Below, piece after piece: positions 1-54,139 of a DNA stretch of 54,139 bases. A program made the translations under genes and the position numbers. Position 1 is the stretch's first letter. The number at the start of each line of letters is the position of its first letter. The notes under the pieces are model-generated. The model had not been told where the DNA came from, made no database searches, and saw nothing but the letters and a program-made list of their open reading frames with translations. The stretch lies in contig JAGBFB010000025.1 of assembly GCA_017936665.1 (NCBI GenBank), forward strand, positions 1 through 54,139. Direction: 5' to 3'. This stretch comes from Spirochaetaceae bacterium. GTDB lineage: Bacteria; Spirochaetota; Spirochaetia; Treponematales; Treponemataceae.

Positions 1-99
1 AATCCCATTTTCTTGAGCTATCAAATGTGAACCTTTTTCTCCGCGCTCGTAGTCTCGGACAACTTTTAGCTTAAACTCAACTGAATATTTTTTATTCAT
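1..99 (-). CDS. Transposase OrfA, N-terminal fragment (cut by window edge)
   Basis: Thirty-three codons are visible from the ATG at 99-97, preceded by the strong ribosome binding site GGAGGTGTAGT. The peptide begins MNKKYSVEFKLKVVRDYERG, typical of the N-terminal helix-turn-helix of IS3-family OrfA proteins, which bind the element ends. In this family OrfA is normally joined to the DDE catalytic part (OrfB) by programmed frameshifting; that part lies outside the window. Confidence 0.8.
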   Translation of the reverse strand, partial: MNKKYSVEFKLKVVRDYERGEKGSHLIAQENGI

Positions 100-140
100 A
101 CTACACCTCCAATTGTGTCCAATTTTTTGGGTGCAGTTCA
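1..140 (-). mobile_element. End of an IS3-family (IS150-like) insertion sequence
   Basis: The start of a transposase gene on the minus strand is followed outward by a terminal sequence at 111-140. Read on the minus strand it begins TGAACTGCACCCAAAAAATT, which resembles the terminal inverted repeats of IS150-group elements. The element runs off the left edge, so its other end, the second reading frame and the target duplication cannot be seen. The host sequence resumes at about 141. Confidence 0.75.
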
Positions 141-142
141 GC

Positions 143-166
143 GGTTGGTGAGCGTAGTCGAACCAA
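143..166. repeat. Short imperfect dyad next to the IS end
   Basis: GGTTGGT and AACCAA flank GAGCGTAGTCG, giving a 5-6 bp stem. It looks like an interspersed palindromic (REP-like) unit, but only one copy is seen here, so the class is uncertain. Confidence 0.3.
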
Positions 167-168
167 GC

Positions 169-200
169 GCCTTCTCCAAAATGGGGAAGGCATTTTTTTT
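169..200 (+). terminator. Rho-independent terminator
   Basis: A 9 bp stem (169-177 with 183-191, one G-T pair) with a 5-nt loop is followed by A and eight T residues (193-200). It works on the plus strand only. No plus-strand gene ends nearby, so it may have belonged to a gene displaced by the IS. Confidence 0.65.
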
Positions 201-214
201 GGGGTCGAAAATTC

Positions 215-3013
215 TTATTTCATATTTTCTGCTACATACAATTCTGTTTCATCATATTCATAGGAAGTCTCTTTCACATCGATTTTAATAAAATCGTCAA
301 AACTTCTTTTAAACTTATTATACATTTCAGAATCATTTTTATTAAAAAATGGTAATCCATATAAAACAAATTTTTCAGATTCATTTCTAAAGGGTTTTTC
401 AATTCCATACCGTTTTGAAATTTCTAATAAAAACTTTTCTTTCCAGGCATCATTATCATCACCTTTTAAATGTTCACCTTTAGGCTCAATAAAAACTTGA
501 AAATAAGCAGCTTCCCCACTTTTGCTTTTTAGCAACAAAAGAAAATCTGGCTGAAATCCTTGCCCTGTTTCAAAATCAAATATTTTGTAAACTTCTTCAT
601 TTCTTAAAAGACAAATGTTTTCATATTTTTTAAGCAATTTAGAATAATGATTATAAATAAAATTAATAACACTTCTTTCTTCACTTGTTCCCCAAAATGA
701 ATCTAAGGCATACCATGAATAATTTTTACAGTCTTGTTCAACTTTTCTATTTTCTTCATAATCGCTTTTTTTTGTATCAATCATACGAGTTGTTTCAAAA
801 GGAAAACATTCTTCAAAAGGTACAAGCTCAAAATCTGTTGCTTTATATGGATTATCAAATTTTTCTAATTCTTTTTGTGAGTAAAGAAAAAACTGCTTTG
901 CCATTTCTAGAAGTTCGGAAGGTTCTTCATTTTTTATTGACATTCCATCTTTAAAAATCAATTCTATAGGAATTGGATTTATGAAATCAAGAAATTCTTG
1001 CATTCCTGAAATGGCAAATCTTTTGCGTATTTTTTCAAAACTATAGTAGGAATTTTCATCAGAGTTTAAGATGTGCAATGCTTTGTAAATTATATTTCTA
1101 GGCACATCCAAAATATTAATATTTTCAGTATTAGGATTAATTTGCCCTATTTTATTTAATTCTTCATCATCACCGTCTAAGTTTACTTTTATAATTTGCG
1201 ATGTTTTATTTTCAAAATTATATGAAAAATATAATTTCACAAAATCATCAGGCAATGTTTTTAATTTACGATTTTCATTTTCAATTCGTTTATTGCAAAG
1301 CAAATACATTTTCTTAAAGTCTGAAATAAACTCTTTTTTTACAGCAAATTTCTTTTCTTCTCGAGTATCTTCAAGCAAATTACTTCGTTTAAGTGCGTTA
1401 TAAAGTTCACTGATGTATTTTAAATCATTATCGCTATGAAAATAAAACTCTTCTAAAACACGAAGTTCATTTGTTAAATCATTATCAAATTTTCTACGAT
1501 TTTTATTTTTGCCTTCAACAGAAAATGGAAAATACCTGACACCACGCCCAATTAACTGAACTTCGCTAGTTGTACTTGTTCCAACTTTGTTTGTTTTATA
1601 ATTCATATCACGACCTTCGTAAAGACGAACAATATCGAACAAATTTAAAACATCCCAACCTTCTGTAAGTCGCTGAACTGTAAAAACAGCACGAATATGA
1701 TTATGAACATCTTCTAAACTATTTAACAATTTATCAATTTCAGAATCTGTTTTTTCTTTTTTTGTTTTATTTGTACTTGAGTTTGTGATGATACAATTTC
1801 TTTCTTGAAAATTCTCGTGAATGTATTCTGCAATTTGAGAATTTGTAATTTTGTTTTGATTAATAAAATTTGCAAGATTTTCAAAGATTTCTTTATTTCC
1901 AGAATAGGCTTTTGGAACATCATCTTCTTGAGATAAATATTTTGAATATGTTTTTATAAAATCTAAATCATTTGCCTTTATATTCTTACACAATTCAACA
2001 AATTCTAAATAATCATTTTTTGATTCTTCTATAGTTTTACTTCTAAACAAAATAACTGGTTTAAAATTTGGAATATCATGTTTTAATGCAATTTGAAATC
2101 TATGCCAATTCAAAACCAACGCTTGTAATATTCTTTGCTTTTTATTTAAGTTTGAACGAACAAGACGAATATGTTTTGTGCATCCAGCATTTACAAATTC
2201 TTTTAATCCAAACTTGATAATGATTTTATCTTCATATTTTTTTTGAACTTCTTCTGTTTCTGGAACTGTGGCTGTAAATTCCAACAAAACATTTTTGTTT
2301 TCAGAGTTAAATCCTTTGTTTAAAATATGATGCAAAATTGTTGTTTCCCAAGAACGCTCTATTACTTCACCATTTGCAGAATCTTTTACCTCTCCAATTG
2401 CGGCAATATCGTCTTGAAAAAGATCTTTATTTTTACTTGTTGTTGCATTTAAATGATGAGCTTCATCTCCAATTAAAACAAGGTTTCTTTTTTGTAAATC
2501 AGATAATAAAAGTGAATTTTCGCTTTCTTTATAAATATCATTATGAAGTTTTTGAATTGTAGTAAATTTTATTTGGATATCATCTGTAGAATTTGAAAAT
2601 TGTTCAACTTCACGAATATTTACTCGCTTTTCATCGATAATAATATTTTCTTTGAACAAATATTTTGTATGGCTTTTATGAATAAAATTATCTTGTGTTT
2701 TTCCAAGAATTGCATTTTGATTAACAAAGAAAATGAAATTTGTAATGTGATAAGTTTTGTAATAATACAAAATCATTGCAGCCATTACTAAAGTTTTTCC
2801 GCTTCCTGTTGCCATATTAAACATTAAGTGGTTGGGAGAAAGTTTTTCTCCTTTTTTGATTTTTCTATCTCGTTTTGTTTCATTTATTAAAAAATTTTCC
2901 AAGGCAAGTTTTTGCCATTCGTAAAGAGAATATTTTAAATTGTCTGTTATATATTCAGGAACTTTCGGAATATCAATATATTCTTTTGAATTTTCAATTT
3001 CTTCAAAAAGCAT
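215..3013 (-). CDS. res: Type III restriction enzyme, Res subunit
   Basis: This 932-residue protein is the ATP-dependent translocase and nuclease of a type III restriction system, working in complex with Mod. A superfamily 2 helicase core shows Walker A MATGSGKT at about 67-74 and DEAH at 183-186. Later helicase motifs include LTEGWDVLN and QLIGRGVRYFP. The C-terminus carries a PD-(D/E)xK nuclease, PDF at 822-824 and EPK at 843-845. Length fits the family. Its ATG overlaps the mod stop as TAATG, so the two are translationally coupled. The gene looks intact. The cleavage specificity lies in Mod and cannot be read from Res. Confidence 0.93.
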   Translation of the reverse strand: MLFEEIENSKEYIDIPKVPEYITDNLKYSLYEWQKLALENFLINETKRDRKIKKGEKLSPNHLMFNMATGSGKTLVMAAMILYYYKTYHITNFIFFVNQNAILGKTQDNFIHKSHTKYLFKENIIIDEKRVNIREVEQFSNSTDDIQIKFTTIQKLHNDIYKESENSLLLSDLQKRNLVLIGDEAHHLNATTSKNKDLFQDDIAAIGEVKDSANGEVIERSWETTILHHILNKGFNSENKNVLLEFTATVPETEEVQKKYEDKIIIKFGLKEFVNAGCTKHIRLVRSNLNKKQRILQALVLNWHRFQIALKHDIPNFKPVILFRSKTIEESKNDYLEFVELCKNIKANDLDFIKTYSKYLSQEDDVPKAYSGNKEIFENLANFINQNKITNSQIAEYIHENFQERNCIITNSSTNKTKKEKTDSEIDKLLNSLEDVHNHIRAVFTVQRLTEGWDVLNLFDIVRLYEGRDMNYKTNKVGTSTTSEVQLIGRGVRYFPFSVEGKNKNRRKFDNDLTNELRVLEEFYFHSDNDLKYISELYNALKRSNLLEDTREEKKFAVKKEFISDFKKMYLLCNKRIENENRKLKTLPDDFVKLYFSYNFENKTSQIIKVNLDGDDEELNKIGQINPNTENINILDVPRNIIYKALHILNSDENSYYSFEKIRKRFAISGMQEFLDFINPIPIELIFKDGMSIKNEEPSELLEMAKQFFLYSQKELEKFDNPYKATDFELVPFEECFPFETTRMIDTKKSDYEENRKVEQDCKNYSWYALDSFWGTSEERSVINFIYNHYSKLLKKYENICLLRNEEVYKIFDFETGQGFQPDFLLLLKSKSGEAAYFQVFIEPKGEHLKGDDNDAWKEKFLLEISKRYGIEKPFRNESEKFVLYGLPFFNKNDSEMYNKFKRSFDDFIKIDVKETSYEYDETELYVAENMK

Positions 3014-5064
3014 TATTCACCGTCCTTTTGAATTTGATAAAACTTTTCTGTAGCTTTTATATCGTTTTCTGAAAGGCCGGAATCTTTATCGTTTCTGTCA
3101 TCACTATTTACATAAAGTTGATTTAAGTCTAACATTCTACAAAAAATTTCTTTTTGTTTTTCAAGTGAAAGATTTTTAAATTGTTCTTCTTTGCAAGTTT
3201 TATTGATAAAATCATTTATGCGAACATTGTAATGAAGAAAATATTTTGTGGATAATGTATTAAAAATTGAAACAAGTTCATCGTAATTTTTACAAGCAGA
3301 AATTAGCTGCATAGCCTTTTCGTTTTTTTCTGCAAGTTCCATATAAACAAAGGATCCTCCACCTTGCCATTCTACAGATTTTGAAATACCGCCCTGTTCA
3401 CCTTCAATTACTTTTTTGAGTCGTTCACAAGAAATTGTTTTTATATAATCCATTTGTTCTACGCCGATATATTGGCGATTCATTTTGTGAGCAACTGCTG
3501 CGGTAGTTCCTGAACCGAGGTGATAGTCGAGGATGATGTCATGTTCATCAGAACCTATTCCTAAAACAAATGACATTAATTCCTCTGGTTTCGGATTATT
3601 AAAAATTCCTTTTTCACCAAACACTTCATTAAGAGCAATTGTTCCTTTTGAATTTTGAAAATTGTCTAACCAAGTTCTTTCTTGTTCATAAATATTTTGA
3701 TCTTCATTTTCATTAAAATAATGTTTTATATACATTACACCGTCTTCTTCATATAAATCTAAATTATCTGAAGAAAATTTCTTTTTACTCCACATCCATC
3801 TTCCATCATCATTTTTGTGTTGTTTAGGTAATATTTCCACATCATCAGGATTTTCTCTTTCTAGATTAAATTTTCCATTTTTTGTTTTATATATTGGATA
3901 ATACAAATTAGGTCTTGCAGTTCTTGTTCCATGAGGTCCATTATCTTGTAATGGTACAATATAAAATTTACCTCGTTCATCAATATTTGGATATTTCTTT
4001 TCACCTTTCTTTCTTAAATTAAAGGCTGATTCACTTTTATTCTTCCAATATATCAATAAATAGTCATTTAATTTTTGCAGTTCGGCATTAGACTTTGTAG
4101 TTGCAGACCCTCTTGTCTTCCTTGGACAATTTGCAACAAAATTCTCTCTTCCAAAAATTTCATCCATTAAAACTTTTAGATACGCTTGTTCGTTATCATC
4201 ACATTGTACAAAAATACATCCATCATCCCGCAACAAATCTTTTGCAACTTCTAAGCGATTTTTCATAAAAGTAAGCCAAGATGAATGATTAAAATTATCA
4301 TTATAAGAAAATCCGTCGCTTCCTGTATTGTAAGGCGGGTCGATGTAAATCAACTTAATCTTTCCTTCAAACTCTTTTTTCAAAGAATGAAGGGCAAGTA
4401 AATTATTTCCTTTTATAATCAAATTATCTGTAATTGTATCATCAGAAAGTCCGCGTTTTTTATTTACTTCCGCATCACGAGTAAAATCTACGCAAGAAGA
4501 TTCTCCATCTGTAGCATATTTCTTTACATTACAAAATGCCTTTGGAGAAAATAAATTATCAATTTCATCTTTTGCCAAGGTTTCATTAAAGAAAACTTCA
4601 CGACGCTTTGATTGTTTTTTTACATATTCGCCAGTTTTTTCATCATATTCAAAATAAGTATCAAGTCCATCTTCCTTTTTTTGACCACCTTCAAGAACAC
4701 AATCTTTAAACGGAAAATTTAACACAACTTCGTTTCTGTCTGTAAGAGCAGAATCTCCACAGTACAAACCAATTTTTTTACCAAGATATTGTGAATAAGA
4801 ATTATTTGAACTTGAATAATCAAGAAATTCCTTAAACTCTTTAGTTTTAAAAACAAAGGAATCTAAAATCGGAGAGAAAAAAGCATTTTTAATTTCAGCA
4901 TTTTGCATCAAAGGAATGAGTAAAATTGAATATCCACTTTCTGCCATTTCTTTAATTTTGTTATACCGAAGTTCATTTTCTTCTGTTAGCAAATCAGGAA
5001 TTGTTTTTAGTAAATCTTCTATTTTAGCATAAAGTGAGTTTGTTTGTGGTGTATTTTCTGACAT
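3013..5064 (-). CDS. mod: Type III modification methyltransferase, Mod subunit
   Basis: This 683-residue adenine-N6 DNA methyltransferase recognises and methylates the asymmetric site of the system. The motif order is that of the beta class: the catalytic DPPY at 242-245 precedes the SAM-binding motif DYHLGSGTT at 513-521. The stretch between (about 300-500) should be the target recognition domain. It is the first gene of the mod-res operon. Many type III mod genes carry simple-sequence repeats for phase variation; I see no such tract here, so expression is probably stable. The gene is complete and diverges from an XRE regulator 124 bp away. Confidence 0.93.
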   Translation of the reverse strand: MSENTPQTNSLYAKIEDLLKTIPDLLTEENELRYNKIKEMAESGYSILLIPLMQNAEIKNAFFSPILDSFVFKTKEFKEFLDYSSSNNSYSQYLGKKIGLYCGDSALTDRNEVVLNFPFKDCVLEGGQKKEDGLDTYFEYDEKTGEYVKKQSKRREVFFNETLAKDEIDNLFSPKAFCNVKKYATDGESSCVDFTRDAEVNKKRGLSDDTITDNLIIKGNNLLALHSLKKEFEGKIKLIYIDPPYNTGSDGFSYNDNFNHSSWLTFMKNRLEVAKDLLRDDGCIFVQCDDNEQAYLKVLMDEIFGRENFVANCPRKTRGSATTKSNAELQKLNDYLLIYWKNKSESAFNLRKKGEKKYPNIDERGKFYIVPLQDNGPHGTRTARPNLYYPIYKTKNGKFNLERENPDDVEILPKQHKNDDGRWMWSKKKFSSDNLDLYEEDGVMYIKHYFNENEDQNIYEQERTWLDNFQNSKGTIALNEVFGEKGIFNNPKPEELMSFVLGIGSDEHDIILDYHLGSGTTAAVAHKMNRQYIGVEQMDYIKTISCERLKKVIEGEQGGISKSVEWQGGGSFVYMELAEKNEKAMQLISACKNYDELVSIFNTLSTKYFLHYNVRINDFINKTCKEEQFKNLSLEKQKEIFCRMLDLNQLYVNSDDRNDKDSGLSENDIKATEKFYQIQKDGE

Positions 5065-5114
5065 AAATCTATCCTAAAAAAATAATTTCATCGTACTTTT
5101 TACACAAAAAGTCG

Positions 5115-5151
5115 GTTTAACTGTATTATATTTTATATCGGATAGTTAAAC
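5115..5151. promoter_or_regulatory. Inverted repeat between mod and its divergent regulator
   Basis: GTTTAACT at 5115-5122 and AGTTAAAC at 5144-5151 are exact inverted copies, 21 bp apart, inside the 124-bp divergent promoter region. The wider contexts GGTTTAACTG and AGTTAAACTGG are also alike. This layout suits an operator for the XRE protein encoded at 5189. The binding role is inferred. Confidence 0.5.
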
Positions 5152-5188
5152 TGGATATTTTAGATTAAAAGTCAATTATTTTGGCTGT

Positions 5189-5497
5189 ATGGACGATTTT
5201 AAAACAATATTCGTAGAAAACTTAATTTTTTACAGAACTAAAAAAGGATTATCTCAATTAGAGCTTTCTGGTATTTGTGATTGTGCAAAAAGTACAATTA
5301 GCGGAATTGAATCAAGAAAAAATTTCCCATCTTTTGAATTATTATTAAAAATTGCTTACGCTTTAGAGGTACATCCCGCTGATTTATTTTTACGAAACGC
5401 AAGCCAATCACGCAAAGACGTTAGAGAATTTTTTGAAAAAGATATTATGGATTTAGTAAAAAATCGATTTCCTGATGAGATAAGCGGAGAAGAGTGA
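5189..5497 (+). CDS. XRE-family regulator, C-protein-like controller of the RM system
   Basis: This 102-residue protein is essentially one XRE/Cro-type helix-turn-helix domain (residues about 10-70, with SQLELSGICDCAKSTISGIE) plus a short acidic tail. Size, domain and position divergent from mod match the controller (C) proteins that delay restriction until methylation is established. These are typical of type II systems and less usual beside a type III system. TATTTT lies 6 nt before the ATG and there is no ribosome binding site, so the mRNA may be leaderless, as for many C genes. The control role is inferred from context. Confidence 0.75.
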   Translation: MDDFKTIFVENLIFYRTKKGLSQLELSGICDCAKSTISGIESRKNFPSFELLLKIAYALEVHPADLFLRNASQSRKDVREFFEKDIMDLVKNRFPDEISGEE

Positions 5498-5501
5498 AAA
5501 C

Positions 5502-5525
5502 GAGATTCAATAATCTCTCCTTTTT
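5502..5525 (+). terminator. Terminator of the XRE regulator gene
   Basis: A 6 bp stem GAGATT/AATCTC (5502-5507 with 5512-5517) with a CAAT loop is followed by TCCTTTTT. It lies 5 bases after the stop codon. Confidence 0.65.
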
Positions 5526-5566
5526 ATGCTAAAATCAAAGCATAGATAAAAATGGAAAGACATCCG

Positions 5567-5642
5567 ATGCCCAAATGATATATGGTTAGTGTTTGTGCAA
5601 AGGTTAAAATTTAGTACTAGTTACTGAAGATGGGCATTTTTT
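5567..5642 (+). ncRNA. Possible small RNA ending in a terminator-like stem
   Basis: ATGCCCA at 5567-5573 can pair with TGGGCAT at 5631-5637, and six T residues follow (5637-5642). The 57 nt enclosed have no evident gene. The next gene has its own promoter starting at 5654, downstream of this T-tract, so the element is not its leader. No known RNA family was recognised; it could equally be a chance long-range pairing. Confidence 0.3.
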
Positions 5643-5653
5643 GTGCCAATCCC

Positions 5654-5682
5654 TTGCCCCATCCTAAATCCTTCGTTATATT
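5654..5682 (+). promoter_or_regulatory. Promoter for leaderless start at 5690
   Basis: TTGCCC (5654-5659), a 17-bp spacer and TATATT (5677-5682) place the transcription start at or within a base or two of the ATG at 5690. Confidence 0.55.
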
Positions 5683-5689
5683 ATCCTGT

Positions 5690-6076
5690 ATGAACAAACT
5701 AAAATCACTTTTTCTAATCACCTTAATTTTTGGAGCAGTTTTTATGTCTTCTTGCACAAGCCAAAAATCTTTTAAATCAGACTCTGAAACAATCGAGTTA
5801 AAAGGAAATCCTTCTACGGGCTATACTTGGGAAGCGGTTTTGGCTTCTGAAAATATTGTGGAAATTTCAAAGGATGTAAAATATCTTGGTGCTGAGGGAA
5901 TGGTGGGTGCTCCTTCTATGTTTTATTTTACAGTGAGTTCTCTTGCTTCAGGAAGCACGATTTTGACTTTGGAATATAAGCGTCCTTGGGAAGAAAAAGA
6001 ACCTCTTGAAAAGAAAGTTTACAATATCACTGTTGATAAAAAGGGAAAAATCACAATAGAAGAAAAGTCAAAATAA
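5690..6076 (+). CDS. Chagasin-like (I42 family) cysteine protease inhibitor lipoprotein
   Basis: This 128-residue secreted protein would inhibit papain-type cysteine proteases. It shows the conserved I42 loop GNPSTGYTWE and the later YKRPWE loop, both of which insert into the protease active site in chagasin. The N-terminus (MNKLKSLFLITLIFGAVFM then SSC) is a lipoprotein signal with Cys at about residue 22, in the relaxed lipobox style of spirochaetes. An earlier in-frame ATG at 5630 would put 20 extra residues before the signal peptide; the start at 5690 fits the signal peptide and the promoter 7 nt upstream. No protease gene is nearby. Confidence 0.85.
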   Translation: MNKLKSLFLITLIFGAVFMSSCTSQKSFKSDSETIELKGNPSTGYTWEAVLASENIVEISKDVKYLGAEGMVGAPSMFYFTVSSLASGSTILTLEYKRPWEEKEPLEKKVYNITVDKKGKITIEEKSK

Positions 6077-6342
6077 AAATCATAACTGATCTCTATGTTT
6101 CTGTTGAATTTCCATAACTTGAAACACTCATAAAGTCAATGTTTACATCTAGATTTATCTTTCTACTTTGTTAGAGATTTCACTTTCAAAAATCGTTACC
6201 TCAATATTTTCCATGTTATCAATTTCCTTTTTTCTTCAGTTAAGTTATTATAGCATAATAGTTAAGAATTTTTGCACCGTTGTTATAAAATTAAAAAAAA
6301 TAATTATAAAAAATTTCAGTAACAAATAAATAATTCCTATGT
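6077..6342. other. Intergenic region without a recognisable gene
   Basis: This AT-rich gap of about 270 bases has no convincing gene. A 19-codon frame on the minus strand (6214 to 6155) is too short to support. The right edge leads into the promoter of the next gene. Confidence 0.5.
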
Positions 6343-6348
6343 TATAAT
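6343..6348 (+). promoter_or_regulatory. -10 element 6 nt before the start at 6355
   Basis: A consensus TATAAT sits exactly 6 nt before the ATG, with no room for a ribosome binding site in the transcript. No clear -35 was found. Confidence 0.5.
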
Positions 6349-6354
6349 ATCGAT

Positions 6355-7587
6355 ATGAAGAAATTATTTTTTGTATTGTTTTGTGTTTTTGTAAATTTAA
6401 ATTGTTTTTCTCAAGTTTTAATTCAATATAATCAAGATAGAACTTATACCTTAGTTGAACGAACAGATTTACGCCGATACGATAACGGCAGATATATCGG
6501 ATTATTAAGCAGGGAAGTTCGGTCTTTTATAAATCAAGATGAACATCCAAAATACAAAAATTTTTATCAAGGGGATTTTTATGTTTTAGAAAAAACAAAA
6601 CGAAATTCCTTCGAAGTTACTTTAGGAATAAATGAAGCTATCCCCTCTTCTTTTACAATCTCTGAAGATGGAAATTTAACAATGATAGAAGACAATGGAT
6701 TTCCTTCCTTCAGAAGTTTTCCAACTTTCCCAAAAGATAAAATTAAAATTGGTGATAAATGGAATGCCACCGCAGAACGAGCCGTAGATCCTTTGAACAA
6801 AGGAATAATCACACGACTTCCAATTTACATTCAATATCAATATACAGGAGATGGAAAATATCATGATGAAGATATTTTCATTTTAAAAGCCCAGTGGGCA
6901 ACTCGCTATGGAATTTCATATTTCGATTCCCAAGGAGATAGAGAATTAAAATCTGCAATGGGTTCCCACAAAGCAGATATTTATGTAAGCAAAAAAACAG
7001 GTTGCGCTCTTCTTGTTCGAGATATAGTTGACGAAACTTTTGTTTATCAAGATGGAAATAAAATCAACTTTCAAGGTTTCATAACTTTATTCACTGAATA
7101 TCCTCCTGCAATTGACAGAGAAATTATAATCCCTACTCTAAATAGAATTGCAAAAAACAATGATGATAAAAATGATGATGACAGTCAAAAAGATTTTTTC
7201 AAAGACAAAGATGTTCCAGACATCAGTTATGAAAATACAAGTAGAGGAATTCGTTTAACAATTCAAAATTTGCAATTCAAACCAAACAGTTCTGAACTTT
7301 TGCCTGGAGAAGAAAACAGATTGAATCAAATTGCTAAAGTATTAAAACAAGCAAAGAACTCAATGTTTTTAGTGGAAGGTCATACAGCAAGCACAGGAAA
7401 CATTTCTGGTGAAAAACAACTTTCTGTAGAACGTGCTTACACAATTGCAGAAGAATTAATCAAGCGTGGAATAAGTGCTGAAAAATTTATTTACAAAGGA
7501 AGTGGAAGTTCAAAACCTATTGCAACAAATGAAACTCCAGAAGGAATGGCAAAAAACCGCCGAGTTGAAATTACAATTTTAGAATAA
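6355..7587 (+). CDS. Secreted OmpA-domain protein
   Basis: This 410-residue protein has a signal peptide (MKKLFFVLFCVFVNLNCFSQ), a central region of unknown fold (about 20-280) and a C-terminal OmpA-like peptidoglycan-binding domain (about 300-410, with VEGHTASTGN and NRRVEITILE). The acidic Asn/Asp-rich stretch near 260-280 looks like a linker. It probably sits in the periplasm or outer membrane, tied to peptidoglycan. The central part resembles spirochaetal OmpA-family proteins only in general layout, so no more specific role is given. The start is supported by the signal peptide and the -10 box. Confidence 0.85.
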   Translation: MKKLFFVLFCVFVNLNCFSQVLIQYNQDRTYTLVERTDLRRYDNGRYIGLLSREVRSFINQDEHPKYKNFYQGDFYVLEKTKRNSFEVTLGINEAIPSSFTISEDGNLTMIEDNGFPSFRSFPTFPKDKIKIGDKWNATAERAVDPLNKGIITRLPIYIQYQYTGDGKYHDEDIFILKAQWATRYGISYFDSQGDRELKSAMGSHKADIYVSKKTGCALLVRDIVDETFVYQDGNKINFQGFITLFTEYPPAIDREIIIPTLNRIAKNNDDKNDDDSQKDFFKDKDVPDISYENTSRGIRLTIQNLQFKPNSSELLPGEENRLNQIAKVLKQAKNSMFLVEGHTASTGNISGEKQLSVERAYTIAEELIKRGISAEKFIYKGSGSSKPIATNETPEGMAKNRRVEITILE

Positions 7588-7592
7588 TTTTG

Positions 7593-7958
7593 TTAATAAA
7601 TTTTCTTTACAAGTTTAATTAGTTCTTCTAAAGTAATTTCATTTTCTTTTGCTTGCAAACAAAACTCTTTAACAAAATTTTCAGAATTAGAAGTTTTTAT
7701 TTCTTTTAATTCTGATTTGTTTAATTCGGTAACAAAAGTTCCTTTTCCTGTAATGGTTTTTATCAAACCTTTTCTGTCAAGTTCTTCCCAAGCGCGTTTT
7801 ACAGGAATAACAGAAATTTTTAATTCTTGTGCAATCTGTCTTATAGTTGGAAGTTGTGTACCTCCAACTAATTTTCCAGATAAAATTTGCGAACTAATTT
7901 GTTGATAAATCTGAGTGTAAATTGGAATAGTTGTACTAAAATTTAAAACTATATCCAT
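7593..7958 (-). CDS. GntR-family regulator, YtrA-like
   Basis: This 121-residue protein has a winged-helix GntR domain (PIYTQIYQQISSQILSGKL, then LPTIRQIAQELKIS) and a short C-terminal helical tail. The small size is that of the YtrA subfamily, which represses linked ABC transporters. It is the last gene of the ABC operon, and its ATG overlaps the permease stop as TAATG. The ATTGTG/CACAAT inverted repeat in front of the operon (9506-9530) is the likely operator. YtrA proteins often respond to cell-envelope stress; the ligand here is unknown. Confidence 0.88.
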   Translation of the reverse strand: MDIVLNFSTTIPIYTQIYQQISSQILSGKLVGGTQLPTIRQIAQELKISVIPVKRAWEELDRKGLIKTITGKGTFVTELNKSELKEIKTSNSENFVKEFCLQAKENEITLEELIKLVKKIY

Positions 7959-8617
7959 TAAAGATTTACCTTGTCAAATCTTTTTGCAGAAACTTTATAA
8001 GTCAAAATCCAACCTAAAATATAAAATATAATTCCAAAAATTAAAATTGGAAGTTGCTTAAGTAGAGATATAAAATCACTTTTTACTAAAAAATTTAATT
8101 CTTGTAAATTTCCAGAATATACCATCCAAACAGGAAATTCAAAAATAAAGAATAAAATAATATAAAATAATAATGTAATAAAAAAAGCTTTGTCATGTTT
8201 TTCTGCTTTTTTATAATAAATTGTAAAAAATATGTAATGGCATACAGAAATCATTATTAAAACAAAACCATAAAACGCAAAGTTTGGAATTATTCCAGCA
8301 TTATTTCCCCAAGGGAAAAGTTTTATATTCAATATTGCAAATGGTATTGATAACAATATAAAAATTATTTCATAAAGTCCAATGCTAAAACATCTTGCTT
8401 TTACAATATCTGATTTTTTAATTGGTAAAATTAATGAATATTGCAAATCTTTGTTTAAATCAGTATTTTTGAAAAGTAAAAAGCAGTTTAGTACAAGATA
8501 TAGAAATGAAACGTAACATGGATAATTTGGAATTAAAACCATTACTGCAAAAAGTAAAAATATATAATTCACAACGCTAAAACATAATTTAAATTCTTTT
8601 AACAATAAATTTTTCAT
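7958..8617 (-). CDS. ABC transporter membrane subunit
   Basis: This 219-residue protein has about six hydrophobic segments spread along its length and no periplasmic domain. The N-terminus MKNLLLKEFKLC is like many ABC-2 type permeases. It follows the ATPase gene by 2 bases and is coupled to the GntR gene by TAATG, so it should form the membrane part of this exporter. The substrate is unknown. Sequence conservation in such permeases is low, so the assignment rests mainly on topology and context. Confidence 0.75.
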   Translation of the reverse strand: MKNLLLKEFKLCFSVVNYIFLLFAVMVLIPNYPCYVSFLYLVLNCFLLFKNTDLNKDLQYSLILPIKKSDIVKARCFSIGLYEIIFILLSIPFAILNIKLFPWGNNAGIIPNFAFYGFVLIMISVCHYIFFTIYYKKAEKHDKAFFITLLFYIILFFIFEFPVWMVYSGNLQELNFLVKSDFISLLKQLPILIFGIIFYILGWILTYKVSAKRFDKVNL

Positions 8618-8619
8618 TT

Positions 8620-9489
8620 TTAATTTTCATCTCCTTTCAAATTAAAATTTTCTCTTTCCATACAAACCATAATTTCTTCTAAGCTAGGATTTGTAATTTG
8701 CAAATCTTTTGTTAAATCCATTTTAGATTTTTCAATCATTCCTTCAAAACCAAAATTATGTTGATATAATCCAATCATATTGTTTTTTAATTCATCTGTT
8801 AATTGTTCTTTTTTTCCAGCAACTAAAATATATTCTTCTTTGAAAGAACAAATATCTGTAGACTTAATAATTTTTCCATCTTTTATGTATGTTATGTAAT
8901 CTGCACATTTTTCTAAATCAGAAGTTATATGTGTTGAAAATAAAATAGAATGTTTACCATCACTAATGTATTCTCTAAAAAGCATTATAAGTTCATCTCT
9001 TGAAACTGGATCAAGCCCACTTGTTGGTTCATCAAGAATTAACAATTTTGCATCATGACACATTGCCAAAGCAATTTGATATTTTATTTTCATGCCAGCA
9101 GAAAGTTCTTTTATTCTTTTATTTTCATCAAGTTTAAATGTAACTAATAATTTTTTGTAAAGTTCATCATTCCAATTATCAAAAAATTTTTTGGTGATGG
9201 AAGTAATTTTTTTTATTTTTACAGTTGAATAAAAAGCATCTGTACCAGAAACAAATCCAATAGATTTTTTTACATTCATTTCATCTTGTGAAATATCAAA
9301 ACCGTTTATAATACATTTACCTTTATCAGCTGAAATAAAATTTAACATTGATTTTAGAGTTGTTGTTTTTCCAGCTCCGTTGCGTCCGATAAATCCCATG
9401 ATATAACCTTCTTCAATTTTAAAGCTAACATCTTTTAATGAAAAAGATGGAAATGTTTTACACAGATTTTCTACTTCTAATAAGTTCAT
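8620..9489 (-). CDS. ABC transporter ATP-binding protein
   Basis: This 289-residue ATPase has Walker A GRNGAGKTT (35-43), signature LSAGM (129-133) and Walker B LLILDEP (149-155), followed by SGLD and the STH switch histidine. The last 80 residues form a C-terminal extension seen in ABC-2 exporters of the YtrB/EcsA type. It is the first gene of the three-gene operon with permease and regulator, preceded by the operator-like repeat. The signature SAGM in place of SGGQ is common in this group. Confidence 0.9.
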   Translation of the reverse strand: MNLLEVENLCKTFPSFSLKDVSFKIEEGYIMGFIGRNGAGKTTTLKSMLNFISADKGKCIINGFDISQDEMNVKKSIGFVSGTDAFYSTVKIKKITSITKKFFDNWNDELYKKLLVTFKLDENKRIKELSAGMKIKYQIALAMCHDAKLLILDEPTSGLDPVSRDELIMLFREYISDGKHSILFSTHITSDLEKCADYITYIKDGKIIKSTDICSFKEEYILVAGKKEQLTDELKNNMIGLYQHNFGFEGMIEKSKMDLTKDLQITNPSLEEIMVCMERENFNLKGDEN

Positions 9490-9501
9490 TCTTCACTCCT
9501 G

Positions 9502-9530
9502 TTACATTGTGAATATCTAATATACACAAT
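9502..9530. promoter_or_regulatory. Probable operator of the YtrA-like regulator
   Basis: ATTGTG (9506-9511), 13 bases, then CACAAT (9525-9530) form an exact inverted repeat just upstream of the ABC operon start. The half-site spacing is like that of known YtrA operators. The 12-mer TTACATTGTGAA (9502-9513) recurs at 9639-9650. Confidence 0.6.
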
Positions 9531-9638
9531 ACTTATTTTATAGCATTTTGTCAACAAGTAAATTTGAATTATAGTTTTCAATGAATTATCATTTTAAATG
9601 AAATCTATAATTCACATAAAATTTATAGATTTTAAAGT

Positions 9639-9650
9639 TTACATTGTGAA
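9639..9650 (+). promoter_or_regulatory. Second copy of the operator half-site
   Basis: TTACATTGTGAA is repeated exactly, 24 bases before the hydrolase ATG and just ahead of its ribosome binding site. Only the half-site is present. It suggests shared control of the divergent units; this is inference. Confidence 0.4.
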
Positions 9651-9674
9651 CTTTTATTTTTACAGGAGGTTGAA

Positions 9675-11021
9675 ATGAAAAAACTTTCAACAACAATATT
9701 TATGGTAGTATGTATGATTAGTATATTTGCACAAACAGATAACACTACAACAAAGGAATCTCAAAATACTGCTACACAAACTGTATTAAATGCAGAAGAA
9801 TCAAATCCAAATAAAATGGAGTGGATGCAAGGCTTTCCACCTCCAAAAGATAAAATTCTATCTGCAAAAGATGGTTCTTTTTTTAATTTTCCAGCTTTAA
9901 GATATAGTGTAAATCACATGAGAGAATTTTTCCCTTCAAGAAGAGTTCTTTCTGCAAAAGATGATTACTATACTTTAAGAACTAAACATGATAAAGAAAT
10001 TGAAAGCATCGTGTTTACACCTTGGAATTCAGAAACACCAATGAACTGGCAAGAATTTTTGGATGCAAACTACACAGACGGAATTATTATTCTTCATAAA
10101 GGAAAAATCGTTTATGAAACATATCCTGCAGGTTTAACTCCAGATGGAATTCATACTGCAATGTCTGTAAGTAAATCTTTTGCAGGAACAATTGCGTCAA
10201 TCTTAATAGCAGAAGGTCAAATTGATCCAAACAAATTTATTTCTTATTATATTCCAGAATTAACCGATTCAGCTTTTGGTGATGCAACAGTTCAGCAAGT
10301 TTTGGATATGACAACTTCTGTTGATTACACAGAAGATTACACAAATCCTAATGCTGGTGTTTGGCAATATGCAGAATCCGGAAATCCTTTTAGACCAGAT
10401 AATTACACAGGTCCTTATGATTACTATGAATATCTTGCAACTTTGAAAAAAATTCCAGGGCAAGAACACGGTGAAAAATTTGAATACAAAACTGTAAACA
10501 CTGAAGTAATTGGATGGGTTATATCAAAAGTTACAAATAAAAGTATTACTGAATTAATTTCAGAAAAGATTTGGGTTCCTATGGGTGCAAAATATGATGG
10601 ATATTACTTAGTAGATCCAGCAGGAATTGCTTACGCTGGTGGCGGTTTTAGTTTGAACTTAAATGATATGGCAATCTTTGGGGAAATGATTCGTAATCAC
10701 GGGAAACTTGGAAGATACGAAGTTATTTCAAAAGAAGCAGTTGAAGAATTTTCTAGTGGTGGAGATCCTGAACTTTTTGCCAAAGGTGGTGAATATCCAT
10801 TACTAAAAGGTTGGAGTTATCATAACTTTTGGTGGATAACAAATAATGAACACAAAGCTTTTATGGCTCGTGGTGTTCACGGACAAGCAATCTACATTGA
10901 CCCTGTTGCAGAAATGGTAATTGTAAGATTTGCTTCAAATCCACTTTCTTCAAACAAATACATTGATCCAGTTTCAATTCCTGCATACGAAGCAATCGCT
11001 GATTATTTGATGGAGAAATAA
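9675..11021 (+). CDS. Secreted serine hydrolase, beta-lactamase / NylB-like fold
   Basis: This 448-residue protein has a signal peptide ending near IFAQ (residue 20). Its beta-lactamase-type (class C/esterase) domain has the nucleophile motif S164-V-S-K167. The second motif region reads YKTVNTEVIGW, as in 6-aminohexanoate-dimer hydrolase (NylB)-like enzymes and related carboxylesterases. It probably acts in the periplasm on esters or amides; the substrate is unknown and activity on beta-lactams should not be assumed. A strong binding site (CAGGAGG) precedes the ATG. It diverges from the ABC operon and shares a 12-bp box with it. Confidence 0.85.
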   Translation: MKKLSTTIFMVVCMISIFAQTDNTTTKESQNTATQTVLNAEESNPNKMEWMQGFPPPKDKILSAKDGSFFNFPALRYSVNHMREFFPSRRVLSAKDDYYTLRTKHDKEIESIVFTPWNSETPMNWQEFLDANYTDGIIILHKGKIVYETYPAGLTPDGIHTAMSVSKSFAGTIASILIAEGQIDPNKFISYYIPELTDSAFGDATVQQVLDMTTSVDYTEDYTNPNAGVWQYAESGNPFRPDNYTGPYDYYEYLATLKKIPGQEHGEKFEYKTVNTEVIGWVISKVTNKSITELISEKIWVPMGAKYDGYYLVDPAGIAYAGGGFSLNLNDMAIFGEMIRNHGKLGRYEVISKEAVEEFSSGGDPELFAKGGEYPLLKGWSYHNFWWITNNEHKAFMARGVHGQAIYIDPVAEMVIVRFASNPLSSNKYIDPVSIPAYEAIADYLMEK

Positions 11022-11034
11022 TTTTTAGTACAGA

Positions 11035-11074
11035 AGAGTTGTTATTTTCAATTTTGAAGTAACAACTCTTTTTA
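11035..11074 (+). terminator. Terminator after the serine hydrolase gene
   Basis: A perfect 10 bp stem AGAGTTGTTA/TAACAACTCT (11035-11044 with 11060-11069) is followed by TTTTTATT. It also sits at the 3' end of the convergent chemoreceptor gene, but the minus side lacks a T-tract. Confidence 0.85.
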
Positions 11075-12886
11075 TTCTGTTTTATAACCTGCAACTAAAT
11101 TATTTAATTCTTCAGTAAGTTTTAAATTTTGATTTGTAGATTCTAAAGCTACCATTGCTGAATCTTTTATCTTATTCAAAGAATTTACAACTAAATGAGT
11201 ATTTTGCAAAATTTCATCTGAAGATTTTCCTAAAAATTCTACGCTAGAATGAACAGAATTACTATCACTATTCATTTTAACTGAATCTTCCATAATGGAA
11301 TTTGCAGAAGAATTAATTACATCAACCATTTCTAAAATATGACGAGCTCCAATATTCTGTTCGTTTATTCCTTCTTGAATTTGTTGTAAGTTTTTTTCCA
11401 TATCGATAATTCTTTCACCTAAAGAAATAAAAGAAGATTCAGAAGTCTTACAAGCAAGTCCAATACTTTCTATTGATTTATTAACTTTATGAAGCAACTC
11501 ATTTATTATGGCAGTTTGTTTATTTGATGTTTCTGCTAATACTTTTATTTCACCGGCAACAACATTAAATCCAGCTCCAGCTTTTCCTGCATGGGCTGCC
11601 TCAATAGAAGCATTCATAGCAAGTAAATTTGTTTGCTCTGCAATATCATTTATAATAACATTTGCTTCTTGTAATTTATGTGCTTCAATTTCAATTTCTT
11701 CGATTTTTTCACTTACTTCCCGTTGTAATTTAATTCCTTCTTTTGTTTCACCTACAATGGTTTCATAATCTTCAGCAATAACATTTACATTTTTTGAAAT
11801 TGATTCAATATTTGCTGTAATTTCTTCAATGGCTGTAGAAGATTGTCTTATCGCAGAAGTTTGTTCGTTTATACTAGATGATAACGATGAAATATTTTCT
11901 CTTAAAGAATCAATATTTTCATAAGTTTTTATAGTTAATGAGTGTTGACTTTCTGCCTTATTATCAATTCCATCAACATTTGTTTTTATATTTTCAATTT
12001 GTGATAAAGTTGCTTCACTATCGTTATAAAGATTTTCACTTTTATTTGTTAAACCAGAAACAGATTTTTTTACAAGCAAAATCATACTTTGTAGTTTTTC
12101 AATAACAGTATTACAAGCCAAAGCTAACTGACCTAACTCGTCCTTTGATGTAACTTCTAATCTTGCTGTTAAATCAGTTTTGCCATTTGAAATTCCAATC
12201 ATGGCATCTGTAACATCTTTCAATTTTTTGAAGAATAAAGATAAATAAATTCCAGAAATAACTGAAAAAATTATTAAAAAAACTATTCCAATTATTATCA
12301 TTATTGTTTGAACAAATTTTACTTGTGAAAGAAAATCAAATACTAAAAAATCACAGGCAACTACACCTACAACAGAATTGTTTGATAAAATTGGTCCATA
12401 GAAAGTGATAATCCAGCCCCACTCTTCTGTATAGTACATTTCTGTAGCAACAATTTTTTTGTCAGTAATACATTTTTGAATTATTTCTAAATCTTCAGAA
12501 GCATCAAAAATTGTTCCAGGACTTTCTACATCTTCACTTGTTAGTACATCACTGGCATCAATGATGTAAGTAAATTCATTTTTTGGAGAAACTACAAAGG
12601 TGTAAAGATATGTACAATCTGTATTATTTTTCAAAGTGAATAAGGAATTATATGTATCATAATAAAATTCATTTAATTGTGAATAATCTTTTGAAAATTC
12701 AGCAAATCCTTTTCCGTCAATATATTTTTGAGCTTTTTGAACGATAGAAAATCCTTGTTGATTAAAAATTTCTGTTGAAATATTTTTCATTGAAATAATA
12801 GCAAAAACTGTTAAAAAAACACTTAAAATTGCTATACACAAGGAAATAAAAGTAAGTAATCGAGTTTTTTGTGATAAAATATTCAT
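11072..12886 (-). CDS. Methyl-accepting chemotaxis protein
   Basis: This 604-residue chemoreceptor has a transmembrane helix at about 10-35, a periplasmic sensor domain (about 36-185, probably Cache-like), a second transmembrane helix (about 190-218), HAMP, and a long coiled-coil signalling domain. The highly conserved hairpin tip reads EQTNLLAMNASIEAAHAGKA. It would signal to CheA/CheW to bias flagellar rotation; none of those partners is in the window. The ligand is unknown. A ribosome binding site AAGGA and a TATAAT lie upstream. Confidence 0.93.
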   Translation of the reverse strand: MNILSQKTRLLTFISLCIAILSVFLTVFAIISMKNISTEIFNQQGFSIVQKAQKYIDGKGFAEFSKDYSQLNEFYYDTYNSLFTLKNNTDCTYLYTFVVSPKNEFTYIIDASDVLTSEDVESPGTIFDASEDLEIIQKCITDKKIVATEMYYTEEWGWIITFYGPILSNNSVVGVVACDFLVFDFLSQVKFVQTIMIIIGIVFLIIFSVISGIYLSLFFKKLKDVTDAMIGISNGKTDLTARLEVTSKDELGQLALACNTVIEKLQSMILLVKKSVSGLTNKSENLYNDSEATLSQIENIKTNVDGIDNKAESQHSLTIKTYENIDSLRENISSLSSSINEQTSAIRQSSTAIEEITANIESISKNVNVIAEDYETIVGETKEGIKLQREVSEKIEEIEIEAHKLQEANVIINDIAEQTNLLAMNASIEAAHAGKAGAGFNVVAGEIKVLAETSNKQTAIINELLHKVNKSIESIGLACKTSESSFISLGERIIDMEKNLQQIQEGINEQNIGARHILEMVDVINSSANSIMEDSVKMNSDSNSVHSSVEFLGKSSDEILQNTHLVVNSLNKIKDSAMVALESTNQNLKLTEELNNLVAGYKTE

Positions 12887-12951
12887 AAGAAATCCTTAAA
12901 AAATATATTTATTATATTATACCACAGTATTTTTTATCTGCAATCTTTATT

Positions 12952-12980
12952 TTGACAGAAGTAAAATATAGTGATATTCT
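12952..12980 (+). promoter_or_regulatory. Consensus promoter for leaderless start at 12987
   Basis: TTGACA (12952-12957), 17 bp, TATTCT (12975-12980), then 6 nt to the ATG. The hexamers and spacing are identical to those of the promoter at 29423-29451. Confidence 0.7.
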
Positions 12981-12986
12981 AAAAAA

Positions 12987-14930
12987 ATGATGACAAATAA
13001 TAACGATTGGTTAAAAAGCGTCTACAGCGACGGTTCAAAATGGTTTGTTAGCAATCCTTTACCAAAAAAAGGCGAAAAAATTACAATTGCCTTACAAGTT
13101 TCAGAAGATTCTCCTGTAAAAGCAGTTGTATTAAGAACAAAATTAAACGGTGTTGAACGATTGTTCAAAATGAAAAAAATTACAGACAAAAACATTTTAG
13201 CAACAAATACTGCAAATGGTTTGTCTCGTTACGAAACTTCTATTCAAGTTTTTGAAAAAGAATTGCGTTATCAGTTTTATCTAACAACAGAAGATTGTAT
13301 TTATTATTATACTGAAAATGGAATTACAACTTATATTCCAAATGAAGCCTACGATTTTAGAATTTTAACTGACTATCAGCAACCAACTTGGGTAAAAAAT
13401 GCAGTTTTCTATCAAATTTTTCCAGAAAGATTTTGTAACGGAAATCCTGATAACGATGTAAAAGATAATGAATATGTTTTTGACGGCTATCCTGTAAAAA
13501 AAGTAAAAGATTGGAATTCTGTTCCAGAAGAATATGAAAAAGCCCACTGTCTAGATTTTTATGGTGGAGACTTAGAAGGAATCACACAAAAAATTCCTTA
13601 TCTAAAAAAACTTGGAATTACTGCAATTTACTTAAATCCAATTTTTTACGGAGCAACTGTTCATAAATACGATTGTCTTGATTATTTTCATGTAGACCCG
13701 CATTTTGGTGGTGATGAAGCCTTTGAAGAACTTTGTAAAGAACTTCATAAAAACGATATAAAAATAATCCTTGATGTTTCTATAAATCACACAGGAATTG
13801 CTTGTAAATGGTTTAATAGAGATGGAACATTTTTTCCAAAAAGCCAAGGTGCATTTAACAATCCCGACTCAGAAGAAAGAGAGTTTTATTTTTTTGGAAA
13901 AGATAATTCATACAAATCTTGGTTCAATGTAACAACCTTGCCAACATTAAATTATACTTCCGAAAAATTACGAAATCGTTTATACAGAGATTCTGATTCC
14001 CTTGTAAAAAAATGGTTAAAACCACCTTATTCTACAGATGGTTGGCGATTTGATGTTGCAGACACCATGGCTCGAAATGATGAACTTCAGTTACATCACG
14101 AAGTTTGGCCAGAAATTAGAAAAAGCATTAAAGAAGAAAATTCACAAGCATATATCTTAGCAGAAGATTGGAGTGATTGTACCGACTTCTTAAATGGAGA
14201 CGAGTGGGATTCACCTATGAATTACATCGGCTCTTCTCGCCCTATTCGACAATTTTTTGGTGAAACAGACATTTTAAATACAAGATTACCAGAACTTAAC
14301 AGTGTAAAATACAAAATGACTGCAAAAGATTTTTCTGGTAGAATTTCTAGCATCTTAAACAGACTTCCATTTGCTATTAGACAAGTACAATTTAATCTTT
14401 TAGGAAGTCACGATCTTCCAAGAATGCACAATAATCCTAAAATATCAAAAGACGCATACAAGGGTGCTGTAATAATGATGTTTACTCTTCCTGGAAGTGC
14501 TAATATTTATTATGGTGATGAAGCAGAAATCGACGGAACAGCTCCTGCAATGGAAGGTTGCCGATATCCAATGCCATGGGATAAAGATATCGAAAGCACA
14601 GATGCCTACAAGATGTACTCTACTCTAACAAAGATAAAAACCACATCTCCTGCTTTTGCAGATGGTGGATTTAAATTTTTGTGGGACGAAGATTATGTTG
14701 TTGCATTTGCAAGATTTACCCCTAAAGATTTATTTATCACAGTTGCATCATCAGATACAGAAGATAGAGAAATAAAACTTCCAATTTACATTTTTGGAAA
14801 AGATTTTTCTAAAAACATTCCAAAAACTGATGTTTTTGGCAACAAATTAGAAACTTCTGTGGATTCTGGCTTTTTGAAAGTCAAAATTCCTGCAGGAAAA
14901 TCATATTTGATAGATTTATCGATAAAATAA
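12987..14930 (+). CDS. GH13 alpha-glucan hydrolase, neopullulanase/cyclomaltodextrinase type
   Basis: This 647-residue enzyme lacks a signal peptide and should act in the cytoplasm on maltodextrins, pullulan fragments or cyclodextrins. An N-terminal beta-sandwich domain (about 1-120, CBM34-like) precedes the GH13 barrel. Catalytic residues are visible: nucleophile D356 in DGWRFDVADT, acid/base E393 in ILAEDW, and H475-D476 in GSHD. ILDVSINHTG is conserved region I. This layout suits the GH13_20 subfamily. A second, secreted GH13 enzyme is at 36053; together they could degrade starch outside and oligosaccharides inside. Confidence 0.9.
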   Translation: MMTNNNDWLKSVYSDGSKWFVSNPLPKKGEKITIALQVSEDSPVKAVVLRTKLNGVERLFKMKKITDKNILATNTANGLSRYETSIQVFEKELRYQFYLTTEDCIYYYTENGITTYIPNEAYDFRILTDYQQPTWVKNAVFYQIFPERFCNGNPDNDVKDNEYVFDGYPVKKVKDWNSVPEEYEKAHCLDFYGGDLEGITQKIPYLKKLGITAIYLNPIFYGATVHKYDCLDYFHVDPHFGGDEAFEELCKELHKNDIKIILDVSINHTGIACKWFNRDGTFFPKSQGAFNNPDSEEREFYFFGKDNSYKSWFNVTTLPTLNYTSEKLRNRLYRDSDSLVKKWLKPPYSTDGWRFDVADTMARNDELQLHHEVWPEIRKSIKEENSQAYILAEDWSDCTDFLNGDEWDSPMNYIGSSRPIRQFFGETDILNTRLPELNSVKYKMTAKDFSGRISSILNRLPFAIRQVQFNLLGSHDLPRMHNNPKISKDAYKGAVIMMFTLPGSANIYYGDEAEIDGTAPAMEGCRYPMPWDKDIESTDAYKMYSTLTKIKTTSPAFADGGFKFLWDEDYVVAFARFTPKDLFITVASSDTEDREIKLPIYIFGKDFSKNIPKTDVFGNKLETSVDSGFLKVKIPAGKSYLIDLSIK

Positions 14931-14937
14931 TTCCTAT

Positions 14938-14978
14938 AAAAAAAAAGTGCTATCTAACAAAACTTGCTAGATAGCACT
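14938..14978 (-). terminator. Terminator of the rubredoxin gene
   Basis: A perfect 10 bp stem AGTGCTATCT/AGATAGCACT (14946-14955 with 14969-14978) is preceded on the plus strand by nine A residues, which form the T-tract for minus-strand transcripts. A second weak stem, CTAC/GTAG (14979-14994), followed by six T residues on the plus strand, may end the amylase transcript. Confidence 0.7.
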
Positions 14979-15050
14979 CTACGAGGAGTTGTAGTAGTTT
15001 TTTCGCTTTATATAAATAAAACCGTTATTTATTCAAATGGTTACAAAATT

Positions 15051-15185
15051 TTATTCTTGTAACACAAATTCAGATTTAGCAGCCCCACAAAGAGGACAAA
15101 TCCAATCTTCTGGTAACTTATCAAAAGGAATTTCTTCCACCGTATCGTCATAAACATACCCACATAAAGTACAAACGTGTTTCAT
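15051..15185 (-). CDS. Rubredoxin (small)
   Basis: A 44-residue protein starts at the ATG 15185-15183 behind a good ribosome binding site (GGAGG). It has the two rubredoxin iron-binding motifs, CTLCGYVYD near the N-terminus and CPLCG near the C-terminus, with the aromatic/Pro core between. It would carry single electrons from NAD(P)H:rubredoxin reductase to partners such as rubrerythrin (33696) in anaerobic oxidative-stress defence. It is slightly shorter than typical rubredoxins (about 52 residues). It lies between the amylase and hydG and is transcribed opposite to both. Confidence 0.93.
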
Positions 15186-15286
15186 ATAACCTCCAAAACT
15201 GTTGTATATTTTAAATATAATTCATAAAAATAATAAATCAAATAAATCTTATAAAATTTGCTATTTTCTTTAATGAATTTATCGTA

Positions 15287-15292
15287 TATAAT
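15287..15292 (+). promoter_or_regulatory. -10 element 6 nt before hydG
   Basis: TATAAT with exactly 6 nt to the hydG ATG. No ribosome binding site is present. No good -35 was found at 17 bp. Confidence 0.5.
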
Positions 15293-15298
15293 TAATTT

Positions 15299-16846
15299 AT
15301 GGACACAATAAAAACATGCTCAGGTGAAAAAATATCATCAGTTTCAGATTGGGTTAAAAATCAAATAAAACAAGAAGAAATCGATAAATACCTTGAAAAT
15401 GGTCACGATTTTATAGATGATGCAAAAATAAAACAAACTTTACAGGATAATCAAAAGGTTTCAAAAGAAAGAATTAGGGGAATCTTAGAAAAAGCCCACG
15501 AAATCAATCTTATGGACGATGCAGATGTAGCAGCTCTTGTAAATGTAAAAGATCCTGATTTACGCCAAGAAGTTTTTCAGGCTGCTGAAGAAATAAAAAA
15601 ACAAGTTTACGACAACAGAATTGTTACTTTTGCACCTCTTTATCTAAGTAGCAAATGTGTAAACGGTTGTAGATATTGCGGTTTCCGAGAAGATAACGGA
15701 ATGCAAGTACGCAGAGTTCTTTCTCAAGCAGAAGTTGAAGCAGAAACTCATGTTTTAGCTTCAAAAATTGGTCATAAACGACTTGTAATTGTTTTTGGGG
15801 AACATCCTGATTCAGCAGTTGATTACATTGCTGACACAATGAAAACTGTTTACTCTGTTCATGACAAAGTACGAAACGGAGTTGGGGAAATTCGTCGTGT
15901 AAATGTAAACGCAGCCCCAATGTCAATTTCAGATATGAAAAAATTGTACAACTCAGGAATTGGAACTTTTCAGGTTTTCCAAGAAACCTACGACCATGAA
16001 ATTTATCGACAAATGCATCCAGCAAATACCTTGAAAGGAAATTACGGTTGGCGATTATATTCTCTACATCGTGCAATGGAAGCAGGAATTGATGATGTGG
16101 CAATCGGAACTCTTTTTGGTCTTGCAGATTGGAGATTTGATGTGATGGGAATGGTTGCCCACGCACGAGATTTAGAAAAACGATTTGGTCTTGGGCCTCA
16201 CACAATTTCAGTTCCACGCCTAGAACCTGCAATTGGAACAGATTTTTCTTTTATAAAGAATTGGGTTAACGACGAAGATTTTAGATACATCGTTGCTGTT
16301 TTACGAGTTGCAATTCCATACGCAGGTCTTATTGTAACAAACAGAGAAAAACCAGAAATGATAAAATCTCTTATCGATATAATAACTCAACGAGATGCTG
16401 ATTCTCGATTAGGAATTGGAGCTTATTCAGAAGCCTTCAAAGATGGAAAAAATGGTCAAGATGAACAACTAATCGACAGAGCCCAATTTGAATTAGGTGA
16501 CACAAGAAGTCTTGACGCTATCATCAGAGAATTGGCAGAAACTGGTCACATTGTTTCTTTCTGTACAGCAGGATATCGCTGTGGAAGAACAGGAAAGAAA
16601 ATCATGGGCTTATTAAAAAGCGGACAAGAAGGTTGTTTCTGTAAATTAAATGCAGTTTTAACTTTCCAAGAATGGCTTGAAGATTTTGCTTCTGAAGAAA
16701 CAAAACGAATTGGTATGGAGATTATCAATAAAGAAATTAATGAAATCAAAAATCGTGTTCCAAAAGATTTCTCTCAACCAATTTTTGATTCATTTATAAA
16801 ATCTTACGATAACATTTGTAAAGGTCACAGAGATTTATATTTTTAA
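15299..16846 (+). CDS. hydG: [FeFe]-hydrogenase H-cluster maturase HydG (radical SAM)
   Basis: This 515-residue radical SAM enzyme cleaves tyrosine to provide the CO and CN ligands of the H-cluster. The radical SAM motif CVNGCRYC holds C120, C124 and C127. The C-terminal extension with CTAGYRCGRTG and, downstream, GCFCKL supplies the Cys residues of the second iron-sulfur cluster; this extension separates HydG from the related thiamine enzyme ThiH. The length is somewhat above typical HydG (about 470), due to a longer N-terminus. No hydE, hydF or hydrogenase gene lies in the window. Confidence 0.92.
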   Translation: MDTIKTCSGEKISSVSDWVKNQIKQEEIDKYLENGHDFIDDAKIKQTLQDNQKVSKERIRGILEKAHEINLMDDADVAALVNVKDPDLRQEVFQAAEEIKKQVYDNRIVTFAPLYLSSKCVNGCRYCGFREDNGMQVRRVLSQAEVEAETHVLASKIGHKRLVIVFGEHPDSAVDYIADTMKTVYSVHDKVRNGVGEIRRVNVNAAPMSISDMKKLYNSGIGTFQVFQETYDHEIYRQMHPANTLKGNYGWRLYSLHRAMEAGIDDVAIGTLFGLADWRFDVMGMVAHARDLEKRFGLGPHTISVPRLEPAIGTDFSFIKNWVNDEDFRYIVAVLRVAIPYAGLIVTNREKPEMIKSLIDIITQRDADSRLGIGAYSEAFKDGKNGQDEQLIDRAQFELGDTRSLDAIIRELAETGHIVSFCTAGYRCGRTGKKIMGLLKSGQEGCFCKLNAVLTFQEWLEDFASEETKRIGMEIINKEINEIKNRVPKDFSQPIFDSFIKSYDNICKGHRDLYF

Positions 16847-16896
16847 AAAACTTATATGAAGTGCAAAGTATTTTTTAAATGCACTTCATATAAGTT
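16843..16896 (-). terminator. Strong terminator of the lipocalin gene
   Basis: A perfect 17 bp stem (16849-16865 with 16880-16896) with a 14-nt loop. On the minus strand it is followed by a T-tract. It lies between the convergent hydG and lipocalin genes and may also stop hydG transcripts, although that side has no T-tract. Confidence 0.85.
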
Positions 16897-16903
16897 ACGA
16901 AAA

Positions 16904-17440
16904 TCAGTTTTGATTTACCCAGTATATTTTGCTAACATCAAATCCTACTTTTTTAGCAATGTCTAAATATTGCTGTTTAACTTCTTCTGGAATAGTTTTT
17001 GTTCTACTTAAAATCCAAAGATATTCATTTGTATTTCCAACTACTAAAGAATATTTATACTCTGAATCCAAAGCAATAATTGTGTAATCTCCGTAGAAAG
17101 GTCCAAAGAAAGAAACTTTTAAATCCCCTACATTCTTGTCGCCTCTGAATTTTGCCTTTCCAATACTTGTTTTCCACTTCTTTTTTACAAAATTATAACC
17201 ACTGTTTTCAACACGAACAGTTCCATCTTCATTCAATGAATAAAATGCTTCTGTATTGTCCATATCTTTTTCAAACCAAGTGTCCAATCTTGCAACTTCG
17301 TACCATTTGCCTAAGTATTTTGAAACATCAAAATTACTAACACCTGTAGCTCCTTCTAATTTTTGTGAACAAGAAAGAAAACTTGTTAACGCAAAAAACA
17401 TAAAAACTCCTAAAATAAAATGAATAATATTACGCTTCAT
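16904..17440 (-). CDS. Bacterial lipocalin (Blc-like) lipoprotein
   Basis: This 178-residue lipoprotein has a signal with Cys at about residue 24 (SFLSC). The lipocalin fold is shown by the first motif YLGKWYEVARLDTWFEKD and by the C-terminal LWILSRTKTIPEEV. Blc-type lipocalins bind lipids such as lysophospholipids at the outer membrane. Start: an ATG preceded by GGAGGTGTAA. It is a single gene with its own terminator. Confidence 0.9.
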   Translation of the reverse strand: MKRNIIHFILGVFMFFALTSFLSCSQKLEGATGVSNFDVSKYLGKWYEVARLDTWFEKDMDNTEAFYSLNEDGTVRVENSGYNFVKKKWKTSIGKAKFRGDKNVGDLKVSFFGPFYGDYTIIALDSEYKYSLVVGNTNEYLWILSRTKTIPEEVKQQYLDIAKKVGFDVSKIYWVNQN

Positions 17441-17556
17441 TTACACCTCCAAATGCGTATAAGAAAAGCATAGTTCATAAAAAAAGGCATTTCAAATATA
17501 GTCAAAACAAAAAAACTGTATTATATTTTAAACAGAAACCACATTGGAGGAATATT

Positions 17557-17859
17557 ATGTTAACAATTACAAAAGATAATTTTGAACAAGAAGTTCTAAA
17601 ATCTGACAAAAAAGTTCTTGTAGACTTTTGGGCAAGTTGGTGTGGACCATGTAGAATGTTAAGTCCAATTATAGACGAAATTGCCAAAGAAACAGACAAA
17701 GTGAAAGTTGGAAAAGTAAATGTTGATGAAGAAAGTGATTTAGCAACACAATTTGCTGTAATGAGTATTCCAACTTTAATACTTTTTGAAAACGGAAAAC
17801 CAATTAAACAAATTGTAGGAGTTCAATCAAAAACTGCAATTTTAAACATGATTGAATAA
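17557..17859 (+). CDS. trxA: Thioredoxin
   Basis: This 100-residue thioredoxin has the active site WASWCGPC (the two Cys at about 29 and 32) and the cis-Pro motif SIPTL. It reduces protein disulfides in the cytoplasm. A strong ribosome binding site (TTGGAGGAAT) precedes the ATG. A terminator follows at 17896-17937, which separates it from the methionine synthase operon. Confidence 0.95.
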   Translation: MLTITKDNFEQEVLKSDKKVLVDFWASWCGPCRMLSPIIDEIAKETDKVKVGKVNVDEESDLATQFAVMSIPTLILFENGKPIKQIVGVQSKTAILNMIE

Positions 17860-17866
17860 CTTATAA

Positions 17867-17895
17867 TTGAAATTAAATCGATAAATCATTATTAT
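17867..17895 (+). promoter_or_regulatory. Promoter of the methionine synthase operon
   Basis: TTGAAA (17867-17872), 17 bp, TATTAT (17890-17895). The predicted transcription start (about 17902) falls inside the thioredoxin terminator stem. Confidence 0.5.
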
Positions 17896-17937
17896 ATCAG
17901 ATGGATGTTCGTATTGAATGTTCATCTGATTTTTTTT
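17896..17937 (+). terminator. Terminator after thioredoxin, overlapping the next promoter start
   Basis: ATCAGATG (17896-17903) pairs with CATCTGAT (17923-17930), followed by eight T residues. It ends only 14 bases before the TTG start of the next gene. Confidence 0.75.
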
Positions 17938-17951
17938 AAGGTGATTTCATA

Positions 17952-18602
17952 TTGGAAGTAAATAAAATTATTCATCATAGATTTTATGCAGAAGATATTA
18001 AAATTTGCAGAAAAGAAATTTTTAGATATTTAGGTTATTCAGATTCGCAAAATGGTGATAAAGAAAATCACTCTATAATAAATGAAATGATAGAAAAAAG
18101 TATTTCAGAAATAAAAAAAATAATGCAACCTCAATCACTTTATGAAATAATAAAAATTGATTCAACAAAATCAGAACTTAATACTGGAATAATAAAATTT
18201 GCAAACACAGAAATCAAAAGTTTTGATTTAGGAAAAAACATAAAAAACTGTGATTATTTAATTATTCTAGCATCAACTATAGGAAGTGGAATTGATTTGT
18301 TAATAAAAAAATATTCAAAAATAGATTCATCTTTTGCTTCAATTTTACAAGCAACTGGTTCTATGTTTATTGAATCCTATGTAAATGAATTAAATTTTTT
18401 ATTGAAAGAAGAAATAAAAAAAGATGGATATAAACTTCATCCAAGATTTAGTTCGGGATACGGTGATTTATCACTTACAACACAAAATATTTTTTTTACT
18501 TTACTACCATGTTGTCAAAAAATTGGTCTTACGCTCATGGATACTTTCACTATGGCTCCAGAAAAATCTATAACAGCTTTTATCGGTTTAGAAAAGGAAT
18601 GA
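17952..18602 (+). CDS. Methionine synthase reactivation (SAM-binding) subunit
   Basis: This 216-residue protein matches the C-terminal activation domain of cobalamin-dependent methionine synthase, which binds SAM and remethylates oxidised cob(II)alamin. The signature HPRFSSGYGDLSLTTQ and the following TMAPEKSITAFIGL are diagnostic. Here it is a separate protein, as in some clostridia and Thermotoga. The start is TTG, with AAGGTG 8-9 nt upstream. It is 6 bp from metH and surely acts with it. Confidence 0.9.
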   Translation: MEVNKIIHHRFYAEDIKICRKEIFRYLGYSDSQNGDKENHSIINEMIEKSISEIKKIMQPQSLYEIIKIDSTKSELNTGIIKFANTEIKSFDLGKNIKNCDYLIILASTIGSGIDLLIKKYSKIDSSFASILQATGSMFIESYVNELNFLLKEEIKKDGYKLHPRFSSGYGDLSLTTQNIFFTLLPCCQKIGLTLMDTFTMAPEKSITAFIGLEKE

Positions 18603-18608
18603 TACAAA

Positions 18609-21125
18609 ATGAAAAAAGAAAAAATTTTAGACTTAATCAAAAATCAAGTTTTATTTTTTGATGGAGGAACAGGTAGCGTCTTACAATCCATGGGATTACA
18701 ACCTGGAGAGCTTCCAGAAACTTGGAATATTACAAACCCAGATAAAATTATCAAATTACATCAAGATTATTTTTTATCAGGTGCAAATATAATAAAAACA
18801 AATACATTTGGAGCAAACTCAAAAAAGTTTGATGGAACAAATTATTCTCTTGAACAAATAATTTCTTCAGCTTTGAATAATGCAAAAAAAGCAAGGACTC
18901 TTGTAGAGCAATCAAACTCTGAATTTTCTAATGACACACATTTAATTGCCTTAGATATTGGTCCCTGCGGAAAACTTATAGAACCTTTAGGTGATATTTC
19001 TTTTGAAGAAGCAGTAAAACTTTTTTCAGAGACAATGGAAATAGGATTATTAAATGGCGCAGATTTAATTTTAATTGAAACTATGAATGATTGTTACGAA
19101 GCAAAATCTGCAATAATCGCTGCAAAAGAAACTATAGAAAAATTAGGAAATGATTATGATGTTCCAATTTTTGTAACAACTGTTTACGATGAAACAGGAA
19201 GAAGTTTAACAGGAACAAATATTGAAACAATGATAACAATTTTAGAAAGTCTTGGAGTTGATGCTCTAGGAATGAACTGTAGTTTAGGTCCAATCCAAAT
19301 GAAAAACTTTATTAAAGACTTTTCTAAAAATACAAATTTGCCAATCATCGTAAATCCAAATGCAGGGCTTCCAAGAACTAAAGATGGAAAAACAATTTAT
19401 GATATTTTACCAGAACAATTTTCTGAAATTGTAAGTGACTTTATTGCAGAAGGAGCTTCAATAATTGGTGGATGTTGTGGCACAACACCAGAACACATAA
19501 AACTATTAGTACAAAAAACAAAAGAAAAAAAATTATTAAATAAAAATAATTTATCGCAAAGTTTTTTTGAAAAAACTAATACAATAAAAATTTGCTCTAA
19601 TACAAAAATTGTTAAAATCGGAAAAAATGAAAAACCAGTTTTAATTGGAGAAAGAATAAATCCTACTGGCAAAAAAAGATTTAAACAAGCTCTAAGAGAA
19701 AATGATATTCAATATATTTTGCAAGAAGGAATTAAGCAAGAAGAAAACGGAGCAAATGTATTAGATGTAAATGTTGGTCTACCTGAAATTGATGAAACAA
19801 AAATGATGATTAACGTAATCAAGGAATTACAATCAGTTACAGATTTACCATTACAAATTGATACATCAAATCCTGAAACTATGGAACAAGCATTAAGAAT
19901 TTACAACGGAAAAGCTTTAATAAATTCTGTCAACGGAAAACAAGAAGTAATGGAGCAAATTTTTCCTTTAGTAAAAAAATACGGAGGAAGCGTTGTTGCT
20001 TTAACACTTGATGAAAACGGAATTCCAGAAGACTGTGAAGGTAGAATTGAAATTGCAAAAAAAATTTTATCAACTGCAAAAAAATATGGAATCAAAAAAG
20101 AAGAAATTATTTTTGATCCATTAACTATGGCAGTAAGTTCTAACGATAAAGCAGGAATTGAAACTTTAAAATGTGTAAAAATTTTAACAGAAGAATTTAA
20201 TGCAAACACAATTTTAGGAATTTCTAATATTTCTTTTGGATTACCACAACGAGAAATTTTAACATCTGCTTTTTTTACAATGGCATTAACAAATGGTTTA
20301 ACATGCGCAATTATGAATCCTAACTCATTGGAAATAATGAAAGCATATAATTCTTTTTGTACTTTATCAGGCAAAGATAAAAACTGTACAGACTATATTA
20401 GTTTTGCAGAAAACATAATTTCAAAGCAACCTGAAATTTTAGAACAAAATAAAACTAACAATCAAAATTCAGTTACAATTCAAAATTCTAATTCATTAAA
20501 CTCTGATACAATTGAATATGCAATTATAAAAGGATTAAAAGAACAAACAGTTTTTAAAACAAAAGAATTACTAAAAACAAAAACTGAAATTGAAATTATA
20601 AATGAAAATCTTATTCCAGCATTAGACATTGTAGGAAAAGGTTTTGAACAGAAAAAAATTTATCTACCACAATTATTACTTAGTGCAGAAGCTGTAAAAG
20701 CAGGATTTTCAATTTTGAAAGATAATTTAATTTCATCAGGAAGAACAGAAGAAATTAAAGGTGAAATAATTTTAGCAACAGTAAAAGGTGATATTCATGA
20801 TATCGGAAAAAATATTGTGAAAGTACTTTTAGAAAATTACGGATTTAAAGTTTACGATTTAGGGAAAGATGTTGAACCTGAAGAAATTGTTTCTTTATGT
20901 TTAGAAAAAAATATTAAACTTGTAGGACTCAGTGCCTTAATGACAACAACAGTTCCTGCAATGGAAGAAACAATAAAACTTATTAAAGAAAAATGTTCAG
21001 AATGTAAAGTTTGTGTAGGAGGAGCTGTTTTAACACAAGAATACTCTGACATGATTGGTGCGGACTTTTATGCAAAAGATGCTTTAGATACAGTAAAATT
21101 TGCACAAAAGATTTTTGTAAAATAA
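18609..21125 (+). CDS. metH: Cobalamin-dependent methionine synthase lacking the activation domain
   Basis: This 838-residue enzyme transfers methyl from methyl-tetrahydrofolate via B12 to homocysteine. Its domains in order are homocysteine-binding (about 1-300, zinc ligands C224, C289, C290), pterin-binding (about 340-600), the cobalamin cap helices (about 620-715) and the B12-binding Rossmann domain. H730 in GDIHDIGKN is the lower axial ligand, with LSALMTT and VGGAVL completing the B12 motif. The usual 300-residue activation domain is missing and is supplied by the preceding gene. It sits in an operon with a ZIP transporter, next to B12-uptake genes. Confidence 0.95.
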   Translation: MKKEKILDLIKNQVLFFDGGTGSVLQSMGLQPGELPETWNITNPDKIIKLHQDYFLSGANIIKTNTFGANSKKFDGTNYSLEQIISSALNNAKKARTLVEQSNSEFSNDTHLIALDIGPCGKLIEPLGDISFEEAVKLFSETMEIGLLNGADLILIETMNDCYEAKSAIIAAKETIEKLGNDYDVPIFVTTVYDETGRSLTGTNIETMITILESLGVDALGMNCSLGPIQMKNFIKDFSKNTNLPIIVNPNAGLPRTKDGKTIYDILPEQFSEIVSDFIAEGASIIGGCCGTTPEHIKLLVQKTKEKKLLNKNNLSQSFFEKTNTIKICSNTKIVKIGKNEKPVLIGERINPTGKKRFKQALRENDIQYILQEGIKQEENGANVLDVNVGLPEIDETKMMINVIKELQSVTDLPLQIDTSNPETMEQALRIYNGKALINSVNGKQEVMEQIFPLVKKYGGSVVALTLDENGIPEDCEGRIEIAKKILSTAKKYGIKKEEIIFDPLTMAVSSNDKAGIETLKCVKILTEEFNANTILGISNISFGLPQREILTSAFFTMALTNGLTCAIMNPNSLEIMKAYNSFCTLSGKDKNCTDYISFAENIISKQPEILEQNKTNNQNSVTIQNSNSLNSDTIEYAIIKGLKEQTVFKTKELLKTKTEIEIINENLIPALDIVGKGFEQKKIYLPQLLLSAEAVKAGFSILKDNLISSGRTEEIKGEIILATVKGDIHDIGKNIVKVLLENYGFKVYDLGKDVEPEEIVSLCLEKNIKLVGLSALMTTTVPAMEETIKLIKEKCSECKVCVGGAVLTQEYSDMIGADFYAKDALDTVKFAQKIFVK

Positions 21126-21152
21126 AATTTTATCAGGAGAAAAAAAATATTT

Positions 21153-21932
21153 ATGAGTTCAATTTTTTATGTTTTATTTATTCCATTAGCTGGAACAGTT
21201 TTAGGTTCTGCATTAGTTTTTTTTATAAAAAAAGAAATTAACCCACACCTACAAAAAACTTTATTAGGATTTGCTTCTGGTGTAATGGTTGCAGCTTCCA
21301 TTTGGTCTTTAATACTTCCTGCAATTTCAATAGCAGAAGAAAATGGAAACATCTCTTGGATTCCAGCTTCAGTTGGTTTTCTTTTAGGAATCTTCTTTTT
21401 ATTAATATTAGATTTAATTATTCCTCACTTACACAACAATGAAAACGAACCAGAAGGATTAAAATCTAATTTCAAAAAATCAACGATGTTAATCTTAGCA
21501 GTAACTCTTCATAATATTCCAGAAGGAATGGCTGTGGGTGTTGTTTATGCAAGTGTTGTTGCGGGAACTCAACAAATTTCTTTGGCAGCACTTATAAGTT
21601 TAGCAGTTGGTATTGCAATTCAAAACGCACCAGAAGGAGCTGTTATTTCAACTCCATTAAGAACAGCAGGAATGTCAAGAAGAAAATCATTTTTGTATGG
21701 CTCATTGTCAGGAGTTGTAGAACCAATAGCATCTGTAATTACAATTTTATTAACTTCACTTGTTCTTCCAATTTTACCATATCTATTATCTTTTGCAGCA
21801 GGTGCTATGGTTTATGTTGTTGTAGAAGAACTAATTCCAGATTTACACGAAGGCAAACATTCAAATTTAGGGGTAATAAGTTTTGCAATAGGTTTTGTCT
21901 TGATGATGATTTTAGACATAGCTCTTGGATAA
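21153..21932 (+). CDS. ZIP-family metal (zinc) transporter
   Basis: This 259-residue protein has about eight transmembrane segments. It has the paired ZIP metal-site motifs HNIPEGMAVG (TM4) and NAPEGAVIS (TM5). The His-containing loop LIIPHLHNNENE joins the two halves. ZIP proteins bring Zn2+ or related ions into the cytoplasm. It follows metH by 27 bp with a good binding site (CAGGAG), probably co-transcribed; MetH needs zinc, which gives a reason for the linkage (inference). Confidence 0.88.
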   Translation: MSSIFYVLFIPLAGTVLGSALVFFIKKEINPHLQKTLLGFASGVMVAASIWSLILPAISIAEENGNISWIPASVGFLLGIFFLLILDLIIPHLHNNENEPEGLKSNFKKSTMLILAVTLHNIPEGMAVGVVYASVVAGTQQISLAALISLAVGIAIQNAPEGAVISTPLRTAGMSRRKSFLYGSLSGVVEPIASVITILLTSLVLPILPYLLSFAAGAMVYVVVEELIPDLHEGKHSNLGVISFAIGFVLMMILDIALG

Positions 21933-21956
21933 AAATTTATTTTTTGATATATTCAC

Positions 21957-22090
21957 ATTTGCAAGTAACGGAATTAGGTGAAAATCCTAAGCGGTCCCGC
22001 CACTGTAACGTTTTAGAAATCTAAATCCATTGGAAAATTCCGAGAAGGTTGATTTTGCAATTAGCGTAAGCCAGGAGACGACTTGTAAAT
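21957..22090 (+). ncRNA. Cobalamin riboswitch
   Basis: The conserved core is plain: a segment with GGTGAAAATCC, then GCGGTCCCGCCACTGTAAC, and the B12 box GTAAGCCAGGAGAC at 22067-22081. The closing stem P1 is formed by ATTTGCAAG (21957-21965) and CTTGTAAAT (22082-22090). The element lies upstream of the BtuB-like gene, whose binding site AGGAGG is at 22111-22116. No terminator hairpin follows, so control is probably at translation, repressing uptake when B12 is plentiful. Confidence 0.95.
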
Positions 22091-22121
22091 CTAACATTAA
22101 TACAAACCCGAGGAGGAATGT

Positions 22122-24122
22122 ATGCCAGCTATCTCTTTTTTGAAGAATAAGATATTTCTTATTCTATTCATCTTACTATTTGTATCTTCTTTTGGATTTA
22201 CAGTAATAACAACAGTTGAAAAAACTTTTGTTATTACTGCAAACAGAACAAAAACAGAAGAAATAAAATCAAATGGTAATGTAACAATAATAACTTCAGC
22301 AGAAATTGCTAAATCCGGAAAAACATCTTTAAAAGAAATTTTACAATCCGCTACCAATGTACAAATTTCAGAAGGTACAAACGGAAATTCATCTTCAATT
22401 GTAAAAATGCGAGGCTCAGCAGGTGATAATCCATTTGCACAAGTTGTAATTTTATACAATGGACGAAGATTTAACAATCCAGACATGACACCACAAAATT
22501 TACTTTCAATTCCAATTTCACAAATTGAAAAAATTGAAATACTTGATGGTGGAGATTCTGCATTGTATGGTTCAGGCGCAATCGGAGGTGTTATAAATAT
22601 AATCACAAAAGAAAACACAAAAGGATTATCTTCATCAGCAAATATTAATTATGGAAGTTATAACGAAATATCAGCCAAAGGTGAAATTGGTTACGGTACA
22701 GAAAAACTTGGAATAAATTTTAATGGAAATTATAATCAAACAGATGGTTATAGAGATTACAGCAAATCAAAAAATTGGAATTTAGATTTAAATTTATTTT
22801 TTATCCCATTTGAAAATTTTAAAATAAAACCTTTTGCAAATTATTCAAGTGGAAAATTTGAATTAAGTGGATATTTAACAGAAGAAGAATTTTTAGAAAA
22901 TCCAAAACAAGCAAATATGATTTCAAAATCAAGCAAAGATAAAGGCGATTTTACAATTATATCTTCAGGAATAAATTCAGATTTACACATCACTGATAAA
23001 ATAATTTTTGAAATTCCTCTAACTTATAATTTTACAAATCGAAATTATGATAATTACGGATATTCAAAATACAAATATAATTCTTTTGAAACAAAACCAA
23101 AATTTACTTTTGAAACAGATTTGAAAAATATTAATTTTAGATCATTGTTAGGTTTTGATTTTTATTTTATTGATTATTTTGGATTTACATTTGATGATAT
23201 TAACAGAACAAATGAAATAAATAATTATAATATCAAGCAAATTGAAAATTCACCTTTCATAAGTTTATCATTTGAATTTCCATTCAATTTAATTTTTACA
23301 ACAAGTACAAGATATACATTTGCACTAATTAAAGCAACAAAAGAAATTGTAAACTTTTACGAAGAACAAAATTATGAATCTTTTGATTACAGTTTTGGTT
23401 TAACATATTTAATAAAAGAAAATTTTTCTATCTTTGCAAAATACAATACACTTTTTAGATTACCTTTTGTAGATGAAAAAACTGCACTCACATTTTACTA
23501 TGGATATCACTATGCTGATTTTTACAAAGACTTAATGCCAGAACATGGATACAATGCAGAAACAGGAATTAAATTTACCCTCAAAGATAATTTATCATCT
23601 AAAATAAATTTTTTCTATATGTTAATGCATGATGAAATTGCTTATTCATCAATTTCATTCAGAAATGAAAATATGAATGACACAAAAAGAATTGGTGGAA
23701 ATTTATCTATAGATTACAAACCGCTAGATTTTATGAAATTCAATTTTTCATTAACTTATGTCAATGCTTATTTTGCAGAAGGCATAAATCAAAATAAAAA
23801 AATTCCATTGAATGCAGAATTTAAAGGGAATATGCAAATAGATTTTAATCTTCCTTTTGATACTATTATAAGTTTTGATTATTCTTACACAGGAAGTCAA
23901 TTCCAAGGGAATGATTATTCAAATTCATTAAAACAAATACCTGCTATAAATTTATTAGGTGCAACAATAAAATATACACCTAACAAATTAAATAACTGTC
24001 TTTCAGTAATTGCACGATTTAATAATATTTTAAATATTTCTTATCCAGAATATGTAACATATAATTGTTATTATCCTGCAAAACAATTTAATTTTAATTT
24101 ATCAGCAAGCTACAAATATTAA
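22122..24122 (+). CDS. btuB: TonB-dependent outer-membrane receptor, probable B12 receptor
   Basis: This 666-residue protein has a signal sequence (about 1-28). It has a TonB box-like start (about VEKTFVITANR), a plug domain (about 40-160, with VVILYNGRRFNNPD and DSALYGSGAIGGVINII) and a C-terminal beta barrel ending in an aromatic residue region (SASYKY). The cobalamin riboswitch in front shows that the substrate is cobalamin or a corrinoid. The stop overlaps the tonB start as TAATG. No btuC, btuD or btuF is in the window. Confidence 0.92.
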   Translation: MPAISFLKNKIFLILFILLFVSSFGFTVITTVEKTFVITANRTKTEEIKSNGNVTIITSAEIAKSGKTSLKEILQSATNVQISEGTNGNSSSIVKMRGSAGDNPFAQVVILYNGRRFNNPDMTPQNLLSIPISQIEKIEILDGGDSALYGSGAIGGVINIITKENTKGLSSSANINYGSYNEISAKGEIGYGTEKLGINFNGNYNQTDGYRDYSKSKNWNLDLNLFFIPFENFKIKPFANYSSGKFELSGYLTEEEFLENPKQANMISKSSKDKGDFTIISSGINSDLHITDKIIFEIPLTYNFTNRNYDNYGYSKYKYNSFETKPKFTFETDLKNINFRSLLGFDFYFIDYFGFTFDDINRTNEINNYNIKQIENSPFISLSFEFPFNLIFTTSTRYTFALIKATKEIVNFYEEQNYESFDYSFGLTYLIKENFSIFAKYNTLFRLPFVDEKTALTFYYGYHYADFYKDLMPEHGYNAETGIKFTLKDNLSSKINFFYMLMHDEIAYSSISFRNENMNDTKRIGGNLSIDYKPLDFMKFNFSLTYVNAYFAEGINQNKKIPLNAEFKGNMQIDFNLPFDTIISFDYSYTGSQFQGNDYSNSLKQIPAINLLGATIKYTPNKLNNCLSVIARFNNILNISYPEYVTYNCYYPAKQFNFNLSASYKY

Positions 24123-24787
24123 TGAAAAAATTTAATACAGAAAACAAAAGTATAATTTTCTCAATAATTTTTACTTTGATAATTTATATAATTGTTTTCT
24201 GTATTTTTAAAATTGATTTAAACAATACAACAAAAAATAATTATCAAAAAATAATAAATAAAAATATTATTAAAATTCAAATTTCATCAAACAAAGAAGA
24301 AAGTAAAACAACAGAAGATAATAAAAATCATATTCAAAAAGAAAATCTAAAAACAAATGAAAATTATTTTATTACAGAAACAAAAGAAAATAATATTAAA
24401 ACTCAAACAGATATTAAACTTTCTAAATCAAATGAAAACATAAATACAAATTTAACCCAAGAAAAAAATATTGAAGAAAATTTTTATCCAATTGAAATGG
24501 CAAAACAAATTACAGAAGATATTATCGATAAAAAAATAATTCAATATCTTGTTTATCCTGAAAAAGCAACAAGAAGAGGTATCGAGGGAGAAATAATTAT
24601 AAAAGTTAAAATTTCAAAAAATGGAAATTTATTAGACTATGAAATAATTTCAAAAAACAATAATCAAATTTTTGAAGAATCATCTATTAAAACAATAAAC
24701 AAAATTTTTCCGATAAAAGAATTAAATACAAAAAATACATTAGAAGATTTTTCAACAATTATTACTTTTGTTTACAAACTTAATTGA
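24122..24787 (+). CDS. TonB-like energy transducer
   Basis: This 221-residue protein has one N-terminal transmembrane helix (about 12-32) and a long Lys/Asn/Glu-rich periplasmic spacer. Its C-terminal TonB domain reads YPEKATRRGIEGEIIIKVKI. It would couple the inner-membrane ExbB/ExbD motor to the receptor encoded just before it. The usual Pro-rich spacer is replaced by a Lys/Glu/Asn-rich one. It is co-transcribed with btuB and thus under the riboswitch. Its last 36 bases overlap the convergent radical SAM gene. Confidence 0.88.
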   Translation: MKKFNTENKSIIFSIIFTLIIYIIVFCIFKIDLNNTTKNNYQKIINKNIIKIQISSNKEESKTTEDNKNHIQKENLKTNENYFITETKENNIKTQTDIKLSKSNENINTNLTQEKNIEENFYPIEMAKQITEDIIDKKIIQYLVYPEKATRRGIEGEIIIKVKISKNGNLLDYEIISKNNNQIFEESSIKTINKIFPIKELNTKNTLEDFSTIITFVYKLN

Positions 24788-26368
24788 ATTATTATTTACT
24801 AAAACTTTGCAAGAAAATTTTTGCGCATTAGACAAAAAGAATTTTAAATCTTGAGAATATTCACTCATCAAATCATCTGGATGATAGGATAATGACAACT
24901 CAGTATTTTCTCCATCAGAGTAAGAACGAGTTAAAGCGCCATTTAACATAATTATATCTTTTGTTAAAATAAAATATTTACTCAAATTTCTTTCAAATAA
25001 AATTTGATTTACAAATTCAATTTGTAATTTTTCAATTTCTTTATGATTACAAAATTCTTTATCTAATAATTTTTTATCTTCTAAAAACAAAACAAATTTT
25101 TCAAAAAAATTACTTGGTTTCATTTTTAACAAATGCATCAAAGAATTAAACCAAGTAACTGCTCGTCCTTGAGAATAAAATAAATTACATGCAATAGAAA
25201 TTTTTCTTGACTTTTCAATTTCTAATTTTGAAAATGTATCACTTTCTATTACATGATAAGGAGGTTGTAATTCATAAGACAAACTTAATTTATTTGCATC
25301 ATCAAACAAAGCTGTCCCAGGTAAAACAGATAAACAAAATAATTCAATATGATTTGGATAAAGTGAAATTGCAAAGTCAATACTATTTTTAAATCCTTCA
25401 TAATTATCCTTTGGTAATCCATAAATTAAATCAAAACCAAAAATTATTCCGTAGTCATTTAAAATACTAATCTTTTTAATAAAATCTTTTTTATTAAAAC
25501 TACGATTAACTGTTTTCAATACTTCTTCAGAAGCACTTTGTAAACCAATTTGCAAAGAACAATTAATTTTAGAAAATGCTTTTGCTAATTCAACATTTAA
25601 AAATTCTGCTCTACATTCAAAATGAAAAAAAATATTTTTTGCATGTTTGTGTATATAATTTATAATTTCTACTGCACGATTTTTATCAACATTGTAAGTT
25701 GGATCAAGTACGAAAATTTGTTTAATATCATTTTTTACAAACAAATCTAATTCTTCTTTTATTCTATCAAGAGAAAAATATTCAACTTTTTTATCGCCTT
25801 TTGATTCATAACAATAAGAACATTTAAAAGGACATCCTCTTGCAAGTTCCCACAAAGCGCCATCATATTTTTTTGGATTTAAAGTTTTATCTAAATAAGG
25901 TGATGTTAAATTTTCTAAAGATTCTCTTTTTCCATAAAATATTTTTTCTGTTGGAATGTCATTATTTAAAATTCTTTTAATAAGATTTTTTGTTACAACT
26001 TCACCTTCACCTGAAATTACAAAATCAAAATCCAAAAATGATTTTGGATTGGCTGTAACTTCTGGTCCACCTGCTATACAAATACAATCTGTTTTTTTTA
26101 AGTTTTTAGCAACTTCACTTAATAATTCTTTATTCCACACAAAAATTGAAAAACAATAAATATAACTATTTTGAGAAAGTAATATATTTGTAACTTGTTC
26201 AACACTAAGTTTTTGTTCAAGATTAAAATCTACAAGATTTACTTTTACATCAGTAAAATCACTTGATAATGTTTTTATCGAAGACGCAATACACGCAGCA
26301 CCTAGAGGCAAAGCCTGTGGAGAATTTTCGACGAGAACAGTACATACTGTAATTGATTTATTCTTCAT
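24752..26368 (-). CDS. B12-binding-domain radical SAM protein
   Basis: This 538-residue protein has an N-terminal cobalamin-binding Rossmann domain (about 1-130, with LPLGAACIASSIK and AGGPEVTANP). A radical SAM core follows with CPFKCSYC (C179, C183, C186) and a C-terminal DUF4080-like region. Such enzymes methylate or rearrange unactivated carbons, or use a B12 fold without B12. The reaction is not known. The start overlaps the end of the upstream gene by 11 bp, suggesting an operon of two. The position beside B12 uptake fits a B12-dependent function (inference). Confidence 0.85.
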   Translation of the reverse strand: MKNKSITVCTVLVENSPQALPLGAACIASSIKTLSSDFTDVKVNLVDFNLEQKLSVEQVTNILLSQNSYIYCFSIFVWNKELLSEVAKNLKKTDCICIAGGPEVTANPKSFLDFDFVISGEGEVVTKNLIKRILNNDIPTEKIFYGKRESLENLTSPYLDKTLNPKKYDGALWELARGCPFKCSYCYESKGDKKVEYFSLDRIKEELDLFVKNDIKQIFVLDPTYNVDKNRAVEIINYIHKHAKNIFFHFECRAEFLNVELAKAFSKINCSLQIGLQSASEEVLKTVNRSFNKKDFIKKISILNDYGIIFGFDLIYGLPKDNYEGFKNSIDFAISLYPNHIELFCLSVLPGTALFDDANKLSLSYELQPPYHVIESDTFSKLEIEKSRKISIACNLFYSQGRAVTWFNSLMHLLKMKPSNFFEKFVLFLEDKKLLDKEFCNHKEIEKLQIEFVNQILFERNLSKYFILTKDIIMLNGALTRSYSDGENTELSLSYHPDDLMSEYSQDLKFFLSNAQKFSCKVLVNNNSIKFVNKSNNC

Positions 26369-26993
26369 TTTCTTCTAAAGAAAACAATTCTTTAAAATAT
26401 GGAAGTGATAAAATCCAATCGCAAAAAACGTGCCATTCAGAAAGTTTATGATTTCTTCTTGAATAATACATTGAAATTGCATTTTCATAATTCAATGTTA
26501 CTGTTCTTTTTTGGTTATAACTTTCTGGCAAAAGTTGAATAATGCTATACCAAGAATCTTTGTTATTAGATTTATCTTTTAAAAACTCTTGTCTTAAATT
26601 TTCCAATGTATTTAGAATATTTTCCATACAATCTTTAGCACTATCAACCATTTTATCAGTACTAAAATCTGAAAGTTCAAAAGGTTTTGAATGAATTTTA
26701 TGCATTGTACTAGTTGAATTTGCTACAGTTCCAACTTTATAAGTATCAAACTCTTTCCACCAATAAATTGGTGCTGTAATATCAACACTTATAAAAATTT
26801 GACGAACAAATTTTCGATGATCAGAACCAGCCTTACAAAGTTTTTTTCCTAATGATAAATCATTTGGACCAAAAACGAAATTTCCACTTGCATCAAAAGA
26901 ACTATCAAGTTTATCCCAACTATTCATAGGATTTCTTGCACCTCTAATAGCATTTTCAAAGTTCATTACAGATGTATTTTCTAATAAAATCAT
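26358..26993 (-). CDS. ThyX-like protein with degenerate active-site motif
   Basis: This 211-residue protein has no confident family name. The segment ITAPIYWWKEFDTYKVGTVA lines up with the ThyX (flavin-dependent thymidylate synthase) motif region around RHR...S. The later stretch NYENAISMYYSRRNHKLSEW resembles the ThyX part with the last substrate-binding arginine. The catalytic RHR is TYK here, so normal thymidylate synthase activity is doubtful. The start is the ATG at 26993, behind GGTGGTTGG; an upstream TTG frame is less likely. It is coupled to the radical SAM gene. The fold assignment is an inference from reading. Confidence 0.5.
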   Translation of the reverse strand: MILLENTSVMNFENAIRGARNPMNSWDKLDSSFDASGNFVFGPNDLSLGKKLCKAGSDHRKFVRQIFISVDITAPIYWWKEFDTYKVGTVANSTSTMHKIHSKPFELSDFSTDKMVDSAKDCMENILNTLENLRQEFLKDKSNNKDSWYSIIQLLPESYNQKRTVTLNYENAISMYYSRRNHKLSEWHVFCDWILSLPYFKELFSLEENEE

Positions 26994-27083
26994 TCCAACC
27001 ACCAAAATTTAATTTTACAACATTATATATTGAAATTTGATTTTGTACTATAGTTTTTACAAACTTAAGCTTACTTTTTTCTA

Positions 27084-27112
27084 TTGACAAAAAAATAATA
27101 ATCATTAGTATT
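27084..27112 (+). promoter_or_regulatory. Promoter with a Fur-family (probably Zur) operator
   Basis: TTGACA (27084-27089) and TAGTAT (27106-27111) form a promoter with a 16-bp spacer. A 19-bp palindrome AATAATAATCATTAGTATT (27094-27112), with 8 of 9 pairs matching, covers the spacer and the -10. It closely resembles Fur/Zur boxes. Given the zinc-binding product, Zur is the best guess. Confidence 0.65.
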
Positions 27113-27127
27113 TTTTATGGAGATTAC

Positions 27128-28084
27128 ATGAAAAAATTCTTTTATCTATTTTTCTTTTCTTTTTTATTTTTAAGTTGCACAAAAACAAATGTGGATTCTA
27201 AAGATTCAATTTCTATAGTTACAACATCATTTCCAATTTACGATTTTACCAGAGCAATAGTTTCTGATGTAAATAATGATTACATTGCAGAAAATAACTT
27301 TACAAATGTAGATATAAAGTTATTAATCAAGCCTGGAATGGAAACTCATTCCTTTGATCCTTCCCCAAAAGATATAATTGATATTCAAAATGCAGATATA
27401 TTTATACGCATGGGAGGAGAATCTGAAGTTTGGGTAGACAAAATAATTTCCACATCAAATAAATTACCAAAAAAAATTTTAACGCTAAAAGATTTTGTAG
27501 AAACTTGTACCTCTCTTTCTGAAGATGAACATCATAATCATCATGAACATGACGAACACTATTGGACAAGTAGCAAAAATGCAATAAAAATGATTAACGC
27601 AATTTTACAATCTATAATTGAACTTGATAATGAAAAATCAAATGGAAAAAATATCACTACTTATCAAGAAAATGCTAATTCATATATAAAAATGATTGAA
27701 AATCTTAGTAATGAAATAAAAAATACTGTTGATAATTCTGAAAATAAATTATTGATTTTTGGAGATAGATTTCCTTTTACATATTTTACAGAAGAATATG
27801 GATTAAATTATTTAGCAGCATTTGATGGATGTAGCACAGCTGTTGAAGCAAAAACTTCTAAAATTGCAGAATTAATAGATGAAGCAAAAAATTCTAAAGC
27901 AAAAGCAATTTTTACAATAGAAATGAGCAATAAGAAAATTGCAAATACAATAGCACAGGCATCTAATGCAAAGGTTTTAGAATTACATAGTTGCCAAAAT
28001 GTCTCAAAAGATGATTTTGAACGAGGAATAACTTACGCATACACAATGAAATCAAATTTAGATGCACTAAAGATAGGACTATAG
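27128..28084 (+). CDS. Zinc/manganese ABC transporter substrate-binding lipoprotein (ZnuA-like)
   Basis: This 318-residue protein has a lipoprotein signal with Cys at about residue 17 (FLFLSC). It belongs to cluster A-I metal-binding proteins: TSFPIYDFTRAI, GMETHSFDPSPKD and the His-rich loop HHNHHEHDEHYW typical of zinc binders. Further metal ligands fall near EMSNK and HSCQN. It should catch Zn2+ in the periplasm. No ABC permease or ATPase for metals is adjacent, so partners must be elsewhere. The Fur-type box upstream implies repression by metal. Confidence 0.9.
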   Translation: MKKFFYLFFFSFLFLSCTKTNVDSKDSISIVTTSFPIYDFTRAIVSDVNNDYIAENNFTNVDIKLLIKPGMETHSFDPSPKDIIDIQNADIFIRMGGESEVWVDKIISTSNKLPKKILTLKDFVETCTSLSEDEHHNHHEHDEHYWTSSKNAIKMINAILQSIIELDNEKSNGKNITTYQENANSYIKMIENLSNEIKNTVDNSENKLLIFGDRFPFTYFTEEYGLNYLAAFDGCSTAVEAKTSKIAELIDEAKNSKAKAIFTIEMSNKKIANTIAQASNAKVLELHSCQNVSKDDFERGITYAYTMKSNLDALKIGL

Positions 28085-28086
28085 AA

Positions 28087-28437
28087 TTAAGAATCGGCTT
28101 TTAAAATCATCTTTTTAGCTAATAAAAATTCTTCTTCAACAAATTTAAATAAATTTAAAGCTTTTTCTTTATCGCCAGTTCTTATTTCTTTTAACATAAT
28201 GCAAGTAGCATTATAAACAGAATTTACACCTAAATTTCCAGCCAAACCCTTTAATGAATGAACATGCAATTCCATGTTAACATAATCTAAATTTGCTACA
28301 GCATCTTCTAAATTAAAATAAGAATCCTCTTCTGTAAATAACTTGATGTATTTATCGTATAAATCTGTTTTCCCTGCAAATCGTTCTACTGCACCATCCA
28401 CATCAAAATTGTGATTCCTCAAATACTCATAATCCAT
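28087..28437 (-). CDS. Hpt-domain phosphotransfer protein
   Basis: This 116-residue protein is one histidine phosphotransfer domain. The phosphoacceptor His lies in ELHVHSLKGLAGNLG (about residue 59). Such stand-alone Hpt proteins relay phosphate between a hybrid kinase and a response regulator. No kinase or regulator gene is adjacent. The ATG at 28437 has a TATAAT 7 nt upstream and no binding site. It ends 2 bases from the convergent zinc-binding protein gene. Confidence 0.88.
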   Translation of the reverse strand: MDYEYLRNHNFDVDGAVERFAGKTDLYDKYIKLFTEEDSYFNLEDAVANLDYVNMELHVHSLKGLAGNLGVNSVYNATCIMLKEIRTGDKEKALNLFKFVEEEFLLAKKMILKADS

Positions 28438-28444
28438 AAGTAAA

Positions 28445-28486
28445 ATTATATATCAACTTGTACTACTTAGCAAGTAATGATATTAT
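28445..28486. promoter_or_regulatory. Overlapping divergent promoters for two leaderless genes
   Basis: Minus strand: TTGCTA (28473-28468), 17 bp, TATAAT (28450-28445), 7 nt to the Hpt ATG. Plus strand: TTGTAC (28458-28463), 17 bp, TATTAT (28481-28486), 5 nt to the next ATG. The two promoters overlap within 54 bp. Confidence 0.65.
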
Positions 28487-28491
28487 AAGTT

Positions 28492-29415
28492 ATGAATAAA
28501 ATTATGCCAATTCGATTATCAAAATCAGTTTATTGCCTTTTAGATCACACAAATATCGGAATTATTGAAGATGTAGATTATTTAATACTAGTTGATAGTG
28601 GATTAAATTCAGAAAACGCATCTGAAATTGACAAACTAATACAAACTAATTTTAATAAAAAAATTGGTGCAATTATAAACACTCATTCCAACGCAGATCA
28701 TGCTGGAGGAAATAAATATTTTTCAGAAAAATATAATTGTAAAATTTATACTACACCAAAGGAGTCTGCATTTTTAGAAAATCCTTATCTTGAAAGTGCT
28801 TTAATTTGGGGAGCTCATCCCTTTGACAAAATTAGAACAAGTTATTTTGAATGTGAAAAATCTATCGCAACAGACCTTGTAAATGAAAATTCTCAGATTA
28901 AACTTAATAATGGAACTATAATAAAATTTATTAGTTTACCAGGACATTTTATTGATATGATAGGAATTTTTATTTCAGATATTGATGAAAAAAACACAAT
29001 ATTCCTTGGAGATTCAATTTTTGGTGCACAAATGATTACAAAGTACAACATTTCTTATATGATAAATGTTTCTGAATTTAAAAATACTCTAGATAAAATT
29101 ATAAAAATTAACTCTGATTTTTATATTCCAAGTCATGGCACAATAATTACTTCAAAAGAAGAATTAATGCGAGTTGCAAAAATGAATAAAAACGAAATAG
29201 ATAAAATTCAAAATTATTTATTATTTATTTGTTCTACTCCAATGCAATTTGATGATATACTTGCAAATGTTTTTAACGAATATCACATTAGAACAACAGC
29301 AAGTCAAATTGTTTTAATCGGAAGTACAATTAAAAATCACTTAACAGATTTATACTGCAATAAAAAACTAGAAATGATTTGTAACGACGGAAGAATGTTT
29401 TGGAAAAAAATATAA
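28492..29415 (+). CDS. MBL-fold metallo-hydrolase
   Basis: This 307-residue protein has a metallo-beta-lactamase domain in its first 220 residues. The metal motif is THSNADHAGG, with Asn at the second position of HxHxDH, as in a known subgroup. Further ligands lie in LPGHFIDM, FLGDSIFG and IPSHG. The C-terminal 90 residues look like a winged-helix-type tail. The substrate is not predictable; thioester, lactone or phosphodiester hydrolysis are all known. It has its own leaderless-type promoter. Confidence 0.83.
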   Translation: MNKIMPIRLSKSVYCLLDHTNIGIIEDVDYLILVDSGLNSENASEIDKLIQTNFNKKIGAIINTHSNADHAGGNKYFSEKYNCKIYTTPKESAFLENPYLESALIWGAHPFDKIRTSYFECEKSIATDLVNENSQIKLNNGTIIKFISLPGHFIDMIGIFISDIDEKNTIFLGDSIFGAQMITKYNISYMINVSEFKNTLDKIIKINSDFYIPSHGTIITSKEELMRVAKMNKNEIDKIQNYLLFICSTPMQFDDILANVFNEYHIRTTASQIVLIGSTIKNHLTDLYCNKKLEMICNDGRMFWKKI

Positions 29416-29422
29416 AAAACCC

Positions 29423-29451
29423 TTGACAACAGTTTAATATAAAACTATTCT
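29423..29451 (+). promoter_or_regulatory. Consensus promoter of the BMP-type ABC operon
   Basis: TTGACA (29423-29428), 17 bp, TATTCT (29446-29451). Start of transcription about 29458, then AGAGG and the ATG at 29468, so this one has a short leader. Confidence 0.7.
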
Positions 29452-29467
29452 TTAATAGAGGTGTTTT

Positions 29468-30535
29468 ATGAAATATACAAATCGAATTAAATCAATTATT
29501 GGAATAATATGTATAACTGTAATTGCTGTTGTTTTATTAATTTGGACTTTTGGTAAAGATAGGGAAGAAAATAAATGGTTTGCAGTTTTTATACCAGGAG
29601 TAATGGATAACAGTCCTGTATATTCAATGTTGGAAAAAGGAATAACTCAAGCCGTATTAGATTACAATGAAAATAATAATACTAACTACAAGCTTGAAGT
29701 TGTAGAAGCAGGAACTAACCAAGCAGAATGGGGTGCAAAACTTATGGGGTTAGCTGCAATGAAAAAGTTTGATGTAATTTTTTCATCAAATCCTTCTATT
29801 CCAGATTTGGCATTACCAATAACACAAATGTATCCTGAACAAAAATTTATAATTTTAGATGCGTTCTACCAAGGGAATCCAAACATTGCAACTGTGCGAT
29901 TTAATCAAAGAGAACAAGCATACCTTGCAGGTTATGCAGCAGGTCTTGCTACAACTTCAAAAGATTCACAAATGAAATATTCAAATCCGCAGAAAAAAAT
30001 TGCATTAATTGCTGCTCAAGAATATCCTGTTATGAATAAAATTATTTTACCTGGATTTATCGAAGGTGCAAAAGCAGTTGATAATGACATTGAAGTAATT
30101 TTTAAAATTGTTGGTAACTGGTATGATGCAAATAAAGGTGCAGAGCTTTCTAGAGCATTATATAACGAAGGTGTTGATGTAATATTACCAATTTGTGGTG
30201 GAGCTTCTCAGGGAGTAATTTCAACTGCAAAAGAATTAGGATTTTACATCAGCTGGTTTGATGACAATGGATTTTCAAAGGCACCAGGTTATGTAATTTC
30301 AAGTTCAGCAATGGAACAAGAAAAACTTGCTTATGAAGTTGCCACAAAATATTTTGAAGGTAAAATTGAATTTGGAAGTGCTACAACTGTTGATATTGAA
30401 GATGGATATATTACTTTAGTAACTGATGATAAAAATTTTGAAAACAACTTTTCAGAAGATTACAAAGAAAAATTATTAAACGAATATTCTAAAATAAAAG
30501 AAAAAATATTAATTTTGGATTCACCTGAAAGTTAA
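29468..30535 (+). CDS. BMP-family ABC transporter substrate-binding protein
   Basis: This 355-residue protein belongs to the Med/PnrA (basic membrane protein) family that binds purine nucleosides or related ligands. Family features are VFIPGVMDNSPVYSML, VRFNQREQAYLAGYAAGLA and DVILPICGGASQGV. The N-terminus has a hydrophobic helix (about 10-28) but no Cys lipobox, so it is probably held by an uncleaved anchor, unlike most spirochaetal homologues, which are lipoproteins. It is the first gene of a four-gene ABC operon. Confidence 0.9.
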   Translation: MKYTNRIKSIIGIICITVIAVVLLIWTFGKDREENKWFAVFIPGVMDNSPVYSMLEKGITQAVLDYNENNNTNYKLEVVEAGTNQAEWGAKLMGLAAMKKFDVIFSSNPSIPDLALPITQMYPEQKFIILDAFYQGNPNIATVRFNQREQAYLAGYAAGLATTSKDSQMKYSNPQKKIALIAAQEYPVMNKIILPGFIEGAKAVDNDIEVIFKIVGNWYDANKGAELSRALYNEGVDVILPICGGASQGVISTAKELGFYISWFDDNGFSKAPGYVISSSAMEQEKLAYEVATKYFEGKIEFGSATTVDIEDGYITLVTDDKNFENNFSEDYKEKLLNEYSKIKEKILILDSPES

Positions 30536-30540
30536 TTTTA

Positions 30541-31878
30541 ATGATGACATTAGAAGTTAAAAATCTTGAAAAAAAATATCCTAAAAAAAAAGTTCTCAAT
30601 AATGTATCATTAAAATTTGATACTGGCTCCATCTACGCAGTACTTGGCGAAAATGGAGCTGGTAAATCAACTTTAGTTTCAATTTTATCAGGAAGTAAAA
30701 AAGCTAACAAAGGAACAATAACTGTAAATAATACAACATATCAAAAAGGGTTTAATAATGTAAATGAAGCAATAAAAAATAAAATAAGAATCACACATCA
30801 GCATCCAATTTTAGATGACGAAATAACTGTTTTAGAAAATTGCTTAATTTCAAATCCAAGAAAAAATATAAAAGAAAAAATTATTAAGATTTTTGATAAT
30901 TGGAATTTTGAAATTGATGTAAATAAAAAATGTAAAAACTTAAATGCTAATGAAAGATTCTATGCAGAATTGTTAGCTGTATTAATTTCAAATCCTAATT
31001 TTTTAATTTTAGATGAACCAACAGTTTTTTTATCCGAAGAAGAAAGAAAAAAACTTTATAGTGCAATAAAAAAAAATTCCAATAATTCTATAAATAAATT
31101 ATGTACAATACTAATTACTCATAAAATAGAAGAAGCAAAAAAATTATGTGACAAAATCATATATATAAAAAAAGGAAATTTAACAAATAACTTTTCATTT
31201 AACGAAAACACATTTGAAATAAACAAAGAAAAAAAACTTACAGAGGAAATTTTTAAAATTGAAAATCTATTTTCTGAATCAAAATATTTACCAAAATTAT
31301 TTAATATAAATTTATCAGCAAAAAAAAATTCAATTACTTGTATAACAGGCAAAAGAGAAGATGGATTAGAAACATTAGAAGAAATTATTACTGGAATTGA
31401 ACACATAGAATTTTCAGGAAAAATAAATATAAATAATTACCAATTTACAAAACAAATAAATATTTTTGAACTTAGAAAATTATCAATAGGAATAATTCCT
31501 TCAAACAGAATAACAAGAGGTGCAAATCAAAATTTAACAATAGAAGAATTTTTTTTTCCTTATGATAAAAATAAAATGATTGAAATAATAAACAAAGCAA
31601 AAATTAAATGCGAACTATCAGATAAGATAAAAACTTTATCAGGTGGAATGCTTCAAAGAATTATTTTAGAACGTGAATTATCTTTAAATAGTGAAATATT
31701 ATTTTTGTTTGAACCAGATCAAGGATTAGATACAGAAGCAAGAAATATTCTTTCTGAGAAAATATTAAATGCAAATAAAAATGGCACAACAATAATTATT
31801 TTTACATCATCAGATGAAAATGAATTAATAAAAATTTCAGATAAAGTTATAAAATTAAAAGAAGGAAAAATTATATAA
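30541..31878 (+). CDS. ABC transporter ATPase, duplicated (sugar/nucleoside type)
   Basis: This 445-residue protein has two ATPase halves. The first has Walker A GENGAGKS and Walker B FLILDEPT but an eroded signature (LNANERF). The second has TGKREDGLE where Walker A should be, the intact signature LSGGMLQR and FLFEPDQGLD. This mirror degeneration is normal in the RbsA/nucleoside group: each composite site takes one good half. It is shorter than typical members (about 500). The stop overlaps the next start as TAATG. Confidence 0.9.
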   Translation: MMTLEVKNLEKKYPKKKVLNNVSLKFDTGSIYAVLGENGAGKSTLVSILSGSKKANKGTITVNNTTYQKGFNNVNEAIKNKIRITHQHPILDDEITVLENCLISNPRKNIKEKIIKIFDNWNFEIDVNKKCKNLNANERFYAELLAVLISNPNFLILDEPTVFLSEEERKKLYSAIKKNSNNSINKLCTILITHKIEEAKKLCDKIIYIKKGNLTNNFSFNENTFEINKEKKLTEEIFKIENLFSESKYLPKLFNINLSAKKNSITCITGKREDGLETLEEIITGIEHIEFSGKININNYQFTKQINIFELRKLSIGIIPSNRITRGANQNLTIEEFFFPYDKNKMIEIINKAKIKCELSDKIKTLSGGMLQRIILERELSLNSEILFLFEPDQGLDTEARNILSEKILNANKNGTTIIIFTSSDENELIKISDKVIKLKEGKII

Positions 31879-32876
31879 TGAAAAATATAAAAAAAGCAAT
31901 ATTAATAAGTTTTATTAGTTCTACAATAATTGTTATGATACAAAATCCATCCATAAATAATTTATTAAATTTTTTTACTATGCCTTTTTCTTCACCATAT
32001 TTTATAGGATATTTTTTAGATAAATTTTCTTTACTACTTTTTGCTTGTGTTGGATATTTTATTTCATTAACAACAAATAATATAAACCTTGGAGGACAAG
32101 GACAAATCTATCTTGGAGGATTTTTTACTGCATTAATTTTATCATCAGTTCCTGAAATAAAATTTTTATCACCATTATTTATTTTTATAACATTTATTTT
32201 TGTTTTTAGTATCGGAGGATTTATTTGTTTTATTTCCTCGTATCTTAAATCAAAAAAAAATATTAATGAATTATTAACAACATTTATTATTTCTTCATTT
32301 ATAATTTATATTTTAGACTTTTTAATTTCAAATCCTTTGCAAGATAAATCTACAAATCTTTTAGCAATGCAAGAAATACAAAATATATTTCAGATAAATC
32401 ATTTTAAAAATTTTGCAACATTGAATATTACAATTTTTATTTCTATGCTTTTAGCAATCGGATGTTTATTATTTTTTTCTAGAACACAACTTGGTCATAA
32501 ATTTTTATTGTCAGGTAAAGCTCCTGAATTTTCAAAATTTAGAGGATTCAATGTTACTTTATATAATCATATTTCAATGTTTGTTTCTGGTGGATTAAAT
32601 TCAACCTGTGGATTTTTTGCTGTAATTGCAACTTATTATACTTGCTTTCAAGGATTTTATTTAGGAATAGGCTGGAATGCACTAACAGCAGCTTTAATTT
32701 GTTCATTTAATGCAAAACTTTTAATTCCTTCTTGTTTATTGTTATCTTATTTTTTTACAGCAACAGATTGTGCAATGATTACCAATTCTATTTCTTCTGG
32801 TACATCAGAAATAATACAAGGGATATTATTTTTATCAAGTGCGATTCCATATTTACATAAGGAAAAAACAAAATGA
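31878..32876 (+). CDS. ABC transporter permease (nucleoside/BMP type)
   Basis: This 332-residue protein has about eight to nine transmembrane segments and the NINLGGQGQIYLGGF motif typical of the first permease of BMP/nucleoside transporters (branched-chain/ribose permease superfamily). It is coupled to the ATPase gene by TAATG and overlaps the second permease by 4 bases (ATGA). Confidence 0.88.
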   Translation: MKNIKKAILISFISSTIIVMIQNPSINNLLNFFTMPFSSPYFIGYFLDKFSLLLFACVGYFISLTTNNINLGGQGQIYLGGFFTALILSSVPEIKFLSPLFIFITFIFVFSIGGFICFISSYLKSKKNINELLTTFIISSFIIYILDFLISNPLQDKSTNLLAMQEIQNIFQINHFKNFATLNITIFISMLLAIGCLLFFSRTQLGHKFLLSGKAPEFSKFRGFNVTLYNHISMFVSGGLNSTCGFFAVIATYYTCFQGFYLGIGWNALTAALICSFNAKLLIPSCLLLSYFFTATDCAMITNSISSGTSEIIQGILFLSSAIPYLHKEKTK

Positions 32877-33733
32877 ATTTATCAAATTCAATTTTAGAAA
32901 TTTTAATTATATCAACACCACTTTTATTAATAGCTACTGGAACTTTATTTTCAGAATTATGTGGAATTTTAGCTGTCTTTTGTGATGGAATCGTTAATCT
33001 TGGTGCATTTTTATTTTTTTTATTTACATATTTAACACAAAATATTTTTCTTGGAATTTTATTATCCTTATTTTTTTGTTGTTTATTTATTTTTCTTATT
33101 TCATTATTGACAGAAAAAACAAAGGCAAATCCTTTTTTAATAGGACTTGCAATAAATTTATTTACAACAGGTCTTATTCAAATTTTATCAGATAATATTT
33201 TTAATACACAAGGTGTTTTAGTTTTTCCAGAAATACTTACACCTGCAAGTCAAATTAAAACAAGAATTTTTGGAACCATTTTTGCATACATTTCAGCTAT
33301 ATTAATTTTTCTTCTTTTAAAATTCACAAGAGTTGGAATTTGTTTTAGAATTACTGGCACTAGCAAAAAACTTTTAATTGAACAAGGCAAAAATCCAACA
33401 ACATATAAATTTTTATCATGGCAAATTGCTACATTCTTTTCTGCAATAGCAGGAATAATTTTAGTTTTAAGAATTTCTTCTTTTGTTCCAAATATCAGTT
33501 CAGGAAGAGGTTGGCTTGCCTTAGCTGCTGTCCTTGCTGGACAAAAAAAAATACTAGGAATTGTAATTTCAATCCTAGTATTTTCTACATTTGAATTTCT
33601 TGCAACTATCTTTCAAGGAAGTGTCGGAATAATACCTCCATCAATAATGATTACACTTCCCTACTTAATTGCAATAATTGCTTTTATTTTACTTCCTAGT
33701 AATTTGTCTGCTCACGAACAAAATAACCTCTAG
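32873..33733 (+). CDS. ABC transporter permease, second subunit (nucleoside/BMP type)
   Basis: This 286-residue protein is hydrophobic throughout. [14 protein letters not shown] and [15 protein letters not shown] are conserved in the second permease of BMP-type transporters. It ends the operon. Its last 38 bases overlap the convergent rubrerythrin gene; no terminator is visible. Confidence 0.88.
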
Positions 33734-34238
33734 GGTGATTACAAATAGGACAAAGATCTGGAGCCTTATCACCATAATGAATGTGTCCACAATTTGAACA
33801 AACCCATGCTACTTTTCCGTCTTCGCTGAAAACTTCATTGTTTTTAATTCTTTCAAGAAGTTTTCTGTATCGTTCTTCATGAGTTTTTTCGATTTTTGCA
33901 ACACCTTCAAAAAGAGCAGCAATGTGTGTAAAACCTTCTTCTTTTGCAGTTTTTGCAAATTCGGCATACATTTCTGTCCATTCGTAATTTTCACCAGCAG
34001 CAGCATCTTCAAGATTTTTCATTGTATCTGAAATATCACCATCATGAAGAAGTTTGAACCAGATTTTAGCATGTTCTTTTTCATTTCCTGCAGTTTCTTC
34101 AAAGAATGCTGCAATTTGATTAAAACCTGCTTTTTTTGCGGCAGATGCATAGTAAGTATATTTGTTTCTTGCTTGACTTTCACCAGCAAATGCAGTCCAT
34201 AAATTTTGTTCTGTTTTAGAACCTTTTAATTCAGACAT
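33696..34238 (-). CDS. Rubrerythrin
   Basis: This 180-residue protein has a ferritin-like di-iron domain ([36 protein letters not shown]) and a C-terminal rubredoxin domain ([10 protein letters not shown] and [10 protein letters not shown]). It reduces hydrogen peroxide in anaerobes, taking electrons from rubredoxin (gene at 15051). The start is the ATG at 34238, because GGAGG lies 5 nt before it; an in-frame ATG four codons earlier contains that binding site. A TATAAT/ATTATA dyad at 34251-34266 could be a PerR-type site, but AT-rich dyads arise easily by chance. Confidence 0.95.
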
Positions 34239-34293
34239 ATATTCCTCCATATAATATAAATTATAAATCTAAAAAATAAAATCTACAAGAAAA

Positions 34294-35922
34294 TTAGCAA
34301 TACACTTTGAAGATTTTTTCAAGTCTTTCTTTTCCAATAATTTTCATAAAGTTTGCTAAACGAGGACCTTGATCTTTACTGATAAGGATTTGATATGTTG
34401 CGTTAAATAATGCTTTAGGTTCAATTCCGGCGTCAGTTGCAACTCCATAAACAGCTTCTGATAAAGGCTTTTCTTCAAGTTCATCCATTTTAGGAAGAAT
34501 TTCAGAATAAATTCGCTTGATACATTCAAGTTCTTTTTCGCCAACTTCAGCTTTTACAAAATTTTCTGAATCAGGATTATTCAAAGCAAATCTAAAATCT
34601 TCTGGAGCACATTCTGTAATCCAATACCAAGCACATTTACAACGAGTTCTAAATCTTTCTATTTGGTCTGGTTTTATATCTTTTTGAGAAGCAACAACAG
34701 CCTCAATATCACCAGAATTTGTTTGCAACAAGTTACAAAGATGTCTAAAAGGAATTTGGTAAGCCATTGAAGAAGGCATTTTTTCTTCAACTTGGCTTAA
34801 CTCATAAATACGATATTCTTTTGCAAAAACATCATCGTTTTTAGCCTTATCAACACCCCAAGCAATTCTTTCAGTTTTATCATAATCTTCATAAGTTTTG
34901 ATAACATCAAGGTCAAAACTAATTGAAAATTCTGTATTAGGACGAGTTCCTGCAAAAAGATATCGCACAATTTCTGGTGGATAAACATTAAGAACATCTG
35001 GTAAAGAAATTACTTTCCCCTTTGATGATGACATTTTTCCAGGAGTTCCCTTTATTCCGATAAAGTCATATCTAAAAGTTACTGGAGCAGGCCAATTATA
35101 AATTTCATCTGCAACTAGACGAGCTGTATCAAAAGAGCCACCTTGACTGTGATGATCTTTTCCTGCTGGCTCAAATAAAGTTTTTTCAAATTGCCATCTC
35201 ATAGGCCAGTCAACACGCCAACCAAGTTTAATTTCTTTAGAAGTTCTTAAATCAGCATTTTCTTCATGACCACAACTTGTACAACGATAGGTTAATCCGT
35301 ATTCTCCATCATAACTTACCATTTCAGTTGTATCTTTGTTACATTTGCAACAGAATGCTGCAGTTGGCCAATATTCTTCATCAGCAGGAATCTTGTGTGC
35401 ATCATCACGATAACGATTCAAACAATCTTTAATTTTATCGCGATTTTGCAAAGCAATTTTCATACCTTCTGCATACATATTTTTTCGGTATCTTTCTGCT
35501 TGATACAAATATTCAGGATGAATACCAACTCTTGGAAGCTGTTCTTCAACATCAACTTCATGATGGCGAGCATAAGATGAATCTCTGCCAGTTGTATCAG
35601 GAACCATTGTAATAGGAAAACGCAAATGATTTTCCAAAACATCTTGATCAGGCATATTTACAGGAACTTTTCTAAAAACATCGTAATCATCCCAAGAATA
35701 AATAAAACGAACATTTTTGCCACGACTTCTCAATGCTCGAACAACTAAATCAACAGAAATAATTTCTCTAAAATTTCCGATGTGAACAGTTCCAGAAGGT
35801 GTAATTCCAGAAGCACAAGTATAAAGGTCTAAATCCCCACGTTCACGAATAATTTTTTCAGCAGTTTGATCTGCCCAGTGAACTAATTTTTGATTGTTAT
35901 TTGCCATATTTTCATTACTCAT
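34294..35922 (-). CDS. lysS: Lysyl-tRNA synthetase, class I
   Basis: This 542-residue enzyme charges tRNA-Lys. It is the class I form, with signature motifs HIGNFREI and KMSSSKG, found mainly in archaea, spirochaetes and alpha-proteobacteria, whereas most bacteria use class II. A zinc-finger-like CCKCN...CTSCG segment is present. The start is set at the ATG 35922: TTGAAT-17-TACAAT lies 9 nt upstream and covers an earlier in-frame ATG (35940), which therefore cannot be in the mRNA from this promoter. Confidence 0.95.
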   Translation of the reverse strand: MSNENMANNNQKLVHWADQTAEKIIRERGDLDLYTCASGITPSGTVHIGNFREIISVDLVVRALRSRGKNVRFIYSWDDYDVFRKVPVNMPDQDVLENHLRFPITMVPDTTGRDSSYARHHEVDVEEQLPRVGIHPEYLYQAERYRKNMYAEGMKIALQNRDKIKDCLNRYRDDAHKIPADEEYWPTAAFCCKCNKDTTEMVSYDGEYGLTYRCTSCGHEENADLRTSKEIKLGWRVDWPMRWQFEKTLFEPAGKDHHSQGGSFDTARLVADEIYNWPAPVTFRYDFIGIKGTPGKMSSSKGKVISLPDVLNVYPPEIVRYLFAGTRPNTEFSISFDLDVIKTYEDYDKTERIAWGVDKAKNDDVFAKEYRIYELSQVEEKMPSSMAYQIPFRHLCNLLQTNSGDIEAVVASQKDIKPDQIERFRTRCKCAWYWITECAPEDFRFALNNPDSENFVKAEVGEKELECIKRIYSEILPKMDELEEKPLSEAVYGVATDAGIEPKALFNATYQILISKDQGPRLANFMKIIGKERLEKIFKVYC

Positions 35923-35931
35923 AATAGTAAA

Positions 35932-35960
35932 ATTGTACATAAAAAAGCATATTTATTCAA
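35932..35960 (-). promoter_or_regulatory. Promoter of the class I lysyl-tRNA synthetase gene
   Basis: On the minus strand TTGAAT (35960-35955), 17 bp, TACAAT (35937-35932), then 9 nt to the ATG at 35922. No Shine-Dalgarno sequence fits in the short leader. Confidence 0.6.
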
Positions 35961-35993
35961 TCATCAATTTTTATTTAGAAAAGATGTTTAAAC

Positions 35994-36033
35994 AAAAAAA
36001 ATAGTTGCAAGACAATAAAATATCCTGCAACTA
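35994..36033 (-). terminator. Terminator of the secreted amylase gene
   Basis: An 8 bp stem TAGTTGCA/TGCAACTA (36002-36009 with 36026-36033), followed on the minus strand by eight T residues (opposite the A-tract 35994-36001). Confidence 0.8.
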
Positions 36034-36052
36034 AAAATTATTGTTAAATTGC

Positions 36053-37873
36053 TTATTTCACTTCTTCAAGCAAAATTAATCCCTGGCTACCAGCATTAAA
36101 AGTAACTTTTCCACCTTTTACAATAGTAGTTTCTCCTGTATAAGCATTTCTTACAGTTGTATTATTTTTAAAATACCCTTTTACAGGAAGTTCAACATCA
36201 CCTTTTTGATAAACAGCAATAATTACTGTATCTTCACCAACGGTTCCATTGTATGTTCTTGCAAAAATGTTTTCTTCAATCTTTGTTTGCTGACCAGCAC
36301 CAACCGCAGGATGAGCATTTCTAAATTTACCAAGTTTTTTCCAGTGTTTATTTAAGTCGTTGTCAACAGCATCCCAGTTCATATCTCCACGAGTCATCAT
36401 ATCTAAATCTCTGTCGAGAGTATATGCTTTTTCTCTAGCAGTTTCATCACCATAGAAAATCTGAACACCACCTGGCAATAAAACAAGCATAGTTGCAGCA
36501 TTGTACAAATTAGAAGGACGATGCAAACCTGTATCATGACTAGAAAAATATGTTAAAACATTATTTTGATTTTCAGGATTATTGATTTTATCTGCATATT
36601 GTTGCCAGTGAATAACTTTTGGAGTAGTTCCAGTACTTCCAGATTTACCATTAAATTGGAAGTTAATCATTGAATCAAAACCACCTTTAGAAAAATATGG
36701 AGAATTTAACATCAATGTTAAACCAAAAGCTTCTCCTGTCATCCAGAAGTTTTCGTCCCAATTTTTTGCAGGACTATTAGGAGAACGAGTTTCATCAGCT
36801 CTCCATTCTTGCAAAGCTTTCAAACAAGCGGTTTTTAGTTCTCCCCAGCGTTCAACATCAACATGTTTTGCAGTATCACATCTAAATCCATCAATACCAA
36901 ACTCACGCACCCAAGCAGAAAGCCACATAATAATATAATCAGCAGGAGCACCTAAGTTATCATCACGATATTGAGCGGCAGTTGGAACAATCCAAGGACC
37001 AAAACCTGTTTCAGCAGTTTCTTTTTTCCATTTATTTTTTAAGAAAACAGGAATTTCTACAGGCTTTGTTCTTTCTGTTACTATATCAGGAAGACCTGCT
37101 AAGCAAGACCAATAATTTCCGCCACGTTCTTTTTCACAACCGAATTTTCCATCAAAAGCACGAACCCATGGTCCCCACCAATTTGCCCATTTTTCTGAAG
37201 TATAATCTGTAATTTCATGATTGTAATTCCAAGTTCCAGTTGCAGGATTTTTTTCTAACCAACCATGACCAGGATTTTTCCCATTTTTGAAATCACCAAA
37301 TCCGTATTCAACCATATCTTCTACAGCATTGTATCCTGTATGATTCATTACAACATCCATGATAATTCGGATACCTTTTTGATGGGCTGTATCAACGAAA
37401 GTTCTAAATTCTTCAACAGTTCCCATATTTTTATCCATACAAGTCCAATCCAATGGATAATATCCGTGGAATGGATAATGAGGGAAAGCATCAGAAACAC
37501 CAGAAACCCAACCATGAATTTGTTCGTATGGAGCAGTTATCCAAATAGCATTAACACCTAAATCTTCAAGATAATCTAATTTTTCTGTTAAGCCTTTTAT
37601 ATCACCACCGTGAAAGGTTGCGTTTTCATGCCCTTTTGCATTTTGAACTCTGTAATAACTATTGTTATTTGAAGGATCCCCATCATAGAATCTATCAGTT
37701 AAAACAAAGTAAACAAGTGCATTATCCCAAGTAAAGTTATCTACTTTTGTACTTTCTGAACTTTGTGAAACAGCAGGAACTGATTTACAACCAACAAAAC
37801 CTGTAATCATCACTGCAATTACAAGTAAAACAAGTGCAACAGAAAGTTGCTTAAAAAAATTATTCTTTCTCAT
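36053..37873 (-). CDS. Secreted alpha-amylase (GH13) lipoprotein
   Basis: This 606-residue enzyme has a lipoprotein signal with Cys at about residue 29 (ITGFVGC), so it is anchored outside the cytoplasm. The GH13 barrel shows IIMDVVMNHTG, the nucleophile in DGFRCDTAKHVD, the acid/base in MTGEAFG and SSHDTG. A C-terminal beta domain closes it. It should cut starch or maltodextrins for uptake, complementing the cytoplasmic GH13 enzyme at 12987. TAAAAT lies 7 nt before the ATG (TATACA 17 bp further), another probable leaderless start. Confidence 0.92.
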   Translation of the reverse strand: MRKNNFFKQLSVALVLLVIAVMITGFVGCKSVPAVSQSSESTKVDNFTWDNALVYFVLTDRFYDGDPSNNNSYYRVQNAKGHENATFHGGDIKGLTEKLDYLEDLGVNAIWITAPYEQIHGWVSGVSDAFPHYPFHGYYPLDWTCMDKNMGTVEEFRTFVDTAHQKGIRIIMDVVMNHTGYNAVEDMVEYGFGDFKNGKNPGHGWLEKNPATGTWNYNHEITDYTSEKWANWWGPWVRAFDGKFGCEKERGGNYWSCLAGLPDIVTERTKPVEIPVFLKNKWKKETAETGFGPWIVPTAAQYRDDNLGAPADYIIMWLSAWVREFGIDGFRCDTAKHVDVERWGELKTACLKALQEWRADETRSPNSPAKNWDENFWMTGEAFGLTLMLNSPYFSKGGFDSMINFQFNGKSGSTGTTPKVIHWQQYADKINNPENQNNVLTYFSSHDTGLHRPSNLYNAATMLVLLPGGVQIFYGDETAREKAYTLDRDLDMMTRGDMNWDAVDNDLNKHWKKLGKFRNAHPAVGAGQQTKIEENIFARTYNGTVGEDTVIIAVYQKGDVELPVKGYFKNNTTVRNAYTGETTIVKGGKVTFNAGSQGLILLEEVK

Positions 37874-38029
37874 AGGTTCTATTTTACAGCGTAAAACTAA
37901 AATTGTATAGAAAAACTTTTCTATAATAGAGATAAACTTTCTTTGTCAAATTTATTAAATTATTGATTTTTTGATAAACTTATTTAGTTTTGCTTAACTT
38001 TTATCATTTTTTTTGCAATAATAATTTAT

Positions 38030-39883
38030 ATGAAAAAACTTTTAAAACAATACTATGGTTATACTGATTTTCGCCCCGGACAAAAAGAAATAATCGAATC
38101 TGTTCTTTCTGGCAATGACACCCTTACAATTATGCCAACTGGAGGAGGAAAATCTCTTTGTTATCAAATTCCAAGTTTAAAATTTTCTGGACTTACAGTT
38201 GTAGTTTCTCCTTTAATTGCTCTTATGGAAGACCAAGTTCAAAGTTTAGATTCAGTTGGAATTCCTTCACTTTTTCTAAATTCTTCGCTTGAATGGGAAG
38301 AATACACATACAATATGCATCTTATCCGAAGTGGAAAAATAAAACTTTTATATTGCGCTCCAGAAACTCTTGTTACAGAAAGAATCCAAAATCTTTTAAG
38401 TCAAGTGGAAGTTTCTTGTCTTACAATTGATGAAGCCCACTGTATTTCGGAATGGGGTCACGATTTTAGACCAGAATATCGTAGAATTTCAGAAATACGA
38501 CAAATTTTCCCAAAAGCTGTTTGTTTAGCACTAACAGCAACTGCAACAGAAACTGTTAGAAAAGATATAAAAAAAACTTTACAACTAGGAAAAAATAAAC
38601 CCTACAAAGAATTTATTGCAAGTTTTAATCGTCCAAATATTTTTTTAGATGTAATTTCTAAATCAGGAAGTACAAATACAAAACTTCACGGAATAAAACT
38701 TTCTAAAGCTGATGAAATCACTTTAGATTTTGTAAAATCACATTCAAAAGAAAGTGGAATTATTTATTGTTTTTCAAGAAAAAAAGTTGATGAACTTAAT
38801 ACACTTTTACAAACAGCAGGATTTTCTTCACTGCCCTATCACGCAGGATTAAATGATTCAACAAGAAGTCAAAATCAAAAGGATTTTGTAAAAGATAATG
38901 TTAAAATCATTGTTGCAACTTTAGCCTTTGGAATGGGGATAAACAAACCGAATGTTAGATATGTAATTCACTACGACTTACCTAAATCCATAGAACAATA
39001 TTACCAAGAAATAGGAAGAGCTGGCAGAGATGGTTTACCGTCTACCGCTTTACTACTTTACAGTTATGGTGATATAAAAAAAATAAGTTTCTTTATTGAA
39101 GAAAAATCAGAAAAAGAAAGAAGAATTGCAGAAGAACACCTAAAAAAAATGGTTCAATATGCAGAAACAGCAACTTGTAAACGAGAATTTTTATTAAATC
39201 ACTTTGGGGAAACTTTACCTAAAACAGAAGAAAAAGATGGTGAAAGTTGTTGTTCATCCTGTCAAAATAAAGATTCACTTTTAACAGATGTTACAATTCC
39301 TTGTCAAAAAATAATGTCGGCAATCATTAGAACAAATGAAAGATTTGGAGCACATTATGTAATTGATGTTTTGCTTGGTTCTAAACAAAAAAAGATTTTA
39401 GATTATCATCATGATAAACTTTCAGTATACGGAATTGGAACAGAATATTCAAAAACAGATTGGTTAAATATTGTAAATTTATTAGTTTCCGAAAAATATT
39501 TATCAAAATCAGAAGATTACAATGTTCTATCCTTAAATCAAATTGCAAAAAAGGCCCTTTCAGAGAGAACAAAAATATATTTACCATTTACTCCTACAGG
39601 AAAAACAGGAAGTACAATAGCAGAAAAATTTCCAAAGAAAGCAAAAATAGAACTTTCTGATAAAGATTTACTCTTGCAAGAACAATTAAAAAAATTACGA
39701 AGAAACCTTGCAGAAGAATACAATGTTCCACCTTACGTAATTTTTGGAGATAAAACTTTAGAGCAACTTGTGTATCAAAAACCACTTTCAGAATTTGAAT
39801 TAGAAAATATCTATGGATTAGCAGAAAAGAAAATTCAACGCTACGGGGAATCTATAATAAAGATAATTGAAGAATATATGTAA
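38030..39883 (+). CDS. recQ: ATP-dependent DNA helicase RecQ
   Basis: This 617-residue 3'-5' helicase acts in recombination and replication repair. Walker A reads MPTGGGKSL and motif II DEAHC. Further motifs are LTATAT and QEIGRAGRDG. The zinc-binding region reads CKREFLLNHFGE...CCSSC, followed by a winged helix and a C-terminal HRDC domain (about 545-617). Length is typical. It diverges from the secreted amylase gene. Confidence 0.95.
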   Translation: MKKLLKQYYGYTDFRPGQKEIIESVLSGNDTLTIMPTGGGKSLCYQIPSLKFSGLTVVVSPLIALMEDQVQSLDSVGIPSLFLNSSLEWEEYTYNMHLIRSGKIKLLYCAPETLVTERIQNLLSQVEVSCLTIDEAHCISEWGHDFRPEYRRISEIRQIFPKAVCLALTATATETVRKDIKKTLQLGKNKPYKEFIASFNRPNIFLDVISKSGSTNTKLHGIKLSKADEITLDFVKSHSKESGIIYCFSRKKVDELNTLLQTAGFSSLPYHAGLNDSTRSQNQKDFVKDNVKIIVATLAFGMGINKPNVRYVIHYDLPKSIEQYYQEIGRAGRDGLPSTALLLYSYGDIKKISFFIEEKSEKERRIAEEHLKKMVQYAETATCKREFLLNHFGETLPKTEEKDGESCCSSCQNKDSLLTDVTIPCQKIMSAIIRTNERFGAHYVIDVLLGSKQKKILDYHHDKLSVYGIGTEYSKTDWLNIVNLLVSEKYLSKSEDYNVLSLNQIAKKALSERTKIYLPFTPTGKTGSTIAEKFPKKAKIELSDKDLLLQEQLKKLRRNLAEEYNVPPYVIFGDKTLEQLVYQKPLSEFELENIYGLAEKKIQRYGESIIKIIEEYM

Positions 39884-39979
39884 AAACTTTAATTACTTTT
39901 AACTTTGTAACTATAGAAAAAAAAAATAAATTGTGATATAAATTTCTCATACTTTTTTATTTTAAGGGAAATTTATTTT

Positions 39980-40963
39980 ATGGAATTACCTAACAAAAGA
40001 CCAGATGATATGGCTAGAATTACAACACTTGAACTAGCAAATAAATTCATCGATGAACAAGTTGCTTTAGTTCGTGAACAAGTAAAAGATAAAAAAGTTT
40101 TACTTGCTCTTTCAGGTGGAGTTGATAGCTCTGTAGTTGCTGCTTTGTTGATTAAAGCAATCGGAAAGCAATTAGTTTGTGTACATGTAAATCACGGATT
40201 AATGCGCAAGGGCGAAAGTGAAGGAGTTGTAGAAGTTTTTGGAAAACAACTTGATGCAAACCTTGTTTATGTAGATGCTTCTGATAGATTTTTAGAGTTA
40301 CTTAAGAATGTAGCAGAACCAGAAAAAAAACGCAAAATTATTGGTGGCGAATTTATTAAAGTTTTTGAAGAAGAAGCTCGCAAACTAGAAGGAATTTCTT
40401 TCTTAGCTCAAGGAACAATTTATCCAGATATTATCGAAAGTGATGGTGTAAAAGCTCATCACAATGTTGGTGGACTTCCAGAAGATATGCAATTTGAACT
40501 TGTGGAACCTGTTCGCCTTCTTTATAAAGATGAAGTTCGTGTTGTGGGAGACGCTTTAGGATTACCAAAAGGAATGGTATACAGACAACCTTTCCCAGGA
40601 CCAGGTCTTGGAGTTCGTTGTCTTGGAGCAATCACTCGTGATAGATTAAATGCTCTTCGTGAAGCAGACGCAATCTTAAGAGAAGAATTTGACAAAGCAG
40701 GACTTGCAGGAAAAGTTTGGCAATATTTTATTTCTGTACCAGATTTCAAAAGCGTTGGTGTTCGTGATGGTAAAAGATACGAAGGCTGGCCTGCAATTAT
40801 ACGAGCAGTAAACACATCAGATGCAATGACAGCCACAATTGAAGAAATCCCATATCCTGTTTTACACAAAATTACAGCAAGAATCACAACTGAAGTTGAA
40901 GGAATTAACCGTGTAGTTTACGACTTAACTCCAAAACCAGTTGGAACAATTGAATGGGAATAG
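39980..40963 (+). CDS. guaA: GMP synthase, ATP pyrophosphatase subunit only
   Basis: This 327-residue protein covers the synthetase part of GuaA: the N-type ATP pyrophosphatase P-loop LSGGVDSSVVAALL, VHVNHGLMRKGE, and the C-terminal dimerisation domain with QPFPGPGLGVRCLG and KPVGTIEWE. The N-terminal class I glutaminase domain (about 190 residues) of ordinary bacterial GuaA is absent; the first 40 residues lead straight into the P-loop. It needs a separate glutaminase subunit, as in archaea, or free ammonia. None is next to it. Confidence 0.9.
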   Translation: MELPNKRPDDMARITTLELANKFIDEQVALVREQVKDKKVLLALSGGVDSSVVAALLIKAIGKQLVCVHVNHGLMRKGESEGVVEVFGKQLDANLVYVDASDRFLELLKNVAEPEKKRKIIGGEFIKVFEEEARKLEGISFLAQGTIYPDIIESDGVKAHHNVGGLPEDMQFELVEPVRLLYKDEVRVVGDALGLPKGMVYRQPFPGPGLGVRCLGAITRDRLNALREADAILREEFDKAGLAGKVWQYFISVPDFKSVGVRDGKRYEGWPAIIRAVNTSDAMTATIEEIPYPVLHKITARITTEVEGINRVVYDLTPKPVGTIEWE

Positions 40964-40970
40964 TTAGTAA

Positions 40971-41195
40971 AATTCGGCATCCTTGCCGAATTTTACAACC
41001 GAGTTTTACTTTGTAAAACTCGATAATCTATTTTTTGTTTACAATATGACGGTGCATCCTTGCACCGTTTACTTTTTTTAAGCATCCGTGACTTGCAAAA
41101 ACTTGCAGATAAATGTGTATGTAAAATATTTATAGGAGGCATCCGTGCCTCCTTTTTTTTTAGGCATCCTTGCCGAATTTTACAACCGAGTTTTA
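40971..41195. repeat. Cluster of hairpins sharing the core GCATCC(T/G)TGC
   Basis: Between guaA and the HD-GYP gene lie four stem-loops. They are AATTCGGC/GCCGAATT (40971-40992), CGAGTTTTAC/GTAAAACTCG (41000-41022), CGGTGCA/TGCACCG (41050-41067) and GGAGGCA/TGCCTCC (41135-41152). A 33-bp direct repeat, 40976-41008 and 41163-41195, carries the first core again. The loops of the core units read TCCT or TCCG. A broken copy is at 41082. The second direct repeat ends exactly at the stop codon of the HD-GYP gene. Confidence 0.75.
41135..41160 (+). terminator. Terminator downstream of guaA
   Basis: A 7 bp stem GGAGGCA/TGCCTCC with loop TCCG (a UNCG-type tetraloop) is followed by eight T residues. 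An earlier hairpin at 41050-41067, followed by a T-run at 41073-41079, may act as well. Confidence 0.8.
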
Positions 41196-42410
41196 TCCTG
41201 CGTAAGCAACTTCTTCTATAGAATCTTTACAAGCTAATACAGCTTCTACAATGCAAGGCTCAAAGTGACTTCCACTTGATTCTTTGAAAATATCCATTGC
41301 TTTATCGATGGACATTGCTTCTTTATATTGTCTTTTGCTGAGCAAAGCATCTAAAACATCGGCCGCAGCCATGATTCTTGCACATAAAGGAATATCGGTT
41401 CCTTTTACATTATTAGGATATCCTGTTCCATTCCATTTTTCATGATGATACAAAGCCATTACTTTTGCAACTTCTAAGAATTCGTCGCTTTCAACACCAG
41501 TTAAATTTTCGTTAATCAAATTGTAACCTTCCTCAGAATGAATCTTCATTTTTTCAAATTCTTCAGGAGTAAAACGAGAAGGCTTACATAAAATTTGGTC
41601 AGGAACACGAATCTTTCCTAAATCGTGTAAAGGAGCTGTATTTACATAAAGTTGTATATTTTCTTCTGTAAGTTCATTAGTATAATCACCTTGTTTTACA
41701 AGTTGACGAGAAATAAGCTCTACATAAATGGCAGTTCTCTTAATGTGTTCACCTGTAAAACTATCCCTACTTTCAACAAGGTTTGCAAAAGAAGTAATAA
41801 TCTTACTTTGCATATTTTTTATTTCTCTATTACTTGAATAAACTTCTTTTAATGTATCATGACATCGTTTAGTAATAAATCGAGAAATAATAAAAACAAA
41901 GATATATTCAACAGAAAATCCAACTCCATAAGCAACCCAATAATAGAAAGGACTTACAACAGGAACTTGTAAAGCATAAGCTGCTTGACTTTTAAACCAT
42001 AATGCAACAAGAAGCCCTATGTAACTAAATATATTAACTGATAAAGTTAATTTAGGATTAAAATACAAACAACTTATGAAAGGAACTAAAGCACAACTTA
42101 TATAAGTGTTTACTCTAGCGTTACTTCCTAAAAAAGAAACTAGAATCTCAAGACAAAAAAGTGTGAAATATGCAACAAATTTCTGATTACTACATTTTCT
42201 TGCCAATATATTCTGGACTATTGTAAAAGGAATTAAAAAAGCAGAAAAAATTACTAGCCAAAAAAGAGGCATTTCGTATAATTTCAAGAAAATACCACAA
42301 GCTAAAAGCACTGGGGCTATATTAGCATAAGCTAAAATCTTTCCTGTTAATTTATTGATATGAGATAAATTCTTCTTAAAAAATTCTTCATCATTGATAT
42401 AATGTTGCAT
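41193..42410 (-). CDS. Membrane HD-GYP domain protein
   Basis: This 405-residue protein has an N-terminal block of six or so transmembrane helices (about 20-185) and a cytoplasmic HD-GYP domain. The domain shows HDLGKIRVPD, a HHEKWNGTGYP motif and a later DVLDALLSKRQYK. HD-GYP enzymes hydrolyse cyclic di-GMP. The start is put at the ATG 42410: TTGAAA-16-TATAAT lies exactly 6 nt upstream, which excludes the GTG two codons earlier. The C-terminus ends at a repeat unit shared with the guaA downstream region. Confidence 0.88.
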   Translation of the reverse strand: MQHYINDEEFFKKNLSHINKLTGKILAYANIAPVLLACGIFLKLYEMPLFWLVIFSAFLIPFTIVQNILARKCSNQKFVAYFTLFCLEILVSFLGSNARVNTYISCALVPFISCLYFNPKLTLSVNIFSYIGLLVALWFKSQAAYALQVPVVSPFYYWVAYGVGFSVEYIFVFIISRFITKRCHDTLKEVYSSNREIKNMQSKIITSFANLVESRDSFTGEHIKRTAIYVELISRQLVKQGDYTNELTEENIQLYVNTAPLHDLGKIRVPDQILCKPSRFTPEEFEKMKIHSEEGYNLINENLTGVESDEFLEVAKVMALYHHEKWNGTGYPNNVKGTDIPLCARIMAAADVLDALLSKRQYKEAMSIDKAMDIFKESSGSHFEPCIVEAVLACKDSIEEVAYAG

Positions 42411-42415
42411 GTGCA

Positions 42416-42438
42416 CATTATATCATTTAAATGAAAAA
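42416..42438 (-). promoter_or_regulatory. Promoter for leaderless start of the HD-GYP gene
   Basis: On the minus strand TTGAAA, 16 bp, TATAAT, then GTGCAC and the ATG at 42410. There is no binding site within the 6 nt. Confidence 0.6.
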
Positions 42439-42473
42439 TTTCAAATTTTATTTTATCAAAAATCTCTAAAATC

Positions 42474-43034
42474 TTATATCTTTAAGGAATTACCATCTTT
42501 AAAAGCGTTTCCGACTTTTTCTCCTAAAGCAATATAATGATGATTTACGCAATCATAAGTGATTGGATGAAATTTTGATAAATCAATTTTGCCATCTGTA
42601 AGAATTGAATCATCAGCAATTGTGTTTACTACTTCTCCAATCAATCGTTCTGTTTCGTTATCATAACTGACTAATTTACATTCTAAAGTAAGAGGATATT
42701 CACTTATAACAGGAGCATCAACGTTTTCACTTTTTGAATAAGAAAGACCTGCTGTCTTTACTTTATCTGAAACTTTTTTTCCAGAAACAATTCCAAAATA
42801 ATCAGATTCTTTAAGATGAGCAATATCTGCAATACTTACAGTAAAAGCTTTTTTTGCTAGTAAATTTTTTGTAGTATGATGATTTCTATCTATTATAATG
42901 GAAACTTTTGAATAATCACATACACCACCCCAAGCAGCATTCATTGCGTTGGCGCTTCCGTCTTCGTTATATGTTGCAATAATCAAAACAGGTTGAGGAT
43001 AAATTAAAGGTTTATTTCCAAGATTAATTTTCAT
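42474..43034 (-). CDS. Flavin reductase / flavoredoxin family protein
   Basis: This 186-residue FMN-binding split-barrel protein is recognised by KPLIYPQPVLIIATYN, GGVCDYSKVSIIIDRNHHT and VSIADIAHLKESDYFG. It may reduce flavin or act as an electron carrier in anaerobic metabolism. The ATG at 43034 is chosen over one 14 codons upstream because TTGCAA-17-TATAAT ends 6 nt before it; the family also begins near this point. Confidence 0.88.
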   Translation of the reverse strand: MKINLGNKPLIYPQPVLIIATYNEDGSANAMNAAWGGVCDYSKVSIIIDRNHHTTKNLLAKKAFTVSIADIAHLKESDYFGIVSGKKVSDKVKTAGLSYSKSENVDAPVISEYPLTLECKLVSYDNETERLIGEVVNTIADDSILTDGKIDLSKFHPITYDCVNHHYIALGEKVGNAFKDGNSLKI

Positions 43035-43040
43035 AGTTTC

Positions 43041-43069
43041 ATTATAACTTAATGTTTCATATTTTGCAA
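43041..43069 (-). promoter_or_regulatory. Promoter for leaderless start of the flavin reductase gene
   Basis: On the minus strand TTGCAA, 17 bp, TATAAT, GAAACT, ATG (43034). The -10 lies inside the upstream extension of the reading frame. Confidence 0.6.
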
Positions 43070-43155
43070 ATTTCAAAAATCAGTAAAGAAAACTTTACTT
43101 GACAATAAAAATTTTTGGGTAATAATATAATTTAGTTTTTTTTATGAGGTTGATT

Positions 43156-44439
43156 ATGAAGAAACTTTTTCAATTTTTATTTTTTACTTTTTTTATTTTT
43201 ACATTAACATTAACAACATTTAGTTGTGCAAATATTATCGATGCATTAAAAGAAGCTTTTCCACCTCCTGGCAAAAGTGGAGAAAATATACAAGATGAAA
43301 ATACAGAACCAGAAAAACCAAATGATGTTGTAGATGATGAACAAGATAAAAATCCAGAAACAGAAAAACCAAACACAGACGGAAACCATCAAGGAAGTAA
43401 TAGTGGAGGTTCTGATACACTAAAACCTGTAGAATCTTATCCCTACAAGTCAACTGTAAATTTTACTATAACAGGATTAGTTGAAGGCACATATTTTATA
43501 GAACCAAAATTTCCAGATCCAGATTCCTCAAATGAAAATATTATATTTAAAGAAAGGGCTTTCACACAGGATGATAAATCTTATACATTTGGAATTGATG
43601 AAAATGAATTGCTTTATATTGTTTTTGACTTTATTGACATAAATACAAAAGAAGTAATTATGAAACACTGTGTTGAATTGAAACAAGAACAAACTCTTGA
43701 AGAAGTTTTAAATATAATTGAGTTTAATACTACTGTAAATGTATCAGGGTCTTATAATAATTATGATAATCCCAAACTATTATTCCAAGTCTTCCCTAAA
43801 TGGGATAATTTCCCACTACAAAAAATTTATGACGTAACAACGCAGCCAATTAATATATCTATAAAATGGGCTGAAGAATATGCTGTTCCGTATTTAGTCA
43901 TATTTAATGATACTGATAACGACAATGATTATAAAAATTTATATTTTAATCGAGATCATAATAATGATGATTATGCAATTTCAAACTTAGTACATGGAAG
44001 CCATGGGACAGATAATTCTACCGAGTTTACTTTTAATCTAGAAATTTTTGATTCAGCAACATTATTACCAAGTTTATTAGATGAGTCTCAATTTATCGAA
44101 ATTATACATCCTGTAGAATACAATCCTTCTGACGAAACTACAAAGCATTATCGTTTTGAAAAAACAAAGTCAAGATGGACATTTTTAATACCTGCAGGAA
44201 CTGGTTCCGATGGAGAATTTATTACTTGTTACAAATGTGAAAATAATTTAGAAGGACATAGTGGCGACCACCTATGGAATTTATTATACACAATAGGAAT
44301 ACTTCACGATGAAGAATTCAAAAACGCCGAAAGAAATCAAACTACAGAATGGCACAATTATATAAAACAAATCATTGCTTATCTGCAAGATGAAAGAGGT
44401 TTAACAGTTAATAACATTCCAGATTTTTTGCAAAATTAA
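43156..44439 (+). CDS. Hypothetical lipoprotein
   Basis: This 427-residue protein has a lipoprotein signal with Cys near residue 24 (TTFSC). A low-complexity Pro/Glu/Asp/Asn linker follows (about 35-95, with repeated PEKPN/TEKPN). A C-terminal region of unknown fold lies at about 100-427, possibly beta-rich. A CYKCENNLEGHSGDH patch near the end may bind metal. TTGACA and TAATAT lie upstream. The start at 43156 follows GAGG; an ATG four codons earlier overlaps this binding site. The function is unknown; surface exposure is likely. Confidence 0.7.
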   Translation: MKKLFQFLFFTFFIFTLTLTTFSCANIIDALKEAFPPPGKSGENIQDENTEPEKPNDVVDDEQDKNPETEKPNTDGNHQGSNSGGSDTLKPVESYPYKSTVNFTITGLVEGTYFIEPKFPDPDSSNENIIFKERAFTQDDKSYTFGIDENELLYIVFDFIDINTKEVIMKHCVELKQEQTLEEVLNIIEFNTTVNVSGSYNNYDNPKLLFQVFPKWDNFPLQKIYDVTTQPINISIKWAEEYAVPYLVIFNDTDNDNDYKNLYFNRDHNNDDYAISNLVHGSHGTDNSTEFTFNLEIFDSATLLPSLLDESQFIEIIHPVEYNPSDETTKHYRFEKTKSRWTFLIPAGTGSDGEFITCYKCENNLEGHSGDHLWNLLYTIGILHDEEFKNAERNQTTEWHNYIKQIIAYLQDERGLTVNNIPDFLQN

Positions 44440-44444
44440 AATAA

Positions 44445-45197
44445 ATGTTTACTCAACGACTTGATAATTTTTTAGTACAGAATAAATTTTGCTCAAAAAG
44501 AAGTGCAAAAAATTTTGTACTAAAAAATAAAGTTTGCGTAAATGGTACGATAGAAAAAAATTATAAAGCAAAAATAAATCCAGAACATGATGAAATTTTT
44601 GTAAATGAAAAAAAAGTTGAAAATCAAAAACATATTTACTTGATGATGAATAAGCCAATTGGATATGTTTGTTCAACTGTAAGTGATAGAAGCAAAACAG
44701 TTTATGAACTTTTAGAAAATTTAAAAAATAAAAATCAAAATAAATTTGAAAAACTTCACACAATAGGAAGATTAGACAAAGATACAGAAGGACTTTTACT
44801 TTTTGCAACTGATGGTAATTTTTCAAATTTTATAACAAGAAAAGAAAATCAAATAAAAAAAACATATTATGTTGAATTAGAAAATTCAGTTGATAAAAAA
44901 AATCAACTTTTATATAAAGAAAAATTTGAAAAAGGTATTTTTTTACCAGAGGAAAAAAAAGCAAAAAGTTTTACAACCCTACCTGCAAAATTAAATTGGA
45001 TTTCAGAAAATTCTTGCAACCTTACAATTCAAGAAGGAAAATTTCATCAGGTGCGAAGAATGTTTTTGGCAATGAATAATAAAGTATCCTTTTTAAAACG
45101 AGTTGCAATCGGAAAATTAAATTTAGATGAATCCCTTCAAAAAGGTAATTACAGAAAATTAACTGACGAAGAAAAAAATTTGTTAATTCAAGAATAG
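44445..45197 (+). CDS. Pseudouridine synthase, RsuA family
   Basis: This 250-residue enzyme has an N-terminal S4 RNA-binding domain (about 1-60, RLDNFLVQNKFCSKRSA). The RsuA-type catalytic domain carries the nucleophile motif GRLDKDTEGLLL. The family converts uridine to pseudouridine in 16S or 23S rRNA; the target site is not clear. It starts 5 bases after the lipoprotein stop without an evident binding site. The promoter of the next gene begins inside its 3' end. Confidence 0.9.
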   Translation: MFTQRLDNFLVQNKFCSKRSAKNFVLKNKVCVNGTIEKNYKAKINPEHDEIFVNEKKVENQKHIYLMMNKPIGYVCSTVSDRSKTVYELLENLKNKNQNKFEKLHTIGRLDKDTEGLLLFATDGNFSNFITRKENQIKKTYYVELENSVDKKNQLLYKEKFEKGIFLPEEKKAKSFTTLPAKLNWISENSCNLTIQEGKFHQVRRMFLAMNNKVSFLKRVAIGKLNLDESLQKGNYRKLTDEEKNLLIQE

Positions 45198-45208
45198 TGT
45201 GTTATCAT
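45180..45208 (+). promoter_or_regulatory. Promoter for leaderless start of the WYL gene
   Basis: TTGTTA (45180-45185, inside the preceding gene), 17 bp, TATCAT (45203-45208), 7 nt to the ATG. Confidence 0.6.
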
Positions 45209-45215
45209 ATTACTT

Positions 45216-46202
45216 ATGGCAAAGAAAAAACAACGAGAAGATAAATATAAAACCCATAGGCTTTTTCAATTACTAGAATTTATAAGAAACACTGAATATC
45301 CAAATGCTAAAGACTTTAAAAAAGAATTTGAAGTATCCAGAAGTACAATTATGAGAGATTTGGATTTTTTAAAAGATAGATATTTTGCTCCTATTGAATA
45401 TTCAAATCAACACAAGGGATATTATTTAACAGACCCTACTTTTGTAATAAAAAGTGTTTTACTTACAGAAGGAGAACTTTTTGCAGTTCATACAATTTTG
45501 CCTTTGATGGATCAATATAAAAATACACCATTGGAATCAACTTTTAAATCTATAATTTCTAAAATGTTAGAAATGCTTCCAAATAAAGTTGAAGTAGATT
45601 CTTCAATGAACAGAAATAATATTCATTTTATAAAAGACCCTTTACCAAATATTGATGAATTAATTTTTAATAATATCTTTGATGCAATAAAAACAAATCA
45701 ATCTGTGGAATTTTATTATAGATCCATAAGCAAACAAACTTATACCTTAAGAAAATTTGATCCATACAGAGTTTTATGTCAAAAAGGAAATTGGTATGTA
45801 ATTGGATATTGTCACTTACACAATCGATTTAATGTATATTGTTTATCAAGAATGAAAGATTTAATTATCACAAACGAAAAATTTGAAGTAAAAAAAGATT
45901 TTGATATAAACAAACACATCGACCCTGACTTTGGAATCTGGAACACAGACGAGAATCCTCAAAAAATAGAATTACTATTTGATAAATCAATTAACACATA
46001 TATTTTGGAACGAACTTGGTATGTAAATCAAGAATGTTATCAAAATGAAGATGGAAGTGTTTATTTAAGCTTTATGTCAAATCAAATTCCAGAAACTCTC
46101 CATTGGGTAATGACTTTTGGAAGCCATGTAAAAGTTTTAAATCCACCAGAATTAAAAGAAAAAATAAAAGCAGAAATAAAAGAAATGAAGAAAATTTATT
46201 AA
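45216..46202 (+). CDS. WYL-domain transcriptional regulator
   Basis: This 328-residue protein has an N-terminal winged helix (about 10-75, EFEVSRSTIMRDLDFLKDR). The WYL ligand-binding domain (about 155-235) has YYRSISKQTYTLRKFDPYRV and GNWYVIGYCH. A WCX-type C-terminal extension follows. WYL proteins sense nucleic acids or nucleotides and often control defence systems. It leads a small cluster with the next two genes, 2.4 kb before cas9. The target is unknown. Confidence 0.88.
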   Translation: MAKKKQREDKYKTHRLFQLLEFIRNTEYPNAKDFKKEFEVSRSTIMRDLDFLKDRYFAPIEYSNQHKGYYLTDPTFVIKSVLLTEGELFAVHTILPLMDQYKNTPLESTFKSIISKMLEMLPNKVEVDSSMNRNNIHFIKDPLPNIDELIFNNIFDAIKTNQSVEFYYRSISKQTYTLRKFDPYRVLCQKGNWYVIGYCHLHNRFNVYCLSRMKDLIITNEKFEVKKDFDINKHIDPDFGIWNTDENPQKIELLFDKSINTYILERTWYVNQECYQNEDGSVYLSFMSNQIPETLHWVMTFGSHVKVLNPPELKEKIKAEIKEMKKIY

Positions 46203-46224
46203 TTCTCAATAAGAGATGTATTTT

Positions 46225-46854
46225 ATGTTTTTTTTTAACAAAGAAAAAATTAAACAAAAAGAAATACAAATAGAAGTTTTAGAAAAAAATTTATCTCAAA
46301 CACAAGAAGAATTAAACTATGTAAAAAATATTTTATTTTCTGGAATTGATGATTTTTTAAGAAGATTTTACAAAGAACCGTCCCTAGAAGAAAAACAAAA
46401 ACTTGAAAAAGAATATAATAATACAGAACCTCAAAGAAATGATTATATTGATAAACCAGAAGGAAGGATTCATTTTCAAATAGATTACTCTCCTTCTCAA
46501 AATCTTTCATCAAAAGATGAAAATGAACTTTCGGAAATTTTACAAAAAGTTGATTCATCCTTTTCTGATAAGTTATTAGAAATTATTCGAACAAAAAAGT
46601 TAAATGAAGTTGAAGTCTATAAAAAAGCAGATATAGACAGAAGACATTTTTCAAAAATTCGTAGTAATAAAGATTATCGGCCTACAAAAGACACTGTAAT
46701 TTTACTTTGTCTTTCTATGAATCTATCTTATGAAGAAGTAAATGACTTACTAAAGAGAGCTGGATTTGCCTTATCTAAAAGCAGTAAACAAGATTTAATT
46801 GCAGAATATTTCTTTAGAAGAATATGCAAAACAATTATTTATGACTACAACTGA
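46225..46854 (+). CDS. HTH-like protein with coiled coil (RADIDRRHFSKIR family)
   Basis: This 209-residue protein has an N-terminal coiled coil (about 5-40). Its C-terminal helical domain includes KKADIDRRHFSKIRSNKDYR and NLLKRAGFALS-like text (LLKRAGFALSKSSKQDL). The same domain recurs in many bacteria next to stress or phage-related genes; its activity is not known, though it looks like a DNA-binding helix bundle. It ends a little earlier than usual (IIYDYN). The start at 46225 is preferred for spacing from AGAG. Confidence 0.65.
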   Translation: MFFFNKEKIKQKEIQIEVLEKNLSQTQEELNYVKNILFSGIDDFLRRFYKEPSLEEKQKLEKEYNNTEPQRNDYIDKPEGRIHFQIDYSPSQNLSSKDENELSEILQKVDSSFSDKLLEIIRTKKLNEVEVYKKADIDRRHFSKIRSNKDYRPTKDTVILLCLSMNLSYEEVNDLLKRAGFALSKSSKQDLIAEYFFRRICKTIIYDYN

Positions 46855-47089
46855 ATTAAGACTTTTAGTAAACTTTTTTATTGTCTATGGAATTTTAATA
46901 GATTTTTCGAAAGATATTGATATATATTGTATTTTCGGCTGGAAATTTACAAGAAATCCTAATGAAAACAAATCTGAATCACTAGAAGAACGCATAAAAA
47001 GAATTGCCCAATGGTCAGATATTCCAGCAAAAGATCATCCCGACTACGAAAAATATATGAAAGAAAAAAAATCACCAAAAGATTTGTAA
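46841..47089 (+). CDS. Hypothetical small protein
   Basis: An 82-residue protein begins at an ATG that overlaps the end of the previous gene by 14 bases in another frame. It has one hydrophobic segment (about 5-30) and a charged C-terminal half. Nothing recognisable. It could be a coupled small membrane protein or a non-coding frame. Confidence 0.4.
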   Translation: MTTTELRLLVNFFIVYGILIDFSKDIDIYCIFGWKFTRNPNENKSESLEERIKRIAQWSDIPAKDHPDYEKYMKEKKSPKDL

Positions 47090-47130
47090 TTTTTTCACTT
47101 TTTTTTATTACTGTATCGTTATTTGAGACA

Positions 47131-47162
47131 CTCCCTATAGTAATATGGTATTGTAGGGAGGG
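47131..47162 (+). promoter_or_regulatory. Inverted repeat covering a strong ribosome binding site
   Basis: CTCCCTA (47131-47137) and TAGGGAG (47154-47160) are exact inverted copies. The right arm overlaps the binding site GGGAGGG (47156-47162) 5 bases before an ATG. In RNA it would hide the binding site. A candidate promoter TTGAGA-17-TGGTAT (47123-47151) overlaps it, so it may instead act as a DNA operator. Confidence 0.45.
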
Positions 47163-47166
47163 CAAA

Positions 47167-47301
47167 ATGGAAACAATATATTCTTCATTAAACAAAAAAT
47201 ACATTATCCAAATGATGTTAAAATTTAGATGGGATTCAAATATGTATATTTTTTGGAGGAACGTATATAACAACACAAAACAAACAAATATTATTGCTTA
47301 A
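47167..47301 (+). CDS. Hypothetical 44-residue protein
   Basis: A short frame begins METIYSSLNKKYIIQMMLKF and ends TNIIA, behind the best binding site in this stretch (GGGAGGG). It is rich in aromatic and basic residues, with no known motif. Evidence is the binding site and the hairpin only. Confidence 0.4.
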   Translation: METIYSSLNKKYIIQMMLKFRWDSNMYIFWRNVYNNTKQTNIIA

Positions 47302-47380
47302 AAAATTATTTTTTATTTCAAGTTAATTTATGGAATGTATTGTATAATGAATGAAATATTTTTTTAAGGATGGTCTTTTT

Positions 47381-48017
47381 ATGGTACAAGAAAAAACAAT
47401 GATTATTACAGGAAGTTCAAAACTCAGCATTAGTCCAGATATAACTAGATTAAGTTTTGGCATTAAAACACAAGAAACTTGTTACGAACAAACATTATCT
47501 TATTTATCAGATAATGCAGAATCATTAATAAATGTTTTAACTTTAAACAATTTTTTAGAAAAGGAAATAAAAACAACTCGGTATTCTATTCATCGTTGGA
47601 CTAAATATGAAAATGGACAAGAACATCATCTAGGATACGAAGGCGAACATATTTGTTGAATTTAAAATTGATAACGAGAGAATTAATAAAATTATAGATG
47701 AGGTTTCGACAAAAGTTCCTTGTGTTTCAATAAATATTTCTTATTCATGTAGTCACTTAGAAAAATATGATAAAAAACTAATTGAGCTTGCGATAAAAGA
47801 TGCAAAATCAAAAGCAACAATAATTGCAAAAGCGTCAAATGTAAATCTAAAACAAATAAAAACAATAAATTATTCAACACAACAATTAGATGTGAACTTT
47901 GGTCTAGAATACAACCACTTGCGAACAGACAAATGTTTTGCAAGTCGTGTTCCAAATATGACACCAGAAAATAAAGTTCTTGAAAAAAGCATCACGATGA
48001 TTTGGGAGATTGAGTAA
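47381..48017 (+). pseudogene. SIMPL-domain (DUF541) protein, interrupted by a frameshift
   Basis: The first part (47381-47659) reads MVQEKTMIITGSSKLSISPD and ends at TGA after GYEGEHIC. One base later the reading continues in the +1 frame (from 47655: VEFKIDNERINKIIDEVSTK) to a TAA at 48015-48017. Both halves together make a normal SIMPL protein of about 211 residues. A single extra T in CATATTTGTTGAA is the likely cause. It is a recent pseudogene, a sequencing error or, less likely, a programmed shift. Confidence 0.8.
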
Positions 48018-48098
48018 AAGGTGTTTGAGGAGAGAGTAAAAAAAGCAAAAAGCCTACTGTTGTAGGATTAAATAAAAAAGCCATAAGGAGGATTATGT

Positions 48099-48506
48099 AT
48101 GGCAAAAAAAATTATTATGTTGTTCATCTGTATTTGGATAACGACATTTGCATTTTCTGATGAAAACTATGATATAACAAATATATCACAAAATCCAGAA
48201 GCAACTTTTAGATTATTTCCGACAAACAATATGTGGACATTTTTACAATTAAATACAATTACAGGTCAAATAAAACAGTTACATTTTGATACAAGTGGTG
48301 ACTCAAGGCTAAAATTGATAGTTAATGATGAAAATCTAGCAAAAAATTTACCTAATCTAAAAGGAAGATTTACTTTATATCCAACACAAAACATGTACAA
48401 TTTCATACTTTTAGATCAAGACAATGGAAGAACATGGCAAGTACAATGGAGTTTTGAAAAAGAAAATAGAATGATTCTACCAATAGAATTATTTGCAAAT
48501 TTTTAA
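48099..48506 (+). CDS. Hypothetical secreted protein with internal repeat
   Basis: This 135-residue protein has a signal peptide (residues 1-20, ending FAFS). Two copies of a motif of about 30 residues follow: FRLFPTNNMWTFLQLN near 37 and FTLYPTQNMYNFILLD near 91. The shared pattern is F-x-L-x-P-T-x-N-M-x-x-F, then L-D and a G before aromatic residues. The paired units suggest a small beta-rich fold. The binding site AAGGAGG is strong. The function is unknown. It lies just before the tracrRNA, convergent with it. Confidence 0.7.
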   Translation: MAKKIIMLFICIWITTFAFSDENYDITNISQNPEATFRLFPTNNMWTFLQLNTITGQIKQLHFDTSGDSRLKLIVNDENLAKNLPNLKGRFTLYPTQNMYNFILLDQDNGRTWQVQWSFEKENRMILPIELFANF

Positions 48507-48523
48507 TTATAGGTGTAAAATAC

Positions 48524-48600
48524 AAAAAAGCCCCACGGAGTACGCGAGGCAGTAGTCAAATGTGACTTCGGCATAAAAGCCTTATTGTGATTCGGTTAAC
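48524..48600 (-). ncRNA. tracrRNA of the type II-C CRISPR system
   Basis: On the minus strand a promoter TTGCAT (48632-48627), 17 bp, TATTAT (48609-48604) starts an RNA near 48597-48601. It opens with GTTAACCGAATCACAAT, which pairs with the first 15 bases of the repeat (minus strand, GTTGTGGTTCGGTTA) without a break, with two G-U pairs. Then come a short stem AAGGC/GCC, a stem AGTC/GACT and a terminator stem (48543-48550 with 48530-48537) ending in six T. About 77 nt long, it is transcribed away from cas9. Confidence 0.88.
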
Positions 48601-48662
48601 TAAATAATAACATGATACAAACAATAATGCAACAGTAAAATTTATTTTTTAGGAGAAAATAT

Positions 48663-51600
48663 ATGAAAAAATTAGGATTAGATTTAGGAACAAACTCTAT
48701 TGGTTGGGGAATCATTGATACAAATAATACAGAAAAACCAATTCAAAATTGTGGAGTTTACATATTCCCAGAAGGTGTAAAAATTGAAAAAGGAGTAGAA
48801 AGTTCAAAAGCTGCGGAAAGAACAGGTTATCGTTCTGCAAGAAGATTAAAATTTAGAAGAAAATTACGAAAATATGAAACTTTAAAAGTTCTAATAGAAT
48901 ATAATATGTGTCCTTTAACAATAGAAGAACTTGTAAAGTGGCGAAAAGAAAAAATTTATCCAAGCTCTCAAGAATTTATTAATTGGTATAGAACAGATGA
49001 AATCAATAATTGGGAACCATATTTTTTAAGAAAAAAATGCGTAGAAGAAAAAGCAGAAAAATATGAAATTGGTAGAGCCTTATACCATATTGCTCAAAGA
49101 CGCGGATTTTTAAGTAATCGAAAAGAAACAACAAAAGGCAATGAAAATGGAAATGTAAACACAGGAATATCTGAAATTTCAAAAGCAAAAGGCGATAAAA
49201 CACTTGGACAATATTTTTATGAATTAAAACAAAGTGGTGAAAAAGTAAGAGCAAAATATACTTCCCGAAAACAACATTACGAAGAAGAATTTAACAAAAT
49301 TTGTGAAGTTCAAAATATTCCAGAAAAATTAAAAGCAAAATTATACAATGCAATTTTCTTTCAAAGAAAACTAAAATCTCAAAAATTTCTTGTTGGAAAA
49401 TGTACTTTTGAAAAAAATAAACAACGCTGTCCAATTTCACATTTTGAATTTGAAGAATTTAGAATGTTACAATTTATTAACAGTATTAAAGTAAAAAGAA
49501 ATGAAGATGAAACTGACGACCAAAAATCTTCAAAATTAACAGCTTTTGAAAGAATTGAAATACAAGAATTATTTTTTAGAAAATCAAAACCAACTTTTAC
49601 ATTTAAAGATATAAAAGCAAAACTTTGTGGCAAAAAACATGAAGATTGGGAATTTAACTATATTGATGAAGCAAATATTGTTGGATGTCCTGTAAGTACA
49701 AGTCTAAAAGAAATATTTGGCGAAAATTGGAAAGATGTAAAAATTGGAAATTATGATATAAATGATATTTGGCATGTTTTATATGATTTTGATGATGATG
49801 ATAAGTTAAAAGAATTTGCAAAAGAAAAATTACTTTTATCAGAAGATGATGCTAAAAAGTTTTGCAAAATTACATTACAACAAGGTTATTCTAATTTAAG
49901 TCTAAAAGCTATAAGAAAGATTTTATATTTTTTAAGAGAAGGTCATCCTTATACAACATCTGCATTTTTAGCAAATATTCCAGAAATTATTGGAAAAGAA
50001 GTTTTTTCAAAAAATAAAGATGTAATCATTGATAAAATAGATGTAATTTCTAAAACAATAGGAAAAGTTAACTTACCATTAAAATTAGCAAATGATTGTC
50101 TTGATAAAATTGCAAAAGACAAGAATTTTGATTTTAGAACAGAAGATTGGAATAAAAACTTTATTGATACTTGTATAAAAGAATCTTTTGGTGAAAATAA
50201 ATGGGGAAAAGATTTTTCTCAAATAGAACAAGAAAAAATCAAAGCAGAAATTGAAAATAATGTTAATGAAACATTGAAAACAATGCCTACGGGAACTCAT
50301 CTTTCTATAAATAACTTTAAGTATCCGATGAAACATATTGATGAGCTTATCGAAGAATATTTAAGAGAGAATTTTGAAATTAAAAAGAATATTGATTTAT
50401 ATCATCCATCATATACTGATTCAAAATATGATATAAAACCAGCTGAAATTATTAACGGGAAAAAATATTTGAACACACCTAAAACATCAAGTATCAAAAA
50501 TCCTGTGGTAATGAGAGCTTTACATCAATTACGAAAATTGATTAATTATCTATTAAATACTGGCGAAATTGATGAGAATACACATATTCATATTGAATTA
50601 GCAAAAGAAGTTAATGATAAGAACTGGCGAAAAGCCATTGCTGACTTCCAAAAAGACAATGAAGCTAAAAATAAAGAATACAGAGAAAGAATTGAAGATG
50701 AAGCGAAAGCAAGTGGAATCTCACTTATTGTTACCGATGAATTAATAAAAAAATATCGTCTATGGGTAGAGCAAGATAAACAATGCCCTTATACAGGCAA
50801 GAAAATTAATTTTACAGCACTCTTTGGAAATAATCCTCAATTTGACTTTGAACATACAATACCTAGAAGTTTATCTTATGACGATTCTTTGGAAAATCTA
50901 ACTCTTTGTGATGTTGATTTTAATAGGAATGTAAAAAAGCAACAAATACCACATCAACTTGCAAATTACAAAGAAATTGCTCAAAGATTTGAAAGATATT
51001 ATGAAGAAAAAATTGATGATTGTTTAACAAGAATTGAAAAGTCTAGAACTCATGGACGATATATAGATCCTAGTATAAAAGATGCAATGATTGTTAAGCG
51101 ACATAAAGCAGAACTAGAATTAAGATATTATATTGGAAAATTAAAGCGTTTTAATTCAGAAGATGTAACAAAAAGATTTAAACATAGCCAATTAAACGAT
51201 ACAAGAACAATTACAAAGTTTGCAAAAGACTACCTAAAAACTGTTTTTGATTATGTAATGCCAATAAATGGAACAATTACAGATACATTTAAACATCAAT
51301 GGGGATTACTTGAAAAAGACGAGAAAAAAGACAGAAGTACAAATCTACATCACGTTGTAGATGCTTTAGTGGTAGCTTCTGTTGACAAGTGGAAGTATGA
51401 CTTGTTATGTAAATGTATTCATGAAAGTTCAGACGGAAGAACAATAAACCTACCAAAACCTTGGGAAAATTTTAGAAATGATGTTCTTTCTGCTACAGAA
51501 CTAATCATTCCTAAAATTGTTTCTAGTGATAATGCTTTAAAACAAACAAAAAAAATTATAAGAGATAGATATGGAAAACCAAAACTAAATAAAGATGGTC

Positions 51601-52448
51601 AAATCCAATATGTACAAGGTGATACAGCAAGGGGAAGTTTGCATAAAGATACTTTCTATGGTTGTATTATGACTCCACCCGAAAAAGACAAACCAAGTGA
51701 AAAAATCTATGTTCAAACAATTTCTTGTTCGGCTTTAGACAAATCTAAGGCAGAAAAAATTATTGATAAGGGGATAAAAAGAGCCTTTTTTGATAATCTT
51801 GATAAAAAAATACAAACTTTGCCAGATATACAACGAGATGGAATTAAATTACCATATCAAATAAACAACAGAGATGTGTATGCAAAAAAAGTTAGAATTG
51901 CAGCACATATTTCTAATCCAATTGAATTAAAAAAGCAGAAAGATGTTTCTAAAAAAGAGTACAAACAAAGTTATTATGTACAGAATGAAGAAAACTATTT
52001 TATTGCTTTGTATAGATACACGACAGAAAAGGGGAAGATTATAAGCGACTATATTGTATCCAACTTACTTAATTCTGTAAAAAATAAGCAAACTGGTGAT
52101 GTATTATATCCATTAAAAATAGAAAAAAATGGATTTGTTCTTTCTCTGTATAAGGTATTAAAAATAGGTCAAATTGTAATTTTTCAAGAAGATGAAAATG
52201 AAGATGTTTTATCTTTTCCAAAAGATAAATTGTTTTCACGGATTTATCGCGTAGCAGGAATCGCAAGTAAACCTGATGGAAGAGTCAACTTTGTTCATGC
52301 CATAATATCAGGTGCTTTTATAAAATCTAAAGAACAATTTTCCAATGGAATTGAAAAATATAAAAGAGTTTCAAATTCAAGTTTATTCTTTCTTGTTGAA
52401 GGTACAGATTTTAAGATTTCACCAACAGGAGAAATTATAAAACTATAA
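48663..52448 (+). CDS. cas9: Cas9 endonuclease, type II-C
   Basis: This 1261-residue RNA-guided nuclease cuts DNA matched by crRNA:tracrRNA. RuvC-I is LGLDLGTNSIGWG with D7. An Arg-rich bridge helix (RSARRLKFRRKLRK) follows near 60. The recognition lobe spans roughly 80-610. RuvC-II has E645 in HIELAKEVND. The HNH domain has FDFEHTIPRS with H731 and a CPYTG zinc-like entry. RuvC-III has NLHHVVDAL with H897 and D900. The C-terminal PAM-interacting part follows. All catalytic residues are present. The binding site is AGGAG. The absence of csn2 and cas4 places it in II-C. Confidence 0.97.
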   Translation: MKKLGLDLGTNSIGWGIIDTNNTEKPIQNCGVYIFPEGVKIEKGVESSKAAERTGYRSARRLKFRRKLRKYETLKVLIEYNMCPLTIEELVKWRKEKIYPSSQEFINWYRTDEINNWEPYFLRKKCVEEKAEKYEIGRALYHIAQRRGFLSNRKETTKGNENGNVNTGISEISKAKGDKTLGQYFYELKQSGEKVRAKYTSRKQHYEEEFNKICEVQNIPEKLKAKLYNAIFFQRKLKSQKFLVGKCTFEKNKQRCPISHFEFEEFRMLQFINSIKVKRNEDETDDQKSSKLTAFERIEIQELFFRKSKPTFTFKDIKAKLCGKKHEDWEFNYIDEANIVGCPVSTSLKEIFGENWKDVKIGNYDINDIWHVLYDFDDDDKLKEFAKEKLLLSEDDAKKFCKITLQQGYSNLSLKAIRKILYFLREGHPYTTSAFLANIPEIIGKEVFSKNKDVIIDKIDVISKTIGKVNLPLKLANDCLDKIAKDKNFDFRTEDWNKNFIDTCIKESFGENKWGKDFSQIEQEKIKAEIENNVNETLKTMPTGTHLSINNFKYPMKHIDELIEEYLRENFEIKKNIDLYHPSYTDSKYDIKPAEIINGKKYLNTPKTSSIKNPVVMRALHQLRKLINYLLNTGEIDENTHIHIELAKEVNDKNWRKAIADFQKDNEAKNKEYRERIEDEAKASGISLIVTDELIKKYRLWVEQDKQCPYTGKKINFTALFGNNPQFDFEHTIPRSLSYDDSLENLTLCDVDFNRNVKKQQIPHQLANYKEIAQRFERYYEEKIDDCLTRIEKSRTHGRYIDPSIKDAMIVKRHKAELELRYYIGKLKRFNSEDVTKRFKHSQLNDTRTITKFAKDYLKTVFDYVMPINGTITDTFKHQWGLLEKDEKKDRSTNLHHVVDALVVASVDKWKYDLLCKCIHESSDGRTINLPKPWENFRNDVLSATELIIPKIVSSDNALKQTKKIIRDRYGKPKLNKDGQIQYVQGDTARGSLHKDTFYGCIMTPPEKDKPSEKIYVQTISCSALDKSKAEKIIDKGIKRAFFDNLDKKIQTLPDIQRDGIKLPYQINNRDVYAKKVRIAAHISNPIELKKQKDVSKKEYKQSYYVQNEENYFIALYRYTTEKGKIISDYIVSNLLNSVKNKQTGDVLYPLKIEKNGFVLSLYKVLKIGQIVIFQEDENEDVLSFPKDKLFSRIYRVAGIASKPDGRVNFVHAIISGAFIKSKEQFSNGIEKYKRVSNSSLFFLVEGTDFKISPTGEIIKL

Positions 52449-52499
52449 AGAAAGTAAATCATACTGTTGAAAATTGATATTATTGTCGATAAAGACAGT

Positions 52500-53390
52500 A
52501 TGATTAAACGAACACTTTTTTTTGCAAATGCTGTTTGTTTAACAACAAGGAACAAACAGATTGTTATTAAAAACAAAGAATCTCAAGAAGAAAAGACAGT
52601 TCCCATAGAAGATATAGGATTTGTTGTTATTGAAAATCAGCAAATATATATTTCTATTCCTGCCATCACTGAACTTACAAAAAATAATGTAAGTGTAATA
52701 TTTTGTGATGAAAAACATATGCCTCTTTCAATGAACCTGCCTTTAGAATGTAATAGCATACAGAATCAACTTTTTTCAGTACAAATCGAATCAACTTTAC
52801 CCACAAAGAAGAATTGTTGGAAACAAATCATTGAACAAAAAATAAACAATCAAGCATTAGTATTAGAAAAATACGGACACAATCCAAATCACTTAAAAAA
52901 TATTTCTAAAGAAGTGAAAAGCGACGATTCAACAAATCGGGAAGGATTTGCTGCAAAAATCTATTGGAATAGTTTATTTGGAAAAAATTGGAGTAGAGAT
53001 AGATTTGGAGAATATCCAAATAATTACTTAAATTATGGTTATGCAATATTAAGAGCTGGAATGGCAAGAGCTATTGTAGGGTCAGGTTTATTACCTACAT
53101 TAGGTATACATCATCACAATAAATATGATGCTTATGCATTAGCAGATGACTTGATGGAACCTTACCGACCTTTTGTTGATGATATGGTTATTGAATATAT
53201 TGATAAAAATCCTAATAAATTAGAAATTGAACAAGATTTTAAATCTTTTATATTTTCTATAATGACTCGAGATACATTTATGAATAATAACAGACATCCT
53301 TTTATGGTAGCCTTAACATTTACAAGTTCTTCGTTAAGCAAAGTGTTTTTGGGTAAGACTAAAAATTTATCTCTACCAGAATTTACTTAG
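52500..53390 (+). CDS. cas1: Cas1 integrase, type II
   Basis: This 296-residue protein, with Cas2, inserts new spacers. The conserved metal residues are seen: E148 in NREGFAAKIYW, the His cluster 204-206 in GIHHHNKYDAYALADD, and E220 in LMEPYRPF. The start at ATG 52500 (MIKRTLFFANAV) matches the family; a TTG frame 11 codons upstream is possible. It lies 51 bp after cas9 and 3 bp before cas2. Confidence 0.95.
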   Translation: MIKRTLFFANAVCLTTRNKQIVIKNKESQEEKTVPIEDIGFVVIENQQIYISIPAITELTKNNVSVIFCDEKHMPLSMNLPLECNSIQNQLFSVQIESTLPTKKNCWKQIIEQKINNQALVLEKYGHNPNHLKNISKEVKSDDSTNREGFAAKIYWNSLFGKNWSRDRFGEYPNNYLNYGYAILRAGMARAIVGSGLLPTLGIHHHNKYDAYALADDLMEPYRPFVDDMVIEYIDKNPNKLEIEQDFKSFIFSIMTRDTFMNNNRHPFMVALTFTSSSLSKVFLGKTKNLSLPEFT

Positions 53391-53393
53391 AAT

Positions 53394-53732
53394 ATGAGTT
53401 ATACACGTTTTAACGCCTATAAGATTATGTGGTTATTCTGTCTATTTGATTTACCTACAAATACAAAATCACAAAGAAAAAGGGCTTCTGATTTTAGAAA
53501 ATTGTTAATTGAAGACGGTTACGAAATGATGCAATTTAGTGTTTATTACAGACATTGTGGAAGTTTAGAAAGTTGTGAAAGACACATAAAATATTTACAA
53601 AAGAATATTCCTTTTGAAGGTAAAATAAGTATATTAAAATTTACAGATAAACAATTTGGAGAAATTATTACATTCTTAGGTAAAAAAATTGAAAAAACAC
53701 CTTCAAAACCTATGCAATTTGAACTTTTTTAA
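53394..53732 (+). CDS. cas2: Cas2, type II
   Basis: This 112-residue protein is the scaffold partner of Cas1. The ferredoxin-like fold begins WLFCLFDLPTNTKSQRKRAS, with the conserved Asp in FDLP, and includes DGYEMMQFSVYYRHC. It ends 51 bp before the first repeat. No csn2 follows. Confidence 0.95.
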   Translation: MSYTRFNAYKIMWLFCLFDLPTNTKSQRKRASDFRKLLIEDGYEMMQFSVYYRHCGSLESCERHIKYLQKNIPFEGKISILKFTDKQFGEIITFLGKKIEKTPSKPMQFELF

Positions 53733-53783
53733 TTAACATTTTACATTTTAATTTTATGTATAATATGGACTTAGAAGACTCAT

Positions 53784-54139
53784 ATTATATCACAAAATTA
53801 AAAATAACCGAACCACAACTCTGGTGTATCTTCAATTTTTGTTTCAATTATTATATCACAAAATTAAAAATAACCGAACCACAACAGTTTAATCAACTTT
53901 GCAGTAAGTTCAGCAATTATATCACAAAATTAAAAATAACCGAACCACAACTCAAGTATGGAATGTACCGCCGTTCCGAATAATTATATCACAAAATTAA
54001 AAATAACCGAACCACAACTGTGGGAACAAAAATTAACGAAGCTCATCAATTATATCACAAAATTAAAAATAACCGAACCACAACTACAATGGATATTTAG
54101 GTAAACTTGAAAGAATTATATCACAAAATTAAAAATAAC
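53784..54139 (-). CRISPR. CRISPR array (runs past window edge)
   Basis: Five complete 36-bp repeats and one cut at the edge start at 53784, 53850, 53916, 53983, 54049 and 54115. All are identical over the visible bases. Spacers are 30, 30, 31, 30 and 30 bp and differ from one another. Read on the minus strand each repeat begins GTTGTGGTTCGG and ends GTGATATAAT. Pairing with the tracrRNA shows that the minus strand is the crRNA strand, so the array reads toward cas2. TGATATAAT is an extended -10 element, so each repeat can start a transcript a few bases into the adjacent spacer. Confidence 0.97.

What the first reader, a model, noticed from the sequence alone, without database searches (positions are those of the whole stretch)
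48524..48632. Compact tracrRNA gene opposite to cas9, with promoter, anti-repeat and terminator all readable
A TTGCAT-17-TATTAT promoter, a 15-nt unbroken anti-repeat match (48584-48598; two G-U pairs), two short stems and a terminator with six T fit into about 110 bp. It is unannotated in normal gene calling and defines the guide scaffold of this Cas9. At about 77 nt it is short for a tracrRNA.
Basis: partly seen in the sequence, partly recalled or inferred. Interest (0 to 1): 0.7.

Follow-up and report, generated by a model that had tools for sequence, protein, structure and literature searches.

The report
Guide-scaffold RNA (tracrRNA) beside cas9
The stretch is a real gene for the small RNA (tracrRNA) that lets this bacterium's Cas9 use its CRISPR guides; related bacteria carry the same RNA and change it in step with their CRISPR repeats, so it is a sound but ordinary part of a type II-C CRISPR system.

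Summary
Confirmed: a tracrRNA gene on the minus strand, about 48600-48524, divergent from cas9 in a type II-C locus (tracrRNA / cas9-cas1-cas2-array). The decisive evidence is comparative. TTGnnn-17-TAnnnT is present in the window and all 16 relatives. The anti-repeat changes in compensation with the 5' end of the CRISPR repeat 5 kb away (7 of 17 pairs with double changes over 10 distinct sets; 0 of 500 shuffles reach the covariation score). The terminator stem covaries. A covariance model hits only this place significantly in the 2.58 Mb genome (82 bits; next 22.5) and finds the RNA beside cas9 in four genera of the family and three other families of the class.

Two corrections. The predicted start (7 nt after the -10) is 48597, so the RNA is about 74 nt and begins with the anti-repeat. 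It is not unusually short: relatives give 71-78 nt, published mature tracrRNAs 62-75 nt.

Mechanism: the repeats carry their own -10 (TGATATAAT), so each crRNA probably starts inside its spacer, runs toward cas2 and pairs with this RNA over 14-15 bp, as in Campylobacter.

Verdict: new member of a known kind, low interest. Expression was not tested.

The parts
48604..48632 (-). tracrRNA promoter: TTGCAT (48632-48627), 17 nt, extended -10 TGT-TATTAT (-10 hexamer 48609-48604)
   Evidence: the same TTGnnn-17-TAnnnT geometry in all 17 sequences (window and 16 relatives), TGn before the -10 in 16 of 17. Weak by consensus alone.
48524..48597 (-). tracrRNA, predicted transcript of about 74 nt (77 nt if it starts at 48600)
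   Evidence: covariance model R1, 82.1 bits, E 1e-12, the only significant hit in the genome
48584..48598 (-). anti-repeat TAACCGAATCACAAT, pairs with repeat nt 1-15 (GTTGTGGTTCGGTTA), 2 G-U
   Evidence: compensatory changes with the repeat
48570..48581 (-). first stem-loop GGC-UUUUAU-GCC (nexus-like)
   Evidence: stem invariant in 15 aligned sequences
48554..48567 (-). second stem-loop AGUCA-CAUU-UGACU
   Evidence: 100% of cells paired
48524..48550 (-). intrinsic terminator: 8-bp stem 48550-48530, then six T 48529-48524
   Evidence: three pairs with changes on both sides in relatives
48663..52448 (+). cas9 (1261 aa); catalytic motifs readable: GLDLGTNS, IHIELAKE, FEHTIP, LHHVVDALV
   Evidence: (TIGR01865, 455.9 bits against cut-off 100)
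52467..53390 (+). cas1, type II (NMENI) form
   Evidence: TIGR03639, 297 bits against cut-off 120
53394..53732 (+). cas2
53784..54139 (-). CRISPR array (36-nt repeats, 30-31-nt spacers); crRNA sense is the minus strand (GTTGTGGTTCGGTTATTTTTAATTTTGTGATATAAT). The repeat ends with an extended -10, TGATATAAT. The array is cut by the contig end; the same repeats fill the end of contig C3 (89465-91942).

Best explanation
This is the tracrRNA gene of a type II-C CRISPR-Cas9 system in a spirochaete, probably of family Treponemataceae. An RNA of about 74 nt is transcribed away from cas9. Its first 14-15 nt (the anti-repeat) pair with the first 14-15 nt of the repeat part of each crRNA; two hairpins and the terminator hairpin then form the scaffold that Cas9 binds. 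Each repeat ends in a -10 element, so each crRNA is probably started within its own spacer and transcribed toward cas2. The crRNA would then need no 5' processing, and the tracrRNA 5' end is already at the anti-repeat, so only the crRNA 3' end must be cut, by RNase III or another nuclease. Shown by sequence and comparison: locus make-up, anti-repeat/repeat covariation, conserved promoter geometry, conserved fold and terminator, uniqueness in the genome. Inferred: transcription, exact ends, Cas9 binding and processing route.
For: Parts at the stated places. Anti-repeat score 33 against 17 for the next site in the window; random expectation about 0.05 per window. Promoter geometry in all 17 sequences. 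Hairpins paired in 99.1% of cells with double changes in the terminator stem. Repeat/anti-repeat duplex: 7 of 17 pairs with changes on both sides, 18 such cells, covariation score 0.325 against 0.124 shuffled (0/500), and it collapses when slid by one. Covariance model unique in the genome; found beside cas9 in four genera of the family and in three other families of the class whose Cas9 is 31-52% identical over the N-terminal segment. cas9-cas1-cas2 with no csn2 or cas4 in the operon. -10 motif at the 3' end of all 14 repeats inspected, an arrangement shown by experiment in C. jejuni (PMC3656092).
Against: No RNA data were available for this genome. The -35 box is weak. Rfam has no match, though a library miss says little about tracrRNAs of this lineage. 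Three hits in the family (G090, G170, G171) are orphan or relic copies without an intact cas9 beside them, and one class hit (G334) has no cas9 match nearby.
Confidence: 0.96

Rival explanations
1. The conserved hairpin is only the terminator or 5' leader of a neighbouring gene (or an attenuator for cas9), and the repeat match is a chance or relic repeat copy.
For: The element lies between two plus-strand genes; the window contains several AT-rich partial repeat matches.
Against: The terminator reads only on the minus strand. The anti-repeat covaries with the repeat. Fold and promoter are conserved on the minus strand in 17 sequences.
Confidence: 0.02
2. A scaRNA- or tracr-L-like regulator: the RNA, or a longer form of it, guides Cas9 to a partial match to repress cas9 or another host gene, in place of or beside its guide role.
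For: scaRNAs and tracrRNA-linked regulation have been described in type II systems (PMC6199352, PMC13431127), and the gene sits in the cas9 promoter region.
Against: The predicted start is already at the anti-repeat, leaving no spacer-like 5' part. No repeat-like segment was seen by eye upstream of it on that strand, and the region upstream of the -35 differs between relatives (by inspection). No target search was run.
Confidence: 0.03

Closest known systems
Type II-C CRISPR-Cas9 of Campylobacter jejuni (PMC3656092)
   Same: Three cas proteins only; each repeat ends in an extended -10 and starts its own crRNA; tracrRNA with one stretch of perfect complementarity to the repeat; short tracrRNA (about 62 nt processed).
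   Different: Different repeats and, from own knowledge, a different scaffold sequence; Cas9 here is 1261 aa against 984 aa for C. jejuni (own knowledge); not expressed or assayed here.
Neisseria meningitidis type II-C (Nme2 tracrRNA cluster of PMC7606464)
   Same: From memory, the Nme scaffold also begins ACAAUAAGGC...GCCG and ends in a G+C-rich terminator hairpin; Cas1 here is of the NMENI form.
   Different: Here the first stem is only GGC/GCC with a short loop, and an extra short stem (AGUC/GACU) sits before the terminator. The two RNAs were not compared by a tool.
Metagenomic II-C systems such as EH CRISPR-Cas9 (PMC10281378)
   Same: 36-bp repeats, 29-30-bp spacers, cas9-cas1-cas2 order, tracrRNA gene of similar size upstream of cas9 with predicted promoter and terminator.
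   Different: Other lineage; in EH the tracrRNA and guide were tested in cleavage assays.

Membership tests
tracrRNA | Anti-repeat complementary to the cognate CRISPR repeat, outside the array | tested here: met
   15/15 pairs at 48584-48598; covariation
tracrRNA | Located near cas9 | tested here: met
   30 nt between the -35 box and the cas9 start codon, divergent
tracrRNA | Stem-loops after the anti-repeat, ending in a Rho-independent terminator | tested here: met
tracrRNA | Transcribed, binds Cas9 and is needed for crRNA maturation or DNA cleavage | not testable with these tools
   needs RNA sequencing and cleavage assays
CRISPR-Cas type II-C | cas9, cas1, cas2 present; no csn2 or cas4 in the operon | tested here: met
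   the array follows cas2 directly. Absence elsewhere in the genome was not tested.
CRISPR-Cas type II-C | Promoter element inside each repeat, crRNA start in the spacer | tested here: inconclusive
   -10 sequence present in all 14 repeats inspected; transcription start not measured
CRISPR-Cas type II-C | Mutated extra (first, oldest) repeat at the array start (common, not universal: 60% in PMC12080349) | tested here: met
   unit C3:89399-89434 keeps the -10 but its duplex energy with the anti-repeat is -7.5 against -20.5 kcal/mol
Families of Rfam 15 | Score above a family's gathering cut-off | tested here: not met
   no tracrRNA match at 48400-48700 even at a relaxed threshold

The most novel reading that the evidence does not exclude
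Both guide-RNA strands of this lineage are born with finished 5' ends: the tracrRNA starts at the anti-repeat and the crRNA starts in the spacer, so the system may need no RNase III and no 5' trimming, a very lean guide pathway typical of these spirochaete Cas9 systems.
Probability: 0.3. Interest if true: 0.35.

Novelty: new member of a known kind. Interest (0 to 1): 0.2.

Why it matters
It gives the guide scaffold for a Cas9 clade of about 1260 aa for which no characterised member was found in the papers searched, with matched repeat/anti-repeat sets from 15 genomes. That is enough to build guides and test these enzymes. It also adds a clean natural series in which repeat and anti-repeat change together. 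It does not change the understanding of CRISPR systems.

Tried and rejected
Protospacers: exact search of 26-nt 3' ends of three of the five spacers in the window against 2.9 million viral contigs gave nothing, so no PAM could be derived. Array for the nearest relative L017 (Cas9 93% identical): its anti-repeat predicts a repeat beginning GTTGTGRTTTGGTTTC, but its partial genome (1.1 Mb) holds no such array, so the prediction stays untested. The promoter finder picked wrong boxes in several AT-rich sequences and was replaced by an anchored search. Chance as the source of the match: rejected. Literature searches for a characterised Treponema Cas9 with tracrRNA gave nothing relevant.

Full report
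What was checked. The finding names a tracrRNA gene at 48524-48632 on the minus strand, opposite to cas9. Reading the sequence gives: -35-like TTGCAT at 48632-48627; 17 nt; extended -10 TGT-TATTAT (hexamer 48609-48604); anti-repeat TAACCGAATCACAAT at 48598-48584; stem GGC/GCC at 48581-48570; stem at 48567-48554; an 8-bp G+C-rich terminator stem at 48550-48530; six T at 48529-48524. The predicted fold has exactly these three hairpins, and co-folding with the repeat gives a 15-bp duplex.

Chance. In AT-rich DNA with G-U allowed freely, fully paired 15-mers to the repeat start are expected about ten times per window. One with 13 Watson-Crick and 2 G-U pairs is expected about 0.05 times (1 in 2.15 million simulated positions), and the runner-up in the real window scores 17 against 33. 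In the whole genome the degenerate pattern TAACCGARTCACAAY hits without mismatch only here. By simple consensus scans the promoter is not above chance and the terminator is (1 against 0.2 expected), so conservation had to decide.

Locus. cas9 (48663-52448), cas1 of the type II/NMENI form (52467-53390) and cas2 (53394-53732) follow on the plus strand, then the array. No csn2 or cas4 lies in the operon, which makes it type II-C. The Cas9 catalytic motifs are readable. The array is cut by the contig end; the same repeat fills the end of contig C3, so there are about 43 repeats over the two contig ends, probably one array split by the assembly.

Comparative evidence. A Cas9 search in 195 genomes of the family gave 14 further full-length or nearly full-length relatives at 41-64% identity (one of them, G108, interrupted), plus fragments; a 93% relative came from a water-deer MAG. 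Each of those with its upstream region has the same RNA there. All 17 sequences (window and 16 relatives) have TTGnnn-17-TAnnnT, 16 with TGn before the -10, and the anti-repeat begins about where transcription should. In an alignment of 15 of them the three hairpins pair in 99.1% of cells, with double changes in the terminator stem. From the anchored -10 boxes the predicted lengths are 71-78 nt (computed), so this one (74 nt) is typical.

The strongest test is the duplex between two separate transcripts. Over seven distinct sets from the family, five of 17 pairs change on both sides. With three more sets from other families of the class, seven of 17 do, with 18 such cells and a covariation score of 0.325 against 0.124 in shuffles (0 of 500 reach it), and the signal collapses when the register is slid by one. 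The window itself carries informative changes: pair 10 is C-G instead of U-A, pair 12 G-C instead of A-U, pair 15 A-U instead of U-A. One caveat: the G062 repeat is 35 nt with a variable preceding base, and its first position was entered as G.

A covariance model built from 15 sequences finds only this site significantly in the genome (82.1 bits, E 1e-12; next 22.5 bits, E about 1). It finds 19 of 274 family genomes and four genomes of other families in a class-wide sample. Three of those four lie directly upstream of a cas9 that is 31-52% identical over the N-terminal segment, in the same divergent arrangement, with matching arrays. This is an independent test, because those families were not in the model.

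Mechanism. All 14 repeats inspected have a TAnnAT element within the last nine bases, in this window as a perfect extended -10 (TGATATAAT). In C. jejuni the same arrangement was shown to start each crRNA within its spacer, with one RNase III cut making the 3' end (PMC3656092). The first unit of the array (C3:89399-89434) keeps this -10 but has lost the tracrRNA-pairing part (-7.5 against -20.5 kcal/mol), as described for extra repeats in type II-C (PMC12080349). So the likely pathway is: per-repeat transcription toward cas2, pairing of the repeat 5' end with this RNA, binding by Cas9, trimming of the crRNA 3' end. Transcription and processing are inferred.

A small structural point. G001, G534 and G320, all distant from the window, have a 2-nt mismatch at repeat positions 9-10 (G320 also at 8), while the window's group has an unbroken duplex. 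The unbroken duplex therefore looks like a feature of this group.

Verdict. 'Short for a tracrRNA' is not supported: mature tracrRNAs of about 62 nt (C. jejuni, PMC3656092) and 75 nt (S. pyogenes, PMC3936727) are published. It is a new member of a known kind.

Noticed in passing
L107 10264-10339 (G171) and L106 5504-5577 (G170): Orphan tracrRNA genes with promoter, fold and terminator kept, beside a cas9 stub of 19-35 codons, with no further cas9 or cas1 match and no array within the 14 kb held: apparently deleted loci that kept the tracrRNA.
   Followed up: partly
L104 9785-9853 (G090): Relic tracrRNA without cas9: terminator T-run lost, first stem changed to GGU/ACC (a compensated change).
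   Followed up: no
G000 contig C3 89399-89434 (L048): Degenerate first repeat of the array keeps the -10 promoter half but has lost the tracrRNA-pairing half.
   Followed up: yes
L035-L047, L064-L068: A second Cas9 group in the same family (mostly about 1060-1120 aa, 31-37% identity over the N-terminal part) with repeats of the form GTTGCAGGTTGAC...TTATAAT, again with a -10-like repeat end; model R1 does not find its tracrRNA.
   Followed up: partly
L017: MAG RGIG8969 is titled Alphaproteobacteria but carries a 93% identical Cas9; given the spirochaete marker in the window's genome the label is doubtful.
   Followed up: no
21946-22100: Cobalamin riboswitch on the plus strand upstream of a plus-strand gene (77.3 bits).
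   Followed up: no
48099-48506: 135-aa protein with a signal-like N-terminus directly before the CRISPR locus; no match in Pfam, NCBIfam or PADLOC.
   Followed up: no
L031 / L061 (G108): cas9 interrupted by stops near its 3' end while tracrRNA and array are kept.
   Followed up: no
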